This document shows positions 1-64,000 of a DNA stretch of 64,000 bases, in pieces. Each line of letters opens with the position of its first letter. Position 1 is the first letter of the stretch. The stretch covers positions 2,026,001 to 2,090,000 of the forward strand of contig NC_025260.1 of the NCBI RefSeq assembly GCF_000740895.1. The letters are read 5' to 3'. Made by a program: the position numbers and the translations under genes. Origin of the DNA: Theileria orientalis strain Shintoku (Eukaryota > Apicomplexa > Aconoidasida > Piroplasmida > Theileriidae). The notes beneath the pieces were generated by a model. It ran no database searches. It had not been told where the DNA came from and saw only the letters and a list, made by a program, of their open reading frames with translations.

Positions 1-238
1 AATTCATTTAGTATATAAATCACCTGAAATGGCTGTACTTTGATCTCAAGATTTAGGCCACTACTCTTTGTCTACGTATTTCATTTTTGAAGTTTGTTAC
101 AATTCTGGACACTGATGTGTTGCAAAATTGCTAATCTTAAATTGTCCCTTAAACTTGTCAAAGATTAAAATCTCACACGGTACACATCATTAACATACCA
201 AATAATTGTGTTGGACCAATCATAGTCAATTGATCCAT
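1..238 (-). CDS. 5' end of a spliced minus-strand gene, unrecognised, running off the left edge
   Basis: Only a short N-terminus is visible. Reading the minus strand from the ATG at 236-238, exon 1 (238-199) encodes MDQLTMIGPTQLF. A GTATGT donor and an acceptor ending in AAG define a 51-nt intron (198-148). Exon 2 from 147 continues in phase as GQFKISNFATHQCPE, and a second GTAACA...TACAG intron can lead to a further in-phase piece at the edge. The evidence is splice grammar and phase, not homology. About 20-35 residues give no family. The gene diverges from the CCCH gene across roughly 800 bp of AT-rich DNA. It could be a chance open stretch, so confidence is low. Confidence 0.35.
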
Positions 239-1038
239 GTTTATAGTAAATAAATTGTAGAGGGACTTGACCTACTTTTTCAAAAGTTGTCAATAAAGTT
301 TTTTGTCATTATAACAACTATTATACAGGTGATATATAACCACAGTAATGTTAGAGGTTTAATAGCTGAATTGTATCTTGAGTATTTTTAAAATATAACG
401 CAACAAATAGGTTTAGAGTCAGGAGATTTCATATTATACCAATAACCACACGAAATATTGCTAATTATCTTGTTTACGTATTCATATGAACTTAATATAT
501 AATTTTAATAGAGTTTAAATCACTATAGGACCCAAAATCAATGTTAGGTTTTTGACTTGTATCCTTTTGAGCCGTACGGATATTTTTGTCAAATTTCAAT
601 AAATTTACCTTTAATCGTTTAATTTAAAATTAAAACATAGTTACATACAAATTTAAGTGTGTGTTGAGCCACTAGTGATATAGTTCAGCAGCACTATAGG
701 AATCAATGTACGAATTGGATCTGGATCTTATCGGGTACAAATTTGGAAATGAAGGCTATGACGCTTAAGCGAATAAAATAAATGTAGTTATAAAACAGAT
801 TAAATGTGTAAAAGTGCCGCCGAATTAAAAGTAAAACGGAACAGTCCAGATACCAGACGTAGATTACGAATGTCAAATTATCGAAAACAAATATAAAAAA
901 TACACTTAATATAATTTTAGGATATTTTTAAAACAACATTGTACACAAAAATTGTTTATATACAAATTATTGTCCACCAATTAAGAGTGGTAGTGATCGG
1001 GATACTGAGAGATAAAATGCGCACATATAGATGATAAA
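239..1038. other. AT-rich intergenic region, probably a divergent promoter
   Basis: No gene or RNA is supported here. The sequence is AT-rich with stops in all frames. The only open stretch of note is a 20-codon ATG frame at 706-768, too short to call. It probably carries regulatory sequence for the left-edge gene and the CCCH gene, which is inferred from orientation only. Confidence 0.5.
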
Positions 1039-1789
1039 ATGACGGACACATTGCCAGTAAGTAGAAGTTTTAATCCGAGAAAAAATTGTCCCTTTTTATC
1101 TAGTAAATTTAAACGCAGATGCCCTATGCACTATTTTTACCTACCGGTGGAGTGCCAGCTGGGAAAAAACTGCGATGACGGACTATGCCCACTATCACAT
1201 ACCAAACTGGAAGTAATTTTCCACCCCATACTACATAAAACGAAGAGATGTAGCATGGCAGTGATGAACGTATGTAATTTCGCCCACAGGTGTGCCTTCT
1301 TCCACAACACCAACGACAGAATCTCCTCACACCTTTCATGGCTAGTGTGGCAAAAGAAATGGAACCTATGGGAGACATCTCCAGAAGTACTTTCCGTAAA
1401 CTTTAATCTGGACATGGAGGTGGCAGGAAAACTGTCGTACATGATAGAGTAGAATAGAGTCGCAGGTTATGCTCGAAAGTTTAAACAAAGACAAACCATT
1501 ACTGACCTATTTGAACAAGGAAAAGTCCTTTCCTGCCAGTTTGAACAACACATTAGGCAGCAGGTTGAGTAAGAGCGAAAATGAATTGGGGTGTGTTGGG
1601 GAAAAAAGTGACTCGATGCTGGATCTGGAAAGACAGCTCGGCGCAATGTTAGACATGTGTAACACGCCAGAAACCTCAGCAAGCACACTCACGCCGGAAA
1701 TGCGAACTTACATAAAACAGTACCCCAAGGAAAAGGAAGTTTATACACCGATTAATAAACTCTGCAACATATCATCACTGTACAAATAA
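1039..1789 (+). CDS. CCCH-type zinc-finger protein (two fingers)
   Basis: Two exons fit with phase 0: 1039-1395 and 1466-1789. The intron begins GTAAAC and ends CGCAG (70 nt). The product is about 226 residues. The N-terminal half carries two CCCH fingers in tandem. The first is C-x5-C-x4-C-x3-H around CQLGKNCDDGLCPLSH. The second is C-x7-C-x5-C-x3-H around CSMAVMNVCNFAHRCAFFH. Such fingers usually bind RNA in mRNA turnover or translation control, so an RNA-binding regulator is the likely role (family knowledge). The C-terminal half, encoded by exon 2, is polar with no recognisable domain. Exon 2 alone could be read as a separate short ORF from its own ATG at 1469, but the clean phase-0 splice favours one gene. 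The ATG at 1031 is out of frame and stops at once, so 1039 is the start. Confidence 0.7.
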
Positions 1790-2074
1790 CTTCACGTCAC
1801 AACCATGCCATCTACGTGTATTTTGTCGGATTTAATATAATTAAACCTAAATAACTAAGATATGATCCATGAACCGTTTACACCATATGTGATAGACACC
1901 ACGCGAATTAGCCTGCCCATCGCATACGAAAAGCAGGATTCCATTTATATTCTTAATTAAAAATTTATTTATTTATAAAAATTGAACATTAACGTTAATA
2001 TTTTGGAATGAGTATACGCGCTAGATAGTAGTGTATGGTGTGTATTCCATGGTCCCTCAGGGCGAGCGGGAACT

Positions 2075-4400
2075 TCAAAACTGGGCGAATTTCATAGTCT
2101 TAAAGTCACCGGGCACAACCAGGTGACTCGGCAGTGAAGTTGGAGAGTATATGGTCTGGCAACAGACCTCGAGGTGATAAGCCGGCTCAACCTCGTCCTC
2201 ACGAGATTCCTCCTAAACCAGTGTTAATAATGAGGAGACAAGGGGGGAATAAATAGGGTAAATATAGCCGAATAACTAGAGACGCTATTACGTGGTACTG
2301 CTCCACTGATCGAACGTGGAAGAATCCCAGGATGTTCGAGTAAGGCACCAGCTTCGCATCCTGAGTGGAAGGCACCGACACGACGAGATTCGTCAGCGAT
2401 AAAGGGTCCCCGCTCCAGGTGTTGCAATACAACTCCTTGTGCCGCGCAACGTACTCCTCATCTACACAGGGGTTGAATGCGAAGAAATGGCGACAATACG
2501 TCAGTAGTGTACACGCATATCTAGCTCAATAAAATAAATATATTCGCGGATTTCCGTACCTGTCGGCAGAGCATCTCTGGACAACGGCTCTATGGTTTCA
2601 ATGAACACAAAATTGACCTGGTTCATATTAAATTTGATTATGTGCATCTTCCCCAACGAGCCGATTTCAAAATAGTTAGCCCAATTAATGTAGTTGATAT
2701 ATTTCAGTCTATTATGGTCCACCTGTATTCGTAATTAATAGTTATCTCGTGCTAGTGTATGCACATCACTTACGGCCACAACTCCTTCCAGCTTCGAGGA
2801 TGATAAGACCAACATTTCACTCTTCTCCTCGCTCCGGCCGCCGTTTTTGCTCTCCGTGCCTGAAGTACATATTAACGTCTTGCGCTGTGTGCTGAAATAT
2901 CGCGTCCGCTATTAAATTTATGCATTTTTACGTGCCATACATCAATTTACGGTATAAATACCCTCTCTTACATAATGCGTTACACTAGAGTCTATTAGGT
3001 GAAATATACACCCGTATTTGCGCCGATGCCGTGCTACGTGGCATCTTCCACGGGGTAATTGATAATAGATAAATATTTTACTCACTTTTCGGTTCCTCCG
3101 CCTGCTCAGTTTGATTTGTGGGTTGGTTGAATGCCAGGTTAGTGATGTAGGACGTCGCCACTGGATCCATTATATTCTTACTGAGCGAGTAGTACTTTAT
3201 TAAATCCTGGTGTATCGATGGACTGTCGATAACTATTATCATCGTTATCTTAAAAATATCCGCCAGTCTCGTTATGGTTTCCTTGCTGGCTTGATAGGGT
3301 GCGTTGATGATCATTCCTACGTATTCGTTGAATCACGTATCAGATCTTGAGTGTATATAATTGGTCCAATAGGCTTTTAGGAATTTATAAATCACGGAAT
3401 AACATCTTTCTTGAGTATGTTTTGAAATACGAGTTATTACTCACCTGACGCTGCTATGTATTTACCAATGTCGTTTACTTCGTCAGTTCTGCGATTTTGA
3501 GGCTGATTCCTCAGATTCTCCTCTAACATGAGCTCCACTGAAGCGCTTAGGGCCTTCATGGTCTACGTCGTTAAATCCATATTCCAACTCACGTGGTTGT
3601 ATAGGCACTCGTTATCGTTAGAGTACGAATAGCCGTAAAAGTACACTAGTGGATTTTTTGGCATTACGTCGTCCATGTCCGTTATGACGGTCGCTCCTAC
3701 TGTCCCTGGGTGAAATCTAATTGGCCTCTTATCCGTTGAACCTCTGAATTCCCGTTTGTATGTGTATTTTTGTGTGTATATGCTACTTAGACCATTTCAA
3801 ATCTTACCTAGGGTCTGCCTCCACGAAAACTGGCGTCCAGCCGCTTCTGAATGCATAGTTACACAATATCATACAAAAGGATGATTTCCCACTGGACGGG
3901 GAGCCGGTTACCAGGACCTGATGCTCATGTGAATTTAAAATCTTACCCTTGGTCCTTGCTTATTCTTCAAACATGCTGACTCTCTCTCTGCGTCCAGGGC
4001 ACTTGTTACATTCAAGTATTCCTTCATCGAGTTGTCAGGGGCCTCGTATTCCTGTGTGTATTTAGACCTACGTTCAACTAACTTGCTGTACGACTCCCTT
4101 GATCTGTATAGAGCATCCTACCCACGTAAATATCGCCAACTTTTCGCCTTCTCCCAGCTCCAACTCGACTCCTGGCACCAATTCCTTCCCGAATATTTCG
4201 GCAGTGCCCTTCTCATAGGCTTCACTACTGCTGTTTGAGGTGTTAAGAAGCTGAGTTAGCGTTAGTTTCATATTTTTGGGGCTTGAGTTAAAACTTACTG
4301 TTATGGAAGGAAGGATAGGAATCGACGAGTGAAAGTTTTCAGTCACTACTCGCAGCTCCGAAAAGGGAGCTAGGTTATACGTACGTATGGGTTGAAACAT
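2075..4400 (-). CDS. CLP1: CLP1: pre-mRNA 3'-end processing factor / polynucleotide kinase family
   Basis: This multi-exon gene starts at the ATG at 4398-4400. The N-terminal exon has the CLP1 beta-domain signature, ending GEGEKLAIFTWVGCSIQI. Around 3820-3920 a P-loop GSPSSGKSS is followed by FCMILCNYAFRSGWTPVFVE, the Clp1/Grc3 ATP-binding core. Near 3600-3740 come PGTVGATVITDMDD and NPLVYFYGY. The last exon ends LPSHLVVPGDFKTMKFAQF, matching the family C-terminus. CLP1 works in cleavage factor II (mRNA 3'-end formation) and in tRNA splicing in other eukaryotes, so a nuclear location is expected. I traced at least seven short exons, and the final stop is TGA. The Walker A lysine and serine are intact, so nucleotide binding looks preserved; kinase activity cannot be judged. 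It is convergent with the CCCH gene and divergent from the small gene at 4718. Confidence 0.88.
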
Positions 4401-4717
4401 TGTTAATGTTAAATGCGATACAATTCAATTTAGGTCGTTTATATGCGAGAACCTTGAGGAAGTTTCCAATGGAACTGATCTTATAATATAGGTCGATAGT
4501 AAGGTCAATATCTCCAAATTCGTAAAATTTATAAAAATTAAAGGCACTTAAATACCTTAAAGCAAAATTAAATAAAATAAATTTACAAACAACTTATTTT
4601 GAACATCATATTGGGTGAGAAGTATTCAGTCAGTTAAAATGGCTGATTTTTACACTAATTCTACAAATTTTAACTGTAAATTATTTTAAAAAAACTTTTA
4701 ATTATATTAATAACAAT
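4401..4717. other. AT-rich divergent intergenic region (CLP1 / small spliced gene)
   Basis: About 317 bp without a supported gene lie between the CLP1 start (minus) and the ATG at 4718 (plus). It is AT-rich, with several poly-A/T runs near 4550-4700. A bidirectional promoter is inferred from geometry. I recognise no defined element. Confidence 0.5.
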
Positions 4718-5136
4718 ATGTTTGTAATATCGCATTTCAAACACGCTTTTCGAGCGGCACACCTTCCTTCCACTTCTCTGCAAAAAAGATACACATACTG
4801 GCCTCCTCCTCCTGATAAGCGTTCCCCTATTATCGAAGTTAGTTTCTTGTCATAAACTTCATCTTTTACAGCTTCCTTCTGGTAAAAAGTGTTTCGTTTT
4901 CATGGGAAAAAGGGACTGTGACGGAAAACTCGAGCCTGTATTATGTTTCATCGATGTGTAAGTCGTCCCATACCCATTTAAATCCATTTAGAAACGGGAA
5001 CAAATTAACGTGGTTTAATACGGAGGAAGTTCACCAACTGGATAAACTGGTTAGTTTTTCTATAATTAATGCCATTCAGACTGATCGACTAGAAAGCTAT
5101 TTTACTCTTTTTGAATCAAGTGCAAACAACTCTTAA
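4718..5136 (+). CDS. Small spliced gene, 106 residues, possible mitochondrial presequence
   Basis: Four exons join in phase: 4718-4837, 4872-4957, 4992-5049 and 5080-5136. They total 321 nt (106 residues plus stop). The introns are only 34, 34 and 30 nt, with donors GTTAGT, GTAAGT and GTTAGT and pyrimidine-flanked acceptors. The protein begins MFVISHFKHAFRAAHLPSTS and continues with QKRYTYWPPPPDKRSPIIE. This is a basic, acid-free, aromatic leader that could be a mitochondrial presequence (inference). The body contains LPSGKKCFVFMGKRDCDGKL and ends FTLFESSANNS. I do not recognise a family. The consistent phase across three introns is the main evidence. The opposite strand also has an open frame here, but it lacks a credible start. 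Confidence 0.55.
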
Positions 5137-5286
5137 TCGTCACGTTTACAAGCTTATTTGTAATTTTGTTTTAAATTTATTATTATGTTGTGTTTCCACG
5201 ATCTTGTTACCTTTTAATACCATACCGACTCTTGTAAACACACTCATATTTATACACGTACCTATTTATAATATACATTATGTTAT

Positions 5287-5859
5287 CTATGGTACATTCC
5301 TTTTAATACTACTCAGCTTATTCTTCAAATCATTCAAGTGTTTCGAATAACTCTAGTACAATCATGTATGCTGTTGTAACGCACCTTTTGCTGTTGGTAC
5401 TTGTTCTTATCAAACTCCCTCTTCAACAAGAACTTATTGCTAACAAAATCAAAAATAAGGTAAAAACCGATTAGAAATACGTAAAAGAGCACCCATGACC
5501 TCAATTTGACTAAATATTTCCGTATTAGGAGTCGGAACTTACATCTCGTAACTAACTTCTTCAAAACTTCTGGCACGTTAAAATTGTTAACTTTCAACCT
5601 GTAAATTAACATCAATAAAGGATGTTTACTATATATGTGTGTTGATACATGTGTGTGTATATATTTTTTTTGCTGCATACTTCAGTAGTAAACCGTTGAA
5701 AAATGCCGACGTTACTGTGTGTAGAACCAGTGTAGCGACAACCAAGAATATTATCGTCGAGTTTTGAGCTTCTTTATAATAATCTATGTTATTATTATCA
5801 TTGCTGCCATTGCTCATATTATTACTACTGCAACTACTACAACTACTACTATTGCTCAT
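5287..5859 (-). CDS. Small spliced two-transmembrane protein, unrecognised
   Basis: Three exons on the minus strand fit exactly in phase: 5859-5681, 5598-5385 and 5352-5287. They total 459 nt (152 residues). The introns start GTATGC and GTGCGT; the second is 32 nt. The N-terminus is a Ser/Asn-rich, cysteine-containing stretch (about residues 1-25). A first membrane segment follows (about 33-55, around IIFLVVATLVLHTVTSAFF), then a basic linker, then a second membrane segment (WVLFYVFLIGFYLIFDFV). The tail is short and Lys-rich, possibly coiled-coil (SYSKHLNDLKNKLSSIKRN). The shape resembles small ER membrane factors such as GET1-like proteins, but two rather than three membrane spans and no clear motif make that only a guess. 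It is convergent with the gene ending at 5136. Confidence 0.55.
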
Positions 5860-6076
5860 AGTACCTTTCCAAATATTTATCTACATTCTATTCTATTAAT
5901 ATTGCTCTGTTTACACTAATCAATCAACATTACATCTAATCAATTTTCTATAATCAACTATTCATAACAAACTTAGAAATGTGATAAAGTTATTCTGCCT
6001 CAGTCTGTTTCGATTACTATGTATTAGTCTACAACATTGTTTAATCAGTTATTATATATAAGCATCAGCAAACATA

Positions 6077-7585
6077 TCAATAACCACACCTGTTGTTTAT
6101 ATTTGTTAGTGATTTTAAATCATTCTCCAATCTGTTTATTGAATAATTGATCTTTAAACTATTAATGTTGTTCAATATTTCATTCATCTGGGCTATTCCT
6201 TCGTCCTTTTTACCACAATTACCAATAACATTAGTAGAACCGTGAAGTCTACCGTCGGTCACAGTGGCATTTTCTGTGTTAACTACGTCTTCAATCGACC
6301 CGTTTAAACTAAAATTTAAAAGGTATTATGCTTTCTTCCTTAACAATTAAACTCTTAGTTATTGAACACACTCGTTTACTTATTTATATAAAACCTACTG
6401 TGTCAAGTAATTTGAAAATTTTTCCAACTTATTCTCCTGTACTCCTAGCAGATGCTCTATCAGTCTCACATCGCTGGGTATACATATGCTGCTGTACTTG
6501 AGTCCCTTTACTATATCAAAGCACTCTCTAAAACACCGGTTTTAAAATCTCATTTCAGGCGCTTACTTGTTTTTAAACAGGTTATACAACCTATCATTGA
6601 CTTCATCCAACAACTTCATCTTCGATTCTTCCAATTCTTCTTTGTCGTGTTGATGCTGTCCGTTGTACTTAAAGTTAACAAATAACTTTAATTTTCGCAC
6701 ATATCCACTCTCTGTTATCGACTTAATTACGTCCTCGTAATAAAGTCTACATCATTGCCATTAACGTCAGTCATTAATAATATTACTACTACTAGTTAAC
6801 AAAATACTACGTATTTTATCTATATTTAACTAGTGTGCAAATTACATTTCATCACTCTCAATCACCTCTGAATTCAGTATGACTAAACGTTATTATTAGC
6901 AATAAAAGTGATTTTTATAAGGTAACTTCATACTGAATATTCTATTTGCTTTGTTTTGTACTATGGAATCAATCAGTGCGTTTGTTCCTGACAGTGAAGA
7001 CGTCTTTGATATCTGGACCAGAAAGGTCGATATCATATTCATACTCGACTCTTCTGTCACCACCTTAATGATTTTAATTCTATCATTTATTTTATCCCTC
7101 TCGGCATTATTCAAATTCTAAAAATGTCAACTTTTAGCTTTCAAGCATACCTTTGTTAAAAACTGGAGGTTGTGTTGATTATATTCTAACGACGATCTAC
7201 ACGGGCAGATGTAATAATATTCATTATTGTTGTTCTCTACAGACAGTGATTATGATTTATTAAAACAGGAAGCGGCGTTCATAGTATTAAACACACAAAT
7301 AAAGTCATTTTTATATGTAAATTACCATTAATATTTGTGAAAATCAATTCTTTGTACATGTAGTTGATCCTATGCAATTTATTATATAATTTACTTATAT
7401 TTACAGTTCTTTTCCGTTGTATCCGCTGGATATTATTAGCAAAATATCATGCCTTGACAGATGATTCGTTGATAACTCATAATCTAAGCTACTTCCTAAA
7501 TTTAAATTATTACGGCGGTTCTAAATTCACCTATTTGAATTAAATTGTCAGTATTCTTATCATTTGGGAGATTATCTAAAGACAT
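6077..7585 (-). CDS. Eight-exon hypothetical protein, about 300 residues
   Basis: Eight short exons can be chained on the minus strand from the ATG at 7583-7585 to the TGA at 6077-6079, with consistent phases. Introns are mostly 35-90 nt, but the one between exons 5 and 6 is longer and uses a weak GTTACC donor. The start reads MSLDNLPNDKNTDNLIQIG. Then come DILLIISSGYNGKELINYMY, EYYYICPCRSSLEYNQHNL, a helical stretch ESSMNMISTFLVQISKTSS, then LEESKMKLLDEVNDRLYNLF, and a C-terminus rich in Asn, Leu and Lys. No signal peptide or membrane segment is seen. The composition suggests a mostly alpha-helical, possibly coiled-coil protein. I do not recognise a family. The gene lies in a block of small spliced minus-strand genes and diverges from the 900-residue gene that begins near 7729. 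Confidence 0.5.
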
Positions 7586-7728
7586 TGGAAAGCGCAAACC
7601 CGGATGGTATAATTTACAAACCTACAGAATAGTAAGTTAAAATTTAAAAAATAAACGGTCTCACATCATCTAATAACGATAAGTAATTTGGAACTCCCAT
7701 TTTAGTAAATACATATTACTAATAAGAA

Positions 7729-10431
7729 ATGAAAATTAAACTAGTTGTGAATGTGTGGACTCAACGTCTAGAATTAATTGTTTTTACATCATTTTTTACA
7801 TTATTATTGTATATCTTAGTTTATTTTAAACGGTTCATTTATGTTATAAATGGAATCTTCAATATATTTTTAATGTTTAATGTTAATTTATGTATTATTA
7901 TATGTGTACTATTTCAAATCAGATCATCTCACTCTAAAGGAGTTATAAAACAAAACTTTAATCTTCTATTTATCAATAATGTTAAATACAATACGAGTAA
8001 CTTTTTTTTATCAAATTTAAACACTCATGAAGTTAAAAAAGAGAAGAAGCCTAACCAGCATTTAAATGATTACACACTAAAGGATTATTCTGTATTATAT
8101 GCAAGAGGCCGTAAAAAGGAGGACCCAAAACCAGAAATAGATAAAAAAACAAGTAAATTAAAAAATAGCCAAAAAACGGAAAATGAAGTGGATTTAAAAA
8201 GGGAATTAGAATCAAAGGAACAGGACTCCCAGGTGAGTGCCAATGATGTAAAGGAGGAGTTAGAAGAATATAAAGAAGATGAAGATGTTCTGTTATCGAA
8301 TAGAATGCTACACTCAATATTAATGCTGACTTCGTCGGCATACACACCGAACTTCTTTGATATAATTCCAATATTATATACCATAAAGGATGAAGTGTTA
8401 AACATAACAGGAAACATTGGACAGGAAGATAAATCGGAGAGCAGGAATACGAGTAAGATGAAGAGAATAAGCGGAATATTTCTGAATAACGATGAGGGGA
8501 AAGTGGAGAGACTGCTGTTGAGTATCCCATCGTCAGAACTAGATAGACTGTCACAGTCGACTAAGTATAAAACGGAAGTGGAAGAGTCAGAAACGCCAAT
8601 TCAAATAATATCACTAAGAAGAGGATTCTTCACAAAAGTATATGAACTGGTGGTGTGTCCGTATTTATCGCAACTGTCAGAAGAAGGATTTGACACAAAG
8701 TATAAAGGAAAGCTCGGATTCATGGATTACGTTAAGTCAATGAAAGATAAAGATAAGAGCTACAAAAAGTATGATGAATCGCAACTATATAGGTTTAGCA
8801 TAGAGGAGTTAGATGAAGTGTTCAAGAACTACAGCCTAGCAAGTGAAAAGGAGTTTGACACGAGCGTATTCCCAGAAAAAATGCTGGCCTCAATATCAGA
8901 AATAGCTAAGTGCATAAAGGACTTGGTGTATTTTAACTCGTGCCTACTGCTGCTGCAGCAGATACTGGGAAGGAAGCCTAATGACCTGGAAATATTGTAC
9001 TCGTTCGTGCCAGAATATAAGAACGAGGGCGAAGAGGAGGAAGAACAAGGAAGGTCAGAAGATAACGCGCTGAGGAATAAGTTGGTGGACGTAATTAACT
9101 ACAGCGAATCGGAGATAGGCCATAGAGTGGATGCATTCTTCACACCCTTTGTGGAGCTGGTGTTGATCAACTTTAAGAAGAAGCTGAAGAGTAAGAGCAG
9201 ATACTATAGAATGATGCTCAAGTGCCTGCCGGACGGAATATCAGCAATGAGAACGAGAATGTTCGTGGTACACCCGAGAATAATGAAGGCGCTGAAGAAA
9301 AACTTCATGCTACACCTGTTTAAAATATGCCACAACGAAGTTAAGACGTCAGCACTGAGAAACAGTCTGCCACTGCACCTGCCACTGGGAACATTTAGGC
9401 TGGCAAGAAAGGCACTGAAGCTGCGAAAGTACCTGAGTGACGTGAAAAAGGCACTGATACTTGAGTATAAAAATGACCCAGGAGGACACAGGAAAGTGGA
9501 CCTAGAGAAGTTCGTTAAGGATTTGGTGGAGAAGAAGAAGAACAGCGAGCTGGAATTTGATATTCAAACCTACGAAGAGTACGTGACGAGGATCCTGGAG
9601 CTGGAAAGGGAGTACGAAAGAAGGAAAGGACACAAGGAAACAAATCAGTATATGAAGCGCCAGCAACAACAGAAGCTACTGCAAGACACAGCAGCAAAAA
9701 TACTGAACGTGACAGTGGAGAGGGTAGCAGAAGCAATTGACGCGTACAAAACTAAGGAAGTAACAGCGACGCAGAAGATCCCGAGGCACATGAGGAGAAG
9801 AAGAGGAGTCACGACTAGCGACCAGGCAGTGTCGCCATTCTACGGAGACCTGAAGGAAGATCCGATTTACAACGAAGACTACGCAGACGAATACGAAGAG
9901 GAGGAGGAGTACAAGAGGATGATGCGGAAGGTGGCAATGGAGGCGCTCGACGACAGACTGGGGAGGCTGCTCTTCATGTCGCACAACAAGCTGCTGCTGG
10001 ACGACAAGCCGGACTACGACGAGGTGATAGAGCACCTTAAGATCCCGAGGAAGACGGCGGACTTCATACTGTTCACGGCGACGCTGCAGTGCAGGGAGTA
10101 CGAGGTGTGGCGCATTAAGCTGAGTCTGCCAGACTACCACGTCCCGAGGCCGACGAGCAGAGTGGAAGGGGTGGCGCAGAGACCAGAACGCGCTGGCGCC
10201 GCGGTGTCTAACCCACGCCTGAACGAGCCAGTCTACGTGTCGGACTTTAACTACGATCCCAGCATCCTATTCCCACCGCACAAGCCGAAAAAGGGAAAGC
10301 GTGACATGTTCAGAAGAATGAACGCAATCAGGCCAAACCTGAGCAGTGTGAAGGAGCTGCTTCTGAACTACAAAAGAAACTTCAAGGAGTACGAAAAGAT
10401 ACTGGAGAGGAGTCCGCTGTACAGCTTATGA
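7729..10431 (+). CDS. Large hypothetical protein with hydrophobic leader, possible organelle-targeted
   Basis: A single open frame encodes 900 residues from the ATG at 7729. An alternative start at 7873 (residue 49) gives MFNVNLCIIICVLFQIRSS, a better classical signal peptide. The first 140 nt are very AT-rich and could be leader or non-coding, so 7873 is a serious alternative. After the signal comes a basic, Asn/Lys/Phe-rich stretch (NFNLLFINNVKYNTSNFF) like the apicoplast transit peptides of piroplasms (inference). Next is a Lys/Glu-rich linker (about 100-190), then a long helical body with no domain I know. An acidic run EDYADEYEEEEEYKRMMRKV follows near residue 720-735, then a basic tail ending ILERSPLYSL. 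Third-position GC rises strongly from 5' to 3'. No enzymatic motif is visible; function is unknown. Confidence 0.7.
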   Translation: MKIKLVVNVWTQRLELIVFTSFFTLLLYILVYFKRFIYVINGIFNIFLMFNVNLCIIICVLFQIRSSHSKGVIKQNFNLLFINNVKYNTSNFFLSNLNTHEVKKEKKPNQHLNDYTLKDYSVLYARGRKKEDPKPEIDKKTSKLKNSQKTENEVDLKRELESKEQDSQVSANDVKEELEEYKEDEDVLLSNRMLHSILMLTSSAYTPNFFDIIPILYTIKDEVLNITGNIGQEDKSESRNTSKMKRISGIFLNNDEGKVERLLLSIPSSELDRLSQSTKYKTEVEESETPIQIISLRRGFFTKVYELVVCPYLSQLSEEGFDTKYKGKLGFMDYVKSMKDKDKSYKKYDESQLYRFSIEELDEVFKNYSLASEKEFDTSVFPEKMLASISEIAKCIKDLVYFNSCLLLLQQILGRKPNDLEILYSFVPEYKNEGEEEEEQGRSEDNALRNKLVDVINYSESEIGHRVDAFFTPFVELVLINFKKKLKSKSRYYRMMLKCLPDGISAMRTRMFVVHPRIMKALKKNFMLHLFKICHNEVKTSALRNSLPLHLPLGTFRLARKALKLRKYLSDVKKALILEYKNDPGGHRKVDLEKFVKDLVEKKKNSELEFDIQTYEEYVTRILELEREYERRKGHKETNQYMKRQQQQKLLQDTAAKILNVTVERVAEAIDAYKTKEVTATQKIPRHMRRRRGVTTSDQAVSPFYGDLKEDPIYNEDYADEYEEEEEYKRMMRKVAMEALDDRLGRLLFMSHNKLLLDDKPDYDEVIEHLKIPRKTADFILFTATLQCREYEVWRIKLSLPDYHVPRPTSRVEGVAQRPERAGAAVSNPRLNEPVYVSDFNYDPSILFPPHKPKKGKRDMFRRMNAIRPNLSSVKELLLNYKRNFKEYEKILERSPLYSL

Positions 10432-10678
10432 CTGCGAGGAACGCGCCAGTAATATACTCTCATTGTTCACCAGCATTATATGGATAGAATGTACATTAGA
10501 GGATACACCAGTGTGTGCTTTTGTTAACGTTTGTGTATGTGTATACGTTTTTGTACGAACATGTGTATACACATAGCAGTATATGCGGACACGCATATAT
10601 AAGTACATATATAAACATATATGCAGACATCAACATATACCAGTGTATACAAGTATGTGTAAAAATGTGTTAACAAAA

Positions 10679-11603
10679 CTAAGATCCAAAGATATAATTG
10701 TTGATTGTATTAAAGTTATCGAGTGCGATTTCGGACGATTTCCTGATGATGGAGTCGATTGAACTTAACTCAAAACATGAACCCTTGGACTTGATGGCGA
10801 GGCACCGACCGGTCATGGCGACGGCAACGGCGAGAGTGCCATCGGAACAAGATTCCTCCTCATTAGTCATGGCCCAAATATAGTTTTTGCCAATCTTGCC
10901 GACGGAGGTGACAATTGGCAAATTCTCAATCAACTTTTCAAAGACTTTGTTGTCTCTACAAGTCGTATTGCTAGGGGTTAACGTACTCTGTGGTGAGTTT
11001 AATTTGTAAGTTTGAGGAGTCGAAAGAAGATTCAAACTCGTCCCTCAGCATGAAGTTCACCGAGGGCACTTCCGAGCACCTGAAGGCGGCCACAACGCCC
11101 ATGCTCAGGGCGTCGATCAGAGAGCCGCCGTGCTTCACAACCTACACACAATATCTAAGTGGAAACCTACAGTTGAGTGGATTCTAACGTTCCAGCAGAA
11201 CTGGCCGGGCAAAATACATAGCGCCTTCAGGTCCAGAAAGCTGTGGGCGAACTGAATATCGTACAATATGTTACACAAAAGCTCGTAACTCTTTTGAGAT
11301 AATTCGGAATTCTCGAAGACATTAGTTCCTGAAACGGATAGTTCAATCGCCCCCTCATCAGGAGTGGAATCACCAGGAGAATCTATTGAAAACTAAACAA
11401 TTGAGTAAATAAGAGCCGACTGAGTAGAATAACTAAGAATTTACATGTATTGTCGTTTGTACCACGGAATCCCCAAAAGATACTTGAGAACTGCCATGAG
11501 AGAAGGAAGAAATATTAGGAACAATGCTCAATTCATACTGTTCATCAAGTCTCCTACCGTCCAACCTTAAATTGGAAGATATTGCCGATTTAATAAAATC
11601 CAT
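10679..11603 (-). CDS. RRP42: Exosome complex RNase PH-fold subunit, RRP42/EXOSC7-like
   Basis: This spliced gene starts MDFIKSAISSNLRLDGRRLD at 11603. The NLRLDGRR segment is the family's N-terminal hallmark. Exon 1 continues FGDSVVQTTIH. Later exons give SYELLCNILYDIQFAHSFLD and LCILPGQFCWNVRI. Then HGGSLIDALSMGVVAAFRCS matches the GGNLxDAxSIAxxAAL motif of the RRP42/RRP45 branch. The last exon has DGTLAVAVAMTGRCLAIKSK and stops at 10679. RRP42 is a catalytically inactive member of the six-subunit RNase PH ring of the nuclear and cytoplasmic exosome, which degrades and trims RNA 3' ends. EXOSC8/RRP43 or RRP45 are the main alternatives. The gene diverges from DNA polymerase delta across 460 bp. 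Confidence 0.78.
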
Positions 11604-12065
11604 AAATTAACAAGGAATTAAGAAAAAATATAATACACCGATAAATAATTAAAAAATAAATGAAAGCCAAATATTATATACTTCTAAAAAATAATATACA
11701 AATCAAATAAAAATTATAATCTCAGAAGAATATTGTCACTGTGTGTATGATTCTACCCACATAATCTAAAATAGTTTTACATACTTTTTTCGATTTTTAA
11801 GAATAAAATTATAATTCATTTCTTGATCTTTAAGAGCATATATATTAATTGTTGTCAATATCTATAAATTAACACTAAATTTTATTTTTATTCCCAACTA
11901 ATGTGTAAACTTTAAATCATTAACAGTCTTCCACTATTAATCTCAGGAATCATTACAATATTTTACCAAATTTGTCATATTTAATTTGAAAATCTGATAC
12001 AAATCATTTTTTCATTCTTACACACAACCACATTATCATTTATTTGGTGAAGATGTTGTATTACA
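11604..12065. other. AT-rich divergent intergenic region (RRP42-like / Pol delta)
   Basis: About 460 bp with no supported gene or RNA separate two divergent housekeeping genes. It is strongly AT-rich with scattered poly-T and poly-A tracts. A shared bidirectional promoter is plausible but nothing specific is recognisable. Confidence 0.5.
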
Positions 12066-15000
12066 ATGATTGAAATTGAACCGGAGAATACATCATTTGG
12101 ACAGTATTCTAACTTCTACGGGACCAAAAATGACTATGGAACGCTATTCAGATCACTGAAAAGGCCCGATGTAGACTACAGTAAGTTTTAATAAGATTAA
12201 TTGATTTGCAGGTTCACTGGGCGACTTAGGTTAGTGGCAAATTCTAAAGAACGTTTAGTATTTTTCCTTACGGACGCTGATTACACATTCAAAAATGTGA
12301 AATATGACGCGAACGGTGGATCGGAAAGGTCGGATCAGGGCACTGAGGTTCCGATAATAAGGCTGTACGGAGTAACAAAGCAGGAGCAGAGTGTTCTGGT
12401 CTCATTGCAAAACTTTAACCCGTACTTTTACATAGAGAAGCCAGCAGCGCTGCTGGACAGGCACTTTGATGACCTGAAGGAACTGTTTACAGTAAGTTGC
12501 ACACGAACCTAATAGAGCTGCAGAGACATTTGAGCGAACAAAATCAATTTAAGAGAAGTTTGCGATACGTGTTGGATATCCAGAAGGTTAGGTTGACGGT
12601 GAGTGAGGTATTCAGAAGATTTAAAAGGAGACGGTGCACAGTTTATGATTAAACTAATGACGTTTTTAGTCGCTAATGCTGTACGATGAGAATTCTGAAA
12701 AGGATTTTTTGAAGATAACAGTGTCAGTGCCACGAATGGTGTCGAACCTGAGAACGTTCATAGAGTCGGGAATATACCTGAAGGTGTACGACCAGGACAG
12801 AAACGAAGTGCGAGTGGCGTTTTCAAGACAAACGTACGAAGCAAACCTGCCGTACACACTGCGCTTCCTGCTGGACTGCAACATCGTGAGCGGCTCATGG
12901 CTGAAGATACCAAAGGGGCAGTACACACTGGTGGAACAGCCGAGCTGCTACAAAGTCCACCCGAGCAAGAACGGGTGGGATAGGAGTAGCACCTGCTCAA
13001 TAGAAGTGGTGGCAGAGTACGATGCAGTGATATCGCTGCCGCTGGAAGGAGAGTACGAAGAGATAGGTCCAATAAAGATACTCTCGTTCGATATAGAGTG
13101 CATCAAGTTGACCGGAACAGGTATTATACAGATAGAATTTGGGTACACTGATAGTATATGCACCTGCATACTTGGTTACCAACAGAGCAGAGAAAATGAT
13201 ATAGGCTTTCCAAATGCGAACTATGACCCAGTGATACAAATATCCTCGGTAATATACACCCATGGGAAGGACATCAACGAGACTAGGAACTTTGTGTTTA
13301 CGCTCAAGGACTGCGACCAGCTGTCGAACGCAGCAGTGCTGTCATTTGAAACGGAGGACCAGCTGCTGTTGGCATGGTCAGACTTCCTAGTGCAAGTGGA
13401 CCCAGATTTCCTAACAGGTATTGTGTGCATTAAATAAGGACAACAAGCACGTACAGTAAACATACAAATGTAATTAACAGCACATAATCCAATTGAATAG
13501 GATATAACATAATTGTGTTCGACTTGCCATACCTGCTGACGAGGTCGACAGTTCTGAACATAGAGCGCTTTAAGAAGATAACGAGAATAAGAAGCACAAG
13601 TTCAAACTTTAAGGACGCGATAGTGTCGAATAACATGATGGGAACGTACGAAAACAAGGATATAAACATAGAGGGGAGGATCATGTTTGACGTGTACGAC
13701 CTGGTGAGAAGAGATCACAAACTGAAGTCGTACACGCTCAACTACGTGTCATTCGAGTTCCTAGGGCAGCAAAAGGAGGACGTGCACTACTCGACAATAT
13801 CGAAGCTACAGCAAGGTGAGGAATAAACCAAAATAGAAAAAAACAGGAACGAGTAGCGACAGGAGAAGAATAGCAAGCTACTGTTTGAAGGACGCAATAC
13901 TGCCGCTGCTGCTGATAAATAAGCTACTGCTGGTGTTCAACTACGTGGAGATGGCGAGAGTGACGTCGACGCCTATCAAGTTTCTCATAACAAGGTAGGC
14001 GACAGTCTAGTTAGGCAGAAACAGCACGGCTGAACTGAATAGTTGTAAAACAGGCATGTACTGAATAACTGTTGGATTGTTGTTAATTTACACTTAGAGG
14101 ACAGCAGATCAGAGTGACCATGCAGATATACAGGCAGTGTAGGAAGATGAAGTACGTTATTCCAGTGATCAGCGTAAGTTAATTCGCAACTTGGCACACA
14201 CGTGTGCGTTGTAGAGCGCGGGGAGACACGGGAGCAACGAAAACAACTACGAAGGAGCGACGGTGTTGGACCCGCAAAAGGGATATCACACAAATCCAAT
14301 CGCAGTGCTGGATTTTCAGAGTCTGTACCCGTCAATAATGATAGCATATAACCTGTGCTACTCGACGCTGGTGCCGCAAAATAAAATATTAAATCACCCA
14401 GAAGAAGATGTAAGTTGATGGTTGTCTAGTTATGAAGATAAGAGCAATTTCATAAATTATGTATAGGTAACGAGGATACCAGGGTACATCGACCTGTGTT
14501 TCGTAAAGGCAACAAAGAGGAAGGTACTACTGTTAATGTTACTGTTACTGCTATTGGTACAACTGCCTGTACTACTGTTACCGATATTCATAATACAACA
14601 ACTATCGCCACTGACACTACCAACACCTCTGCTAACAATATTAAATAGGGAATATTGCCAATCATTGTTGAAAATTTAATCGAAGCACGCAGGAAGGCCA
14701 AGAAGATGATGGCCAGCTGCCAAGATCCGATGCTGAAAAAGGTGTACGACGGAAGACAGCTGGCACTTAAAGTAACAACGAACTCGGTGTACGGATACAC
14801 AGGAGCAGCTGTAAGTTTGTATAAACATACACTGTTTGTCTTACACACTGATGAATGCTTCAGAGCGGAGGATTTCTACCGTGTGTAGATGTTGCAACAG
14901 CAATTACATCCTTTGGAAGAAATATTATTCTAAACACAAAAAACGTAAGTAGTACACCGATTTGTTGTATACAGAAAGTAACGCTTATACTACTACTACT

Positions 15001-16883
15001 GATGCTACTATTAACTATTACTATACTGATGCTACTATTAACAATATTCAGATAATCGAGGATCACTTTACAGTAAAGAATGGATATAAAAATGACGCCA
15101 AAGTGGTGTACGGCGACACGGATTCAGTGATGATCAATTTCGGCACGGAAGATATCCAGGAGGCCATAGATCTCGGAAATGAAGCAGCAAGTAAAATAAC
15201 AAGCGTGTCAGTGAAGCCAATAACACTGCTTTTTGAAAAGGTCTACAGGCCACTACTGTTATTGAATAAGAAGAGATATGCAGGTGAGTGTCGATATCAA
15301 TAATTATGCATACAACCATAATACGCATGATGTATTAAGTAAAATATAAAAAACACACATAATACGCATACTAACACAAACACACATAATACGCATACTA
15401 ACACAAACACACGCACACTTAAACTGTAGGTTTATACTACAACAACAGTAAGACGTATGAAAAGATAGACTGTAAGGGGATTGAAGTAAGTTACACTTAT
15501 CTAGGGTAATATTACACCGATAAATAGCATAACAATTGGTTAACAGTGAGCTAGTGTTACACTGACAACTAACATAAATACCTTAGACCGTTAGAAGAGA
15601 CTTTTGTATGTTGGTACAGCAGATGATGGAGCGAGTGTTGTACCTATTGCTGGTGGAGTTGAACCTCCCAGCTGCAATCGAGTTTGTAAAGAACAAAGTG
15701 TCTGAGTTGCTGAGGAATGAAATAGACATAAGCCTACTGGTGGTGACAAAATCACTGGGAAAACTGGAATATGAACAGAGGCTACCGCACGTGGAGTTAG
15801 CAAAAAAACTAAGGAAGAGAGGTACGACTAGATAACATTTGTCTAAGTAACAAATGCAAACACGTGTAGACCCTGGTAAAGCACCAGGTGTTGGAGATCG
15901 CATAAGCTACATAATAGTAAAGGGAACCAAAGGTAAGCACATGGAGATTACACCATGCATATATCGAAGTGAAAGAGGCGCTAATAGCAATAAACTTTAC
16001 AGGAGAAGCTCAATACGACAGAGCAGAGGAACCACTGTACGTGACGGAGAACAACCTACCCATCGATACAAATCACTACCTGGAGTCAATAAAGACAACA
16101 CTACTTCGCATATTCGACGTTGTAATGCCGAATCCACAGTCACTGTTCAGTAAGTTCCAGTGAATAATATGTAGCATAGTCATCCACTGGTCATAGAAAC
16201 CGCCCAGTGACTAGTCGCCTGTTATTAGATAGCTCTTTATCGCCATTTCTATTTAATATAGCATGGCATAATATACAATGACATAAGATGAAATAACACA
16301 CTTACTGTAACCGTTCAGGCGGTGAACACACGAGAGTGATTAACATAAGCAGTAACACTGGTGGACTAATGAATAAGTTTCTGAAGAAGGTAAACAGATG
16401 CCTGAGCTGCAACACAGTGATACAAACAAGCACCTTTTGCGACAACTGCAATCAATCAAAAAAACAACAGGTAAACATCGAATTGTAATAAAGCGTAACC
16501 ATAGGTGCTACTCGACAAGCTCAAGATATGTCGCATGAAGGAGGAAACGTATTTTAAGCTATGGACACACTGTCAAAGGTACTTACAATATACGCATACT
16601 TATATATATTTATGATCTGCAATCATAGCAGGCAAAATGAACAAACGCACATTTACTTTTGCTCGCTAACCTAACCCGTTCTGTTACCTACTAATTTTAC
16701 TACCCTTACCTTGTATTTATTCATAATCAACCTATCATGTTCAGATGCCAGGGTAACCTACACAGCGCTGTCGTCTGTGACAACAGAGACTGTCCAATAT
16801 TCTACCGGCGAGTTAAGACCTCCAAGGACCTATCGAACTTGGTGAACACGCTAAACACACTGCAAATAGGCTACGAGGACTAA
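12066..16883 (+). CDS. POLD1: DNA polymerase delta catalytic subunit
   Basis: A gene with about a dozen exons starts [19 protein letters not shown] and ends LQIGYED at 16883. B-family landmarks appear in order. Exonuclease motif I is ILSFDIECI (about 13080). Polymerase motif A is [20 protein letters not shown] (about 14320). The helix/KxxxNSxYG motif is [14 protein letters not shown] (about 14770). Motif C is YGDTDSVM (about 15110). The C-terminus has two Cys clusters: [17 protein letters not shown] (CysA, about 16400), then [20 protein letters not shown] (CysB, about 16560-16790), which in Pol delta bind zinc and the Fe-S cluster/accessory subunits. This is the replicative lagging-strand polymerase with 3'-5' proofreading. 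The exon 1/2 junction is not perfectly settled: the best donor (12181) does not give an open frame with the acceptor at 12211, so a donor about 4 nt downstream is more likely. Introns carry simple repeats (near 14525-14645, 14990-15050 and 15355-15408). Confidence 0.93.
15355..15408 (+). repeat. 27-bp tandem duplication in a Pol delta intron
   Basis: Two perfect copies of a 27-bp unit beginning ACACATAATACGC occupy 15355-15381 and 15382-15408, inside an intron. It is flanked by more CA-rich sequence (AACACACGCACAC). It is likely length-polymorphic; no function is apparent. Confidence 0.75.
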
Positions 16884-17059
16884 CATGAAACCAATGTTAC
16901 CTAACACATCAATTTCACTCGTGGTAACACACCAATTATTACACTCGTGCTAACAATGATGCTTATACTTTTGGTAATGCGCAGTTAATCGTAGTTTAAT
17001 GCCGTATGGTGAAAATATACAGTAGATTAGTGTTGAGACGTTGTTAAATTGAGAAATCC

Positions 17060-19340
17060 TCATAGTTTGTTTACTTGTAAGGTCGAGAGTAACTTTTCCC
17101 TGTTCATCAGCTGATACTTGGAAAGCAGCTGCTGCCGGTACTCGTGCATCGCCACCTTCGTCCCCTCGAACACCTTCAGGATGTCCATCGGCTCCGGCGG
17201 GAGCTCCTCGCGCTTGTCGGTGACGGTTTCGCTGGACTCCTTCATGATCTTGAAGAGAGCGTTCACTGCGCTCTTGAACTCGCTGGGCACACTCAGCGAC
17301 TTGATGTGCTTCTTCAGGATATGCGTGACTGGGTTCGTGAATTCGGGGAAGCTGGGATTGAGAGAGACGAGACCCAGGTGGTCCACGAGGACCAACTCGA
17401 CATGCTTGTAGAGCAGCTTACGAACCTAAACAGCAGTTAATCCTCATGACCATAAGAGGAAGCACGTGTTAACTTTATAGTTTCCACCATTTAAAGGGTC
17501 GTTCAAGCTACCAACGGGTGTAGTGCCACCGTGAGCACTTATTATCGCTTGCAAAACCCGTAATAGCGTTTAACTATGTGCACATTACCTGGTCCGAGTG
17601 CAAATTCTTCTTGCTGAGCTTCAGCTTTATCATGATGTCTTCAGACTTTTCCAGTTCATCTTTGACAGGTTTCTAAACGCCCATTAGCAATGCCGCAATA
17701 AAAAGGTGCCACACTATCAATTTCACCGGGTATCACCCACGAATCAGCTAATTAACTACTGTGTATAAACTTACGTTGTGTTTGAACGATTTCAACGTGT
17801 CCAGCACGAAGAATATAAAGGAGCCTATTGGAATAAACTTGTTCACTCCGTCCGACAGCTGATTCAGCGCCGTGAGGAGGTGCAGGACGAGCGGCACATA
17901 TCTCTTCGAGTTGATCTTTATCTTCACGAGCGCGTTGATCACCGTGACCAGCGGGTACACCAGCGCCTTCATGTTTTCTCCCGACCTCGAGATCACGCTT
18001 ATCCATATGTTTATGCTCTCTATGAACCCCCAGGAGCATACCTCAAACTGCATCGCAGGCTTGTGCTTCCCCTGGTCGAGCGCATCCTCTTCGTCCGGCA
18101 GCTTCCTCTTCGCCTTCTTGCTCGACGACCCCTTCTTCGCGCTCTTCTGGTTGCTGCTGTTCCACTCTCTGCGCACGTTGAACGCCAGGTCTCTTATCGA
18201 CCTGAATGCGTGCACGTACACGTTGTCTTGCGGCGCCTGCAGGTACAGCTCACTTATGCAGTTTTGCGTGAGCTTGATAAGACTAAAGTTCTTCAGCGTC
18301 ACTCCGTTCATCACTGCCCTTATGTGACTTGAGTAGCACCTTTTCAGCAGCAGGTTAACGCTTTCGTTCGACGCGCTCTTCCTCTCCGAGTCCGTTAATT
18401 TAGAGTAGTTGATCAGGTATGCTCTCGGCGCCAGCTGCACGCTCATCAGCTTCGCGTCCGTCGCGCACTTCAGGTACTCCGAGAGGAACTGGAAGCAGTT
18501 GATCCTCGTCAGCTTCTGCGGGTGCGCCGTCATCAGCGAGCTCACCACCTTTGCGAACTGGCTGTTCAGCTGCCTGAACGTGCATATCCACCTCATTGCG
18601 TGCGTCGCCGTCAGCGATATCAGCGTCGACCTCGTCAGGTCGAAGTCGTCGAACGTGAAGGCCAGCTGCAGCAGCGCGGTCGACAGGAACCTTCTTATCA
18701 TCGGCGCTGCTGCCAGCACTTCTTCTTTGTTCGCGAGCACGCTCTTCTCCTTCATGTAGTCGCTCATCACGTCCGCCGTCTTCGCCACGAACGTGTTGTA
18801 CACATCCGTGTCCTTGACCGCGTACTTCTTCGTCGGGGGCTTCTTTGCGTCCGAGTACCGACTCGCAGTGCCTCTCAGCAGCCTTTTATTCTCGTTCTTC
18901 AGGTACTTAAACTTTAGTTTCACGTTCGAATCCTTTGGCTGCTTCTTAACATCGGAGCTCGAGGTCAACTTAATCTGACTCGAGGCCACTGACGACACTA
19001 CGGACGAGAACACGGCAACCAACCTCTTAATTGCGCCATTTGTGTGCGCGCTTGCGTTTTTTAGCAGCGTTTCTGACAACTTTAGTGTCAGAATCGGGAG
19101 CTTTGTGTCCTCGTCGAATTCTGCGTCAGATAACTCAGAATCTTGCTCGTCCGCCTCCTCATCACCCGATTCATAGTCCGACGACTCGCTTTCAAAAGCT
19201 TCCTCTACAAACCCGTCGTCGGATTCCTCGGAATCGGATTCCTCATCTTCAGTGACGTGATCCACATCTTCGTCGAAATCCGATTCTGATCCCTCAATAT
19301 CCTCCTCCTCCTTCTCCTCATTTTTCCTATTCCTTTTCAT
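17060..19340 (-). CDS. NOC2: NOC2-family nucleolar complex protein
   Basis: Three exons on the minus strand: a long one (19340 to about 17776), a short middle one near 17670-17590, and a last exon ending at 17060. The N-terminus is Lys/Glu/Asp-rich (MKRNRKNEEKEEEDIEGSES and a long acidic tract to about residue 80), typical of nucleolar proteins. The C-terminal part matches NOC2: YPLVTVINALVKIKINSKRY, VPLVLHLLTALNQLSDGVNK and FIPIGSFIFFVLDTLKSFKH. NOC2 pairs with NOC1 and NOC3 in the export and maturation of pre-60S ribosomal particles. A Lys/Ser-rich segment (KKGSSSKKAKRKLPDEEDA, about residue 420) may be a nuclear localisation signal. The gene is convergent with DNA polymerase delta (about 175 bp apart). 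Codon usage is GC-rich, which creates long antisense frames across it that I judged to be shadows. Confidence 0.85.
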
Positions 19341-19455
19341 TGCTCTTTCCTGAGTTTATAAGAGTAAATAAATACTATATTATAAAACACCCGTTAATTT
19401 CGGAACGAATTGTAGTGTGAAATAAACCAATTAACATACACACATTCACAACAGA

Positions 19456-20756
19456 TTATTTTAAGCTTAGGATGAGCCTGCTCATATTTTTTGCGCACAC
19501 ACTCTCCCCTTCCCGTGTTGTTTGGCAGTTGTGCCAGTCTACTGCCGCCACCTCTGGTCTCACCCCCGTTTCGGCAACAATTCTCTTGAGGCTGTCTATT
19601 TTATCCAAGTCCTCATGCGATAGCACTGAAATTGCAATTTCCCGTCCGAAATGTGTCGGAATCTTAGGCGAATTTGGTCTGTTGAACACCCACAGGCACC
19701 TCGAGTAGCTCAGCCTACCATCCGAATCTAGAGATTTGCCCACGGCCTGCAGATATAAGTACTGAGTATTATTGTTAACGCGTGTGGTTAATCCGTGGAA
19801 TCCGGGATCTTCCGATTCGAACGTTATTCTCGTTGCGTCCCTGAACAAGTCCGACTTGTCTACGAATTTGAAACATTTGAGTGCGGTGTGCATGGGCACT
19901 GCGACCACCTGGAGCTGCGTGTGCATTGCCACCTTCATCGTCATCGGCACGAACCGTTCGAAGGCAATCGCTCCCATGCCCTTCTGCAGCGCCAGGTCGA
20001 AGAGCGCGTCCATCACGCTCTTCACGTCCATTTGGACGTCCAGGGGTGCCGATCCCAGGCTCGGGTAGTGGTATATTGGCACCACCAGGCTGTGCATTTC
20101 GCAGAGTGCTCCCTTCGCCAGCGCCACGTAACTCTACACATCGATGAGGCCTTCCAAACTTACGTGTTTCGACACATAGGAGATCATGTGCGTCTCGCAC
20201 TGGTCGTTTGACAGGCAGAACCAGCAGGCCTCCTGGCACGTGGAGCTTTCAGTCAACTTGCGCTTCAGCTGCTGCGATTCCGCTGGCACTTCTTCGTGCC
20301 ACCTGGCTATTTTTAACTTGCATCCTCCGCACTCCAGCTTTCCGTCTGCCTTCAGGGCGGATTCCACCTCAGAGGAGTTTGTATATGTTACCCATCTACA
20401 AAACTTATGAGTCCCAGCGCACACATGTACATAATCTTCCAGTAACCATGAGGGCGTATTATACTAATGGATGTCTATTACAAGTTGTTTAGTAATATTG
20501 ACACACATCCATTCGCCCATATACGTAATATACAACTCCTCTTAACTTACGCTGTCGCCGGGTCCGTTGTCCTCTCTCCCAGGGCCAATTTACATGATTT
20601 AACAGTTCCAAAATGGGCCATTACCCTTTGTAGTGACGATTCGTCGATTTGAGAGGGGATGTTAGAGATTTTGACTGTGTAGCCTAAATTCCAATGTTAG
20701 TCTCAAAAAGTACCATATTTCGCGGAATCTTTCAAGGATTCTTCAGATTCACCCAT
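19456..20756 (-). CDS. RRM plus CwfJ-domain protein (CWF19-like splicing/debranching factor)
   Basis: Four exons run from MGESEESLKDSAKYG (20756) in phase. The N-terminal half is an RNA-recognition motif: YTVKISNIPSQIDESSLQRV, then an intron, then WVTYTNSSEVESALKADGKL as RNP1. It is followed by the CwfJ C-terminal domain 1, with CWFCLSNDQCETHMISYVSK and then ALAKGALCEMHSLVVPIYHY as the HIT-like H-x-L-x-x-P segment. The CwfJ domain 2 region then reads FGREIAISVLSHEDLDKIDS. The total is about 370 residues. CwfJ/CWF19 proteins associate with late spliceosomes and the lariat-debranching step. Human CWF19L1 has a metallophosphatase-like N-terminus instead, so the RRM arrangement is notable. Role and nuclear location are inferred from the family. 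Confidence 0.82.
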
Positions 20757-20845
20757 TAACACACGTGTATTACTAAATACTCATAGAAACGTCTTCAGAA
20801 AGTAAAATTAATTATACTTTACTACCCCATGGGACAGTAAATTTA

Positions 20846-21928
20846 TCACTGGCTGGAGGTGTATGTCGAGAAGAACTCGCACAGCACGAGGTCCTCCTCG
20901 ACTGCGAAACCTTCGTCGATCATGTTTTCGAAGTCTTCCTTGGGAGGTGTAGCGATTTTTAGAGACACCTACGGATTCGTTACGCTTCGCACACTCACCT
21001 TCTTTACTGAGTAGTTGAACAGCGTGAGGAACGTTGAGTAATTTTGCATGAGTAGTATACATATCTTGCACAGCGTGAAGTAGTGACTGATTCTGTGCAC
21101 GTCGTCCAGGTACTCCGATCTCGTTCTCGGAGCCGTGTGTATGAAAAAGTGAACGACCAGTTCCTAAACACGGTTGAAGTCTCTCCCACCTACCATTATT
21201 ATCACCATGATCTGGTTATCCAGGTGTTTTGCTGAGGATCCTTCGTATACTCTGGACAGGCACGTCGACGCTGCCGCCTCCGTTGCGTAACACAAGTTTT
21301 CGATTTTGTCTAGGTCCACCTCAGAGGTCAGGTATTTGTCGAAGGCCTTGAAATCGTATCCTACTTCCAGCCTGCTTCTTACGAACTCCACTTTGGTGCT
21401 TCGGATCATCTTTATCAACAATCCGATAGATACCGACGATAAGAGCTCGTAGCTCGCGAGGCTTTTCAGACCAAGATGAATACAAATCGGTGTTCTGAAC
21501 TCTATTGGGTAACTCGGCTTAAACATCGTTATCACTCCCAAATCATCGCAGAGCACTCTCATGTACTCATTTAAGTCTAAAACACAGTCACCCTCTCGGA
21601 CATTCGTGTTCTTTTCCGTTGTCACCTCGGATCCTAAGGCCTTCTTCATATCAAAATTCTTCGCATCCAGTGTCATTAGCATCTTTTCGTAATCAATCAT
21701 TTGATCCATGTGCAACCTTGTCACCAGGTTACATGACATTTTCATCGCTCTTTCTCCTGTATCTCCCATCGATTCCATGTTCGTGATTGCGGCGATAAGC
21801 TTATACAGCAGTTCCAGGAACCTGTTTACGCTGTCCATGTCCGAAAGCTCAACAAAGTTAAAGGTCGGTAGCAGCCATACCAGATCAAATTCGTTTAAGA
21901 GTGACAATATTTTTTCCAACTTATCCAT
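20846..21928 (-). CDS. Alpha-helical hypothetical protein, possible paralogue of its upstream neighbour
   Basis: Three exons: 21928 to about 21195, a second about 21163-20999, and a last one to the TGA at 20846-20848. Introns begin GTAGGT and GTGAGT (about 30 nt each). The protein has about 340 residues and starts MDKLEKILSLLNEFDLVWLL. It is rich in leucine helices typical of HEAT/ARM-type solenoids. It contains LLIKMIRSTKVEFVRSRLEV, resembling LLIKLLPHSTKVEFVDKCLK in the gene immediately upstream (22204-23847). It has no signal peptide or membrane span. The C-terminus reads CEFFSTYTSSQ. I do not recognise the family, so function is unknown. The two genes could have arisen by duplication, or could be parts of one longer gene whose joining exon I cannot see. 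Confidence 0.6.
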
Positions 21929-22203
21929 AAACTAAATTAATTCATGATCATTCTCCGCTTATTGATCGTACAATATCTACCAGTATTAAAACGTAATTAT
22001 CCTCTTTTTACTTAGTATCATTTTTACATTAACTTTAAGCAGTTATATCTATCTTCTCTAAGTAATTTGCCTATGATGACGTATACTTACGCCATCCAAT
22101 GATACTTATATAATCCATGCTATGGCAATACACCATCCAATAAATACTTATTAACTGCAAACCACAATCAAGAATATTTATATAAATAATGTTCTTAACT
22201 TCA

Positions 22204-23847
22204 CTAACTTGCGGTTAAATAACCGTTTTCGTCCACGAAACATACCTGGTTCTGGTAATACATCGGCTCCAGCGTCATCCAACAACTGAGCAACTTCAGA
22301 CACGACTCCTTATATTTTTCCGCAGCCTTGTTCTTCGTCGTCCTCGATTCTTCGTACAGGTTGTCGAAGTAGTCAAAAAGAAGCTGAATACTCCTGTGGA
22401 ATATTGCAAAGAACTCGTCCTACGTAGACTTGATCTCGGGGGTCAACTTACCATCGTTTCAAAGGGCTCTTCGGCTTCCGAGACTATGGTCATCACCTTC
22501 TCCATCGTCTCGAATGCGTGTGGACTAAATAAGGTTTTTTCTGCTCTGAACACCTCGTCCAGTCCCACATGTATCTCTATCTCACACCTCTTGGCCACCT
22601 TGAGCAGGTCCGCGTACGATATGTCTCCTACGCAGAGCGATTCCACTGCCTTGTTCATGTAATTCAAGACCAGTGCCATATTTTCTCTGGTGAGATTCGA
22701 TTCCATCAGGCCCACACAGTACTTGAACATCATCCAGTTGATCTCCTCCAGCTGACTCACTTCGAGTCTGCTTCTTAACTTAGAACTTGTGTTAAACGAC
22801 TGAATCGTGCCCATGAGAACCCTGAGTATATCAAAGTTATTAGACTTTAAACACTTGTCCACGAATTCCACCTTTGTGGAATGCGGTAGCAACTTTATTA
22901 GCAATTCAATGCAGAACAGATTCAAGCTCGCTTCCTCCTTCCCGTCCCTTAGTTCTTCCAGGAACGAATTTGCCAGCTGTTTAAGGATTTCTGGCAGGGG
23001 AATCGATTCCTCGCTGCTGTCGCCTCCTCCTGGTGAGCCGCTTTCCAAATCTTCCATTTCCAACTCATCCAAGTGTGCTTTAGATAGAGAATCCAGGTCC
23101 TTGTAGAGTTCCTGGAGCAGTGACGCTTCCTCCTTGAATTCCTTATTATTCAATTTACCACACAATTCACACTCGTCCTGTTCGAACCCTACTGCCCTCG
23201 CGTTTACTGTGTAGGTTTTATCTCGATCACCTGGATCTGTCAGCGCCACGTCAAACATGTCATGCACTAGAAATTCCAAGGGTTCATTAAGCTCAGTCAC
23301 ATACGTTTTGTACTTAAAAATATAATTTTGACCTAGATAATCAGATAACCTATCTAAACACTCCAAGCATTGATACATCAATCTTATCCATACTATTTCT
23401 GGATCTCCTATTTTTTCTGATATTATTTTCGTGGATTCGTCGTATTTGAACTCCTTGCGAGGCCAATTTTCCTTCAAAATGTTCGTTACATATACGATGA
23501 CCTTCCTAAAATGTGTAGCGTTTTCTTTGTTGGAGAGCAGCAGATTTGTGAGTTCCAGTCCAATTAGTTTGAAAATGGTCGAGGATCTCAGCAACAAGTA
23601 TATAAACTCTGGATCAACTGCCGTCAGGGCTCTTTTTGGAAGTTCCTAAACTTTCGTGACACCCGTACCAATTTAATCATAGATTAAACTACCAATAGAT
23701 TCTTACCTCTGCATCCGACAATTCATGCTTAAAATTAAATAATTTAGATGACAACAATAACTTATTTTTATAGTCCAGGCAGGTGTGTAACTTATATATT
23801 AAATGAGATAGCCGGCAGCAATCCTGACCGGCGATGGTAGAATACAT
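22204..23847 (-). CDS. Alpha-helical hypothetical protein, solenoid-like
   Basis: The first exon starts MYSTIAGQDCCRLSHLIYKL at 23847, only 2 bp after the COX19 stop. It is spliced (GTAAGA...GTTTAG) to a long exon with ELPKRALTAVDPEFIYLLLR and then LIGLELTNLLLSNKENATHF. The body is leucine-rich and helical, with an acidic low-complexity segment (EMEDLESGSPGGGDSSEES, about residue 260). It also carries LLIKLLPHSTKVEFVDKCLK, shared with the downstream neighbour. A further exon (about 22421-22230) reads DEFFAIFHRSIQLLFDYFDN. The 3' end is uncertain: reading through gives a stop at 22204, but a perfect GTATGT donor just before it could lead to another exon. It is about 500 residues. No domain is recognised; HEAT/ARM-type folding is an inference from composition. 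Confidence 0.6.
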
Positions 23848-23849
23848 AT

Positions 23850-24251
23850 CTATTTTAGAATTTTTGACAGGAATTTTGACAGCAATGATTGGCTTTCTAT
23901 ATATCCGTCTAGGGACGATACTCCTGCTATAAATCCCTTATTTTCCTTCCTCTCTGACCTAGGTTTTAACTCACTATCCGTGTCCACAACTTTGTGGGAA
24001 GAATCGTGCTCGATTTCGACGTCTCTAAACCCAAGGTTTGTCAGTGGCTCTTCATGTAGAAGTCCGTTTTTTATTCTACATTTCAGATACGCTGACGCAA
24101 GTGACCTACACTTCGTAGAGTTACCGTTGAACGATTTTATACACTCTAGGTACTTGTCACTGCTATGCTTGCAAAGACCTTCGTGGTCTAGGGGGAATGA
24201 TCCTCGGTCTGGTGGAGTAGGTCTTAATCTTTTCGAAACTCCAACTGTCAT
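23850..24251 (-). CDS. COX19: COX19-like CHCH protein (cytochrome c oxidase assembly)
   Basis: A single exon of 133 residues. The core matches COX19: RGSFPLDHEGLCKHSSDKY, then twin CX9C motifs C-KHSSDKYLE-C and C-RSLASAYLK-C, then GLLHEEPLTNLGF. The GSFPLDH and EEPLTNLGF flanks are diagnostic for COX19 among CHCH proteins. COX19 acts in the mitochondrial intermembrane space in copper delivery to cytochrome c oxidase and is imported by the MIA40 disulfide relay. The C-terminal extension of about 55 residues after the CHCH fold (to FLSKFLSKILK) is longer than in yeast and has a hydrophobic-basic end. The stop codon is 2 bp from the next gene's ATG on the same strand. Confidence 0.92.
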   Translation of the reverse strand: MTVGVSKRLRPTPPDRGSFPLDHEGLCKHSSDKYLECIKSFNGNSTKCRSLASAYLKCRIKNGLLHEEPLTNLGFRDVEIEHDSSHKVVDTDSELKPRSERKENKGFIAGVSSLDGYIESQSLLSKFLSKILK

Positions 24252-24574
24252 AAAATGCTAAACAAAATACACATGTCGGATTTTAAGCAAAAAAATAAAG
24301 AATGATTGTGGAATCACTGACAATGGCCTATAGAGAGAAGCCACAATTAAAAAATGACATAATTCACAGACAAAAATAAAAACTAATACTTTAATTTTAT
24401 AATTAATAATTTAATATATTGATCTGTAATCTCATTATTAATTTACACCCAAACCCTATATGCATCTACATAACACTTCTTTCATAATCATTTAAAGTCT
24501 GTAATATATTAAATCCTATAAATAAACTTCAGAACACACACAAAAATTAATGTATAATATCATTGACTAGTATC
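24252..24574. other. AT-rich divergent intergenic region (COX19 / small secreted protein)
   Basis: About 320 bp without a supported gene. It is very AT-rich with ATTAATAATTTAAT-type runs around 24390-24450. It separates divergent genes and probably carries both promoters. No specific motif is recognised. Confidence 0.5.
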
Positions 24575-24946
24575 ATGTATATTGTTGGTTGGTTGAAAGT
24601 ATTAGTACTTTCGCTTTTCCTTTCATTTAGTTCCAAATCAAATTTAGCTTTTTCAAAAGATACAGATAAAGTACCACCTAATAGTTCAGGTTTGTCGTCT
24701 ATCTATGCTTTAATATAATAAATTTATTTAGAAGGATTAGTAATACGACTGAAGAAGGGCCTTAACACCTTCACAGATTGCAGCGTCGACAGATTACTGG
24801 AACACTGCGACAAAGAGACAACCAAAAATTTCGAATGCTTCAGATCCTTGGGAGAATGTATTTCCCTGGGCTTTAAAACAGCCTTGTTAAAGGAGAAGGC
24901 CAAAGAAGAAAAAAAAGAAGCACCAAAACAGAAAGAGGAGTTGTAA
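24575..24946 (+). CDS. Small secreted cysteine-containing protein, 109 residues
   Basis: Two exons fit exactly: 24575-24689 and 24732-24946 (330 nt). The intron is 42 nt (GTTTGT...TTTAG). The N-terminus MYIVGWLKVLVLSLFLSFSS is a convincing signal peptide. The mature part carries four cysteines in about 35 residues, ending KNFECFRSLGECISLGF, then a Lys/Glu-rich tail (KAKEEKKEAPKQKEEL). The FxSLGECIxL segment resembles FGECLPVL and FGDCLPLM in the tandem secreted genes at 36.8-39.6 kb, so it is probably a dispersed relative (inference). It would be secreted into the host cell or parasitophorous space; function unknown. Its stop is only 9 bp before the ATG of the SAC phosphatase gene. Confidence 0.7.
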
Positions 24947-24955
24947 TATATTTAA

Positions 24956-27787
24956 ATGTGCAATTATTCAGTAATTAAGTATTGTTCTGTGTATGAATCG
25001 AACACAAGAGTTACTTTGACCGAGGAGTCGGGAAGATGCGTTGTCTTCGAGAAGAACGAGTGCGCAGTAAGAACGTTCGAATCGCACACGGACGACTCGG
25101 ACTCGAAGTTCCTGTTCAACTGCTACGGAGTGCTGGGATCGATCAGTTTCCTGGAGAGAAGGTACCTAGTGCTGATAACGGAGGCTTCGAAGTGCGGAAG
25201 GCTCCTGCTGGAGCACGACGTGTACTCAATAACGTCGCAGAAGCTGATACCGCTGTTTCACCCAGTGAGCCTGAGCGCGGAGGAGAGGGATTTTGTGCGC
25301 GTGTTTAACGAATTTGACATTTCGAACAACTTCTACTTCAGCTACACGTATAACCTGGCAAACACACTGCAGTTGAACCTGAGTTACAAGTCGCAGCTGC
25401 TGGAGAGCGGGGATAAAAACGGCTCAGAGTGGATGATCTTTGACCCAGCACTGATGAACCAGAAGTACTGCTACAACTACTCGCACAAGCTGGACCTGTG
25501 CGGAGTAAGCGAGGAGTGCTTTAACCTGTCATTGTCGGTGATCCACGGCTACTTCTCGGAGTCGGCGTTGAACGTGAGCGGAAGGAGCATGACTTTCAGC
25601 CTCGTGTCAAGAAGGTCACGCTTCTTCTCAGGCACAAGGTACAGGAAGCGAGGGATAACGGGGAGCGGATACGTGGCGAACGACGTGGAGACGGAGCAGA
25701 TACTGCACGACTGGGGAGTGACGAGCTCAGCGTCGTCGTTTGTGCTCATGAGAGGCTCTATACCAATATTCTGGTCTCAGGACCCGAACGACTCGTTCCT
25801 AATAAAGCCGCCGATCATATACCCGCACAACGACCCGACGAACTCGAGCGCGAGAGCGCACTTTAAGCAGATACTGAGCCGCTACGGGGCGCCAGTGGTG
25901 GCCCTGAACCTGCTCTCAGACAACCCGTACACCGAGGAGGGAAACCTGTCGGAGCGCTACAAGAACGTGGTGGAAGAGCTGAACAGTGAGCTGCCGACGT
26001 TTCTGAAGATCATGTACTTCTCAAAAAACATAAAGTCGCTGCTGGAAAAGGGCGTGGCAAAGCAGGTGCTGAAGGAGGTGGTGGACGTGGTGCTCGAAAG
26101 GATTAAACTGTTGTACATACCGCAGTTTACAGGTAGGAATGGAACATTCATCTCAGGTAACAGCTCTAGTACTAGCACTAGCACTAGCACTGACAGTACC
26201 AACACAAGTACCGACACCAACAGCAGTACCGACACCAACAGCAGTACCAACACCAACAGCAGTACCAACACATCCAATAAAAATTTAATACTACAAACGG
26301 GAGTGATAAGAGTAAGCTGTTTGGACTGCCTAGACAGGACGAGTTCGTTCTCAAAGCACCTATCGCTGAGGATATTTAAGCACCAATTGGAACTGATAGG
26401 AATCAACGTTAACTATGAACATTCGACGTGTTTAATAGCTAACTACACGCCCAAACAGGTCGCGTTCCACACAGGTAGAGAGCAAGGCACTGGAAGCGAA
26501 GTCAGCTTCGACGACACAGTGAGCAGAAGCGGCTCAGAAGGAAACGCAAGCTCACTGAGAGAAGAGACGATAATAGCAAGTGACTACTTCGGGTTCAACC
26601 AAGTGAAGGGGGCTCTGTTCGAGCTTATAAAGAGCAGGTACGAGCAGATGTGCGACGAGCTGTCGATGCAGTACGCAGGAAGCAAGGCACTTAGGAAGTA
26701 CGAAGGAAGAAGCAGAGTGATCAGCATGTCCAGAGAGCTGTTTACGACGGTGAGGAGAAGGTACCGGAGCTTCTTCGAGGACACAAAGATACAGGAGCAG
26801 ACCAACTTCTTTTTGTACTCGAACGCGCTCTCGCACTACTCGCAAATCGGGGTGAACGTCCTCAAGAACGACCTCGACGACCTGATTCACTTTTCGCGAA
26901 TACCAATAGAGTTCAACAACACGGACGCACTCATTTTGGCGCTGATAGTGTACAAGTCGCGAGTGATGAGTCTGAAGAAGAGTCTGATGGGATCAGACGC
27001 ATCGGGGTCACCAGGTACACCTGATGGCTTGGAGCAGTTGTTTGCAAAGGACGCTCTTGAGGTTACTGACGACGCTGAGTGTGGAATTTCCAGTTTTAAC
27101 ACTCCGCAGTGCGACTTCAAGTACCCAGTCTACAGCGACTACTTCAGCCTTGTCTTGGATAAAATGGCTGAAATTAACAACGCCACCAGCTCAGCCACCC
27201 CTATTGTCGCTGATACTCACAGTGCTAACAAGGCCACCCTTAACAGCACTGCTCGTACCAGCCTTGACACTAACACTAACACCAACCTTGACACCAACAC
27301 TAGCCGTGCCAATGCGATTGCTACAGACACTGACAACAACACCACTGACTATACTCACAGCAACACCACTACTCATCCTGAGTGCTGTAGCATACTCGAT
27401 GCTGTAGAAGTTAAGAAGAAGGCGCTGGCGATCATACTCAATAACCATCTGACTATGCAGGATCAGCCTGAGTCCGAGTACACAGACCTGAGCCTATACA
27501 AGCCTGCCGACAAGGTCATTAACGTCGTCAACTCTGAGCCCATACAAGATTACAGCGGTGAACTCTCAATGAGTCCATCGATAATCACCAGCTGCAGTGT
27601 ACACTCTGAAAGCACAGGGGCACCTGATAACAACGCCATATCACCAAACGGACTATCACTCAAGGAACACCGGCACGACTACGCCATGTTCCTAATGCCG
27701 ACCTACACGTACAACAAGGACCAGTGGTCTCTTGAGCCCAGGTGCGACATACTTTCACTGAAACAGTTTATCGAAATCACATCGTAA
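24956..27787 (+). CDS. SAC-domain phosphoinositide phosphatase
   Basis: One exon of 943 residues. The SAC domain is clear: an N-terminal module MCNYSVIKYCSVYESNTRVT, then YGVLGSISFLERRYLVLITE, RRSRFFSGTRYRKRGITGSG, VANDVETEQI and RGSIPIFWSQ. The catalytic CX5R loop is VSCLDCLDRT (26315-26344), so Cys and Arg are intact. SAC enzymes remove phosphate from PI4P or PI(3,5)P2 on ER, Golgi or endosome membranes. Between the core and the catalytic loop sits a Ser/Thr/Asn/Asp repeat insert (26161-26275), and a second low-complexity Thr/Asn tract lies at about 27178-27372. I see no C-terminal double membrane span of the SAC1 type, so a soluble or peripherally bound SAC (SAC3/FIG4-like or other) is possible. 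The start is supported by the N-terminal fold. Confidence 0.88.
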   Translation: MCNYSVIKYCSVYESNTRVTLTEESGRCVVFEKNECAVRTFESHTDDSDSKFLFNCYGVLGSISFLERRYLVLITEASKCGRLLLEHDVYSITSQKLIPLFHPVSLSAEERDFVRVFNEFDISNNFYFSYTYNLANTLQLNLSYKSQLLESGDKNGSEWMIFDPALMNQKYCYNYSHKLDLCGVSEECFNLSLSVIHGYFSESALNVSGRSMTFSLVSRRSRFFSGTRYRKRGITGSGYVANDVETEQILHDWGVTSSASSFVLMRGSIPIFWSQDPNDSFLIKPPIIYPHNDPTNSSARAHFKQILSRYGAPVVALNLLSDNPYTEEGNLSERYKNVVEELNSELPTFLKIMYFSKNIKSLLEKGVAKQVLKEVVDVVLERIKLLYIPQFTGRNGTFISGNSSSTSTSTSTDSTNTSTDTNSSTDTNSSTNTNSSTNTSNKNLILQTGVIRVSCLDCLDRTSSFSKHLSLRIFKHQLELIGINVNYEHSTCLIANYTPKQVAFHTGREQGTGSEVSFDDTVSRSGSEGNASSLREETIIASDYFGFNQVKGALFELIKSRYEQMCDELSMQYAGSKALRKYEGRSRVISMSRELFTTVRRRYRSFFEDTKIQEQTNFFLYSNALSHYSQIGVNVLKNDLDDLIHFSRIPIEFNNTDALILALIVYKSRVMSLKKSLMGSDASGSPGTPDGLEQLFAKDALEVTDDAECGISSFNTPQCDFKYPVYSDYFSLVLDKMAEINNATSSATPIVADTHSANKATLNSTARTSLDTNTNTNLDTNTSRANAIATDTDNNTTDYTHSNTTTHPECCSILDAVEVKKKALAIILNNHLTMQDQPESEYTDLSLYKPADKVINVVNSEPIQDYSGELSMSPSIITSCSVHSESTGAPDNNAISPNGLSLKEHRHDYAMFLMPTYTYNKDQWSLEPRCDILSLKQFIEITS
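26161..26275 (+). repeat. Ser/Thr minisatellite within the SAC coding sequence
   Basis: In-frame tandem repeats: first a 6-bp ACTAGC type unit, then an approximately 18-bp unit resembling AGTACCGACACCAACAGC in several imperfect copies. They encode Ser-Thr and Thr-Asp/Asn-Ser-Ser runs just before the catalytic loop. Length variation between isolates would be expected. Confidence 0.8.
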
Positions 27788-28063
27788 TATCCACACACTT
27801 GTTATTACACATTCGTTATTACAGTTATTCGTTTTTTCACACTTGTTATTACATCCGTTATTACAAGCCTAGACATAGAAAATCTCTGTATCCATATGTA
27901 CTCTTATCACACTAAGCCTTCCTCTTATATCCATTCGTGCGCATAGTGTTCCCATGTTTTACATAATATCCTTTTATATATTACCTATGTATTTACGTAC
28001 ACAAAGTATAGTAAATAACGTGAATTTACTGATGTCCCCGTGTGTAGCATCAATTTGGAATAG

Positions 28064-29427
28064 TTAACCCGCGTCCTTGAAAATATTGGATTGACAGAAT
28101 AATTTCGAGTATCTTTGAAAGTGCAGCATGCCTGAGACAATCCTATTCATCCTAAGAATGTCATCAAGTCTCACACTTACTGAAGACCACTGTCACTGAG
28201 TGATGATATGAATTTCGACAGCCTATCCTCCAGATCTAACAAGCGAATTAGTCTTCAAGGAAACAGTAATGGCATGGGTAATAGTATCAATAACAATAGC
28301 AAGAGCGGTGCGTAAATATGAAATACCTTGTGCGTTCTTGAATAAGTTGTCATTGTTAAAATTATATTTACATACATCGTACTTTTCATCGACAAACGAT
28401 AGCAAACATGAGCTTTTGATGATCGCAATTGCAACTATTTCGTTCGGAGTGTACTCGACGCACAGCTGAGTCTTGTAAAAGTCGGTTACCAGCAGGGTAA
28501 CCACCTGCTCCAGCTTCCGACAGTACTCCTGATTATCCATGAGGTCGTCGGCCATGGACAGCAGGAACAACTTACAGTAGGGGCTTATAAACTGAATAAT
28601 AAAATGTGCGCAAGCAACTTACAGAATCGGGGAGTGGAATCGGACCGATGAAGTAGTCCAGTGCGTGCAGAATCTGGTTCTCCCGGTCCAGGATTTGCGA
28701 CCTCAGCGTCTTTACTTCCTAAGCGTGCACGTGAAAGTCGTAAACCTACTTCTCCGCTGTCCTGCAGCATCCAGGATGAGACTGACATGTTATCGGTTTT
28801 CTTTGAGCTCTGGAGTACTATGATTTTGTACAGCGTGACGCTCAGGTCGTACAGCTTCTTCGTCGACCTCACGAGGCCTATTTCGTCCTCCTTGTACTTC
28901 CAGGCCAGCAGCACGCAGGCTGCCGCGGTCAAGTACTGGTCGTCCCACTTCAAAAACTTCCTCCGCCGCTTGCCCTTTCCTGCTACAACGTAGTGCTTCG
29001 TGGCGCGCCACTTCCTGCTGGCGTTCTTGTAGAGCTGAAGGTACACGAGCGCGGTGAGGAGCGTGGGCAGGGATAGGCCCAGTTTGTGGCAAAAGATGTA
29101 TATTGTGTCCGCGGCCCTTATGGACGACCTCTCCTCGTAGAACTCCCAGCCGATTTTATAGTACGGAGTGTCGCATACCAAGTTAAGCTTCGACATAAAG
29201 CTCGATTTAATTCTATCCTTGAGAGAAGCCTTCAGAGACTCCTTTTCAGACTCAGCGTTGACCTTTTCAGCGTTTTTTCCGGCAGCTTCCACTTTCCCCT
29301 CCTCTTCGAGCACACCCTCGGGCTCAGCTTCGGGCTCAGGTTCCGAACGCTTTCTCCTTCGTTTCCGCCTGGATTCCTCCTCTGATTTAAGTTTGTATGC
29401 GTCGCTCTTCCTTTTGGAAGGCGGCAT
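28064..29427 (-). CDS. Cyclin-like protein (cyclin L/T/K type)
   Basis: Five exons fit on the minus strand. The start is taken at MPPSKRKSDAYKLKSEEESR (29427); the 28 residues upstream are hydrophobic and unlike the family, so I excluded them. An N-terminal basic Arg/Lys/Glu region is followed by a cyclin box with IRAADTIYIFCHKLGLSLPT, LLTALVYLQLYKNASRKWRA and TAAACVLLAWKYKEDEIG. Spliced exons add VKTLRSQILDRENQILHALD and YFIGPIPLPDS, then LLSMADDLMDNQEYCRKLEQ and IVAIAIIKSSCLLSFVDEKY. The last exons read DLEDRLSKFISSLSDSGLQ and MNRIVSGMLHFQRYSKLF, ending at a TAA (28064). This is the family that partners CDKs regulating transcription or splicing (e.g. CDK9/CDK11), presumably nuclear. The exact cyclin class is uncertain. 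Confidence 0.8.
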
Positions 29428-29527
29428 GGCTCCTGTATAGTATAATACAAAAATAATAAACACTGACACAACATGTATATAGGGATAAAACATATTACTA
29501 TTCATCACCATTTTTAAATCATATAAC

Positions 29528-30505
29528 TTAGTTGATCAGGTAAACAACCATCAGCCCTAAAATTCCTAGGATTCCGGCTTGCTTGAATGAAGAGGTAAGC
29601 TCCATGGTTTCCTTTGTTCCGTCCTTCTTTGAACATACACAGCTGGCGGAGAATGGCTTGTTCGCCTTTCCAGTGATAACGTGGAACACGTTAGGCTTTG
29701 AGGGGAATTTTTCTGACTCGTTGGTCACGGTTGCCTGTGCAAATAGGGACTCTATCTTCACAACTCCGTCTTCAGTTTTTACTTCACCTGGGCACATCGG
29801 GGGGTCCGAAGTTCCATCACACGCATACAGGAAGGCATCGAATTCTTCATTTAACTTCACGGTACACACGGTTTTGTCTCCCTTGATTTCGCCGAATGGC
29901 TTAACACCAAGATCCAATTTATCGTAGAAGTTACATCCGTCCTTGACTATCTTCTTTTCTTCTTTTCCCTTCAAGTTGATGTCGGTGGCTGGCTTTGAAG
30001 GTTGAATTGAAGCTGACGATATAGGCGTTCTAATAGAGTCTGTGGTCTTTGTACCGGTGTCCAGACTAGCAGCAGGACCCAACGGCTTTCCATCTTTGCC
30101 TTCACCTTGTCCAGATTTGTCGCCAAGATCCGATGCCACATCCTTAGTGTTTCCTTCTGGTCCATGTGTGCTGGTAGTAGTTGTGGTAGTTGTGGTTGAA
30201 GTTCCACTGCTTGCCTCTGAACCAGATGTTTGACCACCGGATGCTGAAACTGCAGGGCCTGCCTCTGATACAGGTGTGACGCCAGTACTTGAGGCTGGAG
30301 TTTTACCGGCTCCATCTCCTTCAGAAACAACTGGAGTATCACCGGTTGCTTGTACAAGTGGAGACGCTCCATTACCCAAATCAGTTTCAGCATTACCGCC
30401 TACCGGCGGAGGAACTTCTTCATCCCCTGTGGCTAGTGAGTAGTACTTGCCATTCTCAACTGCCAAGCATAAAATAATGCCGTACAATATCTTAGTCAAC
30501 TTCAT
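29528..30505 (-). CDS. Secreted GPI-anchored surface protein with a single six-cysteine (s48/45-like) domain
   Basis: A single exon of 325 residues. The N-terminus MKLTKILYGIILCLAVENGK is a signal peptide. Residues about 25-190 are a Gly/Ser/Thr/Pro-rich, mucin-like region with a poly-Thr run (GTSTTTTTTTTSTHGPEG) and no cysteine. The C-terminal domain has exactly six cysteines in the 6-Cys order: GCNFY, TVCTV, YACDG, PMCPG and SCVC. It is followed by a hydrophobic tail QAGILGILGLMVVYLIN typical of a GPI signal. 6-Cys proteins are apicomplexan surface antigens. The schizont GPI protein gp34 of Theileria is an alternative comparison I cannot confirm from memory. Extracellular exposure and O-glycosylation are inferred. 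The Thr/Gly-rich middle would be expected to vary between isolates. Confidence 0.78.
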   Translation of the reverse strand: MKLTKILYGIILCLAVENGKYYSLATGDEEVPPPVGGNAETDLGNGASPLVQATGDTPVVSEGDGAGKTPASSTGVTPVSEAGPAVSASGGQTSGSEASSGTSTTTTTTTTSTHGPEGNTKDVASDLGDKSGQGEGKDGKPLGPAASLDTGTKTTDSIRTPISSASIQPSKPATDINLKGKEEKKIVKDGCNFYDKLDLGVKPFGEIKGDKTVCTVKLNEEFDAFLYACDGTSDPPMCPGEVKTEDGVVKIESLFAQATVTNESEKFPSKPNVFHVITGKANKPFSASCVCSKKDGTKETMELTSSFKQAGILGILGLMVVYLIN

Positions 30506-30745
30506 CGTGAATACTCTGTATTTTATTAAAATTTATTTTGAATGTGTGCTTTGAATTTATATTAATATTTAATGATTTACGGACCTTTTGAATCAATAGA
30601 CTTCATTGGTACCCAGCTGTGATCTTAGTTGCATTCTCTCGGCTACTCGATGGGCACACCCGAGTCAACTGGGCAGAGGAAGGGCAGCCACGGCCGTTAG
30701 CTAACACATACAACAAGTTTAGAGACATTAGTTGAGTTACAGAAG
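30506..30745. other. Intergenic block with an unexplained GC-rich patch (30600-30710)
   Basis: Between two minus-strand genes. Most of it is AT-rich, but about 30605-30710 is clearly more GC-rich than other intergenic DNA. It contains a compact hairpin at 30645-30665: ACTC, a GAT bulge, GGG, loop CACA, CCC, GAGT. No open frame is meaningful and I could not match it to a tRNA or spliceosomal snRNA. A structured non-coding RNA is possible; it may also simply be part of the 5' flank of the surface-protein gene. Confidence 0.4.
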
Positions 30746-31593
30746 TCACTGTTTAGCTTCAGCTGATGTATAATAGCTACTTAGCGACTCTTTTCTTAGT
30801 TTATTAAAGGTACCAGAAAACTCGACTGCAGCATTCCTCGCTAAATTTTTTATCAATTTCAGTGAGTTTCCATAGGATCCAGAGCCCGAATCAATTGTTA
30901 TTAGCGATACATTGCCTAAAGCAGTTTAAATGTCCGCTCATGTTTGCGTAACTATCAACACACCTGTGTCTGGGTCACACAGCATCGTCAGCGAGGTTTC
31001 ACAGTAGCTCCTGCTTTCATAGTCCGTAGGGTCCAAGATTACTCTTTCTTGGCGGTCTTCCTCCTCTCCAGTCCTACATATGCCCACTGAAACTGCAAAC
31101 GGCACTTGCAGCATCTCTATTCCCGATAGTGACAGACAGATGACGAGCGCGTTCAAACACACTGATAGTAGTCCTCCCGAGTCCTCGATTATTTGAAGTC
31201 TCAGCGATAGATTTACTTTTCCTAGCCTGTCTCCCTTTACTACCCTCTGCATAACCTTGACCAATACCGCCTCCATTGCCCTAATTGACGATCTGATCGG
31301 GCCTGCGGGGAATTCATCTGTAACAGCGTCATACCTGATTGCGGCCTCACGAAAACTTCCATGTACGGCTTGTGGAAACTACCTATTGTGTTTTTCGACC
31401 TAGGTTCGTGTGAAAACATCAGCAGAGCTACTACTGAGGTTCTTCCTCCGATGCCTGTCAAGATTCCATCTTCGTTTTTAATGTTACCAACTACTACTTT
31501 ACAAGAGGGCCCCGATTTAAGCGGATTCAGTTGAAAATAAAAAGGTCTGAGTGAGTGATTCGACCTACTGTCTATTCTACTAAATTTGGGCAT
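30746..31593 (-). CDS. Exosome RNase PH-fold subunit, MTR3/RRP46-like
   Basis: Three exons on the minus strand, starting MPKFSRIDSRSNHSLRPFYF and ending YYTSAEAKQ at 30746. The first exon contains LRPFYFQLNPLKSGPSCKVV and GIGGRTSVVALLMFSHEPRS, the N-terminal beta sheet of the RNase PH fold. The middle exon has EFPAGPIRSSIRAMEAVLVK, then LSLRLQIIEDSGGLLSVCLN ALVICLSLSG and the VxDP-like VILDPTDYESR. The last exon reads NVSLITIDSGSGSYGNSLKL. This is the RRP41/RRP46/MTR3 branch, the partner type of the RRP42-like subunit at 10.7 kb, so it should sit in the same hexameric exosome ring. I lean to MTR3 or RRP46 because phosphate-site arginines of active enzymes are not obvious. Subunit identity needs alignment. 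Confidence 0.7.
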
Positions 31594-31686
31594 TATTCAT
31601 TATAATTTAGGTATGGAATCACAGCAGATGGGGAGCAGAGATGTGTAGCTTATAAATAAACGGGAAAAGATTAAAGTTAGAGTCGT

Positions 31687-32590
31687 TTAGTCTAAATCAA
31701 TCTGATCCACTACTACGTGCTTTTTAATATGTTCTATGTGTTCTCTGAGGTATGCGGTGGTTCCTAGTGGCAGTTTGTCTTCGGTAGGTGCGTAGGTCCT
31801 CTGGCACACTCTCTTATACGTTCTAAAGTGATTAGATCCTTCCTTGTCCAAAACCACAACATCCACGTTTCCACCTGAACCCAAATCGTTGGTGATTCCG
31901 GCACTGATAGCCTTCACAACCAAGTTAGTCGCCTCCTCGACGCTCATTCCATCAAAATAACCTAATAAATATGTAAATATAACAACAAACCTTCTTCCAA
32001 AACACTCATGGCATTAAGTGAACCTGATCCCATAGTACAGAATGGAAGGGAGTCCGATGACCCATGAGGGGAGACCGAAAATAGGTGTGGCCCTGTGTAA
32101 TCGACTCCACCTATAATTAAAGCACATTGTTTATACCCCTGATATTTAAACAGCTCATGAACCAACATGGATAAACACATTTGAACTCTGGGCTGCTTTT
32201 TTGTATTTAATCTACGAAGTTCAATATTGTTAGCCAACCACAATGTTGTATGTTCAAGATCAGCAGCAACTCCTGCGCCAGCACAGTAGATATTATCAGC
32301 TATCTTATGTAGTTTTGAGCAGTTTTTGTCTGCAACGATAATCCCTTGAGTAGCTCTCGTATCCGCGGCTAAGACGACGGCATCCTTTGCCATAACACCG
32401 CATATAGTGGTTCCGGTTTTCAAGTAGTTATGGCCTATATTACATGATAAAACAAATATTTATTAAGGGTAATCTAATATAACGAGGATGTTAGTGTAAG
32501 TGCCAAACTTTCTATTATACCTTTTATACAATCTTTGATTCTAGCATTTCTAGAATAGTTTGAAAAGTCCAAACTTCCCTTCTGAGACAT
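31687..32590 (-). CDS. PSMB7: 20S proteasome beta2 subunit (PSMB7-type)
   Basis: At least three exons. The propeptide exon starts [20 protein letters not shown] (32590), matching the F-D-N-x-x-R-N propeptide of beta2; an in-frame ATG at 32617 is an alternative. Splicing gives [14 protein letters not shown]. Cleavage before the threonine exposes the catalytic Thr1. [11 protein letters not shown] (Asp17) and CSKLHKI (Lys33) complete the active site. Then come [54 protein letters not shown] and the C-terminal [20 protein letters not shown]. The C-terminal extension (about 40 residues, ending VVVDQIDLD) is the beta2 arm. Beta2 carries the trypsin-like activity. Its start is 137 bp from the divergent Hakai-like gene. 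Confidence 0.92.
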
Positions 32591-32727
32591 ATAAGTGTTT
32601 ATATAATCGTAATTCATCCTTGAATTACAAATATTAAAGTAGCAAATATTGTGTAATGACAAATTCAATGTTTACACAGTGGGGAATAAAAATACATAAA
32701 TTAAACGATATTTAACCTATTGTACCA

Positions 32728-33350
32728 ATGATGATGCTGGAATATAAAAAGGAGCCCTGTACTCATAATAGTTTCAATTTAGCGACTAGTTTATTCTGCA
32801 ATTGTGGGATTCCATTAGGAAAAAGATATCGAAACGTATTTTTATATATTAGTCATATTTATGTTTAGTTCCCATGCTATCACCTATTCTGTGAAGAATG
32901 TATAAATAAAGATGATTCGAACACTAAGTGCAAAATGTTAGTTATATATAGATAGTCATTTACTTGTAATTTAGGTGTGAATCACTTGTGGAAATAGTGG
33001 AGGAACTTCACCCTAATGAAGAAATCTTTATCTGTACAGTTCCAAACTGTAAACAGGGATTCTTAAATTTTCCAAGCCTAAAGGCCCACGCAAAAATATC
33101 GCACTCAGTAAACATTGATACCATCGAAGAATTTTATGAAAAATTCGGAGATTTGGATGTACCAATACCAAATTCTAATCTAGTCACGATCGAGAAAAAC
33201 AGGTTTAAGCAATCAAAGGGGAAAAGGAATGGTAAGTCTTCGTCTCCTGACATAGCAGACCGTGATTCCACCTTAACAAAATCTCCAAAAACTGCCAGGA
33301 AGGATGACAAAACAGAAGATAAACAAGATAAACTGGAAATATTGATGTAA
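32728..33350 (+). CDS. Hakai-like RING plus C2H2 zinc-finger protein (putative E3 ligase)
   Basis: Three exons with checked phase: 32728-32835, 32869-32936 and 32975-33350 (552 nt, 183 residues). The first two introns are 33 and 38 nt. The RING cysteines are split over exons: FCNCGIPLGKRYRN, then FPCYHLFCEECINKDDSNTK, then CKMCESLVEIVEELHP. A C2H2 finger FICTVPNCKQGFLNFPSLKA HAKISH follows at once. This RING-then-C2H2 order is that of CBLL1/Hakai, an E3 ubiquitin ligase that binds phosphotyrosine substrates in animals and is part of the m6A writer complex in many eukaryotes. The C-terminus is short, basic and unstructured (KGKRNGKSSSPDIADRDST). Catalytic function is inferred. The three starting ATGs in a row (MMM) leave the exact start uncertain by two codons. 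Confidence 0.8.
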
Positions 33351-33548
33351 TATAGATTATAATATTTAATGTAATATGATATTAATACACACTATTTTTA
33401 TTGTGTGATGAACTCACACACGTGTGATTTGTAATATTAAGTTGATTTCACTCATATTTTAAAACATACTCTAATACATAGCATTAAACATCATAAAAAT
33501 AATACATTTTATCATTTGGAACCATTTTTATTGTAGTAACATACATAC

Positions 33549-36500
33549 ATGGATTTTGGATCTAAAGAATTCAAAAACGTATCAAACGGTGTAAAAAGAA
33601 GTTTTGATACAATTAATTCTGATTATAAACCAGATGTTAACGCAACTCATCCACCGAAGAAGTTTGGATTCAGTTCAGCTTCTAAATTGAACGAGGCGAG
33701 TAAGCATGAACCAGAAGATCTCTCATATTACAAACATTATAAAGCGGACGAAAGGGTACTAAGTAGCCACTGGCTATTTTCAGATGAGTCGCCAAAGAAG
33801 AATTTGTCTGAAACGTCAAGCATCGCACCACTTAACCAGAATTCAATAGTAACAACGAGAGTGCCCTCAATTGACGTTGTCAAAGGATTTAAACTGGCAT
33901 CCGGAAAACAATTTGATGGAGTAAATCTACAGAAAAAGAACCATTTTAGGAAGTTATTGGGACTAGATGACGAAGATTTTAGCACAAATGAGAGGAACTT
34001 TAAGCTTCCGACAAGCAGATACGACCCGTTTCATCCACCAAAAACGTTCAGATCAGCACAGTCAACGAACGTGTACGAAGATTCGTACATGGACACACAG
34101 TCATTTAGCCAGTCGACAACGGGGGCTCACACACCGAGGAGCCTGTCGTACATAGAAGCGTGGAACAGCGTGTGCAAATTCACAAAGTGTTCCACGTCGA
34201 ACATGTCGCCTGGCCTGCTGTCGATACTGTGGAGGCAGTACGGCAACCCGTTCAAGGTAGAAGGGTCGAACGCAGAGTACTACAAGTACCTGCTCTACAC
34301 GCACGAAAATGACTTCGTGTCACTGGGAGGAGTACGAGAGATAGAGGCCTGTTTCAAAAAATTGTTGCCAAACCTGACCGGGTGAGCGAAAAAGTGATAA
34401 ACAAATGTTTAGAAAAAGTGATTTGTTCGATGAGGAGTGGATTATGGACAAGTACAGGGTTCTGACCCTGAGCTCATGTAGAAGATACAGAAAGAAGGTA
34501 CTGCTTAAATAAGCTAAGAATAGAGTACCATATGACATATACGATACGATTTGATAAAGCCATGCCACGTGTAGGTTGTTAAACTGTACCAAAAGAGTAG
34601 CCTGGAAGATGCAATAGCCAACGTACCACTGCCAAATCCAATCAACGTTCTAAAAATGCTACTAAGATGCGCAAGGAAAGAAATGTCTGGAGAAGCATCG
34701 ATAGTAAAGAAGATATTTCAAGGTAAGACTACATCTAACATCAAGTGATAAAAACTAATCAACATTAGTTAAAGTTTATAAAAACAAGCTAGTAAAAATA
34801 CACCAATCAATAACAACTAATCAGTAACAATTGAATGTGATCAAAATAGACAAATAATAATACAAGTTAACTATAAATCAATAATTAAAACAGGTGAAAA
34901 GAGCCCAGACGTTCCCGTTGTATTAAGAGTACAGGAATACGACCGAACGAATGCATATTTGACAAACGGATATGAGCTTTACACGTGTGTCTTGGCAGAC
35001 AACCAAATTAGAAACATGTTCGACTCAAATAAGATATCTGAAGGATCGAAAATATTAATACAAGGAATAGTTCACAAGGAAAAAAACGGAGAAAATTACA
35101 TAATTTTGAGTTACAATGCAATATCTAGAGCGTCAAACAGACACATAGGCCTTCAGCCTAAGCACACGAATGTGAACATAAGGGGTAAGCACGTAGAGTA
35201 CCAAGTCATGTTTGTACCCACTACTTGCGTAAGATTAGTAAAACAGGCCTATACTGGTCGCAACAGGGTATTAAAACTCTAATACCGTTGGTGTAAGCCT
35301 GCTTTTCCAGCTTAATTCACACCTCTTAATCAGACTAAACTGACCAATATGCACCTTTAGACTTATCGGTAACTGGAGGAAGAGTATCACGAGTGGAAAT
35401 CGTAGTACTGAGGAACTTGCCCATCGTCTACAAGATATGCTACAAGTGCCCAGAAACATCGGAGAGAAGGCACCTGTTGCTATCGGAAAGGGAGTACATG
35501 AACATGACCGATAACATGGATTCGGAGCTGCTAGGTAATAGTTGAGGCTGTTACAGCACTTTAGGGCTAATAGAGCGCGTGTCGACGCAATTCACAATGT
35601 TCGCAGTGGACGCAGCCTTCATGAACGGGAGCGTGGTCGGAGACAGGCTCGAGTGGCTTCTGAGAAGGTCGTGTGTCCACATCGACTTCGTAAACGTAAG
35701 TTCCGCAAACTGGCCTCATAAAGCTGCGACTAACACCAATTACCTCAGGTGGACGACACCGTATCCTACTTCCTCAAGCCACTGACGCGACTTGTGCTGA
35801 CCAACACGGCAATAACGCACCTGGGAAACGACTTCATATACCGCGCAAACTCTGACGCGAAGGCAGTGAAGCTGTCCTGCACTGAGTACACGAAGCTGGA
35901 AATAGTGGAGAACAGCGTTAAGATACCCGCGGAGGTCCTAGCCGGCAACGAGCTCGCTCGAATTCTCTTCAACAAGCTGCCCACGCTGTCACTTCCCGAG
36001 GACTCGAACGACCTGAACGAGTTCAACAGCGTTATCTACGAACGCGACGCCACCGTCCCCTTCCTAGGGCAAATCTGCGACCTGAACGGCGTGATAATAC
36101 ACGTGGGCGAGCTGGAAACATCCCAGAAATACTGCTTCCTGAGGTTCTTCATGCTCACCTCAAGGCTGCACCTGGCGTGCGTAAAGGTGAATTACAAGAA
36201 CCACATCTCCCAGAACGACAGGCTCTCGCTGGTCAGCGAGATCAGATCAGTGGAAAGGAGACTGAAATCGCTGGTGGTCAAGTTCGATTACCAAGGCAAG
36301 GGCCCGGAGGACGAGGAAGCAAACATGTTCCACAGCGTTAACAACGCGCAGTATACGGGTTACGACGGCGAAAACGGAATCTACAACTTCCAGACTGGAT
36401 GCGAACACGTAAGAATCCACGTTTAACAGACGTTTAGATGCTCTTGAGGGAAAGCCGCGTGCTGAGCGACCTGCAAAAGTGTTTCAGCGAAAAAAATCTG

Positions 36501-36644
36501 CTTTTCAAAACGTCGAACCTGTGGCTGTCTGCAGTCGGATACGACCAGCTGGGAGACACACACCTGGAAGATATTTGCAAAATTTTCTTTAAAACAATCA
36601 AAAGCAACTACAACAAAATCTATAAACTGCTGCAGCTGAAGTAG
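33549..36644 (+). CDS. BRCA2: BRCA2 homologue (recombination mediator) with one clear BRC repeat
   Basis: About eight exons. Exon 1 encodes some 278 residues with a BRC repeat at residues 112-136: KGFKLASGKQFDGVNLQKK (FKLASGK fits the FxxAxGK RAD51-binding core). A weaker F-S-S-A-S-K at residues 41-46 may be a decayed second copy. Later exons give the helical domain (EEWIMDKYRVLTLSSCRRYR and NPINVLKMLLRCARKEM). OB-fold 1 follows, with VVLRVQEYDRTNAYLTNGYE and KISEGSKILIQGIVHKEKNG. An OB2-type start GGRVSRVEIVVLRNLPIVYK comes next, then a long C-terminal part (to YKLLQLK). BRCA2 loads RAD51 onto single-stranded DNA in homologous recombination in the nucleus. The family call rests on BRC plus the OB order; total length is about 870 residues, small for BRCA2. 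Confidence 0.8.
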
Positions 36645-36764
36645 GAAGGAGCAGCGTGAAAAAGGCAGCAGAGGGAGCCAAGGCAATGTGTAATCTGATG
36701 GCTCAAACCCCCATATATATAGACCATTTATTCATATTTAAATCACCGATAGAATACAAATGAG

Positions 36765-37190
36765 ATGTTATACACACCATACCTGGCAGTAGCGTTGTGT
36801 GTTGTTTTTGTAGGAGCGAAAGATACGAAACCGAAGCAGAAGGATAGGAGCCAATTAAAAAATTTAGTAACACTAGATCTAATCAACAACATAAGGCACA
36901 TATTCAGTTTAGTAAACAAAGAGGGAGCGGCTGAACTATCGAAGGAAATAATAAGGGAGAATCCGGGAAAGGGAGAACTTTTAGACTATTCATACAAGAA
37001 ACTAAAGAGATCTGCCTTCGTGGGAATAGGATCAAGGTGTATTTGTAAATATCTTACCTGTAACATACCAATTTGTACAGCAGCTTGCCTAGAAAAACAA
37101 GAAAAGGGGAAAGAACCGTTCGATTGCCTAGAGTGCTTCGGAGAGTGTTTACCAGTGTTAATGAGGTGTTTGTCAGGACATGAACACTAA
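36765..37190 (+). CDS. Secreted cysteine-rich protein, tandem family member 1
   Basis: A single exon of 141 residues. MLYTPYLAVALCVVFVGAK is a signal peptide. A Lys-rich helical middle (LKNLVTLDLINNIRHIFSLV) is followed by a dense cysteine module: SRCICKYLTCNIPICTAACL then FDCLECFGECLPVLMRCLSG. The CLECFGECLPVL segment recurs as CLRAFGDCLPLM in member 4 (after splicing) and in altered form in member 2. Here the last two modules are fused without the intron seen in members 2 and 4. Its stop is 1 bp before the ATG of member 2. It probably enters the secretory path and acts outside the parasite; its function is unknown. Confidence 0.75.
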   Translation: MLYTPYLAVALCVVFVGAKDTKPKQKDRSQLKNLVTLDLINNIRHIFSLVNKEGAAELSKEIIRENPGKGELLDYSYKKLKRSAFVGIGSRCICKYLTCNIPICTAACLEKQEKGKEPFDCLECFGECLPVLMRCLSGHEH

Positions 37191-37191
37191 A

Positions 37192-37646
37192 ATGAAGTTC
37201 ATAGCGTTTTTGGCAGTTTTGTTAATAAAAATGGCAGTATCGGAGGAATTAGAGGAGGTGATAGGAGTGTTGGAAGGCAAGTTCGAAAAGCCGGACATAA
37301 GGTCAACAATTGAAAACCTAATGGACGAGTACGAGTTCTCAGACAAGGCAGTGGTGGGAGCGTATAAGCGCTGCAAGGACGAAAAGGTCGAGGACGCAAA
37401 CCTGATGTCGTGTTTCATAGGAGGGCTGTACAGGGAAAAAATACTGGAAAACCACAAAATTATGCTCTGCGCCTCGGAATACTTCTCAGGAACGTACATG
37501 GACTGCTTCCTAACGTGCTTCGAAAACTACACACCAGAGTGTTTGACAGTAAGTTTAAAAAATTAACGCGAATCATTTAGTGTGCGGGAGAACATTTACC
37601 GAATCTGATAGACTGTATGCTAGGACTTCCATACGAGTTCCAATAG
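37192..37646 (+). CDS. Secreted cysteine-rich protein, tandem family member 2
   Basis: Two exons fit: 37192-37548 and 37581-37646 (423 nt, 140 residues), with a 32-nt intron (GTAAGT...TTTAG) in phase 0. The start at 37192 (MKFIAFLAVLLIKMAVSEE) gives a signal peptide and lies 1 bp after the previous stop; an in-frame ATG four codons upstream (37180) would overlap it. The cysteine pattern KRCKDEKVEDANLMSCFIGG, then LCASEYFSGTYMDCFLTCFE, ends after the splice with CAGEHLPNLIDCMLGLPYEF, the equivalent of FGECLPVLMRC in member 1. No transmembrane tail is seen. Function is unknown; secretion is inferred. Confidence 0.75.
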
Positions 37647-37822
37647 AAGAGACAAAGAAGAACAAATTTGTAAAAATAATCTCTTAAATACATACATAGC
37701 GAGTGTAACGTAGCACCATTTATTGAGTGAATATGATGCATCCCTAACAAAATTGTTGGAAGGATCAGAAAATATAAATTTTAAATTCAGAAAAAACACC
37801 AATAAAACTGTAAAATAACAAT

Positions 37823-38254
37823 ATGAATGGAATCATAGTAGTCGTAATCAATATAGCAGTACTGCTGAAACTGAAGCAGGTAGAATCAGTAAACGAAGAG
37901 GGGGGACAGGAACAACCGAAACATTACCTGTCGAAGGAAGAAGTGATGGAAATGCTGCAAGACTCAGTAAGATCGTTGATAGAGGCGGACGGAAGCGACT
38001 CGAACGATGATCAGAAGTTGCTGAGGTACTTCACAATGGTGAAGTCACTGGGATACTGTATGGCAGGAGGAGAAATGAAAAAGCATGAGCTCGTGACGTG
38101 TTTGAACACAGTCATAGGGGAGCTAGGAATAACGCCGCCGGCTCCGTTCATGAAGTGCCTGGGCGAATACATAATGTGCTCCAGCAGAGTGTGTTTCTCA
38201 TCAGTCCTGGAAAAGAAGGCAGACAGCGAAACATCGAAGGTAAGAAAGAAATGA
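37823..38254 (+). CDS. Secreted cysteine-rich protein, tandem family member 3
   Basis: A single exon of 143 residues. The N-terminus MNGIIVVVINIAVLLKLKQV is a weak signal peptide or anchor. An acidic, Asp/Ser-rich linker follows (IEADGSDSNDDQKLLRYFT). The Cys module reads LGYCMAGGEMKKHELVTCLN, then FMKCLGEYIMCSSRVCFSSV. The first C-x12-C loop matches members 2 and 4 (KRCKDEK...LMSCF; VDCMGKT...LRCVN). CLGEYIMC sits where the others have FGECLPVL. The C-terminus is basic (KKADSETSKVRKK). It is the most divergent of the four tandem copies and might use a GTAAGA donor at the very end, near the stop, to add an exon; I saw no convincing partner. Confidence 0.65.
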   Translation: MNGIIVVVINIAVLLKLKQVESVNEEGGQEQPKHYLSKEEVMEMLQDSVRSLIEADGSDSNDDQKLLRYFTMVKSLGYCMAGGEMKKHELVTCLNTVIGELGITPPAPFMKCLGEYIMCSSRVCFSSVLEKKADSETSKVRKK

Positions 38255-38674
38255 GAATATGTTAATGAAATATACAGTTGAGGCAAAATATATAATAACC
38301 GAGTAGCTTATTATAACATCAAATCATAACCCATAATTATGCTTAGTGTATGGTCAAATGCCTTCCCAATGCAGTGTTGTGTATTAGTAGAGGAGGACCA
38401 GTCCCACTAAGATTCAAAGGAGTGTGAAAAGAGGAAATATATGTAAAATACTGTTTAGTGTGTATACCATATCTAAACTGTGTTCTCACAGCCAAATAAG
38501 AACTACATGAAATCAATGTAATAATCAACACAAAAGTATACACATTTAGAATTATAAACCGAATCTTTTACAGAATAGAGCTTGGTTGCCACACCGAAGC
38601 AATTAGCCCTACAAGAGCTACATCAGTAAATATATTTATCAGCATTAAATCAGGTTTTATCGCACATTGGAACA
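38255..38674. other. Intergenic region inside the secreted family cluster
   Basis: About 420 bp between members 3 and 4 without a supported gene. It is moderately AT-rich with no open frame of useful length and no repeat of the coding module. It could hold the remains of another copy, but I find no cysteine codon pattern or signal peptide to show it. Confidence 0.5.
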
Positions 38675-39550
38675 ATGTACAAGTTAAAATTATTATACTG
38701 CGTCGTCCTTCTGTCGACAATCAGAGCATATTGCTACTCGTTTGACGATTATCAAGCGAACACAGCCGCTATCTTACATTTATTGAGCAAGGAAGACTCC
38801 AATAAACACCTCGTGAACACAGTAGTGGACTGTATGGGAAAAACATTCACGTCTAAAGGTAAATCGACAGATTTCTTAAGATGTGTCAACGACTTGATGC
38901 ACACGGACGATTTGACAAACACAGACGATATTAGATACATAATTGGAAATTACGCAGCAAGAGCGTCAAAACTGTTAGTCAAATGCTATATTAAGAAGGA
39001 TGACCTCACATACTGCTTGAGAGTAAGTTGAAACAATAATTTTAAACCTTAGGCGTTCGGAGACTGCCTTCCACTGATGCTCAGAGGCCTGTTCGGCTAC
39101 GACGTGCACAAGAGGAACTGCAGGCGTCTGATTAACCTGCCGAAGTACGACAAGGAGGACGACTACTACAGGGACGAGGAGGAAGAGATGCTCGACGAGT
39201 ACGAATACGACGAGGACTACGACGACGAGTACGGCGACTACGACGACTACGATTATGACGAGTACGAAGAAGAGGATGAGACTGACGAGGACATGGACGG
39301 AATGATTTCGGACAGGAGTAAAGAGGGAAGGGAAGGAGAGTCGGTAGGAGAAGGCTCAAGGAGCCCAGCAGAGAACTCAGAAGCAGAAGCAGCATCTCCA
39401 GTAGATACGTCAGAATTTTCAGCAGCAACATCAGCTGCAGCATCGCCTGCAGAGAAAATGACAACTCAGGGCGAGGGTGACCCGGAAACGAGTCAAGATA
39501 AAGGAAGCGAGTCAGACGATAGCATAGAAGTCATTTCAGACCAAGAGTAG
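38675..39550 (+). CDS. Secreted cysteine-rich protein with an acidic tail, tandem family member 4
   Basis: Two exons fit: 38675-39022 and 39053-39550 (846 nt, 281 residues). The 30-nt intron (GTAAGT...CTTAG) is in phase 0, the same place as in member 2. MYKLKLLYCVVLLSTIRAYC is a signal peptide. The Cys module VDCMGKTFTSKGKSTDFLRC, LLVKCYIKKDDLTYCLR and AFGDCLPLMLRGLFG matches its neighbours. Unlike them it gains a C-terminal extension of about 130 residues. This is first extremely acidic and Tyr-rich (DEYEYDEDYDDEYGDYDDYD, about residues 155-190), then Ser/Glu-rich and ending IEVISDQE. That tail could bind calcium or basic host proteins (inference). It lacks a membrane anchor. Confidence 0.75.
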
Positions 39551-39698
39551 CCAGGGGTCCTAAGCCCGACCAGAGATCCACAGCAAATCACTCAGTCAAT
39601 TGTATCATATAACCAAGAGGAAGACAGTAACTTTTATTAGCAAGTGTAACCATCCACTAGTTCAATATTTTAAAACCACTTCATTACACGTTCTATAA

Positions 39699-40752
39699 TT
39701 ACTTGCTGCGAACCCTCTCGGCCATGAGGTACCCCTCAGAATAGAGGCCCAGAGGATCACCAACACAAAATTGAGCACTGTTGGTCCTAGTAACAGTGTC
39801 CCTAAAAAGTTGAATTAGGTGAAAGGGAGTACATAAACAAACCTGTCGAAAATGTTATTATTGTTCTCCTTATAAAAGCCTATGGTAAAGTAGTCGCAGT
39901 TGAGCCTTTGGCATTCCCCTAGGCAAGAATGTGACAGTAACATGGATGTATGCAATCTGTTGATAACAGAAAAGAGTGTCAATTGATATCAGTCAGTAAT
40001 AGTGTTAGTGTGTGTTAATAAGTGTTAGTGGTAGTTAGGGTTGAGGTATAGTAGTTGAGCCAAGATTGGAGATGGCAATAACAAGATCACATCAAACAAA
40101 ATCAGTAAACAAAAAACTAACTTGCAGCCTCAGAATAGGAGGAAAGAGGTTCCAAATGACCGATAAGTTGACCAGACTTACAAATTCCTAAACACGGGAA
40201 AATATTAAAAGCAACGGGGAGATTAGTGTACCTTTGCGATTAGACTTGATGTTGTACAAATGAATATCATCACCTAATACTAGAGGAATAAACGGCTAAA
40301 ACAAACACATATCAACCTTAATTGAGACCTAAAAAGCAGTATAAACAGCGAAGGAACAAACCAGTCCATTATTTATGGGATAAAGAGCACTTAAGTTGGC
40401 AGAGAAACACAACTTTGAGTTACCATGAGTTTCATTGTACACATCATACTCAGCGACCCTTACATAAACGCAGTTTAAATCAAAAGCACATCTGAATGAG
40501 ATTTTGAGGTGAAAACACTCAAGTAAATAACCTCTTTAAGGCGTCTTCATAGGAGTAGGAATCGACGGATTCCTTTTGGCACTGAGCAGAGCTGAAAAAT
40601 CAAATAAAACTGAAATTCACTTACACATCATTGAGATGTAGAAAATTATTGTTTACAGGGTAGTTATATAGACACTTGACGAGTTTAGCATCATACACAC
40701 TGAATATAAAAGGAATGGAACAAAATAGAATATTAAAATAAAAAATAAACAT
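39699..40752 (-). CDS. Secreted protein with two PAN/apple-like modules
   Basis: Six exons chain in phase on the minus strand, from MFIFYFNILFCSIPFIFSVY (40752), a signal peptide, to the TAA at 39699. The first module reads AQCQKESVDSYSYEDALKR, then CAFDLNCVYVRVAEYDVYNE, then KLCFSANLSALYPINNG. The second reads GICKSGQLIGHLEPLSSYSE, AARECQRLNCDYFTIGFYKE and SAQFCVGDPLGLYSEGYLMA. The spacing Y-S-x-E-A-x-x-x-C-x-x-x-x-C-x-x-(F/Y) twice over resembles PAN/apple domains, which bind protein or carbohydrate and occur in apicomplexan microneme proteins (family knowledge). The modules are about 200 residues in all, with no membrane anchor. The choice of acceptor (CCTAG) for the exon carrying RECQRLNC is what keeps the frame. 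Domain identity is an inference; no catalytic residue applies. Confidence 0.55.
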
Positions 40753-40963
40753 TTGCAAGGAAACTGTGAATTGTTTATAAGTACAGAATATGGTTAAAAA
40801 TATTGGATAAATGTGAAAAAGAAAAAAGTCGATGTGTAGAATACAACGATGGGGGTTGAATAGTATTAGTATTCCATTATTGTAGACCAATACATGTTTT
40901 TTATTCACAAAAACCGCTGTGGAATATACCTTTTAAATATGTATCAATAAACTGATTGTTTTA

Positions 40964-41377
40964 ATGGAGCCGGAGCTAGACTATGAAAACATAGATTCCA
41001 TTTGTCATTTTAAGTCAAAAAGATATAATAAACAGTCTGAGAAGAACAAACACGGCCAAAGGATAGTCTTCCTATTAAAATCAGCAGAATTTTTCGCATT
41101 GAGTAATCCGAGCCTCAGCAGATCATACATAAAAGAGCTAATAGAGATTTGCGAAAAGCATTTGATAAGACTGAAGCCCGTCGCCAAGAGAAAATTTTGT
41201 AAGGGCTGCTATTCATACCACGTCGATGGGTTAAACTCTGTATACAGGAGTGACCCCAAACCCCTGGATTCCAAAATCAAAGCTAGTACCGGTGAGTCTG
41301 GGCCAACTAAGGCGAATCTGGCCACCATATCGTGCTTAATATGCACAAGAACCAGGAGATATAACAATGTAAAATAG
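40964..41377 (+). CDS. RPR2: RNase P protein subunit RPR2/RPP21-like
   Basis: A single exon of 137 residues. The Rpr2/Rpp21/SNM1 pattern is present: a helical N-terminus (FLLKSAEFFALSNPSLSRSY), then CEKHLIRLKPVAKRKFCKGC with two zinc cysteines, and a second Cys pair in ISCLICTRTRRY. The four cysteines bind zinc. The protein supports RNase P (tRNA 5' leader removal) or RNase MRP in the nucleus. Between the pairs lies an Asp/Ser/Lys insert (SDPKPLDSKIKASTGESG) longer than in yeast. The start is supported by family length. The gene lies 211 bp from the divergent PAN/apple gene. Confidence 0.82.
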   Translation: MEPELDYENIDSICHFKSKRYNKQSEKNKHGQRIVFLLKSAEFFALSNPSLSRSYIKELIEICEKHLIRLKPVAKRKFCKGCYSYHVDGLNSVYRSDPKPLDSKIKASTGESGPTKANLATISCLICTRTRRYNNVK

Positions 41378-41642
41378 TTGTAAAATAATATTTTGATCTT
41401 AAATGGGCGACCAATGGCGTTTGCCTACGTTTTACACACTTGTTCATGCACACTTACAATAATTACTCAAAAACATACCATTTAATCAACAACACTCTTT
41501 CTACGCATTCACATTCATACTATATTATTTATAAAAACAACATCATTGATATTTAAGGTTGTTTTAATTTGCTCAAATTAGAGTAACACCTCAAGCATGA
41601 TTATATGTGTTCATACGTAATTTAATAAAGTTGCTTAATAAA

Positions 41643-43352
41643 ATGGTAGATGGTTCCAGGGTTGACCGACAACCCTCGGGTGAAAAAAATACCAACACAA
41701 AATTAGAAAAGGTATCTGATAATAAAATGAGGATTAAGGCAATAAATGACAAGGCACAGCCATTAGAGCTCCAGTCAGCCACGTCAAAACGCGGCACTAA
41801 AAGTAGGAAGAGAAGGAAGGGGAAGGGTAAAAAAGCCAGAAAAGCAGTAGAACAGAGCGTGTCATTTACCGTTTCTGAGCTGCTTGAGAATTCTCAGCCA
41901 CCTAAAGAGGATAACTCTCAAAGTGAGGACGTGATCACTTCACCCGACTCTGGAACTGAATTCAGCTCAGATGAATCGTCAGATTCCAACAACGAGGTGG
42001 AGACTCTGGCGATCAGCGAAACCACCAACTTCGAGCTGAACGAGATCTACGAGGCGATTGACAGCATTAACAAGCTGTGTCTGGAGCCCATCAAGATGGA
42101 GATAAGGAAGGACTACATTGAGACCAAGGCCAGGGGGGCTGCGGCCGAAGGCAGCAATGAGCACAGGTACTCCGCGGACATCAACATCGTGCTGTCGAGC
42201 AGAAAGGACACTGCCGCCGACACCGTCTACATGTCCATAGGCAAGGAGCCTTCGGGCGACGAGTTCGCCCTGAGGGTCGAGAACGTCACCGACTCCTCGG
42301 AGCCTATCACTCCGAAGGACTCTTTCTCGTGCTGCAACCTGTTCAACTTCCGGAGAATCGACTCCGACGTCACCAGGGACTCGGTCCGATCATTGGACAA
42401 CATCACGACGCCTTCCAAAACTTCAGACGACAAGGCCGACTCCTCAGCCGCCCCGGGCATGTGCGAACTCAATCTGTCTCTTCAAAGCCCCAATGGCAGT
42501 GTCAACGTCAACTCGAATGCTTTCAAGAACACCCTCTTCGAGTGCGTCTATTGCCCCTGCGGAGACGACCAGAACATAGACGATGTCTGTGGATCTCACT
42601 CTGACATAAGCTGCTTCGACGAACTGAGCATCAAAAGCATGTCAAGCGTGACAAGGAGACAAAGTAACACAAGCTTCAAGACTGATAGAAGCTTCAAGAG
42701 CATCATGACAGATAAAAGCGTCACAAGCATCAAGAGCGTCAAGAGCGATCGAAGCAACAGAAGTGTCAGGAGCATCAAGAGCTTTAAAAGCGATAGCAGT
42801 AGACAAAGCATTAAAAGCGTAAACAGCGTTAAAAGCATCACGAGCATCAAGAGTAATAGGAGTGACAAGAGCATTAACAGCAGACAAAGCGTCACCAGCC
42901 TAAAAAGCGTCAAAAGTGATAATAGTGCAAAACAACCAGGCTCTGTTGCTGCTGAATCCGCCGAAAACCAAGAATCGAAGGACGCGGCTCTCCAGCAGGA
43001 CCAGACTCCCTACTGCGGCAGGACTCTTTTCTACAGCTTCCACGGGCAGGGCAACAGAGCGTTCTCCCGCAGCGACTCCAACTTGACTCTTCCCTATCCC
43101 ATCAAGGATCCCAGGTCCATGAACCCCCTCAATTTAGGCTTCGACTCAGTCGCCTCGCTTCACAAGTCCATGAACGCGCCCAGCGAAGTCATAATAAAGG
43201 CTCCGGTGACCATCGGCGGCTCAGTCTGCTTCAGGAGCAGGGTCGACAAGTGCGTTTTATCAGAGGACAAGTTCATCACCGACAGCGTGTTCCAGATAAA
43301 CTGGCTCAACACGAGGAAGACTCGCAGGAAGAGGTCGCTTCTGCAGTGTTAA
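41643..43352 (+). CDS. Serine/lysine-repeat hypothetical protein
   Basis: A single exon. The start is taken at MVDGSRVDRQPSGEKNTNTK (41643, 569 residues); an in-frame ATG at 41607 adds 12 residues. The N-terminal third has a basic patch (KRGTKSRKRRKGKGKKARKA), possibly a nuclear signal. A Ser/Glu region follows, then a folded-looking centre with cysteine pairs (FECVYCPCGDDQNIDDVCGS). A striking Ser-Lys/Arg repeat region (about residues 335-430) runs with units such as SIKSVKS, SNRSVRSIKS and SITSIKS. The C-terminus (LFYSFHGQGNRAFSRSDSNL, then NTRKTRRKRSLLQC) is conserved-looking. The repeats resemble SR/SK proteins of RNA processing but lack RRM domains. Function is unknown. Confidence 0.7.
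   Translation: MVDGSRVDRQPSGEKNTNTKLEKVSDNKMRIKAINDKAQPLELQSATSKRGTKSRKRRKGKGKKARKAVEQSVSFTVSELLENSQPPKEDNSQSEDVITSPDSGTEFSSDESSDSNNEVETLAISETTNFELNEIYEAIDSINKLCLEPIKMEIRKDYIETKARGAAAEGSNEHRYSADINIVLSSRKDTAADTVYMSIGKEPSGDEFALRVENVTDSSEPITPKDSFSCCNLFNFRRIDSDVTRDSVRSLDNITTPSKTSDDKADSSAAPGMCELNLSLQSPNGSVNVNSNAFKNTLFECVYCPCGDDQNIDDVCGSHSDISCFDELSIKSMSSVTRRQSNTSFKTDRSFKSIMTDKSVTSIKSVKSDRSNRSVRSIKSFKSDSSRQSIKSVNSVKSITSIKSNRSDKSINSRQSVTSLKSVKSDNSAKQPGSVAAESAENQESKDAALQQDQTPYCGRTLFYSFHGQGNRAFSRSDSNLTLPYPIKDPRSMNPLNLGFDSVASLHKSMNAPSEVIIKAPVTIGGSVCFRSRVDKCVLSEDKFITDSVFQINWLNTRKTRRKRSLLQC
42650..42930 (+). repeat. Imperfect tandem Ser-Lys coding repeat
   Basis: About 280 bp of degenerate short repeats built on AAAAGCGT/CAAGAGCAT-like units, encoding x-S-x-x-S-(K/R) steps within the preceding gene. 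It is purine-rich on the plus strand, and the antisense frames are Leu-rich artefacts. Slippage and isolate variation are likely. Confidence 0.75.
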
Positions 43353-43512
43353 ACTAACATTTAACCACGTTTATACTTCTAGCTACTACACTTACCCGTT
43401 AGTGAACTCACAAACTCGCAGGCGATACTGACACTCTCGTTGATTAACGCGTAAATGTATTTATGACAATCTATATTAGTCGGTCGATCTCGCTTTACGT
43501 ACGAACCTAAGT

Positions 43513-46500
43513 CTACTTTGGCACTAGCCTCTTGAGGCACATGATCCACGGCTTGTTCTGGTTGTTCCACAGCTTCGAGATGATGTTGCCCAGTATCACG
43601 TTCGAGTTGAAGTGGTCCCCGTTGGACACTGCTCTGCAGAGCGTCGCCAGCAGCGCGTTCGCCTCGGCCGAGAGCAGGCCCTGGTTCAGCGAGCTGATGA
43701 GCTCGTTAACGTTCCTCCTGTTGTCCTGGTCCATCTTGCTCTCGCCCAGGTTCGATACCAGGCCGTGTAGCGTGGTCACGACCATGTCCAGGTCGCTCTT
43801 GCCCATCTTTTCGCCCTTGGGCTGCGCCTGCGTCGACTCGATGATCAGCTTGTTTGACTGCTGCGTGCTCACTGTGGTCGAGGAGAGCTGCTGCGTCGGC
43901 GTCGGGTTTGGCCAGGGTATCGGCATGCCCGGGTTCAGTGCTCCCGCCACTGCTCCCGGCGCGCTGCTCACTCCTCCGTACCCGGGGGCGCCTTGCTGCT
44001 GCGCTGCCGCGTTCTGCTGGTAGCCCTGCTGCGCCGTTCCGTAGGACGTGTTACTGCTCGAGTGCGTCAGCGTGTATGGCGTAAAGTTTGCGCTCGCCGT
44101 CGCGTTAGAGTACTGCGTGGCGTTACTCGTCGCGTAGCTCGTCGGGAAGCTGCTCGGCACTGCCGTGGTCGCCGTGTGCGTGCTCGGGACGCTCGACTGC
44201 GTCGATTGAAGTGCTGTGAGCGGCACCGTCCTCGTCGGCGCGCTCGTCATCTGCTGCGTCACTCCGACTGCGGGCCCTACGTTGAGTCCTGCGTGCTGAT
44301 ACGTCATCGGCGTCGTCACGGATGGCGCCACGGGGCTGTATGAGGTTGGTGCCCCCTGGTACCCTGTCCTTGCGTTCGCCCCGTACGCCTGCGGTTGCGT
44401 TACTGCTGCGTACACTGGCGTTCCTGCTGGCTGGTGTACTGGCGTCGTCTGGTGGTGCGCTGCTGAGGATCCTGGCGGCGTGTAGTGGTGCGACACTGCT
44501 GGCTCCGCGTGGTATGGTACATGCTCACTTGTTGACGGGTGGTATGTCAGCTTCGGAGATGAGTGCTCCTCTCCGCCCTGTGACTGCAATATTTGATTTT
44601 CTATCTTCGACTTGAGCTGCGTCATAACTTCCGAGTTCGAGGCTCCCGTCACGTTAAGCGTTTTTAGCGCCTTTTCCAGGTCCCCTGCGTCCACGAATAT
44701 TTCCGCCAGCTCCATGAGCACTGCGTCGAAGTTTTCGTAGATCTCTCCCGAGTCCGAGCCGTATTCTGGTGTGCTCGTTGAGAATGAGAGCACTGAGAGC
44801 TTCAGGAGCATTTCCAGCCTCTCCTCCAGCGTCGCTGCTGCGCTCCTGGCCGACCCCAGGACGCTGAAGCCGCTTCTTTCCGACCTCGCAGTCGCCTCCG
44901 CCGCTGCGCACAGCCTCCAGGCCTCCACGACCTCTCTGTAGTCTCCTGAGACGATGAAGCATATCGACGCCTCGTGGTGCATCTCGTTTTCCTGCAGCCT
45001 TCTTCCGAACCTGTGCGCCAGGTCCTTGAAGTAGGCCGTGTCCTGGGCGTATGTGTAGAGCACGCACAGCGTCTCCTTCCAGTCGCGCAGGCTGCTGTAC
45101 TCCAGGACTCCCTCCACGTCGTTGTGCATCACCATGAAGAGCAGGTTCAGGAAGGGGTCCTTTCTCGTCTTCACCACCTTGCTCATCATCTCCATGAACA
45201 CGTTTTCTCCTCCCAGGTATCCCAGCAGCAGGCACTCCACCACCTTGTTCAGCTTCAGGCACCTCAGCGCCGCCTCGTAGTGGTCCGCCTTCACCAGGCT
45301 TCTCCTCAGCGGCATGTCTGGACACCAGTTCAGCTTCGTGTTCTCATCATCCCTCTCTTCGTCGCTCATTCTCTCAGGCTCAAACTCATCGCACATGTTA
45401 TCAGGTTTTTCTCCTCTCTTCGGTTCTGGACTTGCGTTAAGGTCCAGTTCATTTGTTTTCTGCGTCAACGAGTTAAAGAAGTCCTCTGCTTCCCTGTCGT
45501 CCTGCGTCGTGTGATCTGTCGCTGCGCTGCTCCTGTTTGTGAAGAAGTTGCTCGTCTCAGTCCTGTTGTCCTCCTCCGTGTCCAGGCCCACCAGCTGCGC
45601 GTTCGTCACTCCTGCTGCGTCGTCGCTTTGTTCCAGCAGGTCGCTCGCGTCCGACACGCTCCGGTCTCTCTCCGCGTAGCCCAGCACTTCCAGCAGGTCT
45701 CTGAACTCTCCCCGGTACTGGCTCTTAAGCACCGACCACGTCAGGCTCTCGTGGGCGCTGCTGCTGGTCGCCGCCTTCGAGTCGCAGAAGTCTGCGAACA
45801 TTTGCTCGTCGTGCAAGACGCTCATCACTTCCAGCGTGCTGTTCAGAAGCTCCTCCGTCCTGCTGTCGTACTGCGAGGAGAGCGTGTAGTTGTGCACGTC
45901 TGTGGGCGTCCACGTGATCACCTGGCCTGCGAAGCCTGCCACCATTCCCGCCTTTTTGCGCGTCCACAGCGGCATGTAGCTGTTTTCCACCTTGCCTGAG
46001 AACGCGTGGTGCACGCAGAGCTCTCCGTCGTTCGCCTGCGACAGGAAGATTCCTGGCGCGTTGGGGTGCCACTCCACTCTCGCGTGGTGCGAGAGCGCCT
46101 CCGTTTGCAGCGATGACAGCAGGTTAAAGTTTTTTTCCGGCGTCAGGTGCCAGCACTTCGTTGTGTCGTCCTTCGCGCACGTCAGCAGCATGTTCGGGTC
46201 GTGCGGGCTGAACTTCAGGTCCGTCAGTCCTCGCGTGTGCGCCTTCACCTCCGTCACCGGCGCCGAGCAGTTTCGTAGGTCCCACAGCTGCAGTGATGGC
46301 GCGTTGTCGTCTGCGTAGCCCACCACGAGCTGTGTCGGCTGGTCTGGCACCCAGTCGAGTGCTATTGGGTTAACTCTTCCGCTCGGGTCCCTGAAGGTGC
46401 TAGCTGGCTTCCTAACCTTCAGGTCCCATACCACCACGCCGCTTGTGTCTGAGGGAACCAGCGCTGCTCCTGACGTTGCCAGTATGTGCGACAGTCTGTA

Positions 46501-47388
46501 ATTCCAACTCAGGCTCGTCACCAGACCCACCTTCCACTTTCCGTAACTCACGTCCACCACGTTGAAGTTTGCTTCGTCTGTCAGGTCCACCACTGATATC
46601 TGCCCATCAAGTCCTGCCACGCCCAGCATGTTCTTTCCGCAGTATCCCAGACACTTCACTGGCACGTTACACACGTTCGACGTAAGTGTCGAGACCAGAG
46701 CTTTGCTTTCCAACAAGGCGTCTGCGTCGTAGAACAACACGTCGCCGTAATTAGTTCCTACAGAGAGCAGTGTCTTATCACTATCGTGTGGAGGACCTAC
46801 AAATTAAACATATAGTAAAATTTATGCAAATAAGCCCGTTTTTATTTACAAACGCTTGACTATGCCCACATAATCGTCAATATAATCAATACATATGAGT
46901 ATGCAGGCGCACATATTCATATACAAACACACAAGTGCCTATATTTTTTAAATACCTATACAGTCCATACACATAACACTAAAAATAACTATACAATCCT
47001 TCTACTTGCAACACTAACCTAGTTTAAGCCACTTCATCGTGGTCATGTGCCCATTCGTGAGATTAAATGGAACTGAGTGAATAAGTGAAAATTCCGCAAC
47101 TCCATCGTTAGATTTCGTGTTCATATAGTCGTCGAAATTTGCGCCGCTGAACGAGAAGGGAGCGTCAGTCGAGTAGTGGTTAAAGTTTGTGGTATCGTCG
47201 TAATTATCCGAATAGGGGTCTGAGGCCCGTTCGAGCCTTTCCGTAATTTTAAAATCGACCAGATTGAGAGATACTGGAGATGCGTCCACCCTTGGAGTCC
47301 CATTTCCAGAGGATTCGTTTAGACCCGAGGCCACCAACACGTAACGAGATGTCACATTGGACGGCGAGAACACCCCAAATCCCTTCAT
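43513..47388 (-). CDS. SEC31: SEC31, COPII outer coat subunit
   Basis: Two main exons: a first at 47388 to about 47022, and a second from about 46797 to the stop at 43513, giving about 1,200 residues. Seven WD40 blades start near VKCLGYCGKNMLGVAGLDGQ. Clear blades include VVWDLKVRKPASTFRDPSGR, LDWVPDQPTQLVVGYADDNA and LQLWDLRNCSAPVTEVKAHT. An ACE1-type helical region follows (MPLRRSLVKADHYEAALRCL, LLGYLGGENVFMEMMSKVVK). Then comes a Pro/Gln/Thr/Ala-rich linker (SYGTAQQGYQQNAAAQQQGA) and a C-terminal helix ending WNNQNKPWIMCLKRLVPK. SEC31 pairs with SEC13 to build the outer COPII cage at ER exit sites. The linker and the C-terminal SRA1-like helix match the family. The N-terminal 120 residues upstream of the WD40 are Asn/Ser/Asp-rich and longer than in yeast. 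GC-rich third positions cause long antisense frames. Confidence 0.92.
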
Positions 47389-47577
47389 TTAAGTTTAGTA
47401 TGAAACAAAATCTACAATTTCATGTGTAGATGTACTAATACAGCTAAACGGAACAACTAGTTATCCAGTATAATATGAAACAGTTTCACTGCAAAATAAT
47501 ATTTTGTGATTCCATGTATAAATTGTGAGGTGGACTGACTACACATTAGAGATTATGTACTTCAGATTTTATCAGAT

Positions 47578-50500
47578 TCACGGACCGTTGAGAGCCTGGG
47601 CGATTTGCGGGTCCAGGCGGCCCATTTCCGCCGTCAAAAGCTGGCTGAGCTCCACGGGCATCCTGCGCGTGACCTCCGCGATGTATCCGACCGCGAGAGA
47701 AAGAGCATCTACAAATTTATTTGACACTCTACGTTTTAAGCTTGAAATTCGATACCTAATCCACGTACACCATGCCTAGCCGCTTATATACAACTGAAGT
47801 CTCGTAGCTTACTCTGGAACAAGTTTGTGTGCTCCAAACACTTCGAATTCGTTAGTGCCTTGTTTTTCACGTACTCGAACCTGTTTGACGGTGGAATCGC
47901 GTGCCCCTCCACCTTTTCAGTCGATATCAGCACGTGCTTAATCCTATAATTGCGCGCAACGTTGCTGACTATCCTCAGCAGGTAGCACATTACGAAGATG
48001 CCGTGCCTGTTCTCGTGTATGTTTACGTTGTCCCATCCTAGCTCCAGTGCATCGAATGCATCGAGCCTCCTCTCTACCCGCATAAACGCGTATACTGAGC
48101 CCGGGAGTGCCGAAATGATGTAGCAGCAGAGTATTACACACCCTAGCTGCAAAAAGGGGTCACTTCTCAGCACGTTGGCCACGTTCACCAGCGTCAAGAG
48201 CACTTCGTTTATCCACACTTCGGGGTTACTTCCGTTTCTGTTCCGGATGTAATCTGCCAAGGTCTGATTCGTGAACATGACCTTGTTTACAACCGGCATG
48301 AGCTCCACGACATTCGATAAAAGCTCCTTCTTAAACCTCATTGGCTGAAACGAGGTTGCCTTATCCGACCCCGTGAGCGATGCGAAGTATGATGCCTGCT
48401 GATGCGAGTGCGCACACTCCTCCACTGATTTAAAAAACCTATCTATGGCTGCCAAACACTGATTCGTTACACTTGGAGTTAGTCCAAAGGCATAAAACAC
48501 TCCTACCACCAGAGGAGTACAATCCTAAAAAAACATTCATGTTTGCATCTATGTATTTTTATTTATGTTTTTGCATATACGGATCTGTTTATATACATTC
48601 ATATTTATGTATTTATATATACTTATATGGTTATATTTGTATAAAAGTGACCAAATTTTAACGAAATGTTATCGTTTTACTCCATTAAATAAATGCCAAG
48701 CTGGTACTACCTAACACAAACTTACATTCAGAAGTGCAATCATTTTATACAACTTAACGAGGTCAAAGCAGGTATATGTGCTCTTGAACAGAACTCGTTC
48801 TCCAACGTTCTCAATTACATAATCCTGAAGTTACACGTGATTAAACTCCCACTTACGTTGTTGTACTCCATATGGGTCCCTAGCATGAACACATACTCAC
48901 TCAACAGCTCTATACACAGTTTGTTGTACACTGTGTCCTCCTTCAGGTTTTCTTGGCCATGAACATGGTCCAACAGCGGCCCAAATATATTAAAATACTG
49001 ATTAAGGTGCTCGTCCAGTTTAAGGGGCGTGGTTCTCAGGAAGCTGAGCCACATTGACAGAAACAACTCACTTATCAGCGAGTACCTACTCAAACTCACA
49101 ATTCTGAGTCCTAAATGTCAATATTAACCTTATTTTTCATCCTACTTTTTATTTTAAAACATACCTTCCTTTGCGTTAAGCTCCACATTGCTGTCAATTA
49201 TGTTCAACACGAAAACTACAAAATTCCTGTTAAGCGAGTCTACTCCTGTGTAACAGTTTACCCAGTCCAACTTCGATATGAATTCGTGTATGCTCTTCAC
49301 TACTGCTTCGCATATTTCCACCGATTTCAACTCATTATACAAGGACACTATTAAATTCAAGTTGTGTCCATCTTCTTCGTACTCTAGGCATATGTTGCAA
49401 ATCAGCTCTATGTTCCTCGTTCTAATTATTGGAACGTTCACCTGAACACATTATACAACAACTTGTAACAATTTTCTTATAATTACGGCACACATACTCT
49501 GTACTACACTCTAGTTTATAACTAAAACACGTTGAGAAGCTAACTTTTATTAATAACAGTACTACTACCAGTATAGATAATTTACTAGTACAACTACTAA
49601 AACAAGTATAAAACCATTACTATGCAACAGATAATAGCCAGTAACTAGCGCTATACCTTAACGATCGACGCCAGATGGCTTATCAAGTAGTCTGTCTTCA
49701 CACTCCTGAATAGCTCTGTCCACATGTTCTCGTCCATCGTGTTCTTGTAGAGGTTGTACAGCGGCACCAGATGCTGCACTTTGTACGACTCCGATTTGTC
49801 GGAGCACACGCACTTCAGCAGGAACGTTAAAATTTGCGACTTCGTTTCGTGTGTCAGAAGCGGCTTCTTACACCACTGGTTTACGATCCTGCTTATCCTG
49901 AACGCCAATAGCTTCGTGCACTCGTTCTCAGGGATGTCTATCAGCCTCGTGAACACGTCCAGGATCTCGCTGAAGTGCTTATACGAGTGGAACTTGTATA
50001 ATTCCTTGAAGCACAGCGTGTACAGCTGCAGGTACGTGTCGTAGTTGAAGAAGTCGCTGCCTTCAAACTTGACGAGCGAGTTGAACACATGGTTGAACAC
50101 TTCGACCAGGTTAATGTTAATCGAGGATATTAGGCAGGGCACCATGTTCCGCGCCGGCGGATCCGTCGGGTACTCCTCCTCGCTCCAGTCCCCTATGCTC
50201 TCCAGGTCCAGCTTCAGGTACCTGCTCCTCAACATGTCGAGGAAGGGCACGAACCCTCCCCGGCCACTTAGCACCTTGTAGAAACAGAAGGTCAGCTGCC
50301 TCTCCATCATGTCGTCTATCTCACTCTGCTTCGTCAGGTTCTTGCTCGACACTAGACTCTCGTAACTTTCATAGTACGCTACCTTCTTAACGTCTATCGT
50401 CTCACTTTTCCTAGGCTGCCTTATCGGGGACAAATCCCCCTGCACCTTCTGTACTGGCTCCACTTGATCGAAGTACGCGTTCGAGTACTTCTCGTTATTC

Positions 50501-51513
50501 ATTGAGTTAGACGTAAATATTACTATCAACAGCTTCACACACTCATTTTCAAGGTCCGTCCTCCCCGGCTGCACCAAGACGTCGAAAACTTCGTTTAGGA
50601 ACACTGAGAAATCCACGAACACCAGCGTGAACGGCTGCCTTTCAATCACTCGAGCTACTCCCTTTATTATTCTCAGTATGTTCTTTCTCACCAGCCCCGT
50701 TTTATCCCAGCTACTTCTGTTAACTTTCGCCAGTATCCTGAATTTGTAGAACAGATTCATCAACACCTCCAACAGATCTCTACTTTTAAAGGCGTTCTTC
50801 AGGAAATCTGAGTAGAAATTAAGAGTCAGGGTGTCCAAATAAACACTAGTGCCTAGCTGAACATCGTTAAAGTTAACAAACAACTTCTCCGACGACTCCA
50901 ACGCCTTCCATTTCCCCAAATATTCTAGTGCCCAAAATTTAGATACGTACGGAAACAGCTGCTCCACTAACTTAGTAGTGATTGCCCTGTCTCGGTACAA
51001 TCTCATTGATAGCCTTTCTTTGAATATGTGATGAATGAGAAAGACTGCGTTGAACAGCTTAAGATCGTCTGGATGATTTGACAACACACCCAGTGTTTTC
51101 AGCATGCCATCGTACAACTCTGGCCAATTACCCGGGAATTCGTGCCTGCAGATCTTTCTAACAAGTATAAAAAAGTCCTTGGACAAACGGATGGCGCCAT
51201 TGTTGAAGGATGACTCCAACAACTCCAACAGCTTAGCCTTAACATGTTCAAGAACGTTGCGATATTCTATGTTAGTCTGATTAACATTTATTTTACAGAG
51301 TGAGTATATTTTACAAATGGAATTCTTTAGAATGATATAGGATAGCTTCGAAAGCTCATTGTTGTTCGAGGTTGCGATGTCCAAAAGGATAATCAGGAAG
51401 TTTGAATTTAATTCAAACTCGATAATTTTGCTAGAAGCCTCATTTCTGATTGATTCTACAGGAGAAATTGAGTTTTTCAACAACTCGATAACATAATTGG
51501 ATTCCTGTGACAT
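47578..51513 (-). CDS. Importin-beta family karyopherin, IPO11/KAP120-like
   Basis: At least six exons from MSQESNYVIELLKNSISPVE (51513) to the TGA at 47578, about 1,120 residues. The N-terminus is the importin-N module (ESIRNEASSKIIEFELNSNF, then LSYIILKNSICKIYSLCK). It is followed by the telltale HEFPGNWPELYDGML. Leucine-rich HEAT repeats run on through GVARVIERQPFTLVFVDFSV, DKSESYKVQHLVPLYNLYK and GVFYAFGLTPSVTNQCLAAI. The last exon ends MGRLDPQIAQALNGP. Karyopherins carry cargo through nuclear pores with Ran-GTP. The overall length and N-P-x-W-P-E motif suggest an IPO11/KAP120-type importin, but importin 7/8 or exportins cannot be excluded without alignment. Introns are about 40-200 nt, and one near 48540-48735 is AT/TG-rich. 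Confidence 0.8.
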
Positions 51514-51662
51514 ATCATTTTATTTAAATTCAAAAATTTAAACATATACATAAAATTTATAAATTGGTTGTATTAATTAAAAATACTATACACACATCTT
51601 ATTTTTTAGATTATTTGTGGTGAACTAGACGTTAACACATTTCAAATAATTTCTTGTAAATT

Positions 51663-53356
51663 ATGTTTAATACTGTCAAATTACACAAAAATGAAATCAG
51701 CTGTATTATAAATGGAATAAACCGTCATTTATTACATAGAAGAATTAACATTAGTACAACATCAACCTCTAAACTAATTATAGATGCACATCAATCATGT
51801 TTTAATAAATCGGGGGAAACAATCGCAAAGGAACAATTTCATAGGTTTTCTAACAATCTTAAAAACTGTATCTTTTCAAAACAGGTAATTTATATTGACT
51901 ATATTATCGTTTAACTATAGGAAGCGGCCTGCGCACTGAGATTTTGTCTAGATTTGGAACATTTTGATCCGATTCTATTCAGAAACATAATTAAAGTGCT
52001 GGAAGATGAGTATTTTAAACCAGTTCTTTGTGAAGATTTGGAAGATACATCACACGAGCTGTATAACATAACAAAAAAGAATGTTTCAAACACATACGAG
52101 TTTATGAATTCACTATCAATCAAAGATAAAACCAACATAGTGATTGTAGGTGGAGTATTTATTTTTAATCATATATGAAATGAAGTAACATTAATTTTTA
52201 GTGGACCTGGCTGATCAACAAGGAAACTAAAAAGAGAACCAGAAGAATTAAAATACATAAACGCACTGAGGAGATAGACCCTGAGAAGAAGGAAGTGTAC
52301 GTTACGAGAAGGACGCGAATGGTTTTGGACCCAATACCAATCAGAGCAAGGGTTTCGTACATTCCACCAGGGAAAAGGTTATCGAACACACTAGCGTTTC
52401 AACTGAGGGAGTCGGTTCCAGAATGTAGTTTACCAGAGTTGTGTAATATTTTACACATATTCTCAACGCCCCTGCCACTTTCCGGACAACTAAACGAGGA
52501 CACAATGGACCTAATTGCACAAAAATTTAGTAAATATGAAGTGGGAGAGCTGGCTAAAAACATTTACAGCGTCTCCTCATTTTGTAAATACGCCTCAAAA
52601 AGGTTTCTTGACATATGGTCATTCACTGACCCTAATCAGGATAGGGTGCCAACAAGAGGGAAGATACTGTACAAGTTTGAAAAGAGAAAACTGGATAAAA
52701 GGTTTATAAACAAAGTTTTGGAATCAATAGAAGAATATGCAAACTCTAACATAGAATTGGAAAACTATAAAGGGTACCTAGATGTTACAAGTGACATTAG
52801 TGTACACCTACACATTTTAAACAATTTCGCAAACTCAGATATAGAAATACCAATAAACACATGGGAAGGGTTGATAGTAAAGTTAGTCAGTATTACTGAA
52901 GAACAAAACAAGTTTGAAATGAGAGAAATTGGGTTATTCTGTGACACACTAATTAAGGTGAAATACACAACTCCAAACACACTAAACTGCGCAAGAATGA
53001 TGATCAAATCGTTTACAATCTCGGAAGAAATGTTGAACCATGATTACTATCTAATGTCGCAAATATTAGAGGTTATATTGATGAATGGCCTTAATGAAGG
53101 ATCCAGTGAAATTATTAAATGTGTATGCACACTAGCCCTAAATAACATCGAAAGGATAGAATTGGACAACAAGTGAGACTAGAAACATGTTTAAATTTTG
53201 TTTTAGATTAAAATTGGTGAAAAATTTGGATAGATTATCGGATAGCTTGAATGAAAGTGAAAGATTGGAACTCAGGTATGAAAATAAACGAGCTAATTAT
53301 ATTTCAGCAAGATAAAGCTGGAAGCGTTAAAGGAGGAAAATTTACGTAAAGTTTAA
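51663..53356 (+). CDS. Spliced hypothetical protein, possible mitochondrial targeting
   Basis: Five exons with checked phases: 51663-51884, 51921-52145, from 52202 to about 53173, and two short ones ending at the TAA at 53354-53356. It totals about 510 residues. The leader MFNTVKLHKNEISCIINGIN, with many Ser/Thr/Arg/Lys (RHLLHRRINISTTSTSK), could be a mitochondrial presequence (inference). The body has ALRFCLDLEHFDPILFRNII, then a basic stretch RTRMVLDPIPIRARVSYIPP, then helical repeats: LCNILHIFSTPLPLSGQLNE, LAKNIYSVSSFCKYASKRFL, LHILNNFANSDIEIPIN, IGLFCDTLIKVKY. These resemble the helical (octatricopeptide/FAST-like) organelle RNA proteins common in Apicomplexa, but no RAP domain is visible. 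Function is not assigned. Confidence 0.62.
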
Positions 53357-53491
53357 AGTTTAATGTCTTTATGTGTAAATGATATGCTTAAATAATCTTT
53401 GTGTGTTGCCTCACTGCACTATTGGAGTGGGACGACAAAGGTAAATTAAGAAATAAAATCACAATGTAAATAATTCACAACAAAAATAAAA

Positions 53492-53980
53492 ATGTACAGT
53501 ATTTGTGTAATTGTATTATATTTTGTTTCGGTAGTAAAATGTAGAGATGTAGACACTCGCTACTCAAAAAAAATTAGTGTCGGAAAGCAGACAAATAACA
53601 CTGAGGATTCCATAAGTAACCTACTCAGAAATAAATTAAAATCTACAATAAACAGTGATTCTGATGGAAGTTCAATTGTTAAACCCGAATTACAGGACTA
53701 CGATGATATAGGTGTGTGGTACACAGTACACAAAGACAACAAAGGTGACGAAAAAGACAAAAAAGAGAAACCTTCCACTGATAATAAGAAAGAAAACGTA
53801 GGTAAAGATGGTGCTAGGGTCCCAGAGGGAGGAGACGGCGAAGAACCGAGGAAGTTTAACTTCGATAGATGGTGTAAGGATGATAAGCTGCTAATATCAA
53901 CGTATGAGTTGAACGTATTTAACGCAGGATCACTACTGGTAATATTCATGCTGACGTTATGGTATTTTGGAGCTGAATAA
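53492..53980 (+). CDS. Secreted/membrane hypothetical protein with C-terminal transmembrane tail
   Basis: A single exon of 162 residues. MYSICVIVLYFVSVVKCRDV is a good signal peptide. The middle is hydrophilic and repetitive in Lys/Asp/Glu (KGDEKDKKEKPSTDNKKENV). A short module FNFDRWCKDDKLLISTYELN precedes a C-terminal membrane span (AGSLLVIFMLTLWYFGAE), so a type I membrane or GPI-like anchored protein is likely. It is not a spliced leader exon of the following ATPase, because its stop (53978) precedes a separate ATG at 54007 that fits the ATPase frame after a 34-nt intron. It lies 26 bp upstream of that gene. No domain is recognised. Confidence 0.65.
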   Translation: MYSICVIVLYFVSVVKCRDVDTRYSKKISVGKQTNNTEDSISNLLRNKLKSTINSDSDGSSIVKPELQDYDDIGVWYTVHKDNKGDEKDKKEKPSTDNKKENVGKDGARVPEGGDGEEPRKFNFDRWCKDDKLLISTYELNVFNAGSLLVIFMLTLWYFGAE

Positions 53981-54006
53981 TGATAATATGTAGGCACCTT
54001 CTGTGT

Positions 54007-57000
54007 ATGTTGTCGAACTATAGGAAGTACGGTAAGCCGAGGAAACAACTCAACTCAATACAGAAGGATACACGGATTACTGCGGGTCAGAGGAGAACAA
54101 CGATAGGAGTCTGCGGCAAGAGGGATACAGCTTCACGACGCCAGGGAAGCTGATAGTTAAGTTCCTGGTGGCGTACACAGTAGTGTGCCAAGGAATAGTG
54201 CTCACGCTGATGTGCAATGAGCTGTGCATACCAATCGTGTCCAGCATAGGATACTGGGACGAGAGAGCAAGGCCGTTCTTCGTATCGTGGCTGGTGGGAT
54301 TCTTTACGCTGCTGATCACGTTCCTGGTGAAGAACACGAAGCTGGGAAAGAACCTGTTCCTGGTGAGAGTGCCGCTGGAAACGTGCACGTACGTCAAAGT
54401 CAGCGACCACAACAAGTCGTCGACGGAGCACGACATACTGCACAGCACTCTGGACCTGATAAGAAACTTCATAATCAAGCTGAAGCTGTTCTTCAACATC
54501 TCGGACGCGATCTTCAAAATACCGTTCGAAAGGTACAAGGTGGTGAAGCACTGCTACCTGCCAGTGCACGACAGCGAGGGAGAAAGGTACTTCTACTACC
54601 ACTACGTGAAGTACACCTACAGCGAGGAGCTGCTGTACTTCCTGGACGCGACGCACAAAGTCAACGGGTACCTGAAGAACACGAACCTGGTGCAGCTGCT
54701 GGACAACGGAGGGCTGACGGAGGAAGAGTCGGAGAGAAGGACGGAGGACATCGGCTACAACGAAATCCTGGTGGAAAGAGTGGGTTTCTGGCTCCTGCTC
54801 TACAGAGAGGTCTCGGACCCGGTCTTCTTCATGCAGCTGTACCTGACGATCAAGTCGATCTTCTGGAGAAGCTACATCTCGGCGCCGATTTGGGGCCTGA
54901 CGACGCTGTACACGATCTACAAGAAGGTGCGAATCATACACGAGCAGCAGAACGACATATATAACCTGACGACGAGCAGCAACGAGAAGTACGTGACTGT
55001 GATGAGAGACAACGTGACGAAGAAGGTGATGACGAAGCACCTGGCGGTGGGAGACATCGTGAGGGTGGAAAACGACTGGGAAGTGCCAAGCGACATGATA
55101 ATGCTGCGAGGAGACGCAATAGTGGACGAGAGCAGCATCACGGGAGAGTCGATACCGCTGAAAAGGAGGAAGATCGACCTGGACAAGTACCTGAACTACG
55201 ACCTGAACATATACGACTTCATACACAGAAGAAGAGCGCGCCAGAGCAACAGCGACCAGATGAGTACAGGGAGAGAGTCGGAGGACAAGGGAAGCGAAAG
55301 AAGAGATGCGTACAACTTCACGGAAGGCGAGGACAACACGGAAGGCTACAGCGATGTGCTCAGCGAAAACCTGCTGAAATCAGGAACCAGAGTAATATCG
55401 GTGCTGGGAAACGAGGAGATGGCATGCTCAGCAGTGGGAGTGGTTATAGCGACAGGAGTGTTCACGACGAAGGGGAGGCAGATGAAGGGAGTGCTCTTCC
55501 CGAACCAGTTCAGACTGAAGTACGACACTCAGCTGCCGCTGGTGTTCATACTGACGTTCATCTACGCACTGTTCTGCTCATACTACCAAGTAAGGCACTT
55601 TAGATGAAGCGCCAGCCATAAATAGTTTCGATATAGTAACAATAACTAAATGCAGATACGGTTCCTCGGATGGAATATGACGTCGATATTTTATAGCATA
55701 GGAACGATGTCACAGGTACGAAGTGGGAAAAAACAAATGTTTCCACACCCAAACATATATACACTGTTGTATACACATCTGTGTATATACTTTTGTATGC
55801 AGACGTGTGTAGACACCTGAATACACATACACATACATACACATACATACACATACATACACATACATACACATACATACACATCGAAGGTCATGAACGA
55901 TTAGGTGGTGCCAGTGTGGACGAGCACGATCATATCGATAAGCCAGAGTAGAGCATGTCAGAGGCTATCGAAGTCGGAGTCGATATACTGCATAGCGCCC
56001 TCGAGAATAGCAGTGTGCGGAAAGCTGAGAGTGATGTGCTTCGATAAAACAGGAACGCTAACGAACAATAAACTGATATTCAACGGTACGAATTAGTTAG
56101 CAAACAAATAGTTAGTTACAGCACTAACAACAGAGAAAATGACAAGATGATTCAGGATCGAAGTATTTCATTGACAATGATTTGGCATTGCTGAAACCAG
56201 AGAGGATCTTGGAAAATTTGAACATACTGAATAATTTAGACTTCTTTAGCAACACGCACATGAAGCCATACTTGATATCAATGGCAGTAGCAACATGTCA
56301 CTCACTATGGCCGTCAGATACACCAGAGCAGTACGGAAATAACGTGGACAAGTCGTAAGTAAATAGATAAAAATGTAGTAAATGGTGATTTATTGTGATT
56401 ATAGGATGTTTAATTGCACTGGGTGCCACGTAGATCAATACATAGACGAGAATGGAAAAAACAAGAGGTATATAAGAAGTAATAAAAACAAAGACCTGGG
56501 TAAGTTGAATAAGCCTTCTGAGTAATAACTGTTATTGTTTAGTGATGGAAATACTTAACACGTTTGACTTCGATTATCAGAAGAAGTTGTCATCAGTAGT
56601 AGTACTGTTAAAGAGTAAGTCACCTAGTAAATTAGTTATATTTGCTGTAAATGATACTACTATTATCGGTTAAAGTAATGCATTGTAATATATACAAGTG
56701 AATATTAATAAGCGGACACATAAATAAACGCTCTCACATTAATACACACAAGCATACACGTAAATATCCACAAGAATACACCTAAATATTTACAAGCATA
56801 CACACAAATTAACACACATTTTTTTTAACACTGACACACAAAACATATAGTAAATGATGAGTCTAAAAGGGTGGTGTTTGTGAAGGGAGCGTTTGAAAAC
56901 CTGTCTCTGTGCTGTAACCACGAGTTGGAAAATCTGGCAATACTGTCGAACAATGAGTCATCAAACGGCTCATACGTGCTGGGATTGGCATATAAGGTGA

Positions 57001-59131
57001 TAGGAGAAGAAGAAGATGTGACCTCAAGAAACACAATGGAATCGAATTTGAATATGCTGTCGCTGCTAATATTCAACAATCAAGTGAGAGCAGAGAGTAG
57101 GCAAGTAGTGCAGACGCTTAACGAGGCAATGGTGAGGTCAGTGATATTGACGGGAGATAACATACCAGCGTCACAGTACGTGGCGAAGAAGTGTAACATA
57201 ATACAACCGCCGAACGCACAAGGAGAAAGAGGGGAAGAGGACAAGGAGGGAGATGACGCAGATACTGCGGATAAGGTAGTTGTAACGGATAAGGGGGTAG
57301 CGGAGTTAAACGAAAATGAGGAAAGACAATACCCGATCGCAGTGATGAATAACAACAGAATAGAGTGGAAGTACCCGTACCAGCACGTGGACGAGGAAAA
57401 GCTCCTCTTCTCAGAAGAATACAATGAGATATCGATGACAGGAGACGTGTTTGACTTCATAGAAAACAACTGGAATGAGATACTGGCGAAGTACGGAAGG
57501 TTCTCAACGAATGAAACGAACAATCAGACGCAATTTCAGCACTTTCTGATGAAGATAAGAATATTCGCAAGACTTAACCCAAATGTGAGGATATGATATA
57601 GAACAGTTAGATATCATCCACTTTGGTATAATATTAAGTTGGCAATTAGATGGTATATACATAGGCGTAATAAAAACACGTAGCAAAAAGTGAGAGTGAT
57701 TAACTCATTCAAGAGACTGGGGATCATTACGGGGATGTGCGGAGATGGAACGAACGATTGCTTGGCACTGCAGGCGTCGCACGCAGGAATAAGCTTAACG
57801 AGCGTAAGTTGGAGCCTACAAGTAGAAGGTCAACGGTAAATAGGGAGCAACGTCAATGGTGTCGCCATTTTCGTCAATGAACAACAAACTGGAGTCAGTG
57901 ATATACCTAATAAGGTGAGGAGAAAAAAGAGACTAATTAATAATGTAGGGAAGGAAGAGGGAGTCTAGTAACATGTTTGGCATGCTTTAAGTTCATGCTC
58001 CTGTTTGGACTCATGATAGCATTCGTAAAAGTGACGCTGTTTAGACTGAGCAGAGGAGTCATGCCGGAATGGGGATACCTACTAATAGAAAACGCAATAA
58101 TGCTCCTGCTGAGTTATACAATGGCGCTATCGAGGTAGAGCATAGGTAGAGTAGGCAGTTAGGGTGTGCACAGAACACACAAAGGTAGACAGTGTGTGTA
58201 TTGTGCACAGCTTAGTAGACAGTAGTGTGTGAAATTCACAGGCTGCAATAGATAAATTGAATAACATTCTGCCGTAGGCCAAGTGAAAAACTAAGAATAA
58301 GGTCTCCAACAAGCAGTCTGTTGGGGCCACTGACTCTGATATCAGTGGGAGTGATGTTCTTTGTGAACATATCATTCCTGTTCATGCTGTTTAAACTGTA
58401 CGAGAAACTAGGTAAGCATTGAAAGGTGATGGGCAGTAGCCACACTGCTATGACGAAAGCAAGTGTAATTAGTACCGACGACACACTAGCAAAGGACTGA
58501 TTGTGATTTCAGGAGTGCCAACGAGTTTGAAGTATAACACATCGCAACCGCCAGCAGCATGGTGGATATTGTAAGTGAACGAGAATAATGAGGATTCGCA
58601 GGTCGGACAACTTCGAGGCGCCAACAGTGTGTATGTGGCTGTGCTACCAAGTTGTGAACACGGCACTGGTGTTCTCATTCGGAGGAGTGTTCAGAGAGTC
58701 AATAGTGAGGAACACGTACTTCACATCGTAAGCGCCCCGGCAAATTAAAGTGTGTAGAGTGTGGCTGTTCATCAACTCGTTCATAACGTACCTGGTCTTC
58801 ACGAAGCCGAACAGACTGTCGTGCCTGTTCAGAATCAACTGCACGGACGAGGTGTCAAAGATGACGAAGATACCGGTCTTGGGGCTGCTGACGACGAGCG
58901 CCAGGGGGCTGCCGTTCCACGGAGAGCACTCGCACAACGTGCTCCCGCTGAAGTTCAAGGTAAGACCAAGCTCAAAGTCTCACGAATGAGCAGATGGCGT
59001 TCTTCGCACTCAACGTCACGAACGCAATTTTAAACTGTATCATAGCAAAGCTGTTCTTCTCAAGCAGGTTCCTGAAGAAGGTGAGGTCGTCGATCGGGTA
59101 CAAATGCAGCGCAGATCGCATAAAAATATAA
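54007..59131 (+). CDS. P5-type ATPase (P5B/ATP13A-like) with altered M4 motif
   Basis: About 16 exons encode roughly 1,300 residues, starting MLSNYRKY|EGYTDYCGS. P-type landmarks appear in order. The actuator loop is AIVDESSITGESIPL (about 55125). The phosphorylation site is VMCFDKTGTLTNNKL (Asp at 56043). The N-domain is VVFVKGAFENLSLCCNHE, and SVILTGDNIPASQYVAKKCN follows. The hinge is GITGMCGDGTNDCLALQASH, then AGISLTSERATSMVSPFSSM. Membrane spans follow, ending IGYKCSADRIKI. P5 signatures (CIAPSRIAVCGKLRVMCFDK) place it with the P5 group, and HAGISL...VSPFSS favours P5B (lysosome/vacuole polyamine exporters). The M4 motif, PPALP in P5B and PPELP in P5A, reads VVPVWTSTIISIS here. The loss of that motif is discussed in the findings. 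An (ACATACATAC)n intron tract lies at 55821-55884. Confidence 0.87.
55821..55884 (+). repeat. Microsatellite (ACATACATAC)n in a P5 ATPase intron
   Basis: Six-odd perfect decamers related to (CATA)n and (CACATA)n lie in the intron before the M4 exon, just upstream of the acceptor AACGATTAG. They are likely length-polymorphic and useful as a marker. No other function is visible. Confidence 0.85.
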
Positions 59132-59139
59132 ACAATTAA

Positions 59140-61015
59140 ATGTCATACGTATTTATAAGAGCACTGTTGTTGATAAGCAGCGTGTATTCATATATTGTAC
59201 CAGATTCTGTGTTTAAATACAGGGTGAGTCCATGTTACACACACCCTAAGTCAGAGGAACGAGTGGAGGTTAGAATCCGAGATAATTATAGCAAAACCAA
59301 CAAAAACAAATAAGATGAAAACACTGTAGGCAATAGATGAGCGACTATTGAGTAATCTGAAGAAGATAGGTAAGTATACCATCACATGGATCAGTGATGA
59401 TGATTCTAGGAATAAATGAGTTTAACGAGACGCAAAGAGAAGCAATTCCGAAAATAATGGAGGATTCCTCGAGAAATATATGCATATTATCTCAGACGGG
59501 TACGGGAAAGACAGTATCGTACCTGGTTCCAATAATACAGTCACTACTAAGGGTAAATAGGAAGGTGAAACAATAACTTTCAGTCATCTGAAAAGCAGGC
59601 AAACACACTAATAATTGTGCCAAACAGCATACTAATATATCAAGTTCACGACGTGATAAAGAACTTGGTCGAGTAAGTCAGAGAGCGCTTACACACATAC
59701 AGAGGAATGCCGATTAAGTCAAAGACCGTCGACGATATTGAAACGGGAGACCTTCCGCACGTAGTGGTGTCATCGCCGCTGAAGCTGCTGAACAAGTTTA
59801 AAACATATAACCTCAACTACAAGGTTGACGCGTTCCAAAGGGTGAGAACCCTGGTCCTGGACGAGGTGGATCAACTGTTAGTACACAAAGAGGTATCAAA
59901 AAAGTTATCATAGCAAGTGATGTAGATTATCATGGAAATTCTAAGGAGGACTCTTAACAGGTATAACATAGACATTGCCACCAGTTTGTGATAACGTACA
60001 TTTAACATACACGCACAAGCAGCCACTGACGCAGATTAGGAAGAAGACGATTCTCTGCTCTAGCACGTTGTCAAGTGCCGGGAGGAGAAGCGACTCCAAG
60101 CTCGTATCGCAGCTGTTTCAGAACTGCACATACGTCAAGTCTGAAACACTCCACAAAATACCGCCCAGCATCTCAATCAATTTTGTACACTACAAAGATG
60201 AAAGGGAAAGGTTAGTCCAGAGTGTCTTTAGTTAGTATGTAGGTTTGACAAGTTGGTGGAATATTTGAACAACAACAAACACCGCACGCTCATATACTGT
60301 AACAACTCAACGGCAGTTGAGCGCTTGTATTCTAAGCTGATAAAGCACGGCAAGAATGTACACATTTTGAACAAGGTATGTGTTACAGTAAACCTACGAA
60401 TACACATACATATTGTCACACCTAGAAATATAAATACACCGTTACACCTAATTGAACAAATAACACACACCCGTGGCTACATTTACAAATATAAATAGCA
60501 TAAACTAATAATAATAATAATAGCAACAATAATCATAAACATTTAGAATGTTGAGCTTATTGAGCAGATTATGATAGCCACAAGTCAAGACAAGTGAGTT
60601 TATGCAATAATAAAACACTAAATGGATACTGTTATTCAGGAAACTCGTGGTCGTATCCACGGACTTAAGCAGCAGAGGAGTCGATTTCAAGCATTTTAAG
60701 TCAGTCGTGCACTATGACTTCCCTACCAACGTAATAAAGTTCATACACAGGTAGTTGGTAAACTCTGTCAATAATTTCAATCAGGACTGGCAGAGTGGGC
60801 AGAAATGGCACTGAAGGATCATGTTTGGCCTTCTGGTCGGACAACGACGAGTTTCTGAAGGGCAAAATTGAAGAGAATTTAGACTCGTAAGCCACCAAAC
60901 CACTACCTTAATCATAAACGCTTTTAGACTTGAAAAGGTGTTCAGTAGACGACGAGGCCTTCGGAAAAAGTTTAAAAAGTCGCTAGTCTCACACCAAGGG
61001 TCAACTGTAGGATAA
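59140..61015 (+). CDS. DEAD-box RNA helicase with N-terminal signal peptide, DEVD motif
   Basis: Several exons give about 450 residues. The start MSYVFIRALLLISSVYSYIV (59140) is a signal peptide rather than a typical helicase N-terminus. It lies 8 bp after the ATPase stop and splices to AIDERLLSNLKKI and then GINEFNETQREAIPKIMEDS (Q motif). Motif I is SQTGTGKTVSYLVP. Motif II reads VLDEVDQLL, so DEVD rather than DEAD. Motif III reads CSSTLSS, where SAT is usual. Domain 2 includes TLIYCNNSTAVERLYSKLIK, VSTDLSSRGVDFKHF and motif VI HRTGRVGRNG, which is intact. Signal peptide plus basic following residues suggests the apicoplast (inference), where RNA helicases act on plastid transcripts or ribosomes. 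The C-terminal tail is basic (RRRGLRKKFKKSLV). Confidence 0.82.
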
Positions 61016-61180
61016 TAAACTAATATTCACATACTCGGTAGGCACATATGGGACACATCTAGTACCATCATACAGGGTATCAATTGGTTTTGTGCGAGTG
61101 CCAAACGTTGATAGCACCCTGAGTTCACGTGCAACACATATATGCATATACATACCAATGAATACCAAAGTAGTATCAAA

Positions 61181-61738
61181 TTACTCGTTGGCGACCACCT
61201 CGGACTGGAGCCCAGTGAAGTCCTCCACTGGAATGTGCTGAACGAGCGTATACATGGGCTCCTTGGCGTCCTCGTCGTCGTTGCGTCTGCGCGATACCCT
61301 GACTCTGACCCTCTTGGGGAGATTCTTGATGCCGTTCGACCACAAAAACTCGTTGAGCCTGGGGTCGATTCTGACGTCCTAAACGGGATATTAAGACAGG
61401 AAGTAAAATACGACAAAAGAATCCAAATAAGGATACGAGACTAACCTTTGTTTTCATAACCTTCGAGGCAAACTCCTTGATCTTCTTGACTGACGTGGGA
61501 GCCTTTCTCTTAAACGTTACGCGATGGACCATTTTGTGCAAATGGAGGGTATAGTCCCTGGTCAAGGGAGCCAAACTCTTCCTCTTAAGCTTATCTAAAA
61601 AACCAGTTAAAACATTCCAGGGATAAGGCAATAAACTATAGGATAAATAAATAAAGTAATCGTGGAATAATATTCAAATGAATAAACAAAAACAGGTACA
61701 AATAACTACTAAAGAAAATAAAAAATACCTTTGACCAT
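61181..61738 (-). CDS. RPL31: Ribosomal protein eL31 (RPL31)
   Basis: Three exons: MVK (61738), then DKLKRKSLAPLTRDYTLHLH, KMVHRVTFKRKAPTSVKKIK and EFASKVMKTK, then DVRIDPRLNEFLWSNGIKNL PKRVRVRVSRRRN to VVANE at 61181. The order DYTxxLHKxxHxxxFKxRAPxAxKxI and the DVRIDPxLNxxxWxxGIxxxPxRVRVRxSRxRN core are diagnostic of eL31. It lies in the 60S subunit next to the peptide exit tunnel. Length (about 120) is normal. The tiny first coding exon (M-V-K) is common for ribosomal protein genes in this group. Confidence 0.95.
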
Positions 61739-62340
61739 AGCGGAAATCTGTGATTTAAAATCGTGTAAATAAGTATTTATACATGATACTGTAGTAAATT
61801 TATGTTGGGCACACTAAAAATGAGAATATAAACACAATTCATTTAATAATAAACTAATCAATATAACCAAATACTTATATAATCGAATAAATTTTGAATC
61901 TTATAGTTGATTTAAAATTGTGTCGTTAAAATAAACGAAATTATCAAATCAGCATTCTTATCAACATATAATCAATCTTCCACGATTTAATAACATTTTA
62001 AACATACCATTAATTACAAATTATTAATTTATGTATATTTGTTGATAATTTTGCTGTTTAATTTTTATTTTGTTTTATTTTTTACATATTATTCCAAATT
62101 AGTTTCTTCTATATTTATTCATCCATCAATTCAATCAACATAATATCTTCTTCTTTATATCAAACTTTATACAGGTTTATTCATTGTTCATATTTTATTA
62201 CTATTGGAATCCAGTCGCTTATTCCAACAATTACTTACACATGGTACACCCGGTTTATTAACACCAATTTAATTTTGTATACTAATTTTTATATCATATT
62301 TGTTATTTTAAATTAAAATGAGATCGTATGTGCATATATA
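61739..62340. other. Very AT-rich intergenic region (eL31 / SCY1-like), divergent
   Basis: About 600 bp without a supported gene, the longest AT-rich intergenic block after the left edge. Features are runs of T and A and scattered CAATC/ATTGATT words; no repeat or RNA gene is recognised. It is probably the promoter of the highly expressed eL31 gene and its divergent partner (inference). Confidence 0.5.
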
Positions 62341-64000
62341 ATGTTAGACTACACGACTCCAAAGAACAACAGCCCCTGGATTCCTGACTATGGATATACG
62401 CAGGTGGAGAGTGTATCAACGGACTTTGGAAGGCTGCAGTCATACAAGTGGCACAAAGCAGTGGGAAAAAACAACGAACCAGTATCAATATTTCAAATTT
62501 CACTGAAAACTAAAGATTATGAGAGTTTGTCGACAAATCATCAATTACGTTCAGTTATCACTCCTTACGATGTTGATTTGGCTAAACATCACTTTAAAAA
62601 CATTAAATCAGTTAGACATCCGTATATTTTGAAGGTTTTGGAGTCCCATGAAACGGATTCGTACATTTACATAGTGACTGAGCGCTGTTATCCATTTAAA
62701 AACAAGTGTATGTATATAAATAACTCAAGGACACGATTTAGATTTGTCATCTGACCCGACCCTGGGAGTAAGTCAGATATTCTCAGCTCTACACTTTTTA
62801 CACACAAAGTGTAATTTGGTATATTCGCTGGTAAACCCATTCGGAGTTGCAATACGCGAAGACGGTATGAAGTTGAGTAGAAATTGGAATTCAGGATCTT
62901 GGTGCCTCTACAACTTTGAACTGGTGTCAGACTGCAATAAAACGGTAAACCAGTTCAACAATGAAGTTAAAAATCACATTTCGTTTAACGAGGGCTGGAG
63001 ACCAGTTCTACAAAACGGCAACTTGAATTCAGTCCACATAGACAAGTATGATCACAAATGCATGAGGAAAAATATAAAATAAATACGCAGATGGCAATTG
63101 GGGGCGTTTATATGCTGGACGTATGCACTCGTTTCGGGGAACGAGGAGAGGTGTAACATAAAAAGATACGGCTTCGACTTCAACTCGTTCAAAATCTTCG
63201 CACCAAAAAACGTACACGGACTCGTGCAGGTAATTTTACAAGTTTAGTGAGTGCGTGTAGGATCTGCTGGGCGAGGGCGACGTGAACCTGGATGAGCTGC
63301 TAAACACGCACGAGTATTTCAACGAAAACATCACATTTACGACCATGAAGTTCATGTCTGAGCTGTACATTAAATCGCAATTCGAAGTGGAAACGTTTTT
63401 CACGAAGCTGCCTGAGAATATAAACATGATACCAGTGTTAACAAGAGTAGGCTGAGCATTTATTGAGTACTATTAGCACACTCACGACGCAGCTAACATC
63501 AATATTTAGTGTAAACAACTGTTGCCTGAAATACTTAAGGGCATAAATTTCTACAAGTCATTGCTGCCGCTGATATTGGACTCAGTGATTTTAATTTGTA
63601 AGTCGATAGTCCTCCAGGATTTTAAGAGGCACGTGTACCCGTCAATACTAGAGTTATTCAAAGATAACGACAAGTCAATCAGGTATGGAGCCAGTGTTAA
63701 TTCCGTATTGACAGCACTAGCTACCAACTACTAGATAGTAAACGCTAGTAGCATTACCGATAAGATTATGATAAATGCATTGAACAGATTCTGCCTTTTG
63801 AGGAGAATCAGTGAGTTGGACGAGCTGCTCGACCACCAGCAAGTCTCACAAGACATGTTCGACCACTTCTTCGTCGGATTCACAGACTCGTCGCCGCAAA
63901 TCAGAGGCGAGACCATAAAGTCACTCTCGTACCTGATCAAGAAGATCAACTCTAAGCAGAAGACGAGCTGCACGTTCTCGCTGCTGAAGTGCGTTGGCGA
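62341..64000 (+). CDS. SCY1-like pseudokinase with HEAT repeats, truncated by the right edge
   Basis: The start is MLDYTTPKNNSPWIPDYGYT (62341). The N-lobe has HHFKNIKSVRHPYILKVLES and TDSYIYIVTERCYPFKNK, kinase-like, but the usual VAIK lysine is absent (VSIFQISLKT). The C-lobe has SQIFSALHFLHTKCNLVYSL and GVAIREDGMKLSRNWNSG instead of HRD and DFG, so it should be catalytically dead. The following exons read WQLGAFICWTYALVSGNEER and KQLLPEILKGINFYKSLLPL, then HEAT-like FVGFTDSSPQIRGETIKSLS. This kinase-to-HEAT order is that of SCY1-like proteins (SCYL1/2), which work with COPI, clathrin or tRNA export. The reading frame is open at 64000, so the C-terminus lies outside the window. The exact SCYL class is unresolved. 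Confidence 0.75.

What the first reader, a model, noticed from the sequence alone, without database searches (positions are those of the whole stretch)
36765..39550. Four tandem secreted cysteine-rich paralogues sharing a new-looking FG(E/D)CLP module
Seen in sequence: four adjacent plus-strand genes all have signal-peptide-like starts, no clear membrane anchor, and a shared C-x12/14-C loop (KRCKDEK...MSC, GYCMAGG...VTC, VDCMGKT...LRC). All carry a C-terminal module related to FGECLPVL / FGDCLPLM / AGEHLPNL / LGEYIM. Members 2 and 4 have a phase-0 mini-intron (32 and 30 nt) at the same point before this module; member 1 has it fused. This points to local duplication with intron loss or gain. 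Such families in piroplasms often meet the host. I do not recognise the family.
Basis: partly seen in the sequence, partly recalled or inferred. Interest (0 to 1): 0.8.

Follow-up and report, generated by a model that had tools for sequence, protein, structure and literature searches.

The report
Four Tp2-like secreted proteins in Theileria
A cattle blood parasite carries a row of four small, probably secreted, cysteine-rich proteins that arose from one ancestor, have diverged strongly, and appear to be distant relatives of a known parasite antigen (Tp2) that cattle immune cells attack.

Summary
The window lies on chromosome 1 of Theileria orientalis Shintoku. The four genes are real and homologous: a profile of any three finds the fourth (E 6.5e-8 to 1.1e-4; best unrelated of 1445 ORFs 0.03-0.18). 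Annotated orthologues were seen in T. orientalis records MACK (all four) and MACJ (members 3 and 4). Three protein searches found no other species, but they need shared 5-residue words.

So members 2, 3 and 4 share one intron position; member 1 has none. The loop is C-x12-C, C-x13-C and C-x16-C in members 2-4, absent from member 1.

The closest known protein is Tp2, a T. parva CD8 T-cell antigen (TaD in T. annulata), whose probable T. orientalis counterpart I found 1.93 Mb away (C1:130023-130535). Support is moderate: hhalign 86%, E 5.5e-6; HMM E 4.8e-5 with one profile, 0.01-0.08 with three, above 1 with three. Tp2 hallmarks are missing, so they are relatives at most. Function untested; secreted antigen-like proteins most likely.

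The parts
36765..37190 (+). Member 1 (m1): single exon, 141 aa, signal-like N-terminus, 9 Cys after it; orthologue MACK_003368 (P0010), 86% identical
37125..37178 (+). m1 C-terminal module CLECFGECLPVLMRCLSG, not split by an intron
37192..37548 (+). Member 2 (m2) exon 1, 119 aa; starts 1 nt after the m1 stop; orthologue MACK_003369 (P0008), 84% identical. The annotated Shintoku model (P0005) starts downstream and drops most of the signal region
37549..37580 (+). m2 intron, 32 nt, phase 0, GTAAGT...TTTAG
   Evidence: agrees with annotated spliced proteins P0005 and P0008
37581..37646 (+). m2 exon 2: module CAGEHLPNLIDCMLG, end and stop
37823..38239 (+). Member 3 (m3) exon 1, 139 aa, C-x13-C loop; contains LGEYIM, which is not the module
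   Evidence: MACK_003370 (P0007) agrees with this splice
38347..38427 (+). m3 exon 2: module CMVKCLPNAVLCISRGGPVPLRFKGV and stop
38675..39022 (+). Member 4 (m4) exon 1, 116 aa, C-x16-C loop
   Evidence: orthologues P0002 (MACJ), P0003 (MACK)
39023..39052 (+). m4 intron, 30 nt, phase 0, GTAAGT...CTTAG
   Evidence: agrees with annotated proteins P0001-P0003
39053..39550 (+). m4 exon 2: module AFGDCLPLMLRGLFG, then a long acidic, low-complexity tail. The annotated Shintoku protein (P0001, 242 aa) lacks 39 aa of the acidic stretch; MACK_003371 (P0003) keeps a similar stretch

Best explanation
A tandem array of four small secreted proteins made by local duplication of one ancestral gene and then strong divergence. 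Shown: homology of the four, gene structures that agree with annotated orthologues, and the shared intron. Inferred with moderate support: the array descends from the same ancestral scaffold as Tp2/TaD, whose probable T. orientalis counterpart sits separately at C1:130023-130535. Inferred: each protein enters the ER by its signal peptide, folds into a mostly helical domain held by disulphides (core framework C-x2-C-x3/4-C-x6-C, with one or two of these Cys replaced in members 2-4), and is released as a soluble protein at the parasite-host interface, where, as for Tp2, it can be seen by host immunity. Member 4 adds an acidic, probably disordered tail. The biochemical activity is not known.
For: Leave-one-out profiles recover each member: m1 6.5e-8, m2 1.4e-6, m3 1.1e-4, m4 1.7e-5. 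hhalign m1-m2 4.4e-4 and m1-m4 2.1e-5. Intron at the same aligned place and phase in m2, m3 and m4. Gap C-x18-C identical in m2 and m3. Hydropathy: N-terminal stretch and no other clear one. Tp2 link: the ORF at C1:130023-130535 (171 aa, 12 Cys) matches published Tp2 peptides at offsets +1, +2 and +2 for 3 of 5 fragments. It is the best non-member hit to the m1+m2+m3 profile (E 4.8e-5, next 0.03), with 0 of 2000 full shuffles, 7 of 2000 Cys-fixed and 0 of 2000 Cys-re-placed shuffles as high. hhalign of the m1-m3 alignment against it: probability 85.7%, E 5.5e-6 (the only hhalign run with it). UniRef calls the m1 orthologue 'Surface protein D', the name of Tp2/Ta2 in PMC5017765.
Against: Among the four, hhalign is not significant for m1-m3 (0.02), m2-m4 (0.1), m3-m4 (0.24) and m2-m3 (0.34), and its probabilities are 77% for m1-m4, 33% for m1-m2 and under 3% for the rest (the m3 alignment there held one differently spliced row). 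The Tp2 link depends on the profile, seven tried: E 4.8e-5 (m1+m2+m3), 0.0099 (without m1), 0.011 (all), 0.081 (m1+m2, behind one unrelated ORF), 3.5 (without m2), 5.6 (without m3), 420 at rank 1050 (m1 alone). Pairwise against the Tp2-like ORF: 16, 78, 144 and 442 of 1000 shuffles as high for m1-m4. The Tp2-like ORF as a query does not find the array (not among the 12 best). m1-m4 have 9, 8, 8 and 6 mature Cys, not 12, and lack the NPCxW end. Secretion was judged by hydropathy only. I found no expression, localisation or interaction data for the four. Both AlphaFold2 models are poor (pLDDT 53.5 for m2, 44.4 for m4). No T. parva or T. annulata protein was returned.
Confidence: 0.6

Rival explanations
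1. A T. orientalis-specific secreted family with no relation to Tp2; the shared C-x2-C-x3/4-C-x6-C pattern is convergence of Cys-rich secreted proteins.
For: The Tp2 match is lost with three of seven profiles (E 3.5, 5.6 and 420); with Cys kept in place 7 (m1+m2+m3), 16 (all) and 9 (m1+m2) of 2000 shuffles score as high; three protein searches returned only T. orientalis.
Against: Two methods give a match for the m1-m3 profile (4.8e-5; 5.5e-6); re-placing the Cys at random gives 0 of 2000 as high with each of three profiles; the UniRef name of the m1 orthologue points to Tp2/TaD.
Confidence: 0.27
2. The array is older and also present at the matching locus of T. parva and T. annulata, but has diverged beyond the word-based search used here; so it is an ordinary set of hypothetical proteins. 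This is compatible with the best explanation.
For: The searches need exact shared 5-residue words; no T. parva Tp2 was returned either (whether the database holds it was not checked).
Against: No direct evidence for it; 1974, 10 and 28 candidates gave only T. orientalis hits, while members of different T. orientalis records are still 70-86% identical.
Confidence: 0.4
3. m1 and m2 are not separate genes but one transcript (dicistronic) or one fused gene, since their coding regions are 1 nt apart.
For: m1 stop 37188-37190, m2 ATG 37192; the other three gaps at the locus are 120, 176 and 247 nt.
Against: Separate orthologous proteins are annotated (MACK_003368, MACK_003369), each with its own conserved signal-like start; annotated intergenic regions as short as 1 bp exist in T. 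orientalis (PMC9323827, table passage); no short (24-45 nt) GTAA/GTGA/GTAT...AG candidate crosses the junction (longer introns were not scanned).
Confidence: 0.12

Closest known systems
Tp2 (TP01_0056) of T. parva / Ta2 = TaD (TA19865) of T. annulata, 'surface protein d precursor'; probable T. orientalis counterpart at C1:130023-130535
   Same: Small secreted Cys-rich protein; C-terminal CLxC...C-x6-C framework in m1; single exon in m1 as in Tp2; significant profile match of m1-m3.
   Different: 12 Cys in Tp2 and its T. orientalis counterpart and an NPCxW segment, against 6-9 Cys and no such segment in m1-m4; different locus (130 kb against 2.06 Mb); m2-m4 have an intron; m4 has an acidic tail.
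Tandem secreted families of transforming Theileria (Ta9, Tash, NIDP1-4; PMC11237503, passages)
   Same: Tandem arrays of secreted proteins.
   Different: The exported T. annulata proteins without T. orientalis orthologues are described there as highly disordered; the array here is short and Cys-rich except for the m4 tail, and lies in non-transforming T. orientalis. No sequence test was made against them.

Membership tests
Tp2/TaD | N-terminal signal peptide, no membrane anchor | tested here: inconclusive
   Hydropathy only: supportive for m1-m3, weaker for m4. Tp2 signal peptide described in PMC1802067. No signal-peptide predictor available.
Tp2/TaD | Twelve cysteines in the mature protein (PMC1802067; PMC8297500) | tested here: not met
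   m1 9, m2 8, m3 8, m4 6 after the signal region; the C1:130 kb ORF has 12
Tp2/TaD | C-terminal NPCxW segment (within Tp2 138-147) | tested here: not met
   Absent from m1-m4; present in the C1:130 kb ORF
Tp2/TaD | Sequence match above chance | tested here: inconclusive
   Seven profiles: 4.8e-5, 0.0099, 0.011, 0.081, 3.5, 5.6, 420; hhalign 5.5e-6
Tp2/TaD | Locus matching TP01_0056 | tested here: not met
   Array at C1:2.06 Mb; the better Tp2 counterpart is at C1:130 kb
Tp2/TaD | Intronless coding region | tested here: not met
   Met by m1 only; m2-m4 have one intron
Tp2/TaD | Recognised by host CD8 T cells | not testable with these tools
   Needs infected or immune cattle material
One homologous family m1-m4 | Each member found by a profile of the other three | tested here: met
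   4 of 4

The most novel reading that the evidence does not exclude
T. orientalis, which lacks several of the effector families of transforming Theileria, has diversified a Tp2-type disulphide scaffold into a four-gene secreted array at a second locus, doing a different host-facing job in each copy; the long-puzzling Tp2 would then be one member of a wider, structurally defined family.
Probability: 0.22. Interest if true: 0.62.

Novelty: new variant of a known kind. Interest (0 to 1): 0.43.

Why it matters
Tp2 is a T. parva vaccine candidate of unknown function; PMC3084734 (passages) says it has no identifiable orthologues outside Theileria. A set of divergent relatives would show which cysteines and segments are the conserved scaffold, and gives four testable secreted candidates in T. 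orientalis. The work also points to three gene models to correct (m2 start, m3 exon 2, m4 acidic stretch).

Tried and rejected
Pfam: nothing above any cut-off for m1 to m4 (m2-m4 by their first exon or unspliced ORF), for five annotated proteins P0010, P0008, P0007, P0001 and P0003, or for the Tp2-like ORF. PDB by a profile of the four: best E 0.14, judged chance and not followed. AlphaFold2 on m2 (P0008) and m4 (P0001): all-helical but pLDDT 53.5 and 44.4, so no fold search was run. Own-genome protein searches with m1, P0008, P0007 and m4 exon 1: no further clear copies; a weak hit to m1 at C1:2188692 (E 0.001, 29% identity, two stops) was looked at only through an ORF list and judged noise; a hit to P0007 at C1:915901 (E 0.29) was not followed. 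These single-sequence searches also miss the Tp2-like ORF, so the copy number in the genome is open. A query of published Tp2 peptides joined by X found nothing, so I read 200 kb of chromosome 1 instead. I first supposed that m1 is the T. orientalis Tp2 orthologue because of its UniRef name; rejected because a better counterpart sits at C1:130 kb. I could not show that this ORF is the XP_009688884.1 that PMC5921998 names Tp2; I assume it. Literature: ten searches (listings only, capped) showed no paper that describes this array; supplementary files could not be read.
Full report
Where it is. The window is C1:2026001-2090000 of a 9.01-Mb, 6-contig genome. Proteins of the locus are annotated from Theileria orientalis strain Shintoku on a contig of 2,746,313 bases, the length of C1. 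Upstream is a gene with a weak, sub-threshold BRCA2 OB-fold match; downstream come a minus-strand multi-exon gene and then an RNase P Rpr2 gene (E 3.1e-15).

Gene models. m1 is one exon, 36765-37190, 141 aa. m2 is 37192-37548 plus 37581-37646, 140 aa. m3 is 37823-38239 plus 38347-38427, 165 aa. m4 is 38675-39022 plus 39053-39550, 281 aa. All three introns are phase 0 with GTAAG donors. MACK_003370 (P0007) has the same splice into CLVKCLPNAVLCISRGGPVPLRFKGL. PMC9323827 (passages) describes T. orientalis gene models made with RNA-seq and manual checks; it does not use the MACK tag in its text, so that it is the source of these models is my inference. Two annotated proteins, P0006 and P0009, use another acceptor that gives an unrelated end. 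The annotated Shintoku m2 (P0005) starts at an internal Met and loses most of the signal region; the annotated Shintoku m4 (P0001) drops 39 acidic residues, while P0003 keeps a similar stretch.

Are the four related? Yes. Pairwise with shuffles (first 20 residues removed): m1-m2, m1-m3 and m1-m4 0 of 1000 shuffles at or above the real score, m2-m3 5, m3-m4 22, m2-m4 385. hhalign E-values: m1-m4 2.1e-5, m1-m2 4.4e-4, m1-m3 0.02, m2-m4 0.1, m3-m4 0.24, m2-m3 0.34, with probabilities of 77%, 33% and under 3% for the other four. The m3 alignment used there held one row with a different exon 2. Profiles of three members find the fourth with E 6.5e-8, 1.4e-6, 1.1e-4 and 1.7e-5 for m1, m2, m3 and m4, while the best unrelated ORF of 1445 scores 0.18, 0.18, 0.16 and 0.03. 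The background is 264 kb of the same genome in six frames, ORFs of 60 aa or more. The common intron position is separate evidence. The similarity is strongest in the C-terminal half.

Shape of the proteins. The module reads CLECFGECLPVLMRCLSG (m1), CLT^CAGEHLPNLIDCMLG (m2), TSK^CMVKCLPNAVLCISRG (m3) and CLR^AFGDCLPLMLRGLFG (m4), ^ marking the intron: one framework C-x2-C-x3-C-x6-C with one Cys replaced in m2 and m3 and two in m4. m2 has C-x12-C-x18-C and m3 C-x13-C-x18-C; m4 has C-x16-C; m1 has no such loop. Mature Cys: 9, 8, 8 and 6. Hydropathy shows an N-terminal stretch (weakest in m4) and no other clear one. AlphaFold2 gives helices at low confidence, so no fold is claimed.

Distribution. 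Three protein searches (1974, 10 and 28 candidates) returned only T. orientalis proteins: nine with the four-member profile, of which one (P0004) is the window's own m1; P0010 besides P0004 with m1; three already known ones with m4. P0001, P0005 and P0006 are annotated Shintoku forms of m4, m2 and m3; P0003, P0007, P0008 and P0010 are from MACK (m4, m3, m2, m1) and P0002 and P0009 from MACJ (m4, m3). T. parva and T. annulata were not returned, but the search needs shared 5-residue words, so absence there is not shown.

The Tp2 lead. UniRef names the m1 orthologue 'Surface protein D'; NCBI calls it hypothetical and I do not know how the UniRef name arose. PMC5017765 (table passage) gives 'surface protein d precursor' for TA19865 (Ta2) and TP01_0056 (Tp2). 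PMC1802067 (passages) describes Tp2 as a 174-aa, signal-peptide, 12-Cys protein from a single ORF, transcribed in sporozoite, schizont and piroplasm, with TaD as its T. annulata homologue. PMC5921998 (passages) lists protein XP_009688884.1 as Tp2 with dN/dS 0.223. To look for it I took chromosome 1 to run parallel to T. parva's: of five prohibitin-domain matches in the genome one is on C1, at 388 kb, where TP01_0188 would be expected; this is one marker, chosen by position, and the stronger match is on C3. In C1:30001-230000 there is a 171-aa, 12-Cys ORF at 130023-130535. By summed match to Tp2 peptides it ranked 2 of 1079 ORFs, after one of 1469 aa. Of five peptide fragments three match best at offsets +1, +2 and +2 (120, 25 and 0 of 2000 shuffles as high); two do not match in place. 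I take it as the Tp2 counterpart, so m1 is not.

Is the array related to Tp2? The profile of m1+m2+m3 puts the Tp2-like ORF first after the members (E 4.8e-5; next 0.03) and aligns it nearly end to end. Six other profiles give 0.0099 (without m1), 0.011 (all), 0.081 (m1+m2, behind one unrelated ORF), 3.5 (without m2), 5.6 (without m3) and 420, rank 1050 (m1 alone). Shuffles of the Tp2-like ORF at or above the real score, out of 2000, for the m1+m2+m3, all and m1+m2 profiles: all residues 0, 2, 0; Cys kept in place 7, 16, 9; Cys re-placed 0, 0, 0. hhalign of m1-m3 against it gives probability 85.7%, E 5.5e-6. Pairwise it is weak: 16, 78, 144 and 442 of 1000 for m1-m4. I read this as probable common descent, with a convergent Cys pattern as the live rival. 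Several Tp2 hallmarks are not met (12 Cys, NPCxW, locus, no intron), so I do not file the four as Tp2.

How it probably works. Made with a signal peptide, oxidised in the ER, released outside the parasite. Tp2 is a target of MHC class I-restricted CD8 T cells in T. parva infection (PMC1802067), and among the stages listed its transcripts are highest in sporozoites and lowest in piroplasms (1427 and 39 TPM; PMC7296165, passage). Nothing of this kind is known to me for m1-m4. In T. orientalis the disease stage is the red-cell piroplasm (PMC9610513, abstract start; passages), so release into or on the red cell is my guess for at least some members.

What is ordinary. Introns and intergenic regions are short in Theileria in general (PMC2612703, passages on T. 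parva and T. annulata; short-intron mode 55 bp), so the short introns by themselves are not special, though 30-32 nt is below that mode. Tandem families of secreted proteins are known in these parasites (PMC11237503, passages). The value here is the homology test, the corrected m3, and the possible widening of the Tp2 family.

Noticed in passing
37188-37192: The m1 stop codon and the m2 start codon are 1 nt apart, while each protein has its own signal-like start; possible dicistronic transcript or promoter inside m1.
   Followed up: partly
29531-30505 (minus strand): 325-aa ORF with signal-like start, Thr/Ser-rich middle, a Cys-containing C-terminal part that recalls six-cysteine domains by eye, and a hydrophobic end that could be a GPI signal; no Pfam match.
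   Followed up: partly
39818-39982 (minus strand): Exon-like fragment HSCLGECQRLNCDYFTIGFYKEN that looks by eye like a PAN/apple domain, apparently part of a multi-exon gene just downstream of the array; no Pfam match.
   Followed up: partly
33549-36644: Multi-exon gene upstream of the array; one piece (34959-35279) has a weak match to BRCA2 OB domain 1 (E 0.045, below cut-off).
   Followed up: partly
39182-39330: Acidic, Asp/Glu/Tyr-rich low-complexity stretch in m4 whose presence or length differs between annotated models.
   Followed up: partly
L035:1501-2013: Probable T. orientalis counterpart of the T. parva CD8 antigen Tp2 at C1:130023-130535, 171 aa, 12 Cys.
   Followed up: yes
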